Part shown: one piece after another, positions 1 to 43,825 of the stretch
How the letters are laid out: every line of letters begins with the position of its first letter
How positions within the stretch are numbered: the stretch's first letter is position 1
Source: Actinomyces bouchesdurhonensis
GTDB taxonomy: Bacteria > Actinomycetota > Actinomycetes > Actinomycetales > Actinomycetaceae
NCBI RefSeq assembly: GCF_900128465.1
Contig: NZ_LT635868.1
Coordinates: forward strand, 60,736-104,560
Direction: 5' to 3'
DNA: 43,825 nucleotides
The notes under the pieces: generated by a model
The model's input: the letters and a program-made list of their open reading frames with translations, nothing else
Database searches by the model: none
What the model was told of the DNA's origin: nothing
Translations under genes and position numbers: made by a program

Positions 1-2490
1 GTTCAGGGAGCACAGTGACAGGGCGCGCGCCCGCTGGTCGATGCCGATCCACTCGTGCTCTGCCCAGTAGCGCTCGAGCACGTCGTCCCACTGGTCCTCG
101 CCCCACGGGGCGACCACCTGGGTGCGCGAGGCCTCGTCCAGGCGCGCCAAGGCCTCGACGTTGTCGCGACTCATCGCCTCCACACGCTCGAACAACGCGC
201 CACGGATCGCCGTGCGGAACGCGTGACGGTTCGCGCTAAAGGGAACGGTCCCGTCCTCCCGTGCGCCAAACGCCAGCTCCGTGCCCTCCGTGCCCTCGCC
301 ATCGGACGCGGGGAGGGCCTGACCCGTGGACATGGCCTCCCACTCGTCCAGCAGCGAGGAGTCGACCGCGCGGATCAGCGCCGACAGCCACGCAATGATC
401 GAACGCAGCTCGTCCGTCATCAGCTCGTCGGGCACGATCTGGCGCAGCGCTCGGTACGCGTCCGTCAGGTAGCGCAGCACGATGCCCTCGGAGCAGCCCA
501 CGTCGTAGCGGCCCACGATCCCCGTGAACGTCAGCGCGTTCTCGATCATCTCGCGCACGACCGACTTCGGGGAAATCTCCTGATCCTCGATCCACGGGTT
601 CGCGTGCAGGTACACCGCGAACGCGTCCCCCAGCAGATCGGCGAGCGGGCGCGGCCACGTGACCTCTTCCAGGGCGGCCATGCGCTCGTCGTACTCCATG
701 CCCTGCGCCTTCATCGCGGCCACGGCCTCGGCGCGCGCCGCCTTCTCCTGCGCGAACAGGAGCGGGCGCGGATCCTCCAGGACCGACTCGATGACAGAGA
801 CGACGTCCAGGGCGAAGGTCGGGGACTCCGGGTCCAGCAGCTCGAGCGCCGCCAGCGCGAACGGGGAGAGCGGCTGGTTGAGCGCGAAGTCGTCCGGCAG
901 GTCGGTGGCCGCGCGCAGGCGAGGCTCCCCGGAGGCCGAAGCCTGCGCAGAAGACACGTGCTCGACGACGCCCGCCTGCTTCATCGACGTGTAGATCTCG
1001 CCCAGGCGGCGCAGGTGCGGGTTGCGATCCGTTGGCGGATCGTCGTTGTTGCGCGCCAGCCACACGAGGTGCTCGCCCGGGTCTCGCCCGGCCGCGGGCG
1101 CACCGGCCAGCACGTTGAGTACCATCGCGTGCGTCATCTCGAAACGGCTCGTGAGCTGCTCGGGGGCCGCGTCCACGAGTCGCTCAAAGGTCGAACGCGT
1201 CCACGAGATTTCGCCCTCGCTCGGGCCCTTGCGCTTCTTCGCCGACTTCTTCGCGGCGCGCTTGGCCTCGCGCGCGTCGCGTGCGGCCTCCTGCGCGGCG
1301 CTCAGGCGTGCGCGCTCACGGGCGGCGTCAACCTCGTGCTCGGGTGCCAGGACGCGCACGAAACCGACCGTGTCGAAGCCGGCGCGGCCCGCGCGACCCG
1401 CGATCTGGTGGAACTCGCGCGCGCTCACGTGACGCATGCGCCGACCGTCGTACTTCACGAGTGACGTCATCAGCACCGTGCGGATCGGAACGTTGATGCC
1501 CACGCCCAGCGTGTCCGTGCCGCACACGATCGGCAGCAGGCCAGCCTGCGTGAGGCGCTCGACGAGGCGGCGGTAGCGCGGCAGCATGCCCGCGTGGTGC
1601 ACGCCGATGCCCTGCGCGAGCAGCGACTTCAGGGTCTGCCCGAAGCCCTTCGTAAACGACACGCCCGCCAGCTGCGCGGCAATCGCCTTCTTCTGCTCCG
1701 GCGACAACAGCGAGGAGCGGTCGAACGACTGCGCGGTCGCCACGGCCTCGCGCTGGGAGAAGTGCACGATGTAGACGGGCCAGCGGCCCTCGCCCAGCAG
1801 CCGCTCAACCGTGTCGTGCAGGCGGTCCACGACGTACTCGAACTCGAGGGGCACGGGACGCTCCGCGTCGTCGATGAGGGACACGTCGCGCCCGGTGCGC
1901 TCCTTCCATGCCCGCTCGAAACGCGTCGTGTCGCCCAGCGTCGCGCTCATCGCCACCACCTGCGGGGTCCTCAGCTCCAGGAGCGGCACCTGCCACGCCC
2001 AGCCGCGCTGGCGATCCCCGTAGAAGTGGAACTCGTCCATGACGATCATGTCCGCGTCCAGCGTGGGACCCTCGCGCAGCGACTGATTCGCCAGGATCTC
2101 GGACGTGCAGCAGATGATGGGCGCGTCGGCGTTCAAGGACACGTCGCCGGTCACCATGCCGACGTTATCCGCGCCGAACAGGGACACCAGATCAAAAAAC
2201 TTCTCCGACACCAGGGCCTTGAGCGGCGCCGTGTAGTAGGAGCGCCCCCCGTGGGCCATCGACGTGAAGTGCGCGGCCAGCGCGATCATCGACTTGCCCG
2301 ACCCCGTGGGGGTCGCCGCAATCACGTGGTTGCCCGCCAGGATCTCCACCAGGGCCTCCTCCTGGTGAGGGTAGAGCGGACGCCCAGTGCCCTGCGCCCA
2401 AGACGTGAAGGCCTCGTACAGGGCATCATCGTCGCCCAGACGCCCCTCATCCTCCAGGTCGTCCAGGATCTCGTTCAAAGTCGCGCTCAT
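1..2490 (-). CDS. DEAD/DEAH-type superfamily II helicase with DUF3516 C-terminus, partial
   Basis: An ATP-dependent RNA/DNA helicase of the Ski2/Mtr4-like group. The ATG at 2490 opens a frame of 830 codons that runs off the left edge without a stop, so the C-terminus is missing. Walker A (ATPTGSGKS) lies near residue 60 and the Walker B/DEAD-box equivalent reads DEFH near residue 151. SAT (AMSATLGDT) and the helicase C-terminal motif QIAGRAGRAGFD follow. A lysine/arginine-rich stretch (AKKSAKKRKG) links the helicase core to the DUF3516-like C-terminal half. Actinobacterial members are roughly this long, so probably only a few tens of residues are lost. The cellular substrate is unknown; RNA turnover or repair is inferred from family only. 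It is divergent from the symporter gene at 2767. Confidence 0.9.
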   Translation of the reverse strand, partial: MSATLNEILDDLEDEGRLGDDDALYEAFTSWAQGTGRPLYPHQEEALVEILAGNHVIAATPTGSGKSMIALAAHFTSMAHGGRSYYTAPLKALVSEKFFDLVSLFGADNVGMVTGDVSLNADAPIICCTSEILANQSLREGPTLDADMIVMDEFHFYGDRQRGWAWQVPLLELRTPQVVAMSATLGDTTRFERAWKERTGRDVSLIDDAERPVPLEFEYVVDRLHDTVERLLGEGRWPVYIVHFSQREAVATAQSFDRSSLLSPEQKKAIAAQLAGVSFTKGFGQTLKSLLAQGIGVHHAGMLPRYRRLVERLTQAGLLPIVCGTDTLGVGINVPIRTVLMTSLVKYDGRRMRHVSAREFHQIAGRAGRAGFDTVGFVRVLAPEHEVDAARERARLSAAQEAARDAREAKRAAKKSAKKRKGPSEGEISWTRSTFERLVDAAPEQLTSRFEMTHAMVLNVLAGAPAAGRDPGEHLVWLARNNDDPPTDRNPHLRRLGEIYTSMKQAGVVEHVSSAQASASGEPRLRAATDLPDDFALNQPLSPFALAALELLDPESPTFALDVVSVIESVLEDPRPLLFAQEKAARAEAVAAMKAQGMEYDERMAALEEVTWPRPLADLLGDAFAVYLHANPWIEDQEISPKSVVREMIENALTFTGIVGRYDVGCSEGIVLRYLTDAYRALRQIVPDELMTDELRSIIAWLSALIRAVDSSLLDEWEAMSTGQALPASDGEGTEGTELAFGAREDGTVPFSANRHAFRTAIRGALFERVEAMSRDNVEALARLDEASRTQVVAPWGEDQWDDVLERYWAEHEWIGIDQRARALSLCSLN

Positions 2491-2635
2491 ACCTTAATTG
2501 TCCCAGAGTGCGCCCACGTCTGCGTCCCCGCACCGCCGCGGCCTTCCCGCAGCTCATCGACGAGGCCGAGGCGGCACACACGAACATGCGACGGTGGGTG
2601 AAAGCATCGAGGCGACGGCGCGCACACATCGAGAC

Positions 2636-2650
2636 GTTACGCGCCGTAAC
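2636..2650. promoter_or_regulatory. candidate operator, 15-bp inverted repeat
   Basis: GTTACG and CGTAAC arms separated by three bases form a perfect inverted repeat. It ends eight bases before the putative -35 of the symporter promoter, which is a plausible position for a regulator site. No cognate regulator is identifiable here. Confidence 0.3.
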
Positions 2651-2658
2651 CTCAGCCA

Positions 2659-2687
2659 TGTGGCAAGATGAACAGGTCCCATACAAT
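2659..2687 (+). promoter_or_regulatory. candidate promoter of the AgcS symporter gene
   Basis: A good -10 hexamer TACAAT lies at 2682-2687, with a weak -35 (TGTGGC) 17 bases upstream. It is about 80 bases ahead of the GTG start at 2767. Confidence 0.35.
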
Positions 2688-2766
2688 GCGCGGGCGCGGC
2701 CCGCGAAGTGCGCGAGGTCCCGTGACGTAACCACGGCCTCGTCGATAGACACCCCGGGAGGTTCCT

Positions 2767-4251
2767 GTGGAACAGATAGCTGCGATCGAAAAGGACATCG
2801 CCGACTGGATCACGATGCACCTGACGATCGTCATCCTGATCGGCGTGGGCCTCTTCCTCACGGGACGTTCCCTGGCTGTCCAGGTGCGCCTCTTCCCGGA
2901 GATGATCCGCACCGTCTTGGACTCGCGCAAGGGCGCTGAGGGCGGTATTTCCTCCTTCCAGGCCTTCGCGATCTCGCTGGCCGCGCGCGTGGGCATCGGC
3001 AATGTGTTCGGCGTTGCGGCCGCGCTGCTCATGGGTGGTCCCGGCGCGATCTTCTGGATGTGGGTCGTGGCCCTGGTCGGCATGGCCACTGCGTTCTTCG
3101 AGGCGACGCTCGCCCAGATTTTCAAGGTCAAACACTCGGACGGCTCTTTTCGAGGCGGCCCCGCTTACTACATGAAGCGCGGTATGAAGAACCGCACGCT
3201 AGCCAACATTTTCGCCGTCATCACCGTCATTACTTGCGGTGTCGTCATCACCTCCGTGCAGTCCAATGCGATCGCCGGTACGCTCACGAGCGCATTCGGA
3301 GAGGCCGCTCAGCAGCCCCTGGCCGGCGCGGGCGGCTTCTCCGCGGCGCAGCTGACGATCGCGGGCCTGATCTTCGTCTTCTCGGCGATGGTCATCTTCG
3401 GCGGCATTCGTACGGTCGCCCGCGTCACAGAGTGGATGGCCCCAATCATGGCGACGATCTACGTCATCATGGTCGCGATCATCTGCCTCTTGAACATCAC
3501 GCAGTTCGGCGTCGTGCTGGGCCAGATCTTTGCGTCTGCTTTCTCTGCTCAGGCAACGGTCGGCGGCCTGGGCGGCGGCATCATCGCCGCGATGATCAAC
3601 GGCACCAAGCGCGGCCTCTTCTCCAACGAGGCCGGCCAGGGTACCGCTCCGAACGCGGCGGCTACCGCGACCGTGTCCCACCCTGTGCGCCAGGGCCTCA
3701 TCCAGTCCCTCGGCGTCTTCATCGACACCATCGTCGTGTGCACCGCGACTGCCTTCGTGATCCTGCTCGCAGGCCCCGAGGTGTGGGGTGGCGACGGCGT
3801 TGATCCCTCGAACTTGACCACCCTGGCCGTCGCCAACGAGCTGGGCGCGTGGACGATCGTCCCCATGGCCATCCTGATCTTCGTCCTGGCGTACTCATCG
3901 GTCATCGCGGCCTACGTCTACTCCGACACCAACATGTCCTTCGTGTTCGGCGACGCGCGTTGGGCGACCTGGACTGTGCGCGTCGTGTGCGTGGCCTCGG
4001 CGACGATCGGCGCCCTGCTGAGCCTCGATGTCGTGTGGAACGCCGTCGACATCGCGATGGCCGTCATGACGATCACGAACCTGGTGGCCCTCGTGTTCCT
4101 GTCGCGCTGGGTCGTTGGCGCGCTCAAGGATTACCAGGCCCAGCGCAAGGCTGGCGTCGACGACCCCGTTTTCGTCGGTCGGGGCAACCCGCTCCTACCC
4201 GGCGACGTTCCAGGTGGCGTCTGGAAGCGTCCCAAGGAGAAGAAGCGCTGA
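2767..4251 (+). CDS. alanine/glycine:cation symporter, AgcS family
   Basis: Integral membrane Na+ (or H+)-coupled amino acid symporter of 494 residues, normal for the family. The GTG start is fixed by GGGAGG at 2757-2762. About ten hydrophobic segments are visible. The family signature region reads SLAARVGIGNVFGVA near residue 72, and a second conserved stretch (GTKRGLFSNEAGQGTAPNAAA) lies near residue 279. The N-terminus carries a short amphipathic segment before the first membrane span. Substrate is inferred to be alanine or glycine; D-alanine is also possible in this family. The gene stands alone and is followed by two tandem hairpins. Confidence 0.93.
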   Translation: MEQIAAIEKDIADWITMHLTIVILIGVGLFLTGRSLAVQVRLFPEMIRTVLDSRKGAEGGISSFQAFAISLAARVGIGNVFGVAAALLMGGPGAIFWMWVVALVGMATAFFEATLAQIFKVKHSDGSFRGGPAYYMKRGMKNRTLANIFAVITVITCGVVITSVQSNAIAGTLTSAFGEAAQQPLAGAGGFSAAQLTIAGLIFVFSAMVIFGGIRTVARVTEWMAPIMATIYVIMVAIICLLNITQFGVVLGQIFASAFSAQATVGGLGGGIIAAMINGTKRGLFSNEAGQGTAPNAAATATVSHPVRQGLIQSLGVFIDTIVVCTATAFVILLAGPEVWGGDGVDPSNLTTLAVANELGAWTIVPMAILIFVLAYSSVIAAYVYSDTNMSFVFGDARWATWTVRVVCVASATIGALLSLDVVWNAVDIAMAVMTITNLVALVFLSRWVVGALKDYQAQRKAGVDDPVFVGRGNPLLPGDVPGGVWKRPKEKKR

Positions 4252-4261
4252 CAGTGTGGAT

Positions 4262-4297
4262 CGTCGGGTGCGTGGGGTATGCCTCGCGCACCCGACG
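4262..4297 (+). terminator. terminator hairpin after the AgcS gene
   Basis: A perfect 11-bp stem (CGTCGGGTGCG pairing with CGCACCCGACG) with a 14-base loop lies 10 bases after the stop codon. No U-tract is present, as is common in high-GC actinobacteria. Confidence 0.55.
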
Positions 4298-4304
4298 CGC
4301 ACCC

Positions 4305-4336
4305 GGGTCCGGAACGCCTACGCGCGTGCCGGACCC
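4305..4336 (+). terminator. second tandem hairpin after the AgcS gene
   Basis: A perfect 8-bp stem (GGGTCCGG with CCGGACCC) immediately follows the first hairpin. Together they look like a tandem terminator. Confidence 0.4.
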
Positions 4337-4436
4337 TGTGCATTCCGCTACCGTTGCCCGGCCTCGTCTATTCCCTCTTGGCCCAGGCCTGGCAGCCGAC
4401 TGCGCTTCACCCGCTCGCCTTCCGTGCCGCACGGGT

Positions 4437-4442
4437 TAGGCT
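4437..4442 (+). promoter_or_regulatory. -10 element for a probable leaderless transcript
   Basis: TAGGCT is followed by six bases and then the ATG at 4449, which places the transcription start on the A of the start codon. There is no Shine-Dalgarno sequence in front of that ATG, which fits leaderless translation. Confidence 0.45.
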
Positions 4443-4448
4443 ACTGCC

Positions 4449-5216
4449 ATGAGAATTGCACGTTTTTCCGATGGTACGAATCCGGTGTACGGTGCCCTCG
4501 AGGAGGGGTCGACGAGAATTGTGGGACTTAAAGGTGACCCGCTGTTTTCGCCCGTGGAGCCCTCCGGCCTGATCTACGAGCTGGATGAGGTGCGCCTGCT
4601 CTCCCCGGTGATCCCGCGCTCCAAGGTTGTGGGCATCGGCAACAATTACTCGGATGCACCGATTGGTTCCGATGAGCGGCCCGATCCGCCGATCTTCCTG
4701 AAGGCCAATACATCTGTCATCGGCCCGGATGATCCGATTGCGATCCCCGCATGGTCGAGCGATGTGATCTTCGAAGGTGAGCTCGCGATTGTCATCAAGT
4801 CGCTGGCCAAGGACGTGGGCGCCTCGGACGCGCCGCAGGTCATCCTCGGCTACACGATCGCCAACGATGCGACTGCCCGCGACGCCATGACGGGTGGCCC
4901 CTGGTCGCGCGGAAAGTCTTTCGACACGTCCTGCCCGCTGGGACCGTGGATCACGGTAGACCCCGCCCTTGACGTCACGAACCTGGCGATCCGCTCCTAC
5001 CTGAACGGGGAGAAGGCTCAGGACAGCTCGACTGCGCACATGATCTGGGACCCCTTTGAGTTGGTTTCCTACGTGTCCCACCAGATGACGCTGTTGCCCG
5101 GCGACGTGATCGCCACGGGTGCTCCCGCGGGTTGTGGCCGCGTGGATGCTGGAGATCGCGTGGAGATCGAGATTGAGGGCATTGGACGCCTGACGAATCC
5201 CGTCGTGCGAGCCTAA
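4449..5216 (+). CDS. fumarylacetoacetate hydrolase (FAH) family protein, lid dyad absent
   Basis: A 255-residue member of the FAH/FAHD superfamily, closest in layout to the mycobacterial FAH protein encoded near gltX. Metal-binding residues are kept: FEGELAIV gives E109 and E111, and NDATARD gives D140. The C-terminal block PGDVIATGAPAGCG is also conserved. The lid loop normally reads NYADHxxE, with the His and Glu forming the catalytic dyad in FAHD1. Here it reads NYSDAPIG, so the His is Ala70 and no Glu follows, and the loop is about two residues shorter. Hydrolase or decarboxylase activity may therefore be lost or changed. The start is the only sensible ATG and appears leaderless. Substrate unknown. 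Confidence 0.85.
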   Translation: MRIARFSDGTNPVYGALEEGSTRIVGLKGDPLFSPVEPSGLIYELDEVRLLSPVIPRSKVVGIGNNYSDAPIGSDERPDPPIFLKANTSVIGPDDPIAIPAWSSDVIFEGELAIVIKSLAKDVGASDAPQVILGYTIANDATARDAMTGGPWSRGKSFDTSCPLGPWITVDPALDVTNLAIRSYLNGEKAQDSSTAHMIWDPFELVSYVSHQMTLLPGDVIATGAPAGCGRVDAGDRVEIEIEGIGRLTNPVVRA

Positions 5217-5280
5217 TCGTGTGGCCTCTGTGATAGGATTACGTCGCTTTGACAATATCTCCGTCGCATAGGAGCACACC

Positions 5281-6765
5281 GTGAGCGAACCCCAGTCATC
5301 GGGCGCTCTGGCCGTCGAAATGGCCGGCCTGGACGTCATCCCCGAATCCGATCGCAAGGGGAAACCCTCCGACCTGTTCATGCCGTGGTTCGCGGCGAAC
5401 ATCTCGGTCCTGGGTATCTCGTGGGGCTCGTGGGTCCTCGGCTTCGGCCTCTCCCTGGCCCAGGCGATCGTCGTGTCTGTCGTGGGCGTCGCGCTCTCCT
5501 TCGTCGTGTGCGGCCTCATCGCTATCGCCGGCAAGCGCGGCTCCGCGCCGACGCTGGTCCTGTCGCGCGCGGCCTTCGGCTTCAACGGCAACCGCGTGTC
5601 GGCGGCGATCTCGTGGATCCTGACGGTGGGCTGGGAGACCTTCCTGGCGATCATGGCCGTCCAGGCCACGGCCACCGTCATGGGGGCGCTCGGCTTCACG
5701 AACCATGTCGTCGCACAGATCATCGCCCTGATCCTCGTCGTCGTCCTGGCGGCAGGCTCGGGCATCCTCGGTTTCGAGGCGATCATGAAGGTTCAGACGT
5801 GGATCACGTGGGCCACGGCGGCCCTGACGATCGTCTACCTGGTGCTCGTCGCCCCGACGATCGACTTCGCGGTCCTCTCCTCGCGCCCCTCGGCGCCCCT
5901 GACGAAGGTGCTGGGTGCGGGCTGCATGCTCCTCGTGGGCTTTGGTTTCGGCTGGATCAATGCGGCCGCGGACTACTCGCGCTACCTGCCTCGCGCTGCC
6001 TCGACGCGGGGCGTGGTCGGGTGGACGACGCTCGGCGCGGCGCTGCCCACGGTCATCCTGGTCTTCTTCGGCATTCTCCTGGTCGGCTCGGCGAACGAGT
6101 CCCTCTCTGATGCAATCGGCAAGGACCCGATCGGCGCGCTCACCACGCTGCTGCCGACGTGGTTCCTGATTCCTTTCGCGCTGGTCGCGATCCTGGGCCT
6201 GATCGGCGGCATCGTCATGGACATCTACTCGTCGGGCCTGTCGCTTCTGGCCACGGGCGTGCCCGTCTCGCGCCCGGTCGCGACCGCGATTGACGGCACG
6301 ATCATGACGGTCGGAACGATCGTCGTCGTGTTCTTCGCGGACTCCTTCCTGACCCCCTTCACGGCGTTCCTCACGACCCTGGGTGTTGTGATCGCCGCGT
6401 GGGGTGGCGTCATGCTCGCGGACATCGCGCTGCGTCGCAAGGACTACGACGAGCCCTCCCTCTTCACGCCGTCGGGCCGCTACGGCTCGGTGAACTGGGG
6501 TGCGGTCGCCTCCCTGATCGTCGGCTCGCTGGTGGGCTGGGGTCTCGTCGTCAACGCGAACGCGTCCTGGCTGTCCTGGCAGGGCTACCTCCTCGGCCCC
6601 CTGGGTGGTCGCGAGGGTGACTGGGCGGGCGCCAATATCGGCATCCTCCTAGCAATGGTCGTGGGTTTCGTCGGCTACTGGGCAACCAGCGCGGGCCGCG
6701 TGCGCGCGCAGGAGAAGTTGGCCTCGCGCACGTACGCGCAGGGCGCGGAAGAAGGTGAGCAATGA
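5281..6765 (+). CDS. NCS1-family purine/cytosine permease
   Basis: A 494-residue integral membrane transporter of the nucleobase:cation symporter-1 family (PurP/CodB-like). It has about twelve hydrophobic segments, a cytosolic N-terminus reading PESDRKGKPSDLFMPWFAAN, and the conserved region SRAAFGFNGNRV in the third membrane region. The GTG start at 5281 is preceded by AGGAG at 5271-5275. The stop codon overlaps the ATG of the phosphorylase gene (ATGA), so the two are translationally coupled. That suggests import of a purine base or nucleoside for the downstream enzyme. The exact substrate cannot be read from sequence. Confidence 0.9.
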   Translation: MSEPQSSGALAVEMAGLDVIPESDRKGKPSDLFMPWFAANISVLGISWGSWVLGFGLSLAQAIVVSVVGVALSFVVCGLIAIAGKRGSAPTLVLSRAAFGFNGNRVSAAISWILTVGWETFLAIMAVQATATVMGALGFTNHVVAQIIALILVVVLAAGSGILGFEAIMKVQTWITWATAALTIVYLVLVAPTIDFAVLSSRPSAPLTKVLGAGCMLLVGFGFGWINAAADYSRYLPRAASTRGVVGWTTLGAALPTVILVFFGILLVGSANESLSDAIGKDPIGALTTLLPTWFLIPFALVAILGLIGGIVMDIYSSGLSLLATGVPVSRPVATAIDGTIMTVGTIVVVFFADSFLTPFTAFLTTLGVVIAAWGGVMLADIALRRKDYDEPSLFTPSGRYGSVNWGAVASLIVGSLVGWGLVVNANASWLSWQGYLLGPLGGREGDWAGANIGILLAMVVGFVGYWATSAGRVRAQEKLASRTYAQGAEEGEQ

Positions 6766-7559
6766 GCGTCGACCCGCGCTTCACGGACGCTCTCCTTGAC
6801 GAGGAGGCCGTGGTCGGCGGTCGCGTCCTCACTGACCTCGCGGGACGCCCCGACGCGCTCGTCGTGCTCGGGTCCGGCCTGGCCGATGCCCTCGACGAGG
6901 CCTGGGGCGTTCCTGCGGGCATGGTTCCCCTGGGAGACATCCCCGGCGTTGTTGCGCCGGTCGCGGACGGGCACGGCGGCGAGCTGCGCGCGTACGAGAC
7001 GAGCGGGGGAGTAGTCCTCGTGGCCACAGGCCGCACCCATCTCTACGAGGGGATGGGTGCCCGACCTGTCACGGCCCTGGTCCGCGCCGCCGTGGCCGCG
7101 GGTATCAGCCGCGCGGTCCTCACCAACGCGAACGGCTGTCTGAAGCCCTGGAACCTGGGTGATGTCATGGCGATTACCGACCACGTGAATCTCAGTGGCG
7201 CCTCGCCCTTCGATGGGCCGCTGTTCCTGGACGTGTCGACCGTGTGGGACGCGTGTATGACGGGGGTTCTGCGTGGGGTGTGCCAACGTGAGGGTACTTA
7301 CGCGATCTTGCGCGGTCCCGAGTACCAGACCGTGGCTGAGAGCCGCATTCTCGCGGGCCTTGGTGTGGACTGCGTGGGCATGTCGACCGTCATGGAGGCG
7401 ATCACCCTGCACGCCTTGGGCGTGCGCGTCGCCGGCATGTCGGTCGTTTCTGACCTGTCCTTCGCCGACGCGCCCACCGATCCGACCGCCGTTGTCGAGG
7501 CTGCGTCCGCGGCCCGGCAGACCGTGGTTGTCGGCATCGAGGCGGCTCTGAAAGCCTAA
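6762..7559 (+). CDS. purine nucleoside phosphorylase, PNP/MTAP family, with altered base-specificity residues
   Basis: A 265-residue trimeric-type purine nucleoside phosphorylase that cleaves nucleosides with phosphate. Phosphate- and ribose-site motifs are intact: GSGL at 37-40, GHGGE at 70-74, RTHLYEG at 91-97, TNANG at 121-125 and GMST at 206-209. The base pocket differs from ordinary 6-oxopurine PNPs. The residue equal to human Glu201 is Gln189 (GPEYQTVAE), and the residue equal to human Asn243 is Asp231 (SVVSDLS). Asp at the second position is characteristic of 6-aminopurine acceptors such as MTA phosphorylase. Adenosine or methylthioadenosine is thus a more likely substrate than inosine or guanosine. 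It overlaps the permease by four bases. Confidence 0.88.
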   Translation: MSVDPRFTDALLDEEAVVGGRVLTDLAGRPDALVVLGSGLADALDEAWGVPAGMVPLGDIPGVVAPVADGHGGELRAYETSGGVVLVATGRTHLYEGMGARPVTALVRAAVAAGISRAVLTNANGCLKPWNLGDVMAITDHVNLSGASPFDGPLFLDVSTVWDACMTGVLRGVCQREGTYAILRGPEYQTVAESRILAGLGVDCVGMSTVMEAITLHALGVRVAGMSVVSDLSFADAPTDPTAVVEAASAARQTVVVGIEAALKA

Positions 7560-7578
7560 GCGGGCAGACACGAGAAGA

Positions 7579-8763
7579 TCAGAGCAGGGCGAGTATCCGC
7601 TCCACGATCCGCGAGGCCACGTCGGGGGCGCACGCCAGGTTGATGCGAGCCCACGAGGCGTAGTCGGTGCCCAGTGTGCGCCCCTCGTTGGCGGCGATGT
7701 GTGCGCGTTCGCGCAGGGCCGCAGCGGGGGAGAGGGGTCCCAGGTCGACGCCCTCGAAGCCCCACCAGGTCAGGTAGGTGCCCTCGGGGCGCACGAAGTC
7801 GATTGGGGTGTCGGCTAGAGAGCGCTCGACGAGGTCCACGTTCGAGCGGACCAGGTCCTTCACTTCGCGCTGCCAGGCGTCGCCTCTCTCGTAGGCGGCG
7901 ATCGCGCCGAGCGTGCCGATGACGTTGGCGTCGTGGCGCACGTCGGCGGCAAACACGTCCCAGCGCTCGCGCAGAGCCTCGTCGGGCAGGATCACCTGCG
8001 CGGAGGGAAGCCCTGCGATGTTCCACCCCTTCGACGCCGCGGTCGCCGTCACCGTGTGGGCGGCAAACGAGGGGCCGAGACTCGCGTAGGAGACGAAAGG
8101 AATCGACTCATCCAAGACCAGGGAGGAGTGGATTTCGTCGGAGAACACGAGGGCGTCGTAGTCGCAGACCACGTCGTGCAGGGCGCGCAGCTCCTCCTCA
8201 CGCAGGACGCGGCCGACCGGGTTCCACGGGTTACACAGGATAACCAGGCCGGCCCCGGCCTCGAGCCCCGCGCGAATCCCCTCCAGATCGAGCGCCCAGC
8301 CGCGCCCGCCTGCGCGCGTGCCGCGCAGCGAGGGCACCTCGATGACGGGATGATCGAACTTGCCCGGAATCGTCAGGAAAGGCATGTAAGCGGGGGTCGG
8401 CACGATGATCGGGGCGCCCGGGCGCAGCAGGTGATCGATCGTCGCCTCAAGCGCGGGCAGGACCGAGGCCACGAGACGAACGTGCGAAGCGTTCACGTCC
8501 CAGCCGAAGCGACGCTTCTGGAACTCCGCGGTCGCCCCCGCGATGCGCGGCTCCAGCCAGGTCGGCTGGTAGCCGAGCAAGCCATCGTCGATCGCTCCTT
8601 TCATCGCGTCGGCCACTTCCGGCGCCGTCCCGAAGTCCATCTCCGCCACCCATGCGCCAATCGTTGGTTCGCCCTTCGTGGTCGTGATACCGGTCCATTT
8701 CAGGGAGCCGGTGCGGTAGAGGTGGGAGTCGGAAAAGAGTCGAACGGACACGGTGTCCTCCAT
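7579..8763 (-). CDS. PLP-dependent aminotransferase class I/II, MalY/PatB-type cystathionine beta-lyase
   Basis: A fold-type I PLP enzyme of 394 residues if the ATG at 8763 is used. An in-frame ATG at 8805 would add 14 residues, and neither has a good ribosome site. Features of the MalY/PatB group are the N-terminal segment GSLKWTG, WVAEMDF, LCNPWNPVGRV in the middle, SDEIHSSL (PLP pyridine and hydroxyl contacts), and ATAASKGWNIAGL with the Schiff-base lysine at about residue 245. Members cleave cystathionine or cysteine conjugates to pyruvate, ammonia and a thiol. It is convergent with the phosphorylase gene, about 20 bases apart, and divergent from gltX. Confidence 0.88.
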   Translation of the reverse strand: MEDTVSVRLFSDSHLYRTGSLKWTGITTTKGEPTIGAWVAEMDFGTAPEVADAMKGAIDDGLLGYQPTWLEPRIAGATAEFQKRRFGWDVNASHVRLVASVLPALEATIDHLLRPGAPIIVPTPAYMPFLTIPGKFDHPVIEVPSLRGTRAGGRGWALDLEGIRAGLEAGAGLVILCNPWNPVGRVLREEELRALHDVVCDYDALVFSDEIHSSLVLDESIPFVSYASLGPSFAAHTVTATAASKGWNIAGLPSAQVILPDEALRERWDVFAADVRHDANVIGTLGAIAAYERGDAWQREVKDLVRSNVDLVERSLADTPIDFVRPEGTYLTWWGFEGVDLGPLSPAAALRERAHIAANEGRTLGTDYASWARINLACAPDVASRIVERILALL

Positions 8764-8894
8764 TACGTTGCGGCGGATACGGCCAGGCCGATCCCTGTCA
8801 TGCACCCAGCGTATCCGCGTGCCCGGCGCGCGTCGCAGCGCGCCCGCCCATCAAGCAAATGCAACAGCCAGCGCTGGAGTAGGATGGGGGAATC

Positions 8895-10400
8895 ATGAGT
8901 GAAACAACTGCCACTGGTGCCGACGTTCGCGTCCGCTTTTGCCCTTCGCCCACTGGAACCCCTCACGTCGGCATGGTCCGCACGTGCCTGTTCAACTGGG
9001 CCTACGCCCGCCACACGGGAGGAACCTTCGTCTTCCGCATCGAAGACACGGATGCGGCCCGCGACTCCCAGGAGTCTTTCGACCAGATCATTGAGTCCCT
9101 GCAGTGGCTGGGCCTCGACTGGGACGAGGGTATCGGTAAGGGCGGCCCGCACGGCCCCTACCGTCAGAGCGAACGTATGGACATCTACCGTGATGTGGCT
9201 GCCCGACTGCTTGAGGCCGGCTACGCGTATGAGTCCTTCTCGACCCCCGAAGAGGTCGAGGAGCGCCACCGCGCCAAGGGCGAGGATCCCAAGCTTGGCT
9301 ACGACGGTTTCGACCGCGACCTGACGGAGGAACAGATCGCGGCCTACCGCGCTGAGGGGCGCCAGCCGGTCCTGCGCCTGCGCATGCCGGATGAGGACAT
9401 CACGTTCACGGATCTGATCCGTGGTGAGATCACTTTTAAGGCTGGCTCCGTCCCGGACTACGTCATTGTGCGCGCTAACGGTCATCCGCTCTACACGCTG
9501 GTCAACCCGATCGACGACGCGCTCATGGAAGTCACCCATGTGCTGCGCGGCGAGGATCTTCTGTCCTCGACGCCTCGCCAGATCGTCCTGTACCGCGCGC
9601 TTGAGGCCATTGGCGTCGCGAAGTTCATGCCGCGTTTCGGCCACTTGCCCTACGTCATGGGTGAGGGGAACAAGAAGCTCTCCAAGCGTGACCCTGAGTC
9701 GAATCTTCTGCTTCACAAGGCCGCCGGCATGATTCCCGAGGGCCTCAACAATTACCTGGCCCTCCTGGGATGGTCGATTGCTCCGGACCGTGACATCTTC
9801 TCCATGGAGGAGATGGCGAGTGCCTTCGATATTTCGGACGTGAATCCGAACCCGGCGCGTTTCGACCAGAAGAAGGCTGTCGCTATCAATGCTGAGCACA
9901 TTCGCCTGCTCGACGGCGAGGATTTTAAGGGTCGTCTGGTGCCCTTCCTGCACCGTGATGGTCTCGTCTGTGCCGGTTCCTTTGATGAATTGACCGAGCG
10001 TGAGCGTGAGATCCTCACGCACGCTGCTCCGCTTGTTCAGACGCGTATCCAGCTGCTGGGTGAGGCCACGGGTATGCTTGGCTTCCTTTTCGTTGATGAT
10101 GATGCTCTGGAAGTGGACGAGAAGGCGGTCTCCAAGCTGAAAGAGAACGCCGCGGATGTCCTGGATGTCGCCATTGAGACCGTCGAGGGCCTGGGGGAGT
10201 TCACGACCGCTGCGATTGAAGCGGCATTGCGTGAGCGCATCGTCGAAGGGATGGGCGTGAAGCCTCGTTTGGCCTTTGGCCCCCTGCGTGTGGCTGTCAC
10301 CGGTCGCCAGGTTTCGCCCCCGTTGTTTGAGTCCATGGAGATTCTGGGCCGCGATTCTTCGCTGGCTCGCCTGCGCGGTCTGCGCGCTTCCTTGGCCTGA
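8895..10400 (+). CDS. gltX: glutamyl-tRNA synthetase
   Basis: Class I aminoacyl-tRNA synthetase of 501 residues, charging tRNA-Glu and, in bacteria without GlnRS, also tRNA-Gln. The HIGH motif reads [13 protein letters not shown] near residue 22 and the KMSKS loop reads KKLSKRD near residue 260. Both are normal actinobacterial variants apart from a Cys in the first helix. The ATG at 8895 follows GGGGGAA. The gene is followed by a 12-bp hairpin and then by one tRNA-Gln and two tRNA-Glu genes. That placement supports the non-discriminating enzyme, although the window alone cannot show whether glnS is absent. Confidence 0.97.
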
Positions 10401-10413
10401 TCACCGCGCTCGG

Positions 10414-10426
10414 CCCCGGCCTCGTC
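10414..10426 (+). repeat. dispersed 13-mer copy (CCCCGGCCTCGTC)
   Basis: Exact copy of a word found seven times in the window. A 12-base inverted copy at 10439-10450 pairs with it to form the gltX terminator hairpin. Confidence 0.7.
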
Positions 10427-10450
10427 GCCCTCTTGTGGGACGAGGCCGGG
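10415..10450 (+). terminator. gltX terminator hairpin made of an inverted pair of the dispersed motif
   Basis: A perfect 12-bp stem (CCCGGCCTCGTC with GACGAGGCCGGG) and a 12-base loop lie 14 bases after the gltX stop codon. Confidence 0.6.
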
Positions 10451-10613
10451 CTTCGTTGTGGGGCGCGTGCCTCGAGCGGTCGCTCGGGTGTGTCGGGCGG
10501 CCACTCGCCAGGCGTGATGGGTGCCACGGTCATTCGATTTGGCAGTCGTGGGAGTGTCCGCTAGAGTTATCTCCTGTCGCCAGCGACGTGAGAGCGGAGC
10601 GGGTGATACCCAA

Positions 10614-10685
10614 TGGGGTATGGTGTAATTGGCAACACAGCTGATTCTGGTTCAGCCATTCTAGGTTCGAGTCCTGGTACCCCAG
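10614..10685 (+). tRNA. tRNA-Gln (anticodon CTG)
   Basis: A complete cloverleaf of 72 bases. The acceptor TGGGGTA pairs with TACCCCA, the anticodon loop TTCTGGT carries CTG, and the T-loop reads GGTTCGAGTCC. CCA is not encoded. Confidence 0.95.
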
Positions 10686-10691
10686 CGATCT

Positions 10692-10705
10692 GAAGTTTAA
10701 ACTTC
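10692..10705. repeat. 14-bp perfect palindrome between tRNA-Gln and tRNA-Glu
   Basis: GAAGTTTAAACTTC is fully self-complementary and AT-rich in a GC-rich spacer. It may be a processing signal or a protein site; no function can be assigned. Confidence 0.4.
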
Positions 10706-10711
10706 GGTCAT

Positions 10712-10784
10712 GCCCCCATCGTCTAGCGGCCTAGGACGACGCCCTCTCACGGCGTTAACACCGGTTCAAATCCGGTTGGGGGTA
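10712..10784 (+). tRNA. tRNA-Glu (anticodon CTC), first copy
   Basis: Acceptor GCCCCCA pairs with TGGGGGT, the anticodon loop CTCTCAC gives CTC, and the T-arm reads CCGGTTCAAATCCGG. It is base-identical to the second copy, but CCA is not encoded after the discriminator. Confidence 0.96.
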
Positions 10785-10804
10785 CGGTTCATGTCTGAAT
10801 CGAA

Positions 10805-10880
10805 GCCCCCATCGTCTAGCGGCCTAGGACGACGCCCTCTCACGGCGTTAACACCGGTTCAAATCCGGTTGGGGGTACCA
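10805..10880 (+). tRNA. tRNA-Glu (anticodon CTC), second copy
   Basis: The same 73-base body as the copy at 10712, followed here by an encoded CCA (10878-10880). A U-tailed terminator begins five bases later. Confidence 0.96.
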
Positions 10881-10884
10881 CAGG

Positions 10885-10913
10885 CCTCGTCATCGGATAG
10901 GTGACGGGGTTTT
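10885..10913 (+). terminator. terminator of the Gln/Glu tRNA cluster
   Basis: An 8-bp stem (CCTCGTCA with TGACGGGG, one G-U pair) is followed by TTTT. The left arm overlaps a copy of the dispersed GGCCTCGTC core. Confidence 0.7.
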
Positions 10914-11032
10914 GTCTATTGGTTCCGCGTTTTTCCTTGTCCTTGATGGAAAACTGTTACTCGACGTTACTGACTGTCTAACCTAGGAACAGCCCCGACA
11001 CGCGGGGATCATTTTGGACGAGGGAGTCTTTC

Positions 11033-14000
11033 GTGACATACCGACACAACAGGACGCTGATACGGCGAACTATGGGTGTGGGCGCCGCGCTCGCGCTGAT
11101 GGGGGGCGCTCTCCCGACTGCCTGGGCTGAACCAGAGCAGGAATCGACAAACCAAGACGCGATTGCTCAGGCGGTCGATACTGGCGGGGTCGGATCGGGT
11201 GATAACCTCTTGGTGACAATCCCTGGTAACCATAACAAGGTAATGGGTTGTGATGCCGACTGGGCGCCCGAATGCGCCAAAGCAGCACTGAAGCGTGACG
11301 CGACCGGCATCTACACAGCCACATTTACCCTGCCCGCCGGCGACTACGAATACAAGGTCACAGAAGGAGGAACGTGGGATGTGTCCTTCGGCCAGGGCGG
11401 AGAACCCGGCGGCGCGAACATCGCCTACTCCCTCAAGGAAGAAACAGCTGTCACCTTCTACTACAACCATGCGACGCATCGCGTGTGGAACACAGCTACC
11501 GACCAGATGGTGACTCTGCCCGGTTCGATGCAAAAGGCCCTGGGCTGCTCGGACAACTGGAAACCCGAATGCCTGGCTCCGCTCATGGAACCGGTCGGCG
11601 GGGGAACCTACACTTACGCGACGACTGCGCTTCCCGAGGGCTCCTACGAACTCAAGGTTGCCATCGGTGGCTCATGGAACGAGAATTACGGGCAAGACGG
11701 CGCTGCTGGTGGCGCCAACTACCAGTTTGCAACGAAAGCGAACAATCTCGTGACTTTCACCTATGACTCGGCGACCCACAAGCTTGATATTGCGTCTTCC
11801 GATGTTCCGGTCGTGGGTTCGGGTGAGCAGCGCGCCTACTGGGTGAGCGCCAATATGCTGGCCTGGCCCACCTCGCTGCTGCCCCAAGGCGTGACGCGCG
11901 CCCAGGTTCTCGATGGTTCCGCGGCGCTCACCTATGAGCTGGTGACCGCCCCCGAGGGCGGCGCTACTGTCGCGGAGGGCTCCGTCACAGGGGGCAACAC
12001 CACGCCTCTGAGCGTCGTCGGTGACCTTCCCGCCGACGTCACCGCAGCTCACCCGAACCTGAACGGTTACATCGCTCTTGAGGCGCCTCTCGACGAGGCC
12101 GGCGCGGGTGAGGCACTCACCGGGCAGGTTGCGCTCGCACAGAAGAGCAACGGAGCCATTAACGCCTTCACAGGCGTGCAGATCGCGCCCGCCCTCGACT
12201 CCCTGTACGCCGCCAAGGCCACCCAGGCCTCGTACGGTGTGGGATGGAACGAGGGAGGAAGCCCGACCTTCGCGCTGTGGGCGCCCACCGCCAAGGATGT
12301 GACCCTGCTGTCGTGGAATACCAGCACCCCGCGCGGCGCCGATGACGAGATCGCCCAAGACCCCGTACGTACCCCGGCCACGCGTGACGACAGTGGCCGC
12401 TGGAGCGTCGACAACGCTGACGGTGCCATTAAGGAAGGCGCCCAATACCTGTGGGAGGTACGCGTCTACGTTCCCTCCACCGGCAAGGTCGAAACCAATC
12501 AAGTGACCGACCCATACTCTGTGGGCCTGACCGTCAATTCCACGCGCTCTGTGGCTGTCAACATGGACAACCCATCGATCGCTCCCTACGGATGGACGAG
12601 TAACAAGGCCCCGGTCATCGACAACGACGCGCAGCGCTCTATCTACGAGCTACACGTGCGCGACTTCTCGGCGAATGACAAGTCTGTACCCGAGAACATG
12701 CGCGGCACCTACATGGCGTTCACGCAATACCAGTCCAACGGGATGCGTCATCTGAGCGAACTGGCACGCGCCGGCATGAACACGGTGCACCTGCTGCCCA
12801 CCTTCGACATTGCGACCATCCCAGAGAAGCGCTCTGACCAACAGGTGCCCGACATCCCAAAGGATGCCGGACCGGCGTCCGAAGAACAGCAAGCTGCAGT
12901 GTCCGAAGTCGCCGACCAAGACGCCTACAACTGGGGTTATGACCCATTGCACTGGATGGCCCCGGAGGGTTCCTACGCGACCGCGCCACACCAAAACGGC
13001 GGTGCGCGTATCCGCGAGTTCCGCTCCATGGTGGGCGGCCTGCACCATATCGGGCTGCAGGTCGTCCTTGACCAGGTCTACAACCACACCCCCGCGTCCG
13101 GGCAGGATTCGAACTCGGTGCTCGACCGCGTCGTCCCCGGCTACTACCAGCGCCTGAATGCCTCAGGTGGCGTCGAAACCTCGACGTGCTGCTCGAACGT
13201 CGCAACAGAGAACGCGATGAGTGAGCGCCTCATGATCGACTCGATGATCCACTGGGCGAAGTACTACCACGTCGATGGCTTCCGCTTCGACCTGATGGGC
13301 CATCACCCGGCTGCGGCGATGAAACGCGCCAAGGAAGCCCTGTCGCAGCTGACTCTGGAGAAGGACGGCGTGGATGGGTCACGCCTGTACATCTACGGCG
13401 AAGGCTGGAACTTCGGTGAAGTTGCCAATAACGCGTTGTTTACACAGGCCACGCAGGGACAGCTCGACGGAACCGGTATCGGCTCGTTTAATGACCGTCT
13501 GCGTGACGCCGTCCACGGTGGCGGCCCCTTCGACGACGATCACCGTGTCTTCCAGGGATTTGGTTCAGGCGCTTTCTCCGACCAGAATGGACTCGATACA
13601 CGCCCCGCGCAGGAGCGGCGTGCCGACTATCTCCACCGGGTTGACCTGGTGAAGCTGGGCCTGGTCGGAAACTTGAAGAACTACACGATGACGACATACG
13701 ACGGTCAGACGGTATCGGGCATGAAGCTCGACTACAACGGGCAAGGCGCCGGCTTCGCATCCAGCCCGGTTGAAAACGTCAACTACGTGGATGCCCACGA
13801 CAATGAGACGCTCTTCGACCTGGTGACCTACAAGATGCCGGCCAGCGCTCCGATGGAAAACCGTGTGCGCATGTCGTTGATGAGTCAGGCATCCGTCACT
13901 TTGTCGCAGTCACCCGCGTTCTGGGCATCCGGCACTGAGATGCTGCGTTCGAAGTCTTTGGACCGCGATTCCTTTAACTCGGGTGACCACTTCAACGCGA

Positions 14001-15109
14001 TCGATTGGACGATGAAAGACAACGGTTTCGGTCGTGGCCTGCCCGTTAAATCAAAGAATGGCGCCGCGTGGGATCACATGCGCCCGCTGTTGGAGAATCC
14101 GGCTCTCAAGCCGACTCCGGAGGATATTGACACCTCGTCGGAAATCGCGATGGACTTCCTGCGTGTGCGATCCTCGACGCGCCTGTTCACGTTGGGAACT
14201 CCCGAGCTCATCAACCAGAAGGTGACATTCCCGAACTCGGGCGAGGCAGCTGTCGACGGGACGATCATCATGCTCATTGATGACCAGGCCGGTGACGCGA
14301 ACGACGTCGATCCTGCTCTTGATGGTGCTCTCGTCGTGTTCAATGCGACGGACAAGCCACTCAAGCAGCGCGTCGATGGCCTCGCAGGTCGTGTGTTCAC
14401 GCTCCACGAGGCCCAGGCCACGGGTGCTGACGAGATCGTCAAGGGTGCTTCCTTTAACGGTAAGACGGGTGTCGTCGAGGTTCCGGCACGTACCGTCGCC
14501 GTATTCACGCAGGCGGCGGGGGACCGTGTCGGACCCGGTCCCATTGCGAGTGACGGAACCTGGGTTCACGCTGCGGACGGGCGTTGGTGGCTGAGCTACC
14601 CGGATGGCACTTTCCCGGCGAATGAGCGCATCGAATTGAACGGTGAGACCTACGCTTTTGACTCGGACGGCTGGATGAAGACCGGGTGGGACAAGGAAGA
14701 CGGCGTGTGGCGCTACTACGCTCCATCGGGTGCGATGGCGAGAGGGTGGACCGCTACCGGCGGCTCCTGGTACTACCTGGATCAGGACTCGGGGTCCATG
14801 GTAATCGGTTGGCTCAACGATGATGGCACCTGGTACTACTTGAGCGGCAGCGGTGCGATGGTTACCGGCTGGCAGTACCTGGGTTCCGCCTGGTACTACC
14901 TGAGTGGCAGTGGCGCGATGGCCACCGGTTGGGTGAACCTGGGAGGAACCTGGTACTTCCTGAACGGTAGCGGCGAGATGGCCACTGGTTGGGTCAAGGA
15001 CGGCGACAGTTGGTTCTTCTGCTATCAGTCAGGTGCGATGGCTACCGGACGCGTGGTCGTGGGGGGCACCCCCTACTCCTTCGACGCGAATGGACGTTGG
15101 ATTCCCTGA
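11033..15109 (+). CDS. secreted type I pullulanase (GH13) with X25 modules and C-terminal cell-wall/choline-binding repeats
   Basis: A 1358-residue exported enzyme that hydrolyses alpha-1,6 branches in pullulan, glycogen or starch dextrins. The GTG start follows AGGGAG at 11021-11026. A signal peptide of about 31 residues ends LPTAWA; it contains an Arg pair but no clear Tat motif. Two homologous X25-type modules (about 55-240) share a GC..W.PEC pattern, followed by a pullulanase N-domain and a CBM48-like region (about 390-500). The GH13 barrel carries YNWGYDPLHW, DQVYNHT, nucleophile Asp753 (FRFDLM), acid/base Glu790 (YGEGWN) and Asp923 (DAHDNE). From about 1180 on there are six to seven GW..xG.WYY repeats of the choline/glucan-binding type. 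No LPXTG is present, so attachment would be non-covalent. Confidence 0.93.
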   Translation: MTYRHNRTLIRRTMGVGAALALMGGALPTAWAEPEQESTNQDAIAQAVDTGGVGSGDNLLVTIPGNHNKVMGCDADWAPECAKAALKRDATGIYTATFTLPAGDYEYKVTEGGTWDVSFGQGGEPGGANIAYSLKEETAVTFYYNHATHRVWNTATDQMVTLPGSMQKALGCSDNWKPECLAPLMEPVGGGTYTYATTALPEGSYELKVAIGGSWNENYGQDGAAGGANYQFATKANNLVTFTYDSATHKLDIASSDVPVVGSGEQRAYWVSANMLAWPTSLLPQGVTRAQVLDGSAALTYELVTAPEGGATVAEGSVTGGNTTPLSVVGDLPADVTAAHPNLNGYIALEAPLDEAGAGEALTGQVALAQKSNGAINAFTGVQIAPALDSLYAAKATQASYGVGWNEGGSPTFALWAPTAKDVTLLSWNTSTPRGADDEIAQDPVRTPATRDDSGRWSVDNADGAIKEGAQYLWEVRVYVPSTGKVETNQVTDPYSVGLTVNSTRSVAVNMDNPSIAPYGWTSNKAPVIDNDAQRSIYELHVRDFSANDKSVPENMRGTYMAFTQYQSNGMRHLSELARAGMNTVHLLPTFDIATIPEKRSDQQVPDIPKDAGPASEEQQAAVSEVADQDAYNWGYDPLHWMAPEGSYATAPHQNGGARIREFRSMVGGLHHIGLQVVLDQVYNHTPASGQDSNSVLDRVVPGYYQRLNASGGVETSTCCSNVATENAMSERLMIDSMIHWAKYYHVDGFRFDLMGHHPAAAMKRAKEALSQLTLEKDGVDGSRLYIYGEGWNFGEVANNALFTQATQGQLDGTGIGSFNDRLRDAVHGGGPFDDDHRVFQGFGSGAFSDQNGLDTRPAQERRADYLHRVDLVKLGLVGNLKNYTMTTYDGQTVSGMKLDYNGQGAGFASSPVENVNYVDAHDNETLFDLVTYKMPASAPMENRVRMSLMSQASVTLSQSPAFWASGTEMLRSKSLDRDSFNSGDHFNAIDWTMKDNGFGRGLPVKSKNGAAWDHMRPLLENPALKPTPEDIDTSSEIAMDFLRVRSSTRLFTLGTPELINQKVTFPNSGEAAVDGTIIMLIDDQAGDANDVDPALDGALVVFNATDKPLKQRVDGLAGRVFTLHEAQATGADEIVKGASFNGKTGVVEVPARTVAVFTQAAGDRVGPGPIASDGTWVHAADGRWWLSYPDGTFPANERIELNGETYAFDSDGWMKTGWDKEDGVWRYYAPSGAMARGWTATGGSWYYLDQDSGSMVIGWLNDDGTWYYLSGSGAMVTGWQYLGSAWYYLSGSGAMATGWVNLGGTWYFLNGSGEMATGWVKDGDSWFFCYQSGAMATGRVVVGGTPYSFDANGRWIP

Positions 15110-15128
15110 CGGGTGAGCGACACAATGT

Positions 15129-15165
15129 GAGCGGGCCGGGACGATTGAATCGTCCCGGCCCGCTC
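15129..15165. terminator. bidirectional terminator between pullulanase and IclR genes
   Basis: A perfect 17-bp stem with a 3-base loop sits between two convergent genes, so it can serve both. Confidence 0.75.
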
Positions 15166-15186
15166 GCTTGTCCGTAGCCTTAAATT

Positions 15187-15924
15187 TTAGAGGTCAGCGG
15201 CGTCCTCGACGGTCGCGAGAAACTCTGAGAGACGGTTAGCTGCTGCCATCACGGATGGGCCGTGCTGGCGTCCTGGCTGGCGGCCCATGCGCTCAATGGG
15301 TCCTGAGATGGACAGGGCTGCCAGGACGCGGCCTGAGGGTCCGCGCACGGGTGCAGAGACGGAGGCGACGCCCGGTTCGCGTTCGCCCACGGACTGTGCC
15401 CAGCCGCGGCGACGCACCTCGGACAGCATGGTCGCGTTGAAGGATGCGCCGTACAGACCACGGTGAAGGCGGTCGGGTTCCTCCCAGGCCAGCAACACCT
15501 GGGCGGCGGATCCTGCGCTCATCGACAGCGTGGCACCCACGGGGATGGAATCGCGTAGGCCCATCTCGCGTTCGGAGGCTGCGACGCACACGCGGTAGTC
15601 TCCTTGGCGGCGGAAGAGCTGGGAGGATTCCTTCGTGTGGTCGCGTAGCGCTTGAAGGACAGGCATAGAGGCTTGGAGGAGGCGGTCCTCTCCGGCGGCG
15701 GAGGAGAGTTCCTGCAGGCGGGGGCCCAGGATGAAACGTCCCTGCATGTCGCGGGCAACCATGCGGTGATATTCGAGGGCAACGGCTAGGCGGTGGGCGG
15801 TTGGGCGTGCAAGCCCAGTGCTGGTCACGAGTTGTGCGAGCGTCGCGGGTCCGGCTTCCAGAGCGCTGAGGACCAGCGCAGCCTTGTCGAGGACTCCGAC
15901 GCCACTGGATGTTTGCTCTTCCAT
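15187..15924 (-). CDS. IclR-family transcriptional regulator, NdgR/LtbR type
   Basis: A 245-residue regulator with an N-terminal winged helix-turn-helix (LVTSTGLARPTAHRLAVALE near residues 38-58) and a C-terminal IclR effector domain. The N-terminus SGVGVLDKAALVLSALEAGP is typical of the actinobacterial leucine/amino-acid regulators NdgR and LtbR. These are encoded divergently from leuCD, exactly as here. An ATG at 15984 would add 20 unrelated residues, so the ATG at 15924 is chosen; it has no ribosome site and may be leaderless. Inferred role: repression of leuCD, and of itself, through the palindrome at 15938. Confidence 0.88.
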   Translation of the reverse strand: MEEQTSSGVGVLDKAALVLSALEAGPATLAQLVTSTGLARPTAHRLAVALEYHRMVARDMQGRFILGPRLQELSSAAGEDRLLQASMPVLQALRDHTKESSQLFRRQGDYRVCVAASEREMGLRDSIPVGATLSMSAGSAAQVLLAWEEPDRLHRGLYGASFNATMLSEVRRRGWAQSVGEREPGVASVSAPVRGPSGRVLAALSISGPIERMGRQPGRQHGPSVMAAANRLSEFLATVEDAADL

Positions 15925-15937
15925 ACAACTATTTAAT

Positions 15938-15954
15938 ATCTCATTTATTGAGAT
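15938..15954. promoter_or_regulatory. candidate operator in the IclR-leuC intergenic region
   Basis: ATCTCA and TGAGAT arms with a 5-base AT spacer form a perfect 17-bp palindrome 14 bases upstream of the regulator start. The TGAGAT half recurs near 16001, within the same spacer. Confidence 0.45.
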
Positions 15955-16067
15955 GGCAAACTGCCGGATAGTGAAACGCATCAAAGGAGCGTCCGAGAGG
16001 TGAGATCGGAACGGTTGTCAGGCGGTCAAGGCGTTTCCATTAGGGAATAACGCATGACTGACACCGC

Positions 16068-16084
16068 GTCTCCAAAGCGGAGAC
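16068..16084 (+). promoter_or_regulatory. small hairpin in the leuC leader
   Basis: GTCTCC and GGAGAC flank a 5-base loop just before the leuC ribosome site (GAGGAGGA). It could influence ribosome access. No U-tract and no leucine-codon leader peptide are present, so classical attenuation is not supported. Confidence 0.25.
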
Positions 16085-16097
16085 CAGAGGAGGACCA

Positions 16098-17498
16098 ATG
16101 AGTGGAACGATGGCTGAAAAGGTGTGGCGCGACCACATCGTTTCCAAGGGCGAGAACGGCGCCCCCGACCTGCTGTACATCGACCTCCACCTGGTGCACG
16201 AGGTCACGAGTCCCCAGGCATTCGAGGGCCTACGCCTGGCTGGTCGCAAAGTTCGTCGTCCCGATCTGACGATCGCCACCGAGGACCACAACACGCCCAC
16301 TGTCAACATCGACCAGCCTATCGCCGACATCACGAGCCGTACCCAGATCGACACCCTGCGCAAGAACGCGCAGGAGTTCGGCATCCGCCTGCACTCCCTG
16401 GGCGACGCTGACCAAGGCATCGTCCACGTCGTCGGCCCGCAGCTGGGCCTCACCCAGCCCGGCATGACGATCGTGTGCGGTGACTCCCACACCTCTACGC
16501 ATGGCGCGTTTGGCGCGCTCGCCTTCGGCATTGGTACCAGCCAGGTCGAGCACGTGCTGGCCACCCAGACCCTGCCCATGGCCCCCTTCAAGACAATGGC
16601 AATCACCGTCAACGGCTCCCTTCCCGCGGGGTCAAGTGCGAAGGACATCATTCTCGCCGTCATCGCGAAGATCGGTACCGGCGGCGGTCAGGGCTACGTC
16701 CTGGAATACCGTGGCCAAGCGATCCGTGAACTCTCCATGGAGGGGCGCATGACCATCTGCAACATGTCGATCGAGGCAGGTGCCCGCGCCGGTATGATCG
16801 CGCCCGATCAGACGACCTTCGACTACATCAAGGGACGTCCTCACGCTCCCGAGGGCGAGGACTGGGACCGAGCCGTCAAATACTGGTCCTCCCTGGCCTC
16901 CGACGAGGACGCCGTTTTCGACGCTGAGGTCGTCCTCGAGGCCGCCGACATCGAACCCTTCGTGACCTGGGGCACCAACCCCGGTCAGGGCGTGCCCCTG
17001 TCCGCAACCGTCCCCGCCCCCGAGGACTTCACCGACGAAACCGCCCGCGCAGCAGCCGAGCGTGCCCTGGAATACATGGACCTTAAGGCCCGCACCCCGA
17101 TGCGCGAAATCGCCGTCAACACTGTGTTCATCGGCAGCTGCACGAACGGTCGCATCGAAGACCTGCGCGCCGCCGCCGCCGTCGTCAAGGGCCGGCACAA
17201 GGCCGAGGGCGTGCGCGTCATGGTTGTTCCCGGCTCCGCCCGCGTGCGCCTCCAGGCCGAGGCCGAGGGCCTCGACACCATCTTCACTGACTTCGGCGCC
17301 GAATGGCGAAACGCCGGCTGCTCCATGTGCCTGGGTATGAACCCCGACACGATGAACGCGGGGGACCGCTCCGCCTCCACCTCGAACCGCAACTTTGAAG
17401 GCCGCCAGGGCAAAGGCAGCCGCACGCACCTGGTGTCCCCGCTCGTTGCAGCCGCCACCGCCGTGCGAGGCACCTTGTCCTCCCCGGCCGACCTCTGA
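16098..17498 (+). CDS. leuC: 3-isopropylmalate dehydratase large subunit
   Basis: Aconitase-family subunit of 466 residues that isomerises 2- to 3-isopropylmalate in leucine synthesis. The three [4Fe-4S] ligands are Cys348 (GSCTNGR), Cys408 and Cys411 (CSMCLG). Substrate-site motifs [15 protein letters not shown] and GDSHT are present. The start is fixed by GAGGAGGA a few bases upstream. It is followed after about 74 bases by leuD, with which it forms the heterodimer, and lies divergent from the IclR regulator. Confidence 0.97.
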
Positions 17499-17532
17499 GG
17501 CCCGACCTCCCGCCACCCGACAGCGGGGAGGG

Positions 17533-17545
17533 CCCCGGCCTCGTC
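17533..17545 (+). repeat. dispersed 13-mer copy in the leuC-leuD spacer
   Basis: Exact CCCCGGCCTCGTC in the 74-base spacer between two genes that are normally co-transcribed. Confidence 0.7.
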
Positions 17546-17572
17546 CCCCACGGAAGAAAAGACTGACGCACC

Positions 17573-18205
17573 ATGGAAAAGTTCATTACACACACCGGCG
17601 TCGGCGTCCCGCTGCGCCGCTCCAACGTCGACACCGACCAGATCATCCCCGCCGTCTACTTGAAGCGCGTGACCCGCACCGGCTTCGAGGATGCCCTCTT
17701 CGCCGCGTGGAGAAACGACCCCGACTTCGTCCTCAACCAGGACGCCTACAAGAACGGCTCCGTCCTGGTCGCCGGCCCTGACTTCGGCACCGGCTCCTCC
17801 CGTGAGCACGCCGTGTGGGCACTCAAAGACTACGGATTCCGCGTCGTTCTGGCCCCCAAATTCGCCGACATTTTCCGCGGGAACTCCGGCAAGCAGGGCC
17901 TGGTCACCGGCATCATCTCCCAGGAGGACTGCGAGTCGTTGTGGAAGCTCCTCGAGGCCGAGCCAGGCACCGAAGTCACCGTGTCCCTCGAGGATAAAAC
18001 CTGGCGCGCCGGCGCACTGTCCGGCACCTTCCAGATCGACGACTACGTGCGCTGGACCCTCATGGAGGGCCTCGACGACATCGCCTTGACTCTGCGCCAC
18101 GAAAAGGAAATCGAGGACTACGAAGCCGCACGCCCCGCCTTCAAACCACGCACGCTTCCAGCGAAATTTTTACCAAAGCAAGAGGTGGTATCCGCTCGCG
18201 ACTGA
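17573..18205 (+). CDS. leuD: 3-isopropylmalate dehydratase small subunit
   Basis: A 210-residue swivel-domain subunit that completes the isopropylmalate isomerase with LeuC. Family motifs are [16 protein letters not shown] near the N-terminus and [17 protein letters not shown] in the middle. Length is normal. It lies in the leuCD operon and is followed by a 12-bp hairpin that separates it from murA. Confidence 0.97.
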
Positions 18206-18218
18206 ACGCACCTCGCAC

Positions 18219-18251
18219 ACTGGCCCCTACCTAGCTAGAGTAGGGGCCAGT
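18219..18251 (+). terminator. leuD terminator hairpin
   Basis: A perfect 12-bp stem (ACTGGCCCCTAC with GTAGGGGCCAGT) with a 9-base loop, 13 bases after leuD. No U-tract. Confidence 0.6.
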
Positions 18252-18273
18252 TACGTCATAGTGAGGAGCACTC

Positions 18274-19599
18274 ATGTCATCCATCCTTCAGGTCGAAGGC
18301 GGCCATCCCCTCCGCGGCGAGATCACCGTGCGCGGTGCCAAGAACTTCGTGCCCAAAGCGATGGTTGCCTCGCTGCTGGCCGACACCCCCTCCGAGCTGT
18401 ACAACGTGCCGCTCATTCGCGACACAGACGTGGTTTCTGACCTGCTGAGCCTGCACGGCGTGGCGATCGATTTCGATCAGGACCGCGGCACGCTGCGCAT
18501 GGATACATCCAACGTGAAGGTTGCCTCTCGTTCCGACATCGACACGCTCGCTGGTGCTTCGCGCATCCCGATTCTCTTTTGTGGTCCGCTCCTGCACCAG
18601 CTGGGCGAGGCGTTCATTCCTGAACTGGGTGGCTGTGCCATCGGCGGTCGTCCCATCGACTTCCACCTCGATACGCTGCGCAAGTTCGGCGCGATTATCG
18701 ACAAGCAGCCTGACGGCGTGCACATCAAGCGCCCTGCCTCCGGTCTTCGTGGCGCGATCATTGAGCTACCCTTCCCTTCCGTCGGTGCCACCGAGCAGAC
18801 CCTGCTGACGGCTGTTCGCAACGAGGGCATCACGACCCTGAAGGGCGCGGCCATTGAACCCGAGATTCTCGACCTCATTAACGTCTTGCAGAAGATGGGC
18901 GCGATTATTTCAGTGGACACGGACCGAACGATCCGTATCGAGGGGGTGGACAAGCTCACCGGTTACCGTCACACGGCCCTGCCGGATCGCATCGAGGCCG
19001 CCTCGTGGGCTTCCGCCGCGTTGGCGACCCATGGTGACATCTATGTGCGCGGCGCCCGCCAGCCCGATATGACGACCTTCCTGAACACATTCCGCAAGGT
19101 GGGTGGTGCTTTCGACATTGACGCAGACGGTATTCGCTTTTACCATCCGGGTGAGCCGCTTCATTCGATTGCGTTGGAGACGGCGGTGCACCCGGGTTTC
19201 ATGACTGACTGGCAGCAGCCTCTTGTTGTTGCGCTCACCCAGGCCGAGGGTTTGTCCATCGTGCACGAGACCGTGTACGAGAATCGTTTTGGCTTCACTG
19301 AGGCGCTGCGTAAGATGGGCGCGAACATTCAGGTCTACCGCGAATGCCTGGGTGGCACGCCCTGTCGCTTCGGTCAGAGGAACTACTACCATTCGGCTGT
19401 CATTTCGGGTCCGACCCCGCTGCATAGCGCGGATATTGAGGTTCCGGACCTGCGCGGCGGCTTCTCGCATTTGATTGCGGCGCTGGCTGCGTCGGGCACG
19501 TCCACCGTGTCGGGTATCGATGTGATTTCGCGCGGCTATGAGCATTTCACGCGCAAGCTCCATCAGTTGGATGCGCGCGTGAGCTACGTGGACAACTGA
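18274..19599 (+). CDS. murA: UDP-N-acetylglucosamine 1-carboxyvinyltransferase
   Basis: EPSP-synthase-fold enzyme of 441 residues catalysing the first committed step of peptidoglycan synthesis, transfer of enolpyruvate to UDP-GlcNAc. The N-terminal substrate site RGAKN and the loop GGCAIGGRPIDFH are present. The loop cysteine is the fosfomycin target, so fosfomycin sensitivity at this site is expected, unlike enzymes with Asp. GAGG precedes the ATG. The gene begins 22 bases after the leuD hairpin and ends four bases before the lipid kinase gene, which suggests co-transcription of that pair. Confidence 0.95.
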   Translation: MSSILQVEGGHPLRGEITVRGAKNFVPKAMVASLLADTPSELYNVPLIRDTDVVSDLLSLHGVAIDFDQDRGTLRMDTSNVKVASRSDIDTLAGASRIPILFCGPLLHQLGEAFIPELGGCAIGGRPIDFHLDTLRKFGAIIDKQPDGVHIKRPASGLRGAIIELPFPSVGATEQTLLTAVRNEGITTLKGAAIEPEILDLINVLQKMGAIISVDTDRTIRIEGVDKLTGYRHTALPDRIEAASWASAALATHGDIYVRGARQPDMTTFLNTFRKVGGAFDIDADGIRFYHPGEPLHSIALETAVHPGFMTDWQQPLVVALTQAEGLSIVHETVYENRFGFTEALRKMGANIQVYRECLGGTPCRFGQRNYYHSAVISGPTPLHSADIEVPDLRGGFSHLIAALAASGTSTVSGIDVISRGYEHFTRKLHQLDARVSYVDN

Positions 19600-19603
19600 C
19601 ACG

Positions 19604-20572
19604 ATGAGTGTGCGGGGAGCGCGACGGAGCATTCTGCTGCTGGTGTCGTCGATGTCGGCGGGTGGGCGCAGTGTGCGCTTGGGGCCGCGTATCGTGCGTA
19701 TCTTGCGCGGGGGCGGCTGGGAGGTCGCTGTTCGGCTGACGACGCCGGGCGACGACCCGTCCGCGATCGCCGGCGGGGTGGGTGCCGATTCAATTGTTGG
19801 TGCACTTGGCGGGGATGGGTACCTGAGTGCGGTTGCGCGCGGGTGTCACGAGTCTGGCGCTTTGTTTGTTCCCATGCCCGGCGGGCGTGGTAACGATTTG
19901 TGCCGCGCCCTTCACGTTGGTACGGATCCTCTCGCTCGCGCTCGTGATCTTGCGCAGTTGGGTTTTGTTCATGCGTCGCGCGGGGACGAGGCCGGGGTTG
20001 GGATCTCTCGGTCGTGTTCCGATGGGCTGGAGGAGCGCGTGCGTCCCCTGGATGGCATGTGGGTGCGTTCGCGTGAGGGGGTGCGTCTCGCGCTCGGTAT
20101 CGTGTCGATCGGCTTGGATGCTCGTGCGAACGTCCTCGCTAACGAGTCTTCTGTGACGTCTGGCCCGTTGGCGTACGGCTACGGGGCTTTTGCTGCATTG
20201 GCGTCGCACGAACCGGTTGACGTCGTGGCGACTGTTGATGGCCGTGAGCGCAACATGAGTGGGTGGATTGCGTCCGTGTCGAACTCGGGGTGTTTCGGTG
20301 GGGGCATTACTCTCGTGGATTCTTCAGACATGAGCGACGGTATTGTCGAGGTGTGTCACGTGGGGTCCTTGTCGGTCGTGCGGGCCCTACCGATTCTGGC
20401 TCGGGTGGTTGCCGGACGCGCGAAGAATCATCCTGCCATCGAGGTTGAGAGTGCGCGGGTGGTGTCTTTCGCTGCCCCTGAGGGCATGGTCGCCATGGCG
20501 GATGGGGACCGTGTTGCGTCGATTCCCTTCACGGTGGATGTGGCACCCGGGGTGGTGTCGGTCCTCGTGTGA
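19604..20572 (+). CDS. diacylglycerol kinase-like lipid kinase
   Basis: A 322-residue member of the DagK/YegS/sphingosine-kinase catalytic family. The nucleotide-binding motif GGDGYLS (usually GGDGT) lies near residue 69, PGGRGNDLCRAL near residue 91, and the Asp-containing SIGLDA motif near residue 170. Residues about 125-160 form an extra loop rich in Ser/Arg/Gly that carries one dispersed 13-mer in its DNA. It probably phosphorylates diacylglycerol or an isoprenoid-type lipid, which fits phospholipid and cell-envelope neighbours. The ATG is four bases after murA. The exact lipid is unknown. Confidence 0.82.
   Translation: MSVRGARRSILLLVSSMSAGGRSVRLGPRIVRILRGGGWEVAVRLTTPGDDPSAIAGGVGADSIVGALGGDGYLSAVARGCHESGALFVPMPGGRGNDLCRALHVGTDPLARARDLAQLGFVHASRGDEAGVGISRSCSDGLEERVRPLDGMWVRSREGVRLALGIVSIGLDARANVLANESSVTSGPLAYGYGAFAALASHEPVDVVATVDGRERNMSGWIASVSNSGCFGGGITLVDSSDMSDGIVEVCHVGSLSVVRALPILARVVAGRAKNHPAIEVESARVVSFAAPEGMVAMADGDRVASIPFTVDVAPGVVSVLV
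19985..19997 (-). repeat. dispersed 13-mer copy inside the lipid kinase gene
   Basis: Exact reverse-complement copy (GACGAGGCCGGGG), read as Asp-Glu-Ala-Gly in a loop insertion. Confidence 0.65.
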
Positions 20573-20672
20573 GGCGTCGGTTTTCCCGTGGTCGCCTGCC
20601 AGGTGTGTGAGCTGCATTCGGTTGCTCGTTAACCTAGTGTTGGGGTTTTGCGTTGGAGGGCGGTGCTCCCAT

Positions 20673-20678
20673 TAGAAT
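20673..20678 (+). promoter_or_regulatory. -10 element for a probable leaderless plsC transcript
   Basis: TAGAAT is followed by six bases and then the ATG at 20685. No ribosome-binding sequence lies between them. Confidence 0.45.
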
Positions 20679-20684
20679 TGAGCC

Positions 20685-21461
20685 ATGAGTGCTGTCTCCG
20701 GCTTTTACGCTTTCGCCAAGGGTGTCTTGACGCCCATCATGACGCCCTGGATTAAGTTCACCGTGAGCGGTGAAGAGAACCTGCCCGCGCAGGGCGGCTA
20801 CCTCCTGGTGCCGAACCACCTGTCGAACGTTGATCCGCTGTGCCTGTGCTGGTACTTCATGAAGCGTGACACTGCCGTTCGTTTTCTGGCGAAAAAGTCG
20901 ATGTTTTCGGTGCCGGTGTTCGGGTGGATCATCAAGGGCATGGGTTTGATTCCCGTTAATCGCGATTCGAATCCTGCCGCTGTCTTGGCACCCACCCGTG
21001 ATGCCCTGAGAGCGGGCGAGGTCGTCGGCATTTTCCCGGAGGGTACCCTCACGCGTGACCCTGACCAGTGGCCCATGCAGTTCAAGTCCGGTGCTGCCCG
21101 CCTGGCCCTGGACACGGGTGTTGCGGTTATCCCCGTGTCGCAGTGGGGGCCGCAGGCCATTATGGCTCCCTACAATGCCAAGGGCATGGATATGCGCCCG
21201 GGCCGCCGTGTTTCCTACCATTTCGGCGCACCTGTTGATCTGTCTGATCTGATGAGTCCTGCCGGGTCTGAGGACCATGATGCTGTCAACGAGGCGACGC
21301 GGCGCATCAGCGACGCTGTGCGCGCGGGCGTCGGGAAGCTGCGCGGCCTGCCCGTGCCTGAGAAGGTCTGGGATCCCGCGACTCAGGCCGGCCCCTGGTG
21401 GGAGGAAGTGCAGGCCAAGCGAGCCAAGAAGGCGAAGAAAGCCACCAAGCACAGAGGTTAG
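20685..21461 (+). CDS. plsC: 1-acyl-sn-glycerol-3-phosphate acyltransferase
   Basis: A membrane-associated acyltransferase of 258 residues that makes phosphatidic acid from lysophosphatidic acid. The catalytic HxxxxD motif reads NHLSNVD near residue 46 and the glycerophosphate-binding motif reads FPEGTLTRD near residue 119. The C-terminus is lysine-rich (KRAKKAKKATKHR). The start has a -10 but no ribosome site. Its stop overlaps the convergent lipoprotein gene by four bases. gpsA, which supplies glycerol-3-phosphate, lies just beyond. Confidence 0.9.
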   Translation: MSAVSGFYAFAKGVLTPIMTPWIKFTVSGEENLPAQGGYLLVPNHLSNVDPLCLCWYFMKRDTAVRFLAKKSMFSVPVFGWIIKGMGLIPVNRDSNPAAVLAPTRDALRAGEVVGIFPEGTLTRDPDQWPMQFKSGAARLALDTGVAVIPVSQWGPQAIMAPYNAKGMDMRPGRRVSYHFGAPVDLSDLMSPAGSEDHDAVNEATRRISDAVRAGVGKLRGLPVPEKVWDPATQAGPWWEEVQAKRAKKAKKATKHRG

Positions 21462-22117
21462 TGTCGAATATCAACAATTAGACGCACTGGATTGGTGAGG
21501 AAACCGATCTGGAACTGGCGCTGCGTGGGCGAACCGATAGCGATGTGCGTATTGTCCTCGAAGGTGCCGTCCGAGACGATGTCGAGGTCGCCCGCGCGCG
21601 TGTGCTCGCCGCTCGGGTAGTTCCCTTTCGGTGAGGTTGCCGTCATCGGTGTGCCATCGATGATCAGTTCCAGCACGGTCGCCCCTTCGACTTCGATGGG
21701 TAGCCCCCGGCCCTGCTCGAGCACCTGGTCGCTCCACTGGGCCAGACGAATGCCAGGTGAGCCGTCGCCGTCAAACTCGAGCACGACGCGGGTGAAGCCC
21801 TCGTGGGAGGCTGCCCGGATCGCTGTCAGGACCAGCGCTTTGTTGGGGTCTTCGGCTCGCACGGGAGGCAGCATTGATACCGAGGACATCCAATTGTCCG
21901 CGTTGATCGGCCTGGTTGAGTCCAGGTCTGTTTCACCCGGCACGTTTGCCGTGCTCGATTGGGCATCCTCGGAAGAGGCGGGGGAGGGGACCTGAATGGA
22001 CGAGGCCGGGGCGGGCCGTACGGTCGGCTGCACCTGCGGGGACGCGGGCGTGCAGGCGGCGAGTGCGAGGATAGCGGCGGTGAACCCCGCGGCTGGAATG
22101 ACACGACGGTGAGACAA
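21458..22117 (-). CDS. lipoprotein with AMIN-like domain
   Basis: A 219-residue exported protein. A hydrophobic signal ends in lipobox LALAAC, giving a lipidated Cys at residue 22. Next comes a low-complexity Pro/Ser/Ala linker to about residue 70, containing one dispersed 13-mer in its DNA. The C-terminal domain has the pattern GFTRVVLEFDG..SPGIRLAQW and TNPVRLIVDI, typical of the actinobacterial AMIN-like beta domain that binds envelope polymers. Function unknown; cell-wall localisation is inferred. It is convergent with plsC and divergent from gpsA. Confidence 0.75.
   Translation of the reverse strand: MSHRRVIPAAGFTAAILALAACTPASPQVQPTVRPAPASSIQVPSPASSEDAQSSTANVPGETDLDSTRPINADNWMSSVSMLPPVRAEDPNKALVLTAIRAASHEGFTRVVLEFDGDGSPGIRLAQWSDQVLEQGRGLPIEVEGATVLELIIDGTPMTATSPKGNYPSGEHTRAGDLDIVSDGTFEDNTHIAIGSPTQRQFQIGFLTNPVRLIVDIRH
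21999..22011 (-). repeat. dispersed 13-mer copy inside the lipoprotein linker
   Basis: GACGAGGCCGGGG on the plus strand. In the lipoprotein it encodes part of the disordered Ala-Pro-Ala-Ser linker. Confidence 0.65.
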
Positions 22118-22181
22118 AGCCCCTCCTTGGGGTGTGACGGTTTTCCCATCCTAGTAGACTGGGCCTGACAGGGAGGTCTCG

Positions 22182-23201
22182 ATGAGTATGACAACAGCAG
22201 CGGTTCTGGGAACGGGCGCATGGGGAACGACGTTCGCTCAGGTACTCGCGGACGCTGGCGTGGAAGTCACTATGTGGGGGCGCAACGCCGACACTGTTTC
22301 GTTCATTAATGGGCGGGAAAACCCGTCCTATCTGCCGGGTATCACCCTTTCTGAGCGTATTTCGGCGACCAGTGACATTGCCGATGCTGTTGAGGGAAAG
22401 CCCCTCGTGGTGGTCGCTGTGCCGGTCAAAGCGGTCCGTCGAACCTTGGAGTCCGCCCGAGATTATTTGGCTCCCGAGGTCGTATTGCTTTCTTTAGCCA
22501 AGGGCCTCGAGCTGGGGACGTTGCGGCGTGTGGATGAGATTATTGCCGACGCTTCCGGCGTCCCCGGGAGGCGCATCGCGGTCCTGTCTGGCCCGAATCT
22601 CTCGCGCGAAATCGCTGATCGGCAGCCCACTGCGACGGTTGTCGCATCGGGCGACGTGGAACTCGCCAAGGAGATTGCCAGGACGTGTCACAACCCCTAT
22701 TTCCGGCCCTACGTCTCCACGGATGTCGTGGGCACGGAGATGGCGGGTGCCACGAAGAACGTTATCGCCGTTGCTATTGGTGCCGCCGAAGGTATGGGGT
22801 TGGGACTCAACACGCGTTCGACGCTCATCACCCGCGGCCTTGCGGAAATGACCAGGCTCGGTACGGCGCTCGGAGCGGACCCTGCGACCTTCGCCGGTCT
22901 GTCCGGCATCGGTGACCTGGTCGCCACCTGCTCCTCGCGTCTGTCCCGTAACTTCTCGCTGGGGCATCGGCTGGGATCCGGCATGAGCATGGCCGAGGCC
23001 ATGGCGCTGTCTCCGGGTGTCGTCGAGGGCGTCGCGTCGGCTGGGCCGATCCTCCAGGTGGCTGCCTCTGTCGGCGTCGATATGCCGATTACGGGTGCCG
23101 TCGTCGAGGTCGTCGAGGGGCGTGCCACGATCGAGGACATGGGACGTATGCTGCTTGCACGCCCGCAGAAGATGGATGGGTGGAAGATCGAACTGGTTTA
23201 A
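22182..23201 (+). CDS. gpsA: glycerol-3-phosphate dehydrogenase [NAD(P)+]
   Basis: A 339-residue soluble enzyme that reduces dihydroxyacetone phosphate to glycerol-3-phosphate for phospholipid synthesis. The Rossmann motif VLGTGAWGTTFA lies at the N-terminus; GPNLSREI and the catalytic-lysine region GATKNVIAVAIG follow. GGGAGG precedes the ATG at 22182. An alternative ATG lies two codons in. A TAGACT -10 lies around 22155. The gene is about 50 bases ahead of ddl. Confidence 0.95.
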   Translation: MSMTTAAVLGTGAWGTTFAQVLADAGVEVTMWGRNADTVSFINGRENPSYLPGITLSERISATSDIADAVEGKPLVVVAVPVKAVRRTLESARDYLAPEVVLLSLAKGLELGTLRRVDEIIADASGVPGRRIAVLSGPNLSREIADRQPTATVVASGDVELAKEIARTCHNPYFRPYVSTDVVGTEMAGATKNVIAVAIGAAEGMGLGLNTRSTLITRGLAEMTRLGTALGADPATFAGLSGIGDLVATCSSRLSRNFSLGHRLGSGMSMAEAMALSPGVVEGVASAGPILQVAASVGVDMPITGAVVEVVEGRATIEDMGRMLLARPQKMDGWKIELV

Positions 23202-23238
23202 AAAGCACACGCGCGGGCGGGGGAAGCATGACGCGCGG

Positions 23239-23244
23239 TAGGCT
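23239..23244 (+). promoter_or_regulatory. -10 element for a probable leaderless ddl transcript
   Basis: TAGGCT lies seven bases before the ATG at 23252. The hexamer is the same as the one in front of the FAH gene. Confidence 0.35.
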
Positions 23245-23251
23245 TAGACTC

Positions 23252-24388
23252 ATGACTGCACCTTTACGCCCCCGCGTCCTCATTGTGTTCGGTGGACGCT
23301 CCTCAGAGCACGAAATCTCCTGTGCGACTGCCGCCGGTATCCTCACCGCCATCGACCGCACCAAGTGGGATGTGATCCCCTTGGGAATTACGCGCGATGG
23401 CCAATGGGTGCGTGTTGCCGACGATCCGTCTGCCCTGACATTCAAGGATGGGAAAGGACAGTCGATTACTGCTGGATCCACCCGCGTCGCCTTGACCCCC
23501 GGCGAAGGTAACCTCGTTGAACTCACCTACGATGGCGACCCTGATGCTTGCGACTCCCGCGTCGTCGGTGTGGAGGATCTGGGTCACGTCGACATCGTTT
23601 TTCCGCTCCTGCACGGCCCCTATGGCGAGGACGGCACCATTCAAGGTCTCTTTGAGATGGCTGGGGCGCGCTACGTCGGCTGCGGTGTCACCTCCTCGGC
23701 AATCTCCATGGACAAACACCTGACCAAGACCGTTTTGGCGGCCGCTGGTATTGACGTGGGCCGCTGGGTTCTGGTGACTGCGCGTCAATGGGAAACAGAT
23801 CCCGCTTCGTGCATGGACCGCATCGAACGCCTCGGCTTCCCTGTGTTCGTCAAGCCCTGCCGCGCCGGCTCCTCCGTGGGTATCTCGCGCGTGACCTGCC
23901 GCGAGGACCTACCCGTGGCTATCAAGGAGGCCGCGAACCACGACCCGCGCGTCATCGTCGAGGCCTCCATCTCGGGCCGCGAGGTCGAGTGCGGCGTGCT
24001 GGGCTCGCGCCCCGACTGGCGCAGCGGCACCGCGCCCCTGGGCGAGATCGTCGTCCCCGAGGGCGAGTTCTACGACTACGAGCACAAGTACGTGGACGAT
24101 GTCGTAGGCCTGTCTTGCCCGGCCGACGTCACCCCCGAGTATTCCGAGCGCATTCGCCAGACCGCGTGGCGTGCCTTCGACGCCCTCGAATGCGAGGGCC
24201 TGGCGCGCGTCGACTTCTTCCTCGACGAGGCCACCGACACCGTCATCATCAACGAAGTCAACACGATGCCCGGCTTCACGCCCATCTCGATGTACCCGCA
24301 GATGTGGGCGGCCGCGGGCCTGTCCTACCCGGACCTGCTCAGTGAGCTCCTCACCGAAGCGTTGCAGCGCCCTCTCGGCCTGCGCTAA
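23252..24388 (+). CDS. ddl: D-alanine--D-alanine ligase
   Basis: ATP-grasp ligase of 378 residues making the D-Ala-D-Ala dipeptide for peptidoglycan. The N-terminus reads RPRVLIVFGGRSSEHEIS, followed by KPCRAGSSVGISRV (ATP-grasp loop) and EVNTMPGFTPISMYP near the C-terminus. The start is uncertain. The ATG at 23252 matches the family N-terminus and a leaderless -10, while an ATG at 23228 has a GGGGGA sequence and would add eight residues. D-cycloserine and the neighbouring ATP-grasp protein are relevant to its biology. An inverted copy of the dispersed motif follows at 24428. Confidence 0.95.
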   Translation: MTAPLRPRVLIVFGGRSSEHEISCATAAGILTAIDRTKWDVIPLGITRDGQWVRVADDPSALTFKDGKGQSITAGSTRVALTPGEGNLVELTYDGDPDACDSRVVGVEDLGHVDIVFPLLHGPYGEDGTIQGLFEMAGARYVGCGVTSSAISMDKHLTKTVLAAAGIDVGRWVLVTARQWETDPASCMDRIERLGFPVFVKPCRAGSSVGISRVTCREDLPVAIKEAANHDPRVIVEASISGREVECGVLGSRPDWRSGTAPLGEIVVPEGEFYDYEHKYVDDVVGLSCPADVTPEYSERIRQTAWRAFDALECEGLARVDFFLDEATDTVIINEVNTMPGFTPISMYPQMWAAAGLSYPDLLSELLTEALQRPLGLR

Positions 24389-24427
24389 AGGAACGGACCC
24401 GCCGACCCGCTTCAGTGTGTGTCCAGC

Positions 24428-24447
24428 GACGAAGCCCCGGCCTCGTC
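24428..24447 (+). terminator. near-palindromic hairpin after ddl, containing a dispersed 13-mer (24435-24447)
   Basis: GACGAAGCC, two bases, then GGCCTCGTC: eight of nine positions pair. The right part contains an exact CCCCGGCCTCGTC. It may act as a weak terminator between ddl and the next gene. Confidence 0.4.
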
Positions 24448-24477
24448 AATTCCTAACACCGACCCCAAAGGAAACAG

Positions 24478-25395
24478 ATGACGACCAACCCTAAAGTAAC
24501 CCTGGTGACCTGTCAGTCCATGCCTAATCTCTTCCCCGGCGAGCAGGGCTTGCTTGACGAGCTGGCGTCGCGCGGATGCGACCCGCAGATCAAGATATGG
24601 AATGATCCCGACGTTGATTGGGCCGATGCCGGCATGGTCGTTGTTCGCTCCGTATCCGATTACGCGCAGGATCGTCCCGCGTTCCTGGAATGGACGAAGC
24701 AACTGCGTCGCGTGCAAAATTCCGCTGACGTGCTCAACTGGAACACGGACAAGCATTACCTGAAGGAATTGTCCGCGTTGGGGCTGCCAACAATTCCCAC
24801 CAACTGGCTCGAAGCCGAACAGAAGCTGACAAAACATCAGATCCACACGCGTTTTCCCGCATTCGGTGAGTTCGTCGTCAAGCCCGCCGTCTCTTCCGGC
24901 GTTCGCGACATTGGACGCTACACGACCGTGGATATTCGCCAGCGCCAGGCAGCGATGCGTCAGGTTCAGGGGTTGCTCGGCGAGGGGCGTTCCGTCATGC
25001 TCCAGCGTTACGTCGAGGAAATCGACCTGCACGGTGAAATTTCGCTGGTGTTCTTCAACGGGCTTGTCTCACACGCCGTCGAGAAGCGCTCCGCCCTGCA
25101 CCCCGCCTCCGTCACCAACCCCGAGATGCACGAGGCCGTGGTGACCGCAGATGTCGCTGACTCCGTCGCGTGGCAGTGGGGTGAGGAAATCCGCCGTGTC
25201 TTGCATGACTATGTGCGTATCCGCCGGGGCCATGATGAACAGTTCCTATTTAACCGCGTGGATCTCGTTCCCGACGGCAGGGGTTCCTTCCTGGTCATGG
25301 AAGTGTCCCTTGTGGATGCTGACCTGTACCTGGGCGCCACCCCCCACGCGCTCGGTAATTTCGCCGACGCGATCTCCGCTCGCGCTCACTGGTGA
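24478..25395 (+). CDS. ATP-grasp domain protein of unknown substrate
   Basis: A 305-residue protein with the layout of RimK/glutathione-synthetase-like ATP-grasp ligases (COG0189 type). The N-terminal domain carries LVTCQSMPNLFPGEQ and IWNDPDVDW..A. It is followed by LNWNTDKHYLKEL (near residue 90), FVVKPAVSSG (ATP-binding lysine, near residue 140), YVEEIDLHGEISLVFF and the metal-ligand segment RVDLVPDG..LVMEVSLVDADLYL. The layout resembles the group that includes DcsG of the D-cycloserine pathway. Such enzymes couple ATP to peptide- or amide-bond formation. The position directly after ddl hints at an amino-acid substrate, but nothing in the sequence names it. Confidence 0.78.
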   Translation: MTTNPKVTLVTCQSMPNLFPGEQGLLDELASRGCDPQIKIWNDPDVDWADAGMVVVRSVSDYAQDRPAFLEWTKQLRRVQNSADVLNWNTDKHYLKELSALGLPTIPTNWLEAEQKLTKHQIHTRFPAFGEFVVKPAVSSGVRDIGRYTTVDIRQRQAAMRQVQGLLGEGRSVMLQRYVEEIDLHGEISLVFFNGLVSHAVEKRSALHPASVTNPEMHEAVVTADVADSVAWQWGEEIRRVLHDYVRIRRGHDEQFLFNRVDLVPDGRGSFLVMEVSLVDADLYLGATPHALGNFADAISARAHW

Positions 25396-25413
25396 CGCAC
25401 GCCACCGCCGTGA

Positions 25414-25452
25414 GGGTAGTGCTCGATTTTTCAAGCTCGGGCGGGTAGTGCT
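25414..25452. repeat. 10-bp direct repeat upstream of tRNA-His
   Basis: GGGTAGTGCT occurs at 25414-25423 and 25443-25452. The second copy runs into a -10-like TAAGCT, so the repeat may be part of the tRNA-His promoter. Confidence 0.3.
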
Positions 25453-25485
25453 AAGCTCTATCCGTTGCCTTCACGGCGACGCGAT

Positions 25486-25559
25486 GGTGGCTGTAGTTCA
25501 GTTGGTAGAGCACCTGGTTGTGGTCCAGGACGTCGCGGGTTCGAGTCCCGTCAGCCACC
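25486..25559 (+). tRNA. tRNA-His (anticodon GTG)
   Basis: Acceptor GTGGCTG pairs with CAGCCAC, with an encoded extra 5' G opposite C73 as expected for tRNA-His. The anticodon loop TTGTGGT gives GTG. Confidence 0.96.
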
Positions 25560-25565
25560 CCACTG

Positions 25566-25592
25566 CCCCGACGCATGTGCGTCGGGGTTTTT
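25566..25592 (+). terminator. Rho-independent terminator after tRNA-His
   Basis: A 10-bp stem (CCCCGACGCA with TGCGTCGGGG) is followed by TTTTT. This is the clearest intrinsic terminator in the window. Confidence 0.9.
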
Positions 25593-25639
25593 GTTGTTGG
25601 AGTATCTTGGACGTATCTCCAATTGATCGGACGAAGGAG

Positions 25640-26998
25640 TTGCGGGCTATAGGCGCAAACGTGGTGCTTTAGACGGCGTGTCGTGGGTCTAGTGGGCGCG
25701 TCCGGCCCAGCCTTTGCGTGGCCAGAGTCCTTCTTCTGGGGTGGGGGTTCCTTCCGGGATTCCGTGGCGTTTCTGATCGGTGTGGTTGGGGTGTTTGGGT
25801 GTGGGGATCCGGCGGGGTGTGGGGCGCCCGTCGTGTTCCCATTGGGTCAGGACTTCGGTGGGGGTCGGGGGTTGTGGGGTGCGCAGGAGGAGAGCCCATT
25901 CGGCGATGACGGCTTGGTGGTAGGCACTGGCACCGCGGTGAGCGTGGAGGAGTTCACGCACGACAGCGTTGATGGATTCGACGTGGTTGGTGGTGGCGCA
26001 GGCCGGCGGGTCGGCTGGTGTGCCGTCGGGGTTGGTCAGGTAGGTGAACAGCACTCCTTGGCGTGCCAGTCGTGCCAAGCGTCGGTAGGCGCGGCGCGTG
26101 CGTTCATGCGTGTACCACCAGGTTTTACCGGTTTTTGACGCCCATGCAGGGTCTTGAGCGGCGAAGGTGCGCTGTGACATCCATTCTCGGAAGGTGTGCC
26201 CAAAGTCGTGGAGCATCGTCAACCACGCGCTGGCTTGGTCGACGCTGGTGATGCTCGTCAAGCGTCGTGACAAGGCCAGCAACGCCCGTGCGGGTTCGGT
26301 TCTGGGATGCATGGTGAGGTCGCGGATGATGTCACGATGAACGTGGACCAGGCAGCGTTGCACGCGCGTGGAGGGCCATAGGTGCGCGATAGCCGCCAAG
26401 GCGCCTGCAGCACCGTCGGTGGTGACCACATCGGCAGGAGCGAGGCGTTCAAGTAGGGCCGTGTAGGCCTGCGCGGATTCGTTGGCCGCCCACTGCCACT
26501 CCAGCACATGCTCGCGGTCTCGGGCGATCAGCAGCACCCATTCGCCTGACAGGTGCATGCCGTCAATGAAGATCTGATCGTGGACCTGCCCGGTGACGGG
26601 CGGGTGAGGTACCGGCACCTGCCAGCACCAACAGGTACGACGCCGGAAAGCGCGCGCTGAGCCTTCCTGTTCGTCTTGGGTGTGCCGAGACGTCGCCCAC
26701 GCGATGAAGTCTGCCAGCTCATCGGCTTGTTCGTGTCGGCGCGCACGCCCTGATGGACATGTGGTTGACAGGGCGCACGAGGTGCATTTCCACCGTTGAG
26801 CGCCCGCCGCGGTGTGTCCATTCTTCTTCATCGGCACAGCGCACACCGGGCAACGCCGAGCACGATTCGATCGTGTTCTCACCCACTACACGATCACCCC
26901 AGAAAGTCAAGGAAGCTGCGCGATTAACCGCCCGAACCTAAATAACAGCGACTTTCGCCCGCAATCCCAACCTAAACCCGGAACTTAAGCACCACGTT
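25640..26998 (-). mobile_element. IS1249-like insertion sequence (IS256 superfamily)
   Basis: The single transposase gene is surrounded by two candidate inverted-repeat pairs. The inner/left pair is TTGCGGGC..AGxCGC at 25640-25656 against 26948-26964 (14 of 17 matching). The other is AACGTGGTGCTT at 25658-25669 against 26987-26998 (12 of 12). The second gives an element of about 1.34 kb, close to the IS1249 size. I found no convincing 8-9 bp target duplication with either choice, so the exact ends are open. Confidence 0.75.
25689..26882 (-). CDS. IS1249-family transposase
   Basis: A 397-residue DDE transposase. The N-terminus carries a zinc ribbon (CPVC near residue 11, CTSC near residue 34), then FRRRTCWCW. 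The catalytic region has IFIDGMHL (first Asp), VVTTDGAAGAL (second Asp), the QRCLVHVHRDI block, and TTNHVESINAVVRELL.AHRG with the Glu, which matches IS1249/IS256 proteins. The GTG at 26882 is the first possible start, because TAG lies two codons upstream in frame, and it retains the zinc ribbon. The frame is intact, so the element could be active. Confidence 0.9.
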   Translation of the reverse strand: MRTRSNRARRCPVCAVPMKKNGHTAAGAQRWKCTSCALSTTCPSGRARRHEQADELADFIAWATSRHTQDEQEGSARAFRRRTCWCWQVPVPHPPVTGQVHDQIFIDGMHLSGEWVLLIARDREHVLEWQWAANESAQAYTALLERLAPADVVTTDGAAGALAAIAHLWPSTRVQRCLVHVHRDIIRDLTMHPRTEPARALLALSRRLTSITSVDQASAWLTMLHDFGHTFREWMSQRTFAAQDPAWASKTGKTWWYTHERTRRAYRRLARLARQGVLFTYLTNPDGTPADPPACATTNHVESINAVVRELLHAHRGASAYHQAVIAEWALLLRTPQPPTPTEVLTQWEHDGRPTPRRIPTPKHPNHTDQKRHGIPEGTPTPEEGLWPRKGWAGRAH

Positions 26999-27022
26999 CG
27001 TGACCGATAGTCCGGAGTTGCG

Positions 27023-28081
27023 ATGCCCAGCGTGATCGCCTACGGCTGCGACGACGCCACCACCCAGTTCCACCCCCTCCAGATCGACATCCGAGAACCC
27101 AGCGAAGGCGAAATCTACCTCGATGTCGCCTACGCGGGCATCTGCCACTCCGACATCCACTCCGCCCGAGGCGAGTGGGGTCCCGTGGCCTACCCGCTCG
27201 TGCCCGGCCACGAGTTCGTCGGCACCGTCGCCAAGGTCGGCCCCGGCGTCACCAAGTTCAAGGTGGGGGACCGCGTGGGCGTAGGCTGCCTGGTCGGCTC
27301 CTGCGGTATCTGCGAGATGTGCGAATCCGGCTACGAGCAGTGGTGCACGTCGACGCCGGGCACCCTGTGGACCTACCGCGCCGACGCTGACGGTAACCCG
27401 ACGACCGGCGGCTACTCGCGCGGCTTCACCGTGCGCGAGGACTTCGCGCTCCGCATCCCGTCCGAACTGGATTTTTCGGCCTGCGCGCCCCTCCTGTGCG
27501 CCGGTATCACCACCTACTCGCCGCTGAAGCACTATCAGGTGGGTCCCGGCTCGCGCGTTGCCATCCTCGGCATGGGCGGCCTCGGACATGTGGGCGTGCA
27601 GATCGCCAAAGCCATGGGCGCGGAGGTCTCCGTCATCTCCCACGGTTGCTCGAAGGAAGCCGACGCCCGCCGCTTCGGCGCCGACCACTTCTACGCGACC
27701 AGCGAAGAGGGGACTCTTGAATCGCTGCGCGGATCCTTCGACCTCATCCTGTGCACCGTCTCCGCGGACGGCCTCGACTACGCCGGTTACATGGCCGCCC
27801 TGCGCCCCTACGGCGTCTTCGTCGATGTGGGTCTGCCCACCGAGCCGGTCTCGCTGCCGCTGCGTGCCTTCGTCAACGGCGGCAAGTCCTTCGCGGGTTC
27901 CCAGATCGGCGGCATCGCTGAGACCCAGGAGATGCTGGACTTCTGCGCAGAGCACGGCGTCATCCCGCAGGTTGAGATGATCACCGGTGAGGAGATCACG
28001 GAGGCCTACGACAACGTCGTCGCTTCGCGGGTGCGCTACCGCTACGTTGTTGACACCTCCACGTTCCCCGAGACCGCGTGA
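27023..28081 (+). CDS. zinc-dependent NAD(P) alcohol dehydrogenase, cinnamyl-alcohol-dehydrogenase-like
   Basis: A medium-chain dehydrogenase of 352 residues interconverting alcohols and aldehydes. Catalytic zinc ligands are in AGICHSDIH (Cys, near residue 41) and GHEFVG (His-Glu, near residue 63). The structural-zinc cysteines lie in GSCGICEMCESGYEQWC, and the Rossmann motif GMGGLGHVGVQ near residue 186. This pattern matches the YahK/CAD group, usually NADPH-dependent for aldehydes. GGAG precedes the ATG. The IS right end lies only about 25-60 bases upstream, so the native promoter may be displaced. The 3' end is duplicated at 29341. Confidence 0.93.
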   Translation: MPSVIAYGCDDATTQFHPLQIDIREPSEGEIYLDVAYAGICHSDIHSARGEWGPVAYPLVPGHEFVGTVAKVGPGVTKFKVGDRVGVGCLVGSCGICEMCESGYEQWCTSTPGTLWTYRADADGNPTTGGYSRGFTVREDFALRIPSELDFSACAPLLCAGITTYSPLKHYQVGPGSRVAILGMGGLGHVGVQIAKAMGAEVSVISHGCSKEADARRFGADHFYATSEEGTLESLRGSFDLILCTVSADGLDYAGYMAALRPYGVFVDVGLPTEPVSLPLRAFVNGGKSFAGSQIGGIAETQEMLDFCAEHGVIPQVEMITGEEITEAYDNVVASRVRYRYVVDTSTFPETA

Positions 28082-28110
28082 GCGTGAGGGGGGTAACGCG
28101 GAAGCCCCGG
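28034..28110 (+). repeat. duplicated 3' end of the alcohol dehydrogenase gene, copy A
   Basis: This stretch covers the last 16 codons, the stop and the start of the terminator. It recurs at 29341-29416 with about 85% identity (11 mismatches and one gap). Confidence 0.8.
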
Positions 28111-28129
28111 GCCACTTGGCCCGGGGCTT
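28102..28129 (+). terminator. terminator after the alcohol dehydrogenase gene
   Basis: A 13-bp stem (AAGCCCCGGGCCA with TGGCCCGGGGCTT) with a 2-base loop. Nearly the same hairpin lies at 30215-30245. Confidence 0.8.
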
Positions 28130-28253
28130 TCCGATTCTCTGGGTGAACGATGCTACTCACAGCTAACTCTTCGACACTAAGACAAATATTGAGTGTTTGA
28201 GATCACTTCAGATACCATGGATGCTAGTTGTGTTCCCTGGCTGCGTCGTGTAT

Positions 28254-28270
28254 TCTGTCGTCTTGACAGA
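28254..28270 (+). promoter_or_regulatory. hairpin upstream of the Abi gene
   Basis: TCTGTC and GACAGA flank a 5-base loop, between the adh terminator and the abi promoter. It could be part of a small structured RNA. Confidence 0.25.
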
Positions 28271-28291
28271 CCCCCGGCCAGGCCTCTGGTG

Positions 28292-28300
28292 TGGTATAAT
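28292..28300 (+). promoter_or_regulatory. extended -10 promoter of the Abi gene
   Basis: TGGTATAAT is a perfect extended -10. It would start RNA near 28307, seven bases before the ATG at 28314. A TTGACA at 28263 is too far upstream (26 bases) to be its -35. Confidence 0.6.
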
Positions 28301-28313
28301 TCTTACTACGCAC

Positions 28314-29318
28314 ATGCACAAATGGCCGGGGCCATTTTATGCAGGGAAGCCTGAAGTGAGTTCAGAAGTCGGTAAAGTTCGGCTGACATACGGTGAACAG
28401 CTTGATCTACTAAAGCGTCGTGGCATGCTCATTGAGGATGAGGTAGAAGCCGCAGCTATCTTATCTCGTGTCAACTACTATCGCCTATCCGGCTATTTTC
28501 GCTATTGGCAGGTCGATCCGGATCATCAAGACGATTCCTTCGTTGATGGGACAAGCTTCAATGCTGTCTATCGGCTGTATGAGATGGAGCGTCTGCTCAG
28601 TCATGAGTGCTCAATGTTGCTAGCCTCATGTGAAATTTTCCTGCGAAATCGATTTGCGTATCATTACGCGGAGCACTTTGCTCCTGTTGCCTCTTATGCT
28701 CATGGTGAAGGTTTTAGTCAACCCCAGTCTTTCTCTAAAGAGGAACCCGTGCAGGAACGCATACTGTCCGACCTGGATCGCAGTAGTGATCAGTTCGTTC
28801 TGCACTATCGTGATGAGATTAAGTCTGGAACATCGTATCTTCCTCAGGCCTACGACAGGATGCCGATATGGGTTGCTGTTGAGGTTCTTAGTTTTGGGAC
28901 ACTATCGCGTATGATTCAGGCCTCAGGAGTATCTGGTGTTTTAGATTCAATTGTTGCACCCCCGCTTAGTATGTCGCGAAGTAGTTTTCCCTCCCAAGTT
29001 CGATCGTTAGTTTATTTGCGAAATCGCTGTTCGCACTTCAACCGGCTTTGGAATATTTCTGTGTCGGATGCACCTGCGTTGAGTCGAAATATTGCAAATA
29101 GGATCAAAAAGAACTATCGGACGTTTGATGACCGTTCGATTTATAAGATCCTGGCGGTGATGCATCATTTTGTTCAGAATGCAGGAATTTGTGATGATTG
29201 GTTGGGGGTGCAAATCGAGCCCTTGCTGCAGGAGAACCCGCTTCTTGCGTATGGGATTGCGACGCCAAAGAAATACGGGGAAATGCCACGCGATGTTCTG
29301 ATCGATGCAAACTCGTGA
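28314..29318 (+). CDS. Abi_2 (AbiD/AbiF-type) abortive-infection protein
   Basis: A 334-residue protein of the Abi_2 family, linked to phage abortive infection. The N-terminal signature reads LTYGEQLDLLKRRGMLIEDE..A...L.RVNYYRLSGYF. A HEPN-type RNase motif is present near the C-terminal third: RNRCSH (Arg236, Asn237, His241), as expected for an RNA-cleaving toxin. Base composition is clearly more AT-rich than neighbours, with rare-type codons, which points to horizontal acquisition. The start is not certain. The ATG at 28314 fits the promoter, and a GTG at 28356 has a GGGAAG sequence in front; a longer open frame from 28197 lies upstream of the promoter. A small AATGGCC/GGCCATT hairpin at 28321-28336 is followed by TTT. 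Confidence 0.82.
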   Translation: MHKWPGPFYAGKPEVSSEVGKVRLTYGEQLDLLKRRGMLIEDEVEAAAILSRVNYYRLSGYFRYWQVDPDHQDDSFVDGTSFNAVYRLYEMERLLSHECSMLLASCEIFLRNRFAYHYAEHFAPVASYAHGEGFSQPQSFSKEEPVQERILSDLDRSSDQFVLHYRDEIKSGTSYLPQAYDRMPIWVAVEVLSFGTLSRMIQASGVSGVLDSIVAPPLSMSRSSFPSQVRSLVYLRNRCSHFNRLWNISVSDAPALSRNIANRIKKNYRTFDDRSIYKILAVMHHFVQNAGICDDWLGVQIEPLLQENPLLAYGIATPKKYGEMPRDVLIDANS

Positions 29319-29340
29319 TCCGCATGATGGGTCAGTGCCG

Positions 29341-29388
29341 CGCTACCGCTACGTCATCGACACCTCCGCGTTCGCCGAAACCGTTTGA
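29341..29388 (+). pseudogene. remnant of an alcohol dehydrogenase 3' end
   Basis: Sixteen codons read RYRYVIDTSAFAETV plus a stop, nearly the C-terminus of the enzyme at 27023 (RYRYVVDTSTFPETA). No start or upstream adh sequence exists. It is therefore a scrap left by duplication or by recombination with a related gene. Confidence 0.7.
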
Positions 29389-29416
29389 GCGTGAGGGTGT
29401 AACGCTCAAGCCCCGG
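29341..29416 (+). repeat. duplicated 3' end of the alcohol dehydrogenase gene, copy B
   Basis: Partner of the repeat at 28034-28110. It extends past the stop into the left arm of the terminator (AAGCCCCGG) and then breaks off. Confidence 0.8.
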
Positions 29417-29523
29417 TCAAAGGTCATAATGTGTTGGTCGCGGTTCGGTCCCAGGCATCATCGAGGGCGGTGTCGTTGGGCTAGTGTGCTCGCGCCACAA
29501 GTCTTCAGACAGGATGCGCCCCA

Positions 29524-29573
29524 TCGGGAAGATTTCACCCGATCAGTAGGGGTTGGTTCTTCCCGATCGGGTG
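29524..29573. repeat. two interlocked inverted repeats
   Basis: TCGGGAAGA (29524-29532) pairs with TCTTCCCGA (29558-29566). CACCCGATC (29536-29544) pairs with GATCGGGTG (29565-29573). In RNA the two stems would interlock like a pseudoknot or compete. Confidence 0.4.
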
Positions 29574-29838
29574 TTACACCTCATCGGCAACAAGCGTCGT
29601 CGTGGGGCTAGTCGACCGTGACATTCCCCTTCAATGTCGGCGACGCCTCACCGACGTTAAACTGCACCTGGTCGGGCAGCGCTGCACTAGTTAGGGGTCT
29701 TACACCAGTTAGCAACAAGCCGCGTCTCGGAGTCGTGAGTCGACGCAGCATCGAAGAGACACTTCGCCCCAAGCGTCAGACCCCACGTCGAGCGCAGGCG
29801 GTGTGCCTCGGCCCCGGCAAGGCACCGCGGCGCGCGTC

Positions 29839-29985
29839 CGTTAGCCCCTGAGATGCGCACGTTAACCCTCTAATTGGTGCGTTAACCCTCTAATGTGAGC
29901 GTGGGCGGGGCTGCCCAGGCTCGCATTAGCGGGCCCACGTGCGAGTTAGCGGGCCCGTGTGCGTATTAGCGGGCCCCGTGCGCGG
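29839..29985. repeat. quasi-palindromic array of about 20-bp units
   Basis: Three forward units beginning CGTTA(A/G)CCC start at 29839, 29860 and 29880. Three inverted units (A/G)TTAGCGGGCCC start at 29925, 29945 and 29965, spaced exactly 20 bases. The centre (29884-29935) folds into an imperfect 23-bp hairpin with a 6-base loop. There are no unique spacers, so it is not CRISPR. Confidence 0.65.
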
Positions 29986-30165
29986 CGAGGAGCGCAGGAA
30001 GCTAGCACGCCTCGGCGAACTGCGCCCCTGAACCTGAGCGCCTACACCAGGCCGCGCTTTCGACCACGCATCAGGCATATGGGGCATCCACCCTTCCACG
30101 ATGGAACAACCACCTGCAACACCGATTTTCCCGCACCAACACAACGAAAAGTCACCCCTCCAGCA

Positions 30166-30212
30166 ACATGTTGTGTCCTATAACCCATAATCCACACGTT
30201 GTGTCCTGTAAC
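30166..30212. repeat. 19-bp direct repeat
   Basis: ACATGTTGTGTCCTATAAC at 30166-30184 and ACACGTTGTGTCCTGTAAC at 30194-30212 differ at two positions. They may be remnants of an insertion-sequence end. Confidence 0.4.
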
Positions 30213-30214
30213 GC

Positions 30215-30245
30215 GAAAGCCCCGGGCCGGTGGCCCGGGGCTTTC
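30215..30245. terminator. terminator of tRNA-Gly (minus strand), possibly bidirectional
   Basis: A perfect 14-bp stem with a 3-base loop. It and its left flank (GTAACGCG) closely resemble the adh terminator at 28093-28129. Confidence 0.8.
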
Positions 30246-30255
30246 CCAGTTCTGG

Positions 30256-30326
30256 AGCGGATGACGGGAATCGAACCCGCGTGATCTGCTTGGAAGGCAG
30301 AGGCTCTACCATTGAGCTACATCCGC
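30256..30326 (-). tRNA. tRNA-Gly (anticodon TCC)
   Basis: Acceptor GCGGATG pairs with CATCCGC, and the anticodon loop CTTCCAA gives TCC. CCA is encoded (complement of 30253-30255). Confidence 0.95.
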
Positions 30327-30428
30327 GTACCCCCGAAGGGGACGTGGATGATCCTAGCGGTAATTTTCCGCGTACGCGACATTTAGCATCACCTCCCGTA
30401 TGATAGGGCAGCGGACATACGTATCCAT

Positions 30429-30505
<77 letters not shown>

Positions 30506-30552
30506 TCAGCGACGACACTGTCGCACCCGCCAACGCGAGCAGGAGAGCTGTC

Positions 30553-30834
30553 ATGCCGTCCTACCGGACCATCCTGACGGTCACGACCCTCGCGCCCGGG
30601 CGTGCCCCCGAAGAAGTCGAACAGGCGGCGCGCACAGTGACACGGCTCGAATCCTGGGACATCGCCATTGTCGCGAGGCAGCCACGCATCACAGCACGAT
30701 TCACAGCCGTCGACGACGCAGAAGCACGAACCATCCACGCCGCAATCACCGACGCAGTCCGTGAGGTCGCCGACGTTCCCCGCGCGCGGCTGGCCGCTGT
30801 CATGCGCGGCCGCTCCCACTACCTGACCCCCTGA
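30553..30834 (+). CDS. small hypothetical protein, 93 residues
   Basis: The ATG at 30553 is preceded by AGGAG at 30541-30545. The same frame is open farther upstream but would run through tRNA-Pro, so the longer version is rejected. The protein is soluble, Ala/Arg/Thr-rich, begins MPSYRTILTVTTL and has an alternating strand-helix pattern that could be a small ferredoxin-like fold. No signal peptide, membrane span or catalytic motif is seen. It lies alone between tRNA-Pro and tig. Coding nature is likely from codon use and the ribosome site; function unknown. Confidence 0.6.
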   Translation: MPSYRTILTVTTLAPGRAPEEVEQAARTVTRLESWDIAIVARQPRITARFTAVDDAEARTIHAAITDAVREVADVPRARLAAVMRGRSHYLTP

Positions 30835-30860
30835 GGACAGCAGACCACTAAGCCCGCCCA

Positions 30861-30869
30861 GGCCTCGTC
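30861..30869 (+). repeat. core copy (GGCCTCGTC) of the dispersed motif
   Basis: Nine-base core, about 27 bases after the small hypothetical gene; again a spacer downstream of a gene. Confidence 0.45.
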
Positions 30870-31050
30870 CCGGACGAAACAAACACAACAGTGGTGTGCA
30901 ATTGCGCACGCGTTAGGCCCGTGAGGAGCTCCATACGCCCATTTGCCTACGGCGAAGAGAGACATTAAGCAAAGCGTGGCGTAAACTGGCCAGGTTGTTA
31001 TGCGCCCGACATGGGCGTTCCCCTATTCGTAGACTACGGAGCGTACGCAC

Positions 31051-32370
31051 GTGAAGAGCACCGTTGAAACCCTCGAGCCCACCAAGGTTCGCCTGACTGT
31101 TGAAGTTCCCTTCGAGGAACTGAAGTCCGAAATGGACAAGGCGTACAAGGAGATCGCCGGACAAGTCAACATCCCTGGCTTCCGTAAGGGCCACGTGCCT
31201 CCGCGCATCATCGATCAGCGTTTCGGTCGCGCCGCCGTCATCGAGCAGGTCGTTAACCAGGTCCTGCCCGGCCACTACTCTGACGCCGTCAACCAGAACG
31301 AGCTGCGCCCCATGGCCCAGCCAGAGGTCGACGTCACCGAGATCCCGAACGTGACCGGTCCCCAGGGCGGCCAGCTCGTCTTCACCGCCGAAGTCGCCGT
31401 CGTTCCTCCCTTTGAACTGCCTGAGATTGACGAATCCATCGTCGTCGAGGTCGCGCCCACCGAGGTCACCGAGGAAGATGTCCAGAAGGAGCTCGACGAC
31501 CTGCGCGGTCGCTTCGCGACCCTGAAGACCATCAACCGCAAGGCCAAGACCGGCGACTTCGCGACCATCGACCTGGTCGCCACCATCAACGGCGAGCAGG
31601 TTGACTCCGCCTCCGACGTCTCCTACGAAATCGGATCCGGCACCATGCTTGACGGCCAGGACACCGCCCTGCGCGGCACCAAGGTCGGCGACGAGGTCAC
31701 CTTCACTTCCACCCTCAAGGGCGGCGACCACGAAGGCGAAGAAGCCGAGGTGACTATCACTGTGAAGGCCATGAAGGCGCGCGAGCTGCCCAAGGCTGAC
31801 GACGACTTCGCCCAGATGGTATCTGAGTTCGACACCATCGATGAGCTGACTGAGGACTTGAAGAAGCAGGCCGGCGAATCCAAGGAATCCCAGCAGGCCC
31901 TCGCCGCGCGTGACGCCCTCATCGACGTCCTCCTCGACAAGGTTGAGATCGTCCTGCCCGAGTCCGCGGTCGATGACCAGGTTGAGCACCGCGTCGGCGA
32001 AGATGCTAAGCCCAAGGCCAAGAAGGAGGCCCGCGAAGCAGTCGAGAAGGAGATGCGCACCGAACTGCTCTCCGAGGCCCTGGCCAAGAAGTTCGACGTT
32101 CAGGTTTCCCAGCAGGAACTCATCGACTACGCGATCCAGATGTCGCAGAACTTCGGGGTCGACATCAACCAGCTCTTCTCCTCCTCGCAGCAGATGGCCA
32201 ACGTTGTTGCCGACCTTGGTCGCTCCAAGGCTCTCATTGAGGCCCTCAAGGTCGTCACCGTCAAGGACACGAATGGCGCCGACGTTGACCTCACCAAGTT
32301 CTTCGGCGCTGATCCTGGCGCCGAATCCGGCGCGGAGATCGTTACCGAGCCTGCCGACGAGCAGGAATGA
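31051..32370 (+). CDS. tig: trigger factor, ribosome-associated chaperone
   Basis: A 439-residue chaperone and peptidyl-prolyl isomerase that binds nascent chains at the ribosome exit. The ribosome-docking signature GFRKGHVPP lies near residue 44. The FKBP-like domain lies around residues 160-245, followed by a long helical C-terminal domain. The acidic tail (GADPGAESGAEIVTEPADEQE, read in part) is normal for actinobacteria. The start is GTG at 31051 with CGGAG about ten bases upstream. It precedes clpP1-clpP2 and clpX, the widespread tig-clpP-clpX order linking folding and proteolysis. Confidence 0.95.
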   Translation: MKSTVETLEPTKVRLTVEVPFEELKSEMDKAYKEIAGQVNIPGFRKGHVPPRIIDQRFGRAAVIEQVVNQVLPGHYSDAVNQNELRPMAQPEVDVTEIPNVTGPQGGQLVFTAEVAVVPPFELPEIDESIVVEVAPTEVTEEDVQKELDDLRGRFATLKTINRKAKTGDFATIDLVATINGEQVDSASDVSYEIGSGTMLDGQDTALRGTKVGDEVTFTSTLKGGDHEGEEAEVTITVKAMKARELPKADDDFAQMVSEFDTIDELTEDLKKQAGESKESQQALAARDALIDVLLDKVEIVLPESAVDDQVEHRVGEDAKPKAKKEAREAVEKEMRTELLSEALAKKFDVQVSQQELIDYAIQMSQNFGVDINQLFSSSQQMANVVADLGRSKALIEALKVVTVKDTNGADVDLTKFFGADPGAESGAEIVTEPADEQE

Positions 32371-32415
32371 GTGGAGGCGCGGTACTTTCCGCGCTGACGA
32401 GCATCCCACTGTGAT

Positions 32416-32449
32416 CGCGAGGGGCGAGGCTTAAGCCTCGCCCCTCGCG
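32416..32449. terminator. tig terminator, 34-bp perfect palindrome
   Basis: A 15-bp stem with central TTAA, about 45 bases after the tig stop codon. It separates tig from clpP1. Confidence 0.75.
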
Positions 32450-32560
32450 GCATGTGCCCACAGCGAAACAGCGGCACGGCGCGTGCGCCGTGGGGCGCGC
32501 AGCGGGTACGGTTGACACCAATGGGGCCGCCTGGGCCCGTGAACAGACGAGGAGGTACGC

Positions 32561-33172
32561 GTGAGCGTGCAGAATACCGGTGCTGTCGGCGAAGGCTCGC
32601 AGCTGGGACTGGGGGACTCGGTCTACCAGCGCCTGCTCAAGGAACGCATCATTTGGCTGGGCGGCGAGGTCCGCGACGAAAACGCGAACGCGATCTGCGC
32701 GCAGCTGCTGCTGCTCGCGGCTGAGGACCCGGACCGCGACATCTACCTGTACATTAATTCCCCCGGTGGCTCGGTGACCGCCGGTATGGCGATCTACGAC
32801 ACGATGCAGTACATCAAGCCGGATGTTGTCACGGTGGGTATGGGCCTGGCCGCATCGATGGGACAGTTCTTGCTGACGTCGGGTGCGCCCGGCAAACGTT
32901 ACATCACACCTCACACCAGGGTTTTGCTGCATCAACCCCTCGGTGGTGCGGGTGGCTCCGCGACGGAGATTCGCATTAACGCGGACCTGATCTTGGGCAT
33001 GAAGAAGGAATTGGCGGCCATTACGGCGTCTCGTACGGGTAAGACCGTCGAGCAGGTCGAAGCAGACGGTGATCGCGACCACTGGTTCACCGCGCAGGAG
33101 GCGCTCGAGTACGGCTTCGTCGATCGCGTGATCGACAGCCCGCAGGAGATTGGAACGCGAGGAGAGAACTGA
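32561..33172 (+). CDS. clpP1: ATP-dependent Clp protease proteolytic subunit 1
   Basis: Serine protease subunit of 203 residues. The nucleophile Ser99 is in GLAASMGQ and His124 in LLHQPLGG; the Asp of the triad follows in the C-terminal third. The GTG start is set by GGAGG at 32551-32555. The stop overlaps the clpP2 start by one base (TGATG). In actinobacteria ClpP1 and ClpP2 form a mixed tetradecamer, which this pairing supports. Confidence 0.95.
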
Positions 33173-33816
33173 TGAGCACCCAGCCCTACTTTGAGGCGGT
33201 CGCCCGCCAGATGCCCCAGGCCCGCTACGTGCTGCCCGACTTCGAGGAGCGCACGGCCTACGGTTTCCGTCGCCAGAACCCGTACACGAAGCTGTTTGAG
33301 GATCGCATCGTGTTCCTGGGTGTGCAGGTCGATGACGCGAGCGCCGACGACGTCATGGCGCAGCTGCTGGTTCTTGAGTCTCAGGACCCGGATTCGCTCA
33401 TCACCATGTACATCAACTCGCCTGGTGGTTCCTTCACGGCACTGACCGCCATCTATGACACGATGCAGTACATCAAGCCGCAGATTCAGACGGTGTGCCT
33501 GGGGCAGGCGGCGTCGGCGGCGGCCGTGCTGCTGGCTGCTGGTTCGCCTGGTAAGCGTCTGGCTCTGCCGAATGCTCGTGTCCTCATTCACCAGCCCGCG
33601 ATGGAGGGAATGCAAGGGCAGGCCTCGGACATTCAGATTGTCGCGGACGAGATCGACCGCATGCGCGCGTGGCTTGAAGACACTATTTCGGAGCATTCTG
33701 GCAAGCCGGTGGAGCAGGTGCGTCGCGACATTGAGCGTGACAAGATTCTTACCGCTCCTCAGGCCGCTGAATACGGTCTGATTGACCAGGTGTTGGAGTC
33801 TCGTAAGGCTCTGTGA
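33172..33816 (+). CDS. clpP2: ATP-dependent Clp protease proteolytic subunit 2
   Basis: A second ClpP subunit of 214 residues. The nucleophile is in [14 protein letters not shown], the His in RVLIHQP, and the conserved segment [20 protein letters not shown] is present. Its N-terminus is longer than that of ClpP1. The ATG shares bases with the clpP1 stop codon, and GGAGAG lies inside the clpP1 end, so translation is coupled. A long inverted repeat follows before clpX. Confidence 0.95.
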
Positions 33817-33830
33817 CCCGTTCATCATGG

Positions 33831-33883
33831 ACGAGGCCGTGGCTGTCCCACGCGTAATTGTGTGGTGCGTGCCACGGCCTCGT
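33831..33883 (+). terminator. hairpin after clpP2, formed by an inverted pair of the dispersed core
   Basis: A 13-bp perfect stem (ACGAGGCCGTGGC with GCCACGGCCTCGT) and a 27-base loop, about 15 bases after the clpP2 stop. Confidence 0.55.
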
Positions 33884-34112
33884 TGCTGATAGAACAGACG
33901 ATGGTGTCTGACGAAAGGGGAGTGTGGGCCGACTCGGACAGGTGGTTTCGCCCCGAAAGATTGGTTTGTTTATCGAATGTGGTGATGTGTGACCATTTCA
34001 TAACGATGTGCGTGCCTGCGTGGAATTTTCCGCTCCGTGCATTAGTTTATTTTCTAGTAAGTGCGAAAGCGTCTCCGACCGAACGGAAAGCGCTCAACCA
34101 AGTGGAGGTCTC

Positions 34113-35372
34113 GTGGCTCGTCTGACTGATGGCGCGGAACTGCTCAAGTGCTCCTTCTGCGGCAAGAGCCAGAAGCAAGTGCGTAAGCTTATTGGTGGCT
34201 CCGGTGCGTATATCTGCGACGAGTGTATCGAGTTGTGTAACGAGATTATCGAGGAAGAACTCGGAGCTCAGCAGGCTTCGTCCTCGGCGACACCCCTGCC
34301 TAAGCCTCGTGAGATCAACGAATTCCTGAACACGTGGGTGATCGGCCAGGATCGAGCTAAGCGTGCTTTGTCCGTGGCCGTGTATAACCACTACAAGCGT
34401 GTGCGCTCGCGCGAGGCGGGCAACGCCGAGGACATGCTGGGCACCAAGTCCAACATTCTTCTCCTGGGTCCCACGGGCACGGGTAAGACGCACCTGGCGC
34501 GTTGCCTGGCCCGCCTCCTCGATGTGCCGTTTGCTATCGTGGATGCGACCGCCCTCACGGAGGCCGGGTATGTTGGCGAGGATGTGGAGAATATCCTCCT
34601 GCGCCTCATCCAAGAGGCCGATGGGGACATTAAGAAGGCCGAGAAGGGCATTATTTACGTCGACGAGATCGACAAGATTGGCCGCAAGGCTGAGAATGCC
34701 TCCATTACCCGCGACGTGTCGGGGGAGGGCGTGCAGCAGGCCCTGCTGAAAATTATTGAGGGGACGGTCGCGTCAGTACCGCCTACGGGTGGGCGCAAGC
34801 ACCCCCACCAGCAGTTCTTGGAAATTGACACATCCGGCATTCTGTTCATTGCGGCGGGGGCTTTCGCGGGCATCGAGGACATTGTGAAGGCGCGCTTGGG
34901 GCGTCGCTCCACAGGCTTTGGTTCCGAGCTGAAGAGTGCTTCGGAAATGGGTGACTTGTACGAGGCCGTGTCCGCCGAGGATCTGCACAAGTTCGGTATG
35001 ATTCCCGAGTTCATCGGCCGTCTGCCCATCCTGACCTCCACGAAGGAACTCACGGAGGAGGACCTGGTGCGAGTCCTCACTGAACCGTCGAACTCTCTGG
35101 TGCGCCAGTACCAGCACCTCTTTGAGCTTGACGACATGGACCTGGAGTTCACCCACGAGGCCCTCCTGGCAATCGCCGCGCGCGCGAACGAGCGCAAGAC
35201 CGGTGCGCGTGGCCTGTCCTCGATCATGGAGCAGACCCTGTCCGACCTCATGTTTGACCTGCCCAGCCGCGACGACGTCGCGCGCGTGGTCGTCACCCGC
35301 GACCTGGTGGAGGGTGTGGGCGAGGCCGAGCTGTACCCCGAACGCTCCTCGGAAGGTAAGCGCAGTGCCTGA
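34113..35372 (+). CDS. clpX: ATP-dependent Clp protease ATP-binding subunit ClpX
   Basis: AAA+ unfoldase of 419 residues that feeds proteins to ClpP. The N-terminal zinc finger has Cys13, Cys16, Cys35 and Cys38. Walker A reads [11 protein letters not shown] near residue 123 and Walker B reads [11 protein letters not shown] near residue 183. The sensor and IGF-type regions (EFIGRLPIL) follow. The GTG at 34113 is chosen because the family starts with [17 protein letters not shown] and GGAGG lies at 34104-34108. An in-frame ATG at 34008 would add 35 unrelated residues. Confidence 0.96.
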
Positions 35373-35419
35373 GTCTCGCCGCTAGACTGGTGTTAGTGGC
35401 GATGAACCAGGAGGGTCCC

Positions 35420-35776
35420 ATGCTGGGAAGTGACGAGGCCGGGGTGGCTGCATCAGCAGACCGCGCAGTAGGTGGTGTTCCCGCCGAGCTGGCGGAGGCG
35501 CGCGCAACGATCGACAACATCGACGCCGCCCTCGTGCACATTCTCGCCGAACGTTTCCGCTGTACTCAGCGTGTTGGCCACATCAAGGCGCGCCTGGACC
35601 TTCCTCCCGCCGACCCCGCCCGCGAAGCTCGCCAAGTGGAGCGCTTGCGTGCCCTTGCCGCCGCCTCCGGCCTTGACCCCGATTTCGCGGAGAAGTTCCT
35701 GGGTTTCATGGTCCGTGAGGTCATCCGTCACCATGAGGACATCAAGGCCGAATACGACGAGGCTTCGCGTCCCTGA
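35420..35776 (+). CDS. chorismate mutase, AroQ class
   Basis: A small all-helical chorismate mutase (118 residues) converting chorismate to prephenate for Phe/Tyr synthesis. Core motifs are ATIDNIDAALVHILAERF, CTQRVGHIKA and VREVIRHHEDIK. The ATG at 35420 has an excellent AGGAGGG at 35409-35414. Upstream ATG 35402 and GTG 35390 are possible, and a TAGACT -10 at 35383 could serve the former. The first 20 residues (GSDEAGVAASADRAVGG) form a non-conserved tail that contains a dispersed 13-mer. No allosteric or fused DAHP-synthase domain is present. Confidence 0.9.
   Translation: MLGSDEAGVAASADRAVGGVPAELAEARATIDNIDAALVHILAERFRCTQRVGHIKARLDLPPADPAREARQVERLRALAAASGLDPDFAEKFLGFMVREVIRHHEDIKAEYDEASRP
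35432..35444 (-). repeat. dispersed 13-mer copy inside the chorismate mutase N-tail
   Basis: GACGAGGCCGGGG, read as Asp-Glu-Ala-Gly in the unconserved N-terminal tail. Confidence 0.65.
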
Positions 35777-35796
35777 GTGTGGGTGGGCAAACCTTG

Positions 35797-35809
35797 CCCC
35801 GGCCTCGTC
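35797..35809 (+). repeat. dispersed 13-mer copy after the chorismate mutase gene
   Basis: Exact CCCCGGCCTCGTC, 21 bases after the stop codon. Confidence 0.7.
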
Positions 35810-35909
35810 CATCACACGGGCGGCGAGCCGGTGCGTTGGTTGCCCTGGGGACCCAGCCGGTCGGCTACACTGTCTCGCGTCGAACATCAGGTGTTGGGAA
35901 TAGGGAGTC

Positions 35910-36935
35910 ATGGTTAATCTAGGCGACATTGCCAAGGCGACGGGATTCTCGAAGGCCACCGTGTCTCGCGTCCTGTCGGGCGATCCGAGCTTCACCGCGA
36001 AAGAATCCACCCGACACCGAGTGATTCAGGTCGCCAACGAGCTCGGCTACGCGCTGCGCACATCCCGCTCCAGCATCCCCCTGACCATCGCCGTGCTCGA
36101 AAACTTCGACCCGTCCAACGGGCCCCAAGACTCCTACTTTTCCGACGTACGCGAGGCGCTGCGCGAACGAGCAGCCGAGAACATGATGTCTCTGACGTTC
36201 TTCCCGGACGTGCGCGCCCTGGTCGAGGCCGGGCAAGACTACTCCGGCTTCGTGTCCCTTGGCCCCGCGCCCCTGACGCGGGACAACCTGGAGGCGCTGC
36301 ACGAGGCGCTGCCCCACGGCGTGTTCATCGACATCAATCCCGCTCCCACGCTCTTCCACTCCGTGCGCCCCGACCTGCAACAGACCGTCATTGAAGCGAT
36401 CTATGCGCTGCGCGAGAGCGGCCGGGAGCGCATCGCGTTCATCGGTGGCGACGGGCACGTGATGGGCAGCCACGTGTTCGGCCAGGACCCGCGTACCGTC
36501 GCCTTTGACGAGTGGGCGCGCCTGCTGGCCATGCCCATCGAGGGTCTTGTCCGCGCCTCCGGTCCCTTCTCTGTGGACAACGGCCGACGCCAGGTCGACG
36601 AGCTGGTTGAGTCCCTGGGCGAGGACCTGCCCGACGCGATCCTGGTCGCCGCAGACTCCCTCGCCGTGGGCGTCCTCCAGGCGCTATCTGCGAGAGCGAT
36701 CCGCGTGCCCGATCAGGTCGCCGTCGTCTCCATCGACAACCTCGAGGTGTGCCAGTACACGGCTCCGCCGCTGAGCTCCTACGCGATAAAACCTTCCGAG
36801 CTGGCCGAGACGGCCCTCATGCTGCTGTCCGACTCGATCGTGGGGCGCTTCACGCACAAGCATCACGTGCTTCTATCGACTCAGCTGGTTGCGCGCCAGA
36901 GTTTCGTGCCCGCCACGGCCGAACCCGAGTCCTGA
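35910..36935 (+). CDS. LacI-family transcriptional regulator
   Basis: A 341-residue repressor-type protein. The N-terminal helix-turn-helix reads NLGDIAKATGFSKATVSRVLSG (in part) with hinge region TRHRVIQVANELGY, followed by a periplasmic-binding-like sugar sensor domain. The sensor contains IAFIGGDGHVMGS and PDQVAVVSIDNLEVCQYTAP, the latter like LacI/GalR proteins near galactosidase genes. It is convergent with the GH2 beta-galactosidase, with a shared terminator. Its target is inferred to be the lacZ/symporter divergent promoter at 40111-40228. Confidence 0.9.
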   Translation: MVNLGDIAKATGFSKATVSRVLSGDPSFTAKESTRHRVIQVANELGYALRTSRSSIPLTIAVLENFDPSNGPQDSYFSDVREALRERAAENMMSLTFFPDVRALVEAGQDYSGFVSLGPAPLTRDNLEALHEALPHGVFIDINPAPTLFHSVRPDLQQTVIEAIYALRESGRERIAFIGGDGHVMGSHVFGQDPRTVAFDEWARLLAMPIEGLVRASGPFSVDNGRRQVDELVESLGEDLPDAILVAADSLAVGVLQALSARAIRVPDQVAVVSIDNLEVCQYTAPPLSSYAIKPSELAETALMLLSDSIVGRFTHKHHVLLSTQLVARQSFVPATAEPES

Positions 36936-36972
36936 GCGCCGGGCAGAACTCGCGTCGAGGGCCAATAGGCAG

Positions 36973-37012
36973 CCGGCGGCGGCGCGGTGGGCACTCACCG
37001 CGCCGCCGCCGG
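36973..37012. terminator. bidirectional terminator between lacI-type and lacZ genes
   Basis: A perfect 17-bp GC-rich stem with a 6-base loop, followed by TTTC on the plus strand, between two convergent genes. Confidence 0.8.
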
Positions 37013-37019
37013 TTTCATC

Positions 37020-40150
<3,131 letters not shown>

Positions 40151-40177
40151 CTAAACTGTCTGTAATCAAGAACACTG

Positions 40178-40206
40178 TTGGGATACTCGGGTAAATATGT
40201 TAACTT
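40178..40206 (+). promoter_or_regulatory. candidate promoter of the GPH symporter
   Basis: TTGGGA, 17 bases, then TAACTT. The predicted start site falls near 40213. Confidence 0.4.
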
Positions 40207-40215
40207 AAAGGTGTC

Positions 40216-40228
40216 CAACTAAGAGTTG
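40216..40228. promoter_or_regulatory. inverted repeat at the symporter transcription start
   Basis: CAACT and AGTTG with a 3-base spacer sit directly after the predicted start site, a typical repressor position. Confidence 0.3.
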
Positions 40229-40246
40229 CTTCGAAGGAGAGGGACC

Positions 40247-41689
40247 ATGTCGCACGAACAGGGTGCACACAAGAGCTGGGTATCGCGCATCTGCTACGCG
40301 ATCGGCAATTTGGGACAGGCTGCGTACTACAACGCGCTGTCGACTTTCTTTGTCACGTACTACGCGGCGCAGACCCTGTTCCGCGACTATGAGGACTCTG
40401 AAGCGAAGGCGATGCTCGCCATCATTACGGCACTCGTCTTCATCATCCGCATCGCTGAGATCTTCATCGACCCGCTCCTGGGGAACCTGGTTGACAACAC
40501 GACCACGCGCTGGGGCCGCTTCAAGCCCTGGCAGGTGATCGGCGGCGTCGGCTCATCGATCCTGCTCTTCGCGATCTTCACCGGACTTTTTGGCCTGGTC
40601 AACGTCAACAAGGGTGTTTTCATCGTCGTCTTCATCATCGTCTTCGTGGTGCTCGACGTCCTGTACTCGCTGCGTGACATCTCCTACTGGGGCATGATCC
40701 CCGCCCTGTCCTCCTCCTCGGAAGAGCGAAGCGTCTATACCGCCCTGGGTACCTTCACCGGCTCGATCGGCTACAACGGTGTCACCGCCATCGTCGTCCC
40801 CGTCGTCGCGTTCTTCGGTGCCATCGCCGGAGCGGGCTCCGAGAGCCAGGAAGGCTGGAGCGGTTTTGGCGCGGTCATTGGAATCCTCGGTATCGTCACC
40901 TGCCTCGCCGTCGCATTCGGTACCCGCGAGGAGGAAAGCGTCCTGCGCGATCCGGGAGACAAGTCCAACCCGCTGCAGGCGTTCCAGGCGATCGGGCGTA
41001 ACGACCAGCTGCTGTGGGTGTCCCTGTCCTACGTCCTGTACTCCATCGCCAACGTCGCGACCACAGGCTTCATGATCTACCTCTTCAAGTTCGTGCTCAA
41101 AAAGCCTGACAACTACTCGGTTGTCGGCATCATCGCCTTCGTCGTTGGCCTGATTGTCACGCCCCTGTACCCAGCGATTAACCGCCGCGTGCCGCGTCGC
41201 TACCTTTACCTCGGCGGTATGGTGCTCATGGCTATCGCCTACATCTTGTTCATCCTCTTCTCCGCGAAATACCAGATCGTTTTCATCGCCCTGGTTCTCT
41301 TCTACCTGCCTGCCACTTGCATCCAGATGACGGCGATCCTGACCATTACTGACTCTGTCGAGTACGGCCAGCTCAAGACCGGCAAGCGCAACGAAGCCGT
41401 GACCCTGTCTGTCCGACCCATGCTGGACAAGATCGCCGGCGCCCTGTCCAACTCCATCGTCGGTTTTGTCGCCATTGCGGCCGCCATGACCAACGACGTC
41501 GATCCCGACCTACTGACCACCGCGAACATCGAGACCTTCAAGACTGCGGCCTTCTACGCGCCCCTCGGCGTCATCGTCCTATCCTTCCTGGTTTTCGCCT
41601 TCAAGGTCAGCCTGACGGAGAAGAAGCACGGCGAGATCGTCGAGAACCTCAAGCAGAACATGAGTCGCGCCGACATCACGGAGGGCTAA
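40247..41689 (+). CDS. GPH-family sugar:cation symporter, probable lactose/galactoside permease
   Basis: A 480-residue membrane transporter of the glycoside-pentoside-hexuronide family, with twelve predicted spans. Motifs are NLGQAAYYNALSTFF at the start, DPLLGNLVDNTTTRWGRFKPW between spans 2 and 3, and RDISYWGMIPALS. It lacks the C-terminal EIIA-like regulatory domain of streptococcal LacS. AAGGAG lies about eight bases before the ATG at 40247; an upstream frame start at 40226 is not needed. Its divergent pairing with lacZ makes lactose the likely substrate. Confidence 0.92.
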   Translation: MSHEQGAHKSWVSRICYAIGNLGQAAYYNALSTFFVTYYAAQTLFRDYEDSEAKAMLAIITALVFIIRIAEIFIDPLLGNLVDNTTTRWGRFKPWQVIGGVGSSILLFAIFTGLFGLVNVNKGVFIVVFIIVFVVLDVLYSLRDISYWGMIPALSSSSEERSVYTALGTFTGSIGYNGVTAIVVPVVAFFGAIAGAGSESQEGWSGFGAVIGILGIVTCLAVAFGTREEESVLRDPGDKSNPLQAFQAIGRNDQLLWVSLSYVLYSIANVATTGFMIYLFKFVLKKPDNYSVVGIIAFVVGLIVTPLYPAINRRVPRRYLYLGGMVLMAIAYILFILFSAKYQIVFIALVLFYLPATCIQMTAILTITDSVEYGQLKTGKRNEAVTLSVRPMLDKIAGALSNSIVGFVAIAAAMTNDVDPDLLTTANIETFKTAAFYAPLGVIVLSFLVFAFKVSLTEKKHGEIVENLKQNMSRADITEG

Positions 41690-41730
41690 GCTCTCGCGGT
41701 CCTGACAAGAGGCTTGTTGGGTGAGGAAAG

Positions 41731-41762
41731 GGGGCGGGGGACGCGCGGGCGTTCCCCGCCCC
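41731..41762 (+). terminator. terminator after the GPH symporter
   Basis: A 14-bp stem (GGGGCGGGGGACGC with GCGTTCCCCGCCCC, one G-U pair) and a 4-base loop, followed by GCTTTG. Confidence 0.75.
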
Positions 41763-41779
41763 GCTTTGTGTCAAGGATC

Positions 41780-41801
41780 GACGAGGCCGGAGCTGGCCTC
41801 G
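41780..41801 (+). repeat. core copy and imperfect inverted pair of the dispersed motif
   Basis: GACGAGGCC is followed after six bases by GGCCTCG, forming a short stem in the symporter-lipoprotein spacer. The rest of that 308-base spacer holds the terminator at 41731 and the direct repeat at 41913. Confidence 0.45.
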
Positions 41802-41912
41802 CTCTCACCATGCCCCACGCGAGGCTCAGCCCTGTGCGTACGCGGCCGCCACGGCCTCGTACCGGTGTTTCCAGGGTTGTCTGACGAAACTCTGCGCGCG
41901 CTCCCCGATAGT

Positions 41913-41947
41913 TTTCAGGTAGCTTTCAGGATAGAGGGCTGTAATCT
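41913..41947 (+). promoter_or_regulatory. candidate response-regulator box and promoter of the efflux cassette
   Basis: TTTCAGG occurs at 41913-41919 and 41924-41930, exactly 11 bases apart, each followed by a TAG-like extension. This is the spacing of OmpR/PhoB-type direct repeats. A -10-like TAATCT lies at 41942-41947, so the second half-site abuts the -35 position, as in class II activation. Confidence 0.5.
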
Positions 41948-41997
41948 AGGCAGGTAGTGAGAACCATTGCCGATAAGCATTCCTCAAGGAGTTTTCG

Positions 41998-42480
41998 ATG
42001 AAGAATTGCGCACAGACGCGCGCCCTTGCCGTCATTGCCATCACCCTGGCGGCGGCCCTCAGCGCCTGCGGATCGACCGGATCGTCTGGTTCGTCCACCT
42101 CGTCCACGTCCACGAAGAGCCCGAGCGCGGCGGCCACGAACGCCGCCAGCGGCGACCCGAACCTGGTGTTCGCCCAGTGCATGCGTGAGAAGGGCTTCGA
42201 CGTGCCCGACACGGGCCTGACGCCCGAGAACCTCAAGGACACGTCCGACGCCTTCAACTCGGCCCTCAACGAGTGCATGGACAAGGTATCCGGCATGACA
42301 GGCGACGACAGTGTCGTGAATGACCAGGCTGCGCGTGAGACGCTGGTGAAGGGGGCGGAGTGCTTGCGCGGCCTCGGCTATGACGTGAAGGACCCCGATG
42401 CTAGCGGTGGCATCAACCTGCAGGACATCCCCCAGGACGCGATCAACAAATGCTTCACTCAGACCGGAGCGGCCAAGTGA
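41998..42480 (+). CDS. small cysteine-containing lipoprotein of an efflux cassette
   Basis: A 160-residue exported protein. The signal peptide ends in lipobox ALSAC with the lipid Cys at residue 24, followed by a Ser/Thr-rich linker. A mature domain follows with four cysteines in FAQCMREKGFDVPDTG, NECMDKV, AECLRGLGYDVKDP and NKCFTQ. The two homologous halves (CMREKGFDVPD and CLRGLGYDVKD) suggest internal duplication. GGAG precedes the ATG. The stop overlaps the next gene's GTG. This small lipoprotein type is seen beside MacA/MacB-like systems in actinobacteria. Function unknown. Confidence 0.75.
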   Translation: MKNCAQTRALAVIAITLAAALSACGSTGSSGSSTSSTSTKSPSAAATNAASGDPNLVFAQCMREKGFDVPDTGLTPENLKDTSDAFNSALNECMDKVSGMTGDDSVVNDQAARETLVKGAECLRGLGYDVKDPDASGGINLQDIPQDAINKCFTQTGAAK

Positions 42481-43559
42481 GGACAGCGGGTTCGCCGTGT
42501 GCCTTCGTCGCAGCAGCACTGGTTGCCCTCTGCGCTCTGTCCCTGTCCGCGTGCTCGGGAGCCACAGCCAATTCCGATGCGCCGCAGTCCTTCGACGGTG
42601 CCACCGCGACGATCACGCGCGGCGACCTGGTGGGGGAGACAACCGTGCAGGGAAACTTGCGTTACGCGGATTCCTACGTGCAAAAGAGCTCCTTTGAGGG
42701 CGTCGTCACCGCCCTGCCCACGCCCGGCACGGCGCTGGGCCAGGGCGATCACGTCTACACGGTTGCCGGTGCCAACAGCTATCTGCTCCACGGGGCGATC
42801 CCCGCGTGGCGTGCATTCGGTGAAGGTATGAGTGATGGCCAGGATGTGACCCAGTTGGAGAACGCCCTGTCCGAACTCGGCTACTTCGAGGCGACCCCTA
42901 ACGCTCACTTCGATTGGTACACGACCGCGGCGATCAAGCGTTGGCAGAAGGCCCTCAACCTGCCCCAGGATGGCACCCTGCCCCTCGGCTCTGTCCTCTT
43001 CGCCCCCGAGGACCTGCGCGTCGGTGCGTTGAAATCTCGTGTGGGTGATACAGCGACGACGGAAACGGAACTGTTTGCGGTCTCGTCTTCACGCCAGATC
43101 ATCTCCGCTAACCTGAAGCTCTCCGACCAGGCTCTGGGTGTCGTCGGAAACTCAGTGACCATTCGCCTGCCCGGTTCTGCAACCTCCACGACCGGAACGA
43201 TCACCTCGGTGGAGCCGCCGACGGACAAGCCCGGCGACGCGTCGTCTAGTAATAGGGAAGCGTCGAAGGAACGCATCGTGCCAGTCACGATCACCCCGGA
43301 TGATCCGTCCGCCCTCGAAGGCTTGCAGGAGGCGTCTGTCTCCCTCGGATTTACTTCCGAGTCGCGCAAGGACGTCCTCTCCGTGCCCCTGGGTGCGCTC
43401 GTTGCGCTGACCTCAGAGCAGTTCGGCGTCGAGGTCGTTGACGAGGCCGGTGCTGTGACACGGGTTCCCGTCACCGTCGGCCTGTTCGCGGGCGACCGCG
43501 TCGAAGTGAGCGGCGACGACATCGCCGAAGGCCAGCGCGTGGTGGTACCCAACCGATGA
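42477..43559 (+). CDS. efflux adaptor-like lipoprotein with peptidoglycan-binding domain
   Basis: A 360-residue protein. The GTG at 42477 overlaps the preceding stop (GTGA) and has CGGAG upstream. A frame opening at 42450 is less likely. Lipobox LSAC gives a lipid Cys near residue 26. Then comes a short barrel-sandwich segment (TITRGDLVGETTVQGNL). A PG_binding_1 domain follows around residues 120-170 (DVTQLENALSELGYF, AIKRWQKALNL). The C-terminal beta-rich part has the membrane-fusion pattern VPLGALVAL and VTVGLFAGDRVEVSGDDIAEG. It probably anchors an ABC exporter to the cell wall. Confidence 0.82.
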   Translation: MRTAGSPCAFVAAALVALCALSLSACSGATANSDAPQSFDGATATITRGDLVGETTVQGNLRYADSYVQKSSFEGVVTALPTPGTALGQGDHVYTVAGANSYLLHGAIPAWRAFGEGMSDGQDVTQLENALSELGYFEATPNAHFDWYTTAAIKRWQKALNLPQDGTLPLGSVLFAPEDLRVGALKSRVGDTATTETELFAVSSSRQIISANLKLSDQALGVVGNSVTIRLPGSATSTTGTITSVEPPTDKPGDASSSNREASKERIVPVTITPDDPSALEGLQEASVSLGFTSESRKDVLSVPLGALVALTSEQFGVEVVDEAGAVTRVPVTVGLFAGDRVEVSGDDIAEGQRVVVPNR

Positions 43560-43825
43560 GCCACATCCTGGAATTGACCGACGTGCACCGGTCCTTTGGC
43601 TCACCGCCCGTGCACGCCTGCAACGGAGTATCCCTGAGCGTCGATGAGGGCGAGTTCGTCGCCATCGTCGGACCCTCGGGTTCCGGGAAATCGACTCTGC
43701 TGAACCTGATCGGAACGCTGGATAGACCCACCTCCGGGAGCGTGTGCATCGGCGGAACCGACGTGTCTTCGCTGCGCGACACTGAACTGTCCGGCGTGCG
43801 CTCCTCCCTCATCGGTTTCGTTTTC
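43556..43825 (+). CDS. ABC transporter ATP-binding protein, MacB/LolD type, partial
   Basis: The first 90 codons of an ATPase, cut by the window end. It begins MSHILELTDVHRSFGSP with Walker A GPSGSGKST near residues 39-47, then LLNLIGTLDRPTSG, typical of MacB/LolD ATPases. The ATG overlaps the adaptor stop by four bases (ATGA), giving a tightly coupled three-gene operon. A permease gene is expected just beyond the window. Exported substrate unknown; antimicrobial peptide or lipid-linked export is inferred from family. Confidence 0.93.
   Translation, partial: MSHILELTDVHRSFGSPPVHACNGVSLSVDEGEFVAIVGPSGSGKSTLLNLIGTLDRPTSGSVCIGGTDVSSLRDTELSGVRSSLIGFVF

Follow-up and report, generated by a model that had tools for sequence, protein, structure and literature searches.

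An inverted array of 20-bp units in Actinomyces bouchesdurhonensis is one copy of a clade-restricted repeat family scattered between genes. The copy studied lies in the window, the whole 43,825-bp stretch of DNA that was analysed. The family was probably spread by way of small transposon derivatives and is probably not a one-off control site. In the reading that we prefer, with some reserve, the array forms the core of a multi-copy, non-autonomous, foldback-like and MITE-like element, now partly decayed, in a Schaalia odontolytica-like clade.

Sequence reading of positions 28800-31200 and repeat finding revealed three left 20-bp units facing three inverted right units, with a hairpin between them. 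The left arm (29839..29899, plus strand) is of the CGTTA(A/G)CCC type and consists of a degenerate unit, CGTTAGCCC, at 29839, followed by CGTTAACCC at 29860 and CGTTAACCC at 29880. The right arm (29925..29984, plus strand) contains three inverted 20-bp units of the (R)TTAGCGGGCCC type. The hairpin core, GTGGGCGGGGCTGCCCA, was placed at 29901..29917 by sequence and folding, and its stem runs on into the flanking bases. The whole array (29838..29979, plus strand) matched model R1 with 130.9 bits. Within 29839-29985, 68 of 127 positions were identical at a lag of 20 (shuffle mean 34.1, sd 4.9); across lags 8 to 39, none of 2000 shuffles came up to this fraction, and the top lag-20 values of the window, scanned in 5-base steps, all fell within the array. 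The best inverted symmetry joined 38 of 60 pairs, while 500 shuffles had a mean of 24.3 (sd 1.5) and none equalled the array. Folding z-scores against shuffles were -6.25 as RNA and -4.22 as DNA. Periodicity and symmetry thus exceeded every shuffle made, which bears out the mirror-oriented TTAG array around a hairpin described in a sequence-only reading of this DNA. The phasing by 20 bases that it reported is exact for the right arm, whose spacings are 20 and 20; the left spacings are 21 and 20, and the third right unit is one base short. The same reading had set CRISPR aside, and we agree: conserved repeats with unique spacers were not found, the 20-bp period has no spacers, and the two halves are inverted.

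A genome search for the unit uncovered a dispersed multi-copy family in 10 genomes of one clade. Within its own genome the 271-bp array region had 18 matching places, counting itself, which excludes a single chance copy. It also matched 13 of 58 genomes, its own included, three of which (G024, G026 and G049) had only one 24-25 bp match each. An array model built from 25 copies gave 21-55 matches per genome (both strands counted) in 10 of the 35 genomes of the genus and no match in the other 25. When 200 genomes of the family (36 genera) were searched with stricter filters, array matches were obtained in the same 10 only. The trigger factor of these 10 genomes is 90-100% identical to that of the window's genome; in 24 others the identity is 66-80%, and one genome had no match. 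The exact array pattern was found in seven stretches of three named records, Schaalia sp. ORNL0103, Actinomyces sp. HPA0247 and 'Xylanimonas cellulosilytica' 352_XCEL, the last of which appears to be mislabelled. With tens of matches in each genome, spread out and on either strand, the replication or partition site suggested by the sequence-only reading is left without support. A phage or plasmid origin was rejected after a search of viral contigs with one exact array pattern and one distant search each of phages and plasmids all came back empty.

The copies share a plan of inverted units about a short hairpin, and a unit is made up of approximately GGGNNNACGTGCG and a variable stretch. The first alignment of arrays comprised 25 of 35 loci, and one comparison of loci did not include L017-L019, each of which has a lone match of 24-25 bp. 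A loose motif, with 570 matches in the expected orientation and 276 outside, yielded 448 intervals, of which 217 were of 20 bases, 6 of 19 and 3 of 21; the short intervals in this count are self-overlaps of the motif.

A real array occupies 29839-29985, yet it forms no more than the core of a larger repeat island of ~800 bp, about 29414-30214. The island ends resemble the terminal inverted repeats (TIRs) and subterminal blocks of insertion sequences of the IS1249 family (IS256 group). Comparison with IS copies identified a left TIR-like end, CGGTCAAAGGTCATAATGTGTTGG (29414..29437, plus strand), as a degenerate form of GGGTTATAGGACAAAACGTGTTGG. The right part (30020..30186, plus strand) matches the last 255 bp of the IS1249-family element L150 with 71-79% identity. 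Two TIR-like copies on the minus strand, the inner TTATAGGACACAACATGTTG (30164..30186) and the outer TTACAGGACACAACGTGTGG (30190..30214), are candidates for the true right end. The TIRs of this island have 1-2 mismatches per 15 bases relative to GGGTTATAGGACAAAACGTGTTGG, and the motif has 8 matches in the window at up to 3 mismatches versus 3.05 expected, a number reached in 1 of 100 shuffles. A possible target duplication is formed by TCAAGCCC (29406..29413, plus strand) and GAAAGCCC (30215..30222, plus strand), which match in 6 of 8 bases; the latter lies within a terminator that empty sites also have. At eight other loci 2-6 of 8 bases matched in the expected register, and the G034 island has ~30 bp repeated in its right flank in place of the 8-bp duplication. 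The island differs from IS1249-family elements in having neither a transposase nor a clean 8-bp duplication, and also in its internal array, as none of the IS1249 copies read holds one. Islands (L004 880-2560 and others) also contain further recurring blocks, one with CCGAACCGCGACCTCACC and one palindrome with GGGGGAATTGCACCATTAG.

The window island sits at the terminator that separates a dehydrogenase tail from tRNA-Gly. Five sister genomes (G025, G022, G011, G019 and G031) have ~60-66 bp from the dehydrogenase stop to tRNA-Gly, with the terminator between, and this empty site indicates that the island is an insertion. In the window's genome (G000) and in G034 the space between the dehydrogenase and tRNA-Gly is taken up by an AbiD-like gene, another dehydrogenase tail and the island with the array. 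In G023 this place holds an AbiD relative, a second tail and an IS1249 copy, and no array. Upstream of tRNA-Gly, G010 carries a fragment of IS1249, with no dehydrogenase within the stretch read, and G028 lacks both the dehydrogenase and the array at this place. In the region 28197-29388 of the window, the AbiD/Abi_2-type gene, low in G+C, follows the dehydrogenase gene; behind it the last codons of the dehydrogenase occur a second time, which looks like the insertion of a cassette that brought a replacement gene end. Presence and absence were also seen at a second locus, filled in three genomes, empty in five and different in G031, and at a third, filled in G025 and empty in four genomes; both are bare, i.e. 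without IS1249 ends, and neither has an evident target duplication. Length changes of unit size were observed at one orthologous locus, where G034 has one extra left unit (20 bases) compared with two relatives and G025 is 40 bases short in the right arm.

We then compared the array surroundings with IS1249. A separate IS1249-family insertion sequence is present in the window at 25644..27013 on the minus strand (transposase ORF 25689-26882, 383 bits). Its TIR is related to the island ends, it has the 8-bp duplication GGAGTTGC, and it is a candidate source of the transposase type. With this duplication the copy spans 25636-27021 and stops 2 bp short of position 27023, where the dehydrogenase ORF has its ATG. 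Inspection of 22 IS1249-family loci by eye detected exact 8-bp duplications in L150, L126, L147, L130, L131 and L128, all with a related TIR, and in L124, with another TIR type; the remaining loci had no readable second end or no match. We counted 40 occurrences of the TIR motif in G000, allowing up to 2 mismatches, against 0 when it was read backwards as a control. For location we used a sample of 69 arrays in 60 regions of five genomes, a part of all matches. Within 1.5 kb of these arrays, 15 TIR motifs on the left were all on the plus strand and 16 on the right all on the minus strand, so all 31 pointed inward. At least one motif was found near 20 of the 69 arrays, and five had both (backwards control, 0); 49 had none within this distance. 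Orthologous arrays entered these counts, and those of gene gaps, as separate cases. IS1249 end segments matched in 19 of 70 array neighbourhoods, the window included. An IS1249 transposase above the cut-off was encoded by 9 of the 10 array genomes versus 4 of the 25 others.

These observations point to small transposon derivatives. The arrays are non-coding, multi-copy and dispersed, with empty sites, as in MITEs; TIRs common to an autonomous IS of the same genomes are present in the window and similar islands, not in bare arrays. A decayed transposon end had been among the proposals of the sequence-only reading. The link to a transposon held, through the TIR-like ends, the empty sites and the dispersed copies; the array itself, however, is internal to the ends. 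Sequence comparison favours IS1249 as the putative mover of islands such as the one in the window, not of all arrays. In the preferred reading, an IS1249 transposase acting in trans on the TIRs would move the island, and after insertion the copy would decay, with its arms growing or shrinking by whole 20-bp units. The units may have a role in transposase binding, and the array would have no host function.

Sequence similarity among copies is consistent with spread within genomes. Two G010 arrays at different sites have 678 bp in common with 87% identity, ending at the right TIR. When orthologs were grouped by coding sequence, non-orthologous arrays were 66.6% alike within genomes versus 64.2% between genomes, a slight difference that 0 of 1000 label permutations equalled, and the closest non-orthologous pairs were within genomes.

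A different mobile history might account for the bare arrays. The array could be an independent mobile element whose outer units are its own inverted ends, moved by another enzyme, with IS1249-ended islands having picked the array up. Bare arrays at several loci fit this proposal, as do the two loci that were seen filled or empty and have no IS1249 ends, and the arrays of G031, a genome without an IS1249 transposase match. No unit-bounded transposase gene was found in five extra regions, however, with ORFs judged by eye; the two bare sites have no evident target duplication, and the closest recent copies, those of G010, travel with an IS1249-type end. We consider this origin rather unlikely, and first among the alternatives.

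The 20-bp units might instead be selected, putative binding sites of a host DNA-binding protein, serving chromosome organisation or regulation, arranged with symmetry around the hairpin and spread by mobile DNA; sites for a cooperative DNA-binding protein were also among the proposals of the sequence-only reading. The near-constant spacing of 20 and the fact that only unit-sized length changes occurred in the one ortholog set examined agree with this proposal. So does the number of indels per substitution, which by a rough estimate was 0.054 in arrays versus 0.129 in nearby intergenic DNA; such a lower rate would also fit constraint on spacing. Substitutions, in contrast, were not fewer: orthologous arrays differed by 11.4% versus 9.5% in nearby intergenic DNA, with some pairs mis-registered, and strong purifying selection on the arrays was rejected on this ground. 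Arrays were also gained and lost between close species, and no candidate protein was found. A host-protein function for the units is improbable.

We also weighed whether the array acts as RNA, forming a long hairpin at the 3' end of transcripts that would terminate or stabilise them, a role proposed for some extragenic palindromes. Its very stable fold speaks for such a role, as does the gene setting. By a lenient home-made gene call, the 69 arrays lay in 26 convergent, 35 co-directional and 5 divergent gaps, with 2 overlapping a weak ORF and 1 unassigned; array-free gaps in the same regions were 83 co-directional, 29 divergent and 25 convergent. With orthologous arrays counted as independent, divergent gaps held fewer arrays than expected (depletion, p 0.016) and convergent gaps more (enrichment, p 0.002). 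Co-directional arrays were oriented along the genes in 25 of 35 cases and against them in 10, and the RNAalifold consensus had at least one compensatory change in 7 of 23 pairs. An arm-swap test on 51 non-redundant arrays, cut from 69 by an 85% identity limit, argued otherwise. Own and swapped arms formed 38.16 and 38.16 of 60 pairs, respectively; with Watson-Crick pairs only, the values were 32.3 and 31.7, with 85 of 1000 shuffles as high, and duplex energies were likewise indistinct. Co-variation of paired positions within copies, expected of a structured RNA, was therefore not seen in this test, and a selected RNA hairpin is disfavoured because own arms pair no better than the arms of other copies. 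The minus strand folded better in 14 or 11 of 25 arrays, with no overall strand preference, and G-U pairs of the minus strand failed as a mark of the transcribed strand. Furthermore, the array comes after terminators that empty sites already have, and no Rfam family overlapped it at E up to 1. On balance, the symmetry of the array follows from the common unit, and an RNA role is very doubtful.

REP/BIME elements with RAYT transposases are described as extragenic, palindromic, modular, species-group specific and dispersed (PMC2817692). The array family is likewise all of these; it differs in its 20-bp periodic units and lower copy number. The RAYT/REP mechanism itself was ruled out by the absence of Y1_Tnp (PF01797) from all 35 genomes, in a search whose control was positive in 5 of 14 known genomes. 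By analogy, the arrays could form a two-part system of this kind together with a cognate protein that acts on DNA, with an unrelated enzyme, which we regard as a slim chance. A candidate for such a partner is a gene that changes fast, has a sub-threshold match to the RAP domain and is bracketed by two direct arrays.

In six genomes (L077 1028-2685; also L052, L094, L097, L165 and L166) this gene, with the two direct arrays on either side of it, lies downstream of one that by eye looks like rpoC. Identity to the G028 counterpart is 59-93% for the array-flanked proteins and 98-100% for the end of the upstream gene. In G031 and G000, the most divergent of the six, the paired arrays resemble each other more than the copies of other genomes. 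G019 and G010 have a surface-protein-like gene and no arrays at this locus. The RAP-domain protein was rejected as an array-specific factor and is kept only as a low-probability case, because 33 of the 35 genomes have the family and no more than 6 of the 10 carriers have the array-flanked subtype. At another locus (L168 2262-5791), a 667-codon open frame that by eye resembles a DUF262 protein stands between two arrays; these are on a 99.9% direct duplication of 928 bp, which may be an assembly artefact.

By its form, the favoured transposon-derived element also has a parallel outside bacteria. The Tm1 transposase is of the Mutator type, and Mutator is a superfamily related to IS256. The Tm1 foldback or Mutator-foldback elements of nematodes have internally repeated inverted repeats of variable length and MITE-like members (PMC3169594), and the array also consists of internally repeated inverted repeats of variable length. 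Tm1 elements are eukaryotic, however, and their arrays are the termini (PMC3169594), whereas here the array is internal to TIRs or bare. We note a likeness of form and claim no common descent. Inverted tandem units, as in foldback elements, were present in all copies aligned, and they would be element ends only if bare arrays are the element itself. The array family is MITE-like by form and distribution and foldback-like by its repeated inverted arms. No paper joining IS1249 with MITEs was found in the open-access literature searched.

The repeat family accounted for here belongs to an oral-type bacterial clade, and no earlier description or label of it was found in the open-access literature and libraries searched. 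The array adjoins accessory genes such as AbiD, and the family gives foldback elements a bacterial parallel, with a link to a transposase of the IS256 group. If the units bind transposase, the reason for internal arrays in such derivatives would become testable.
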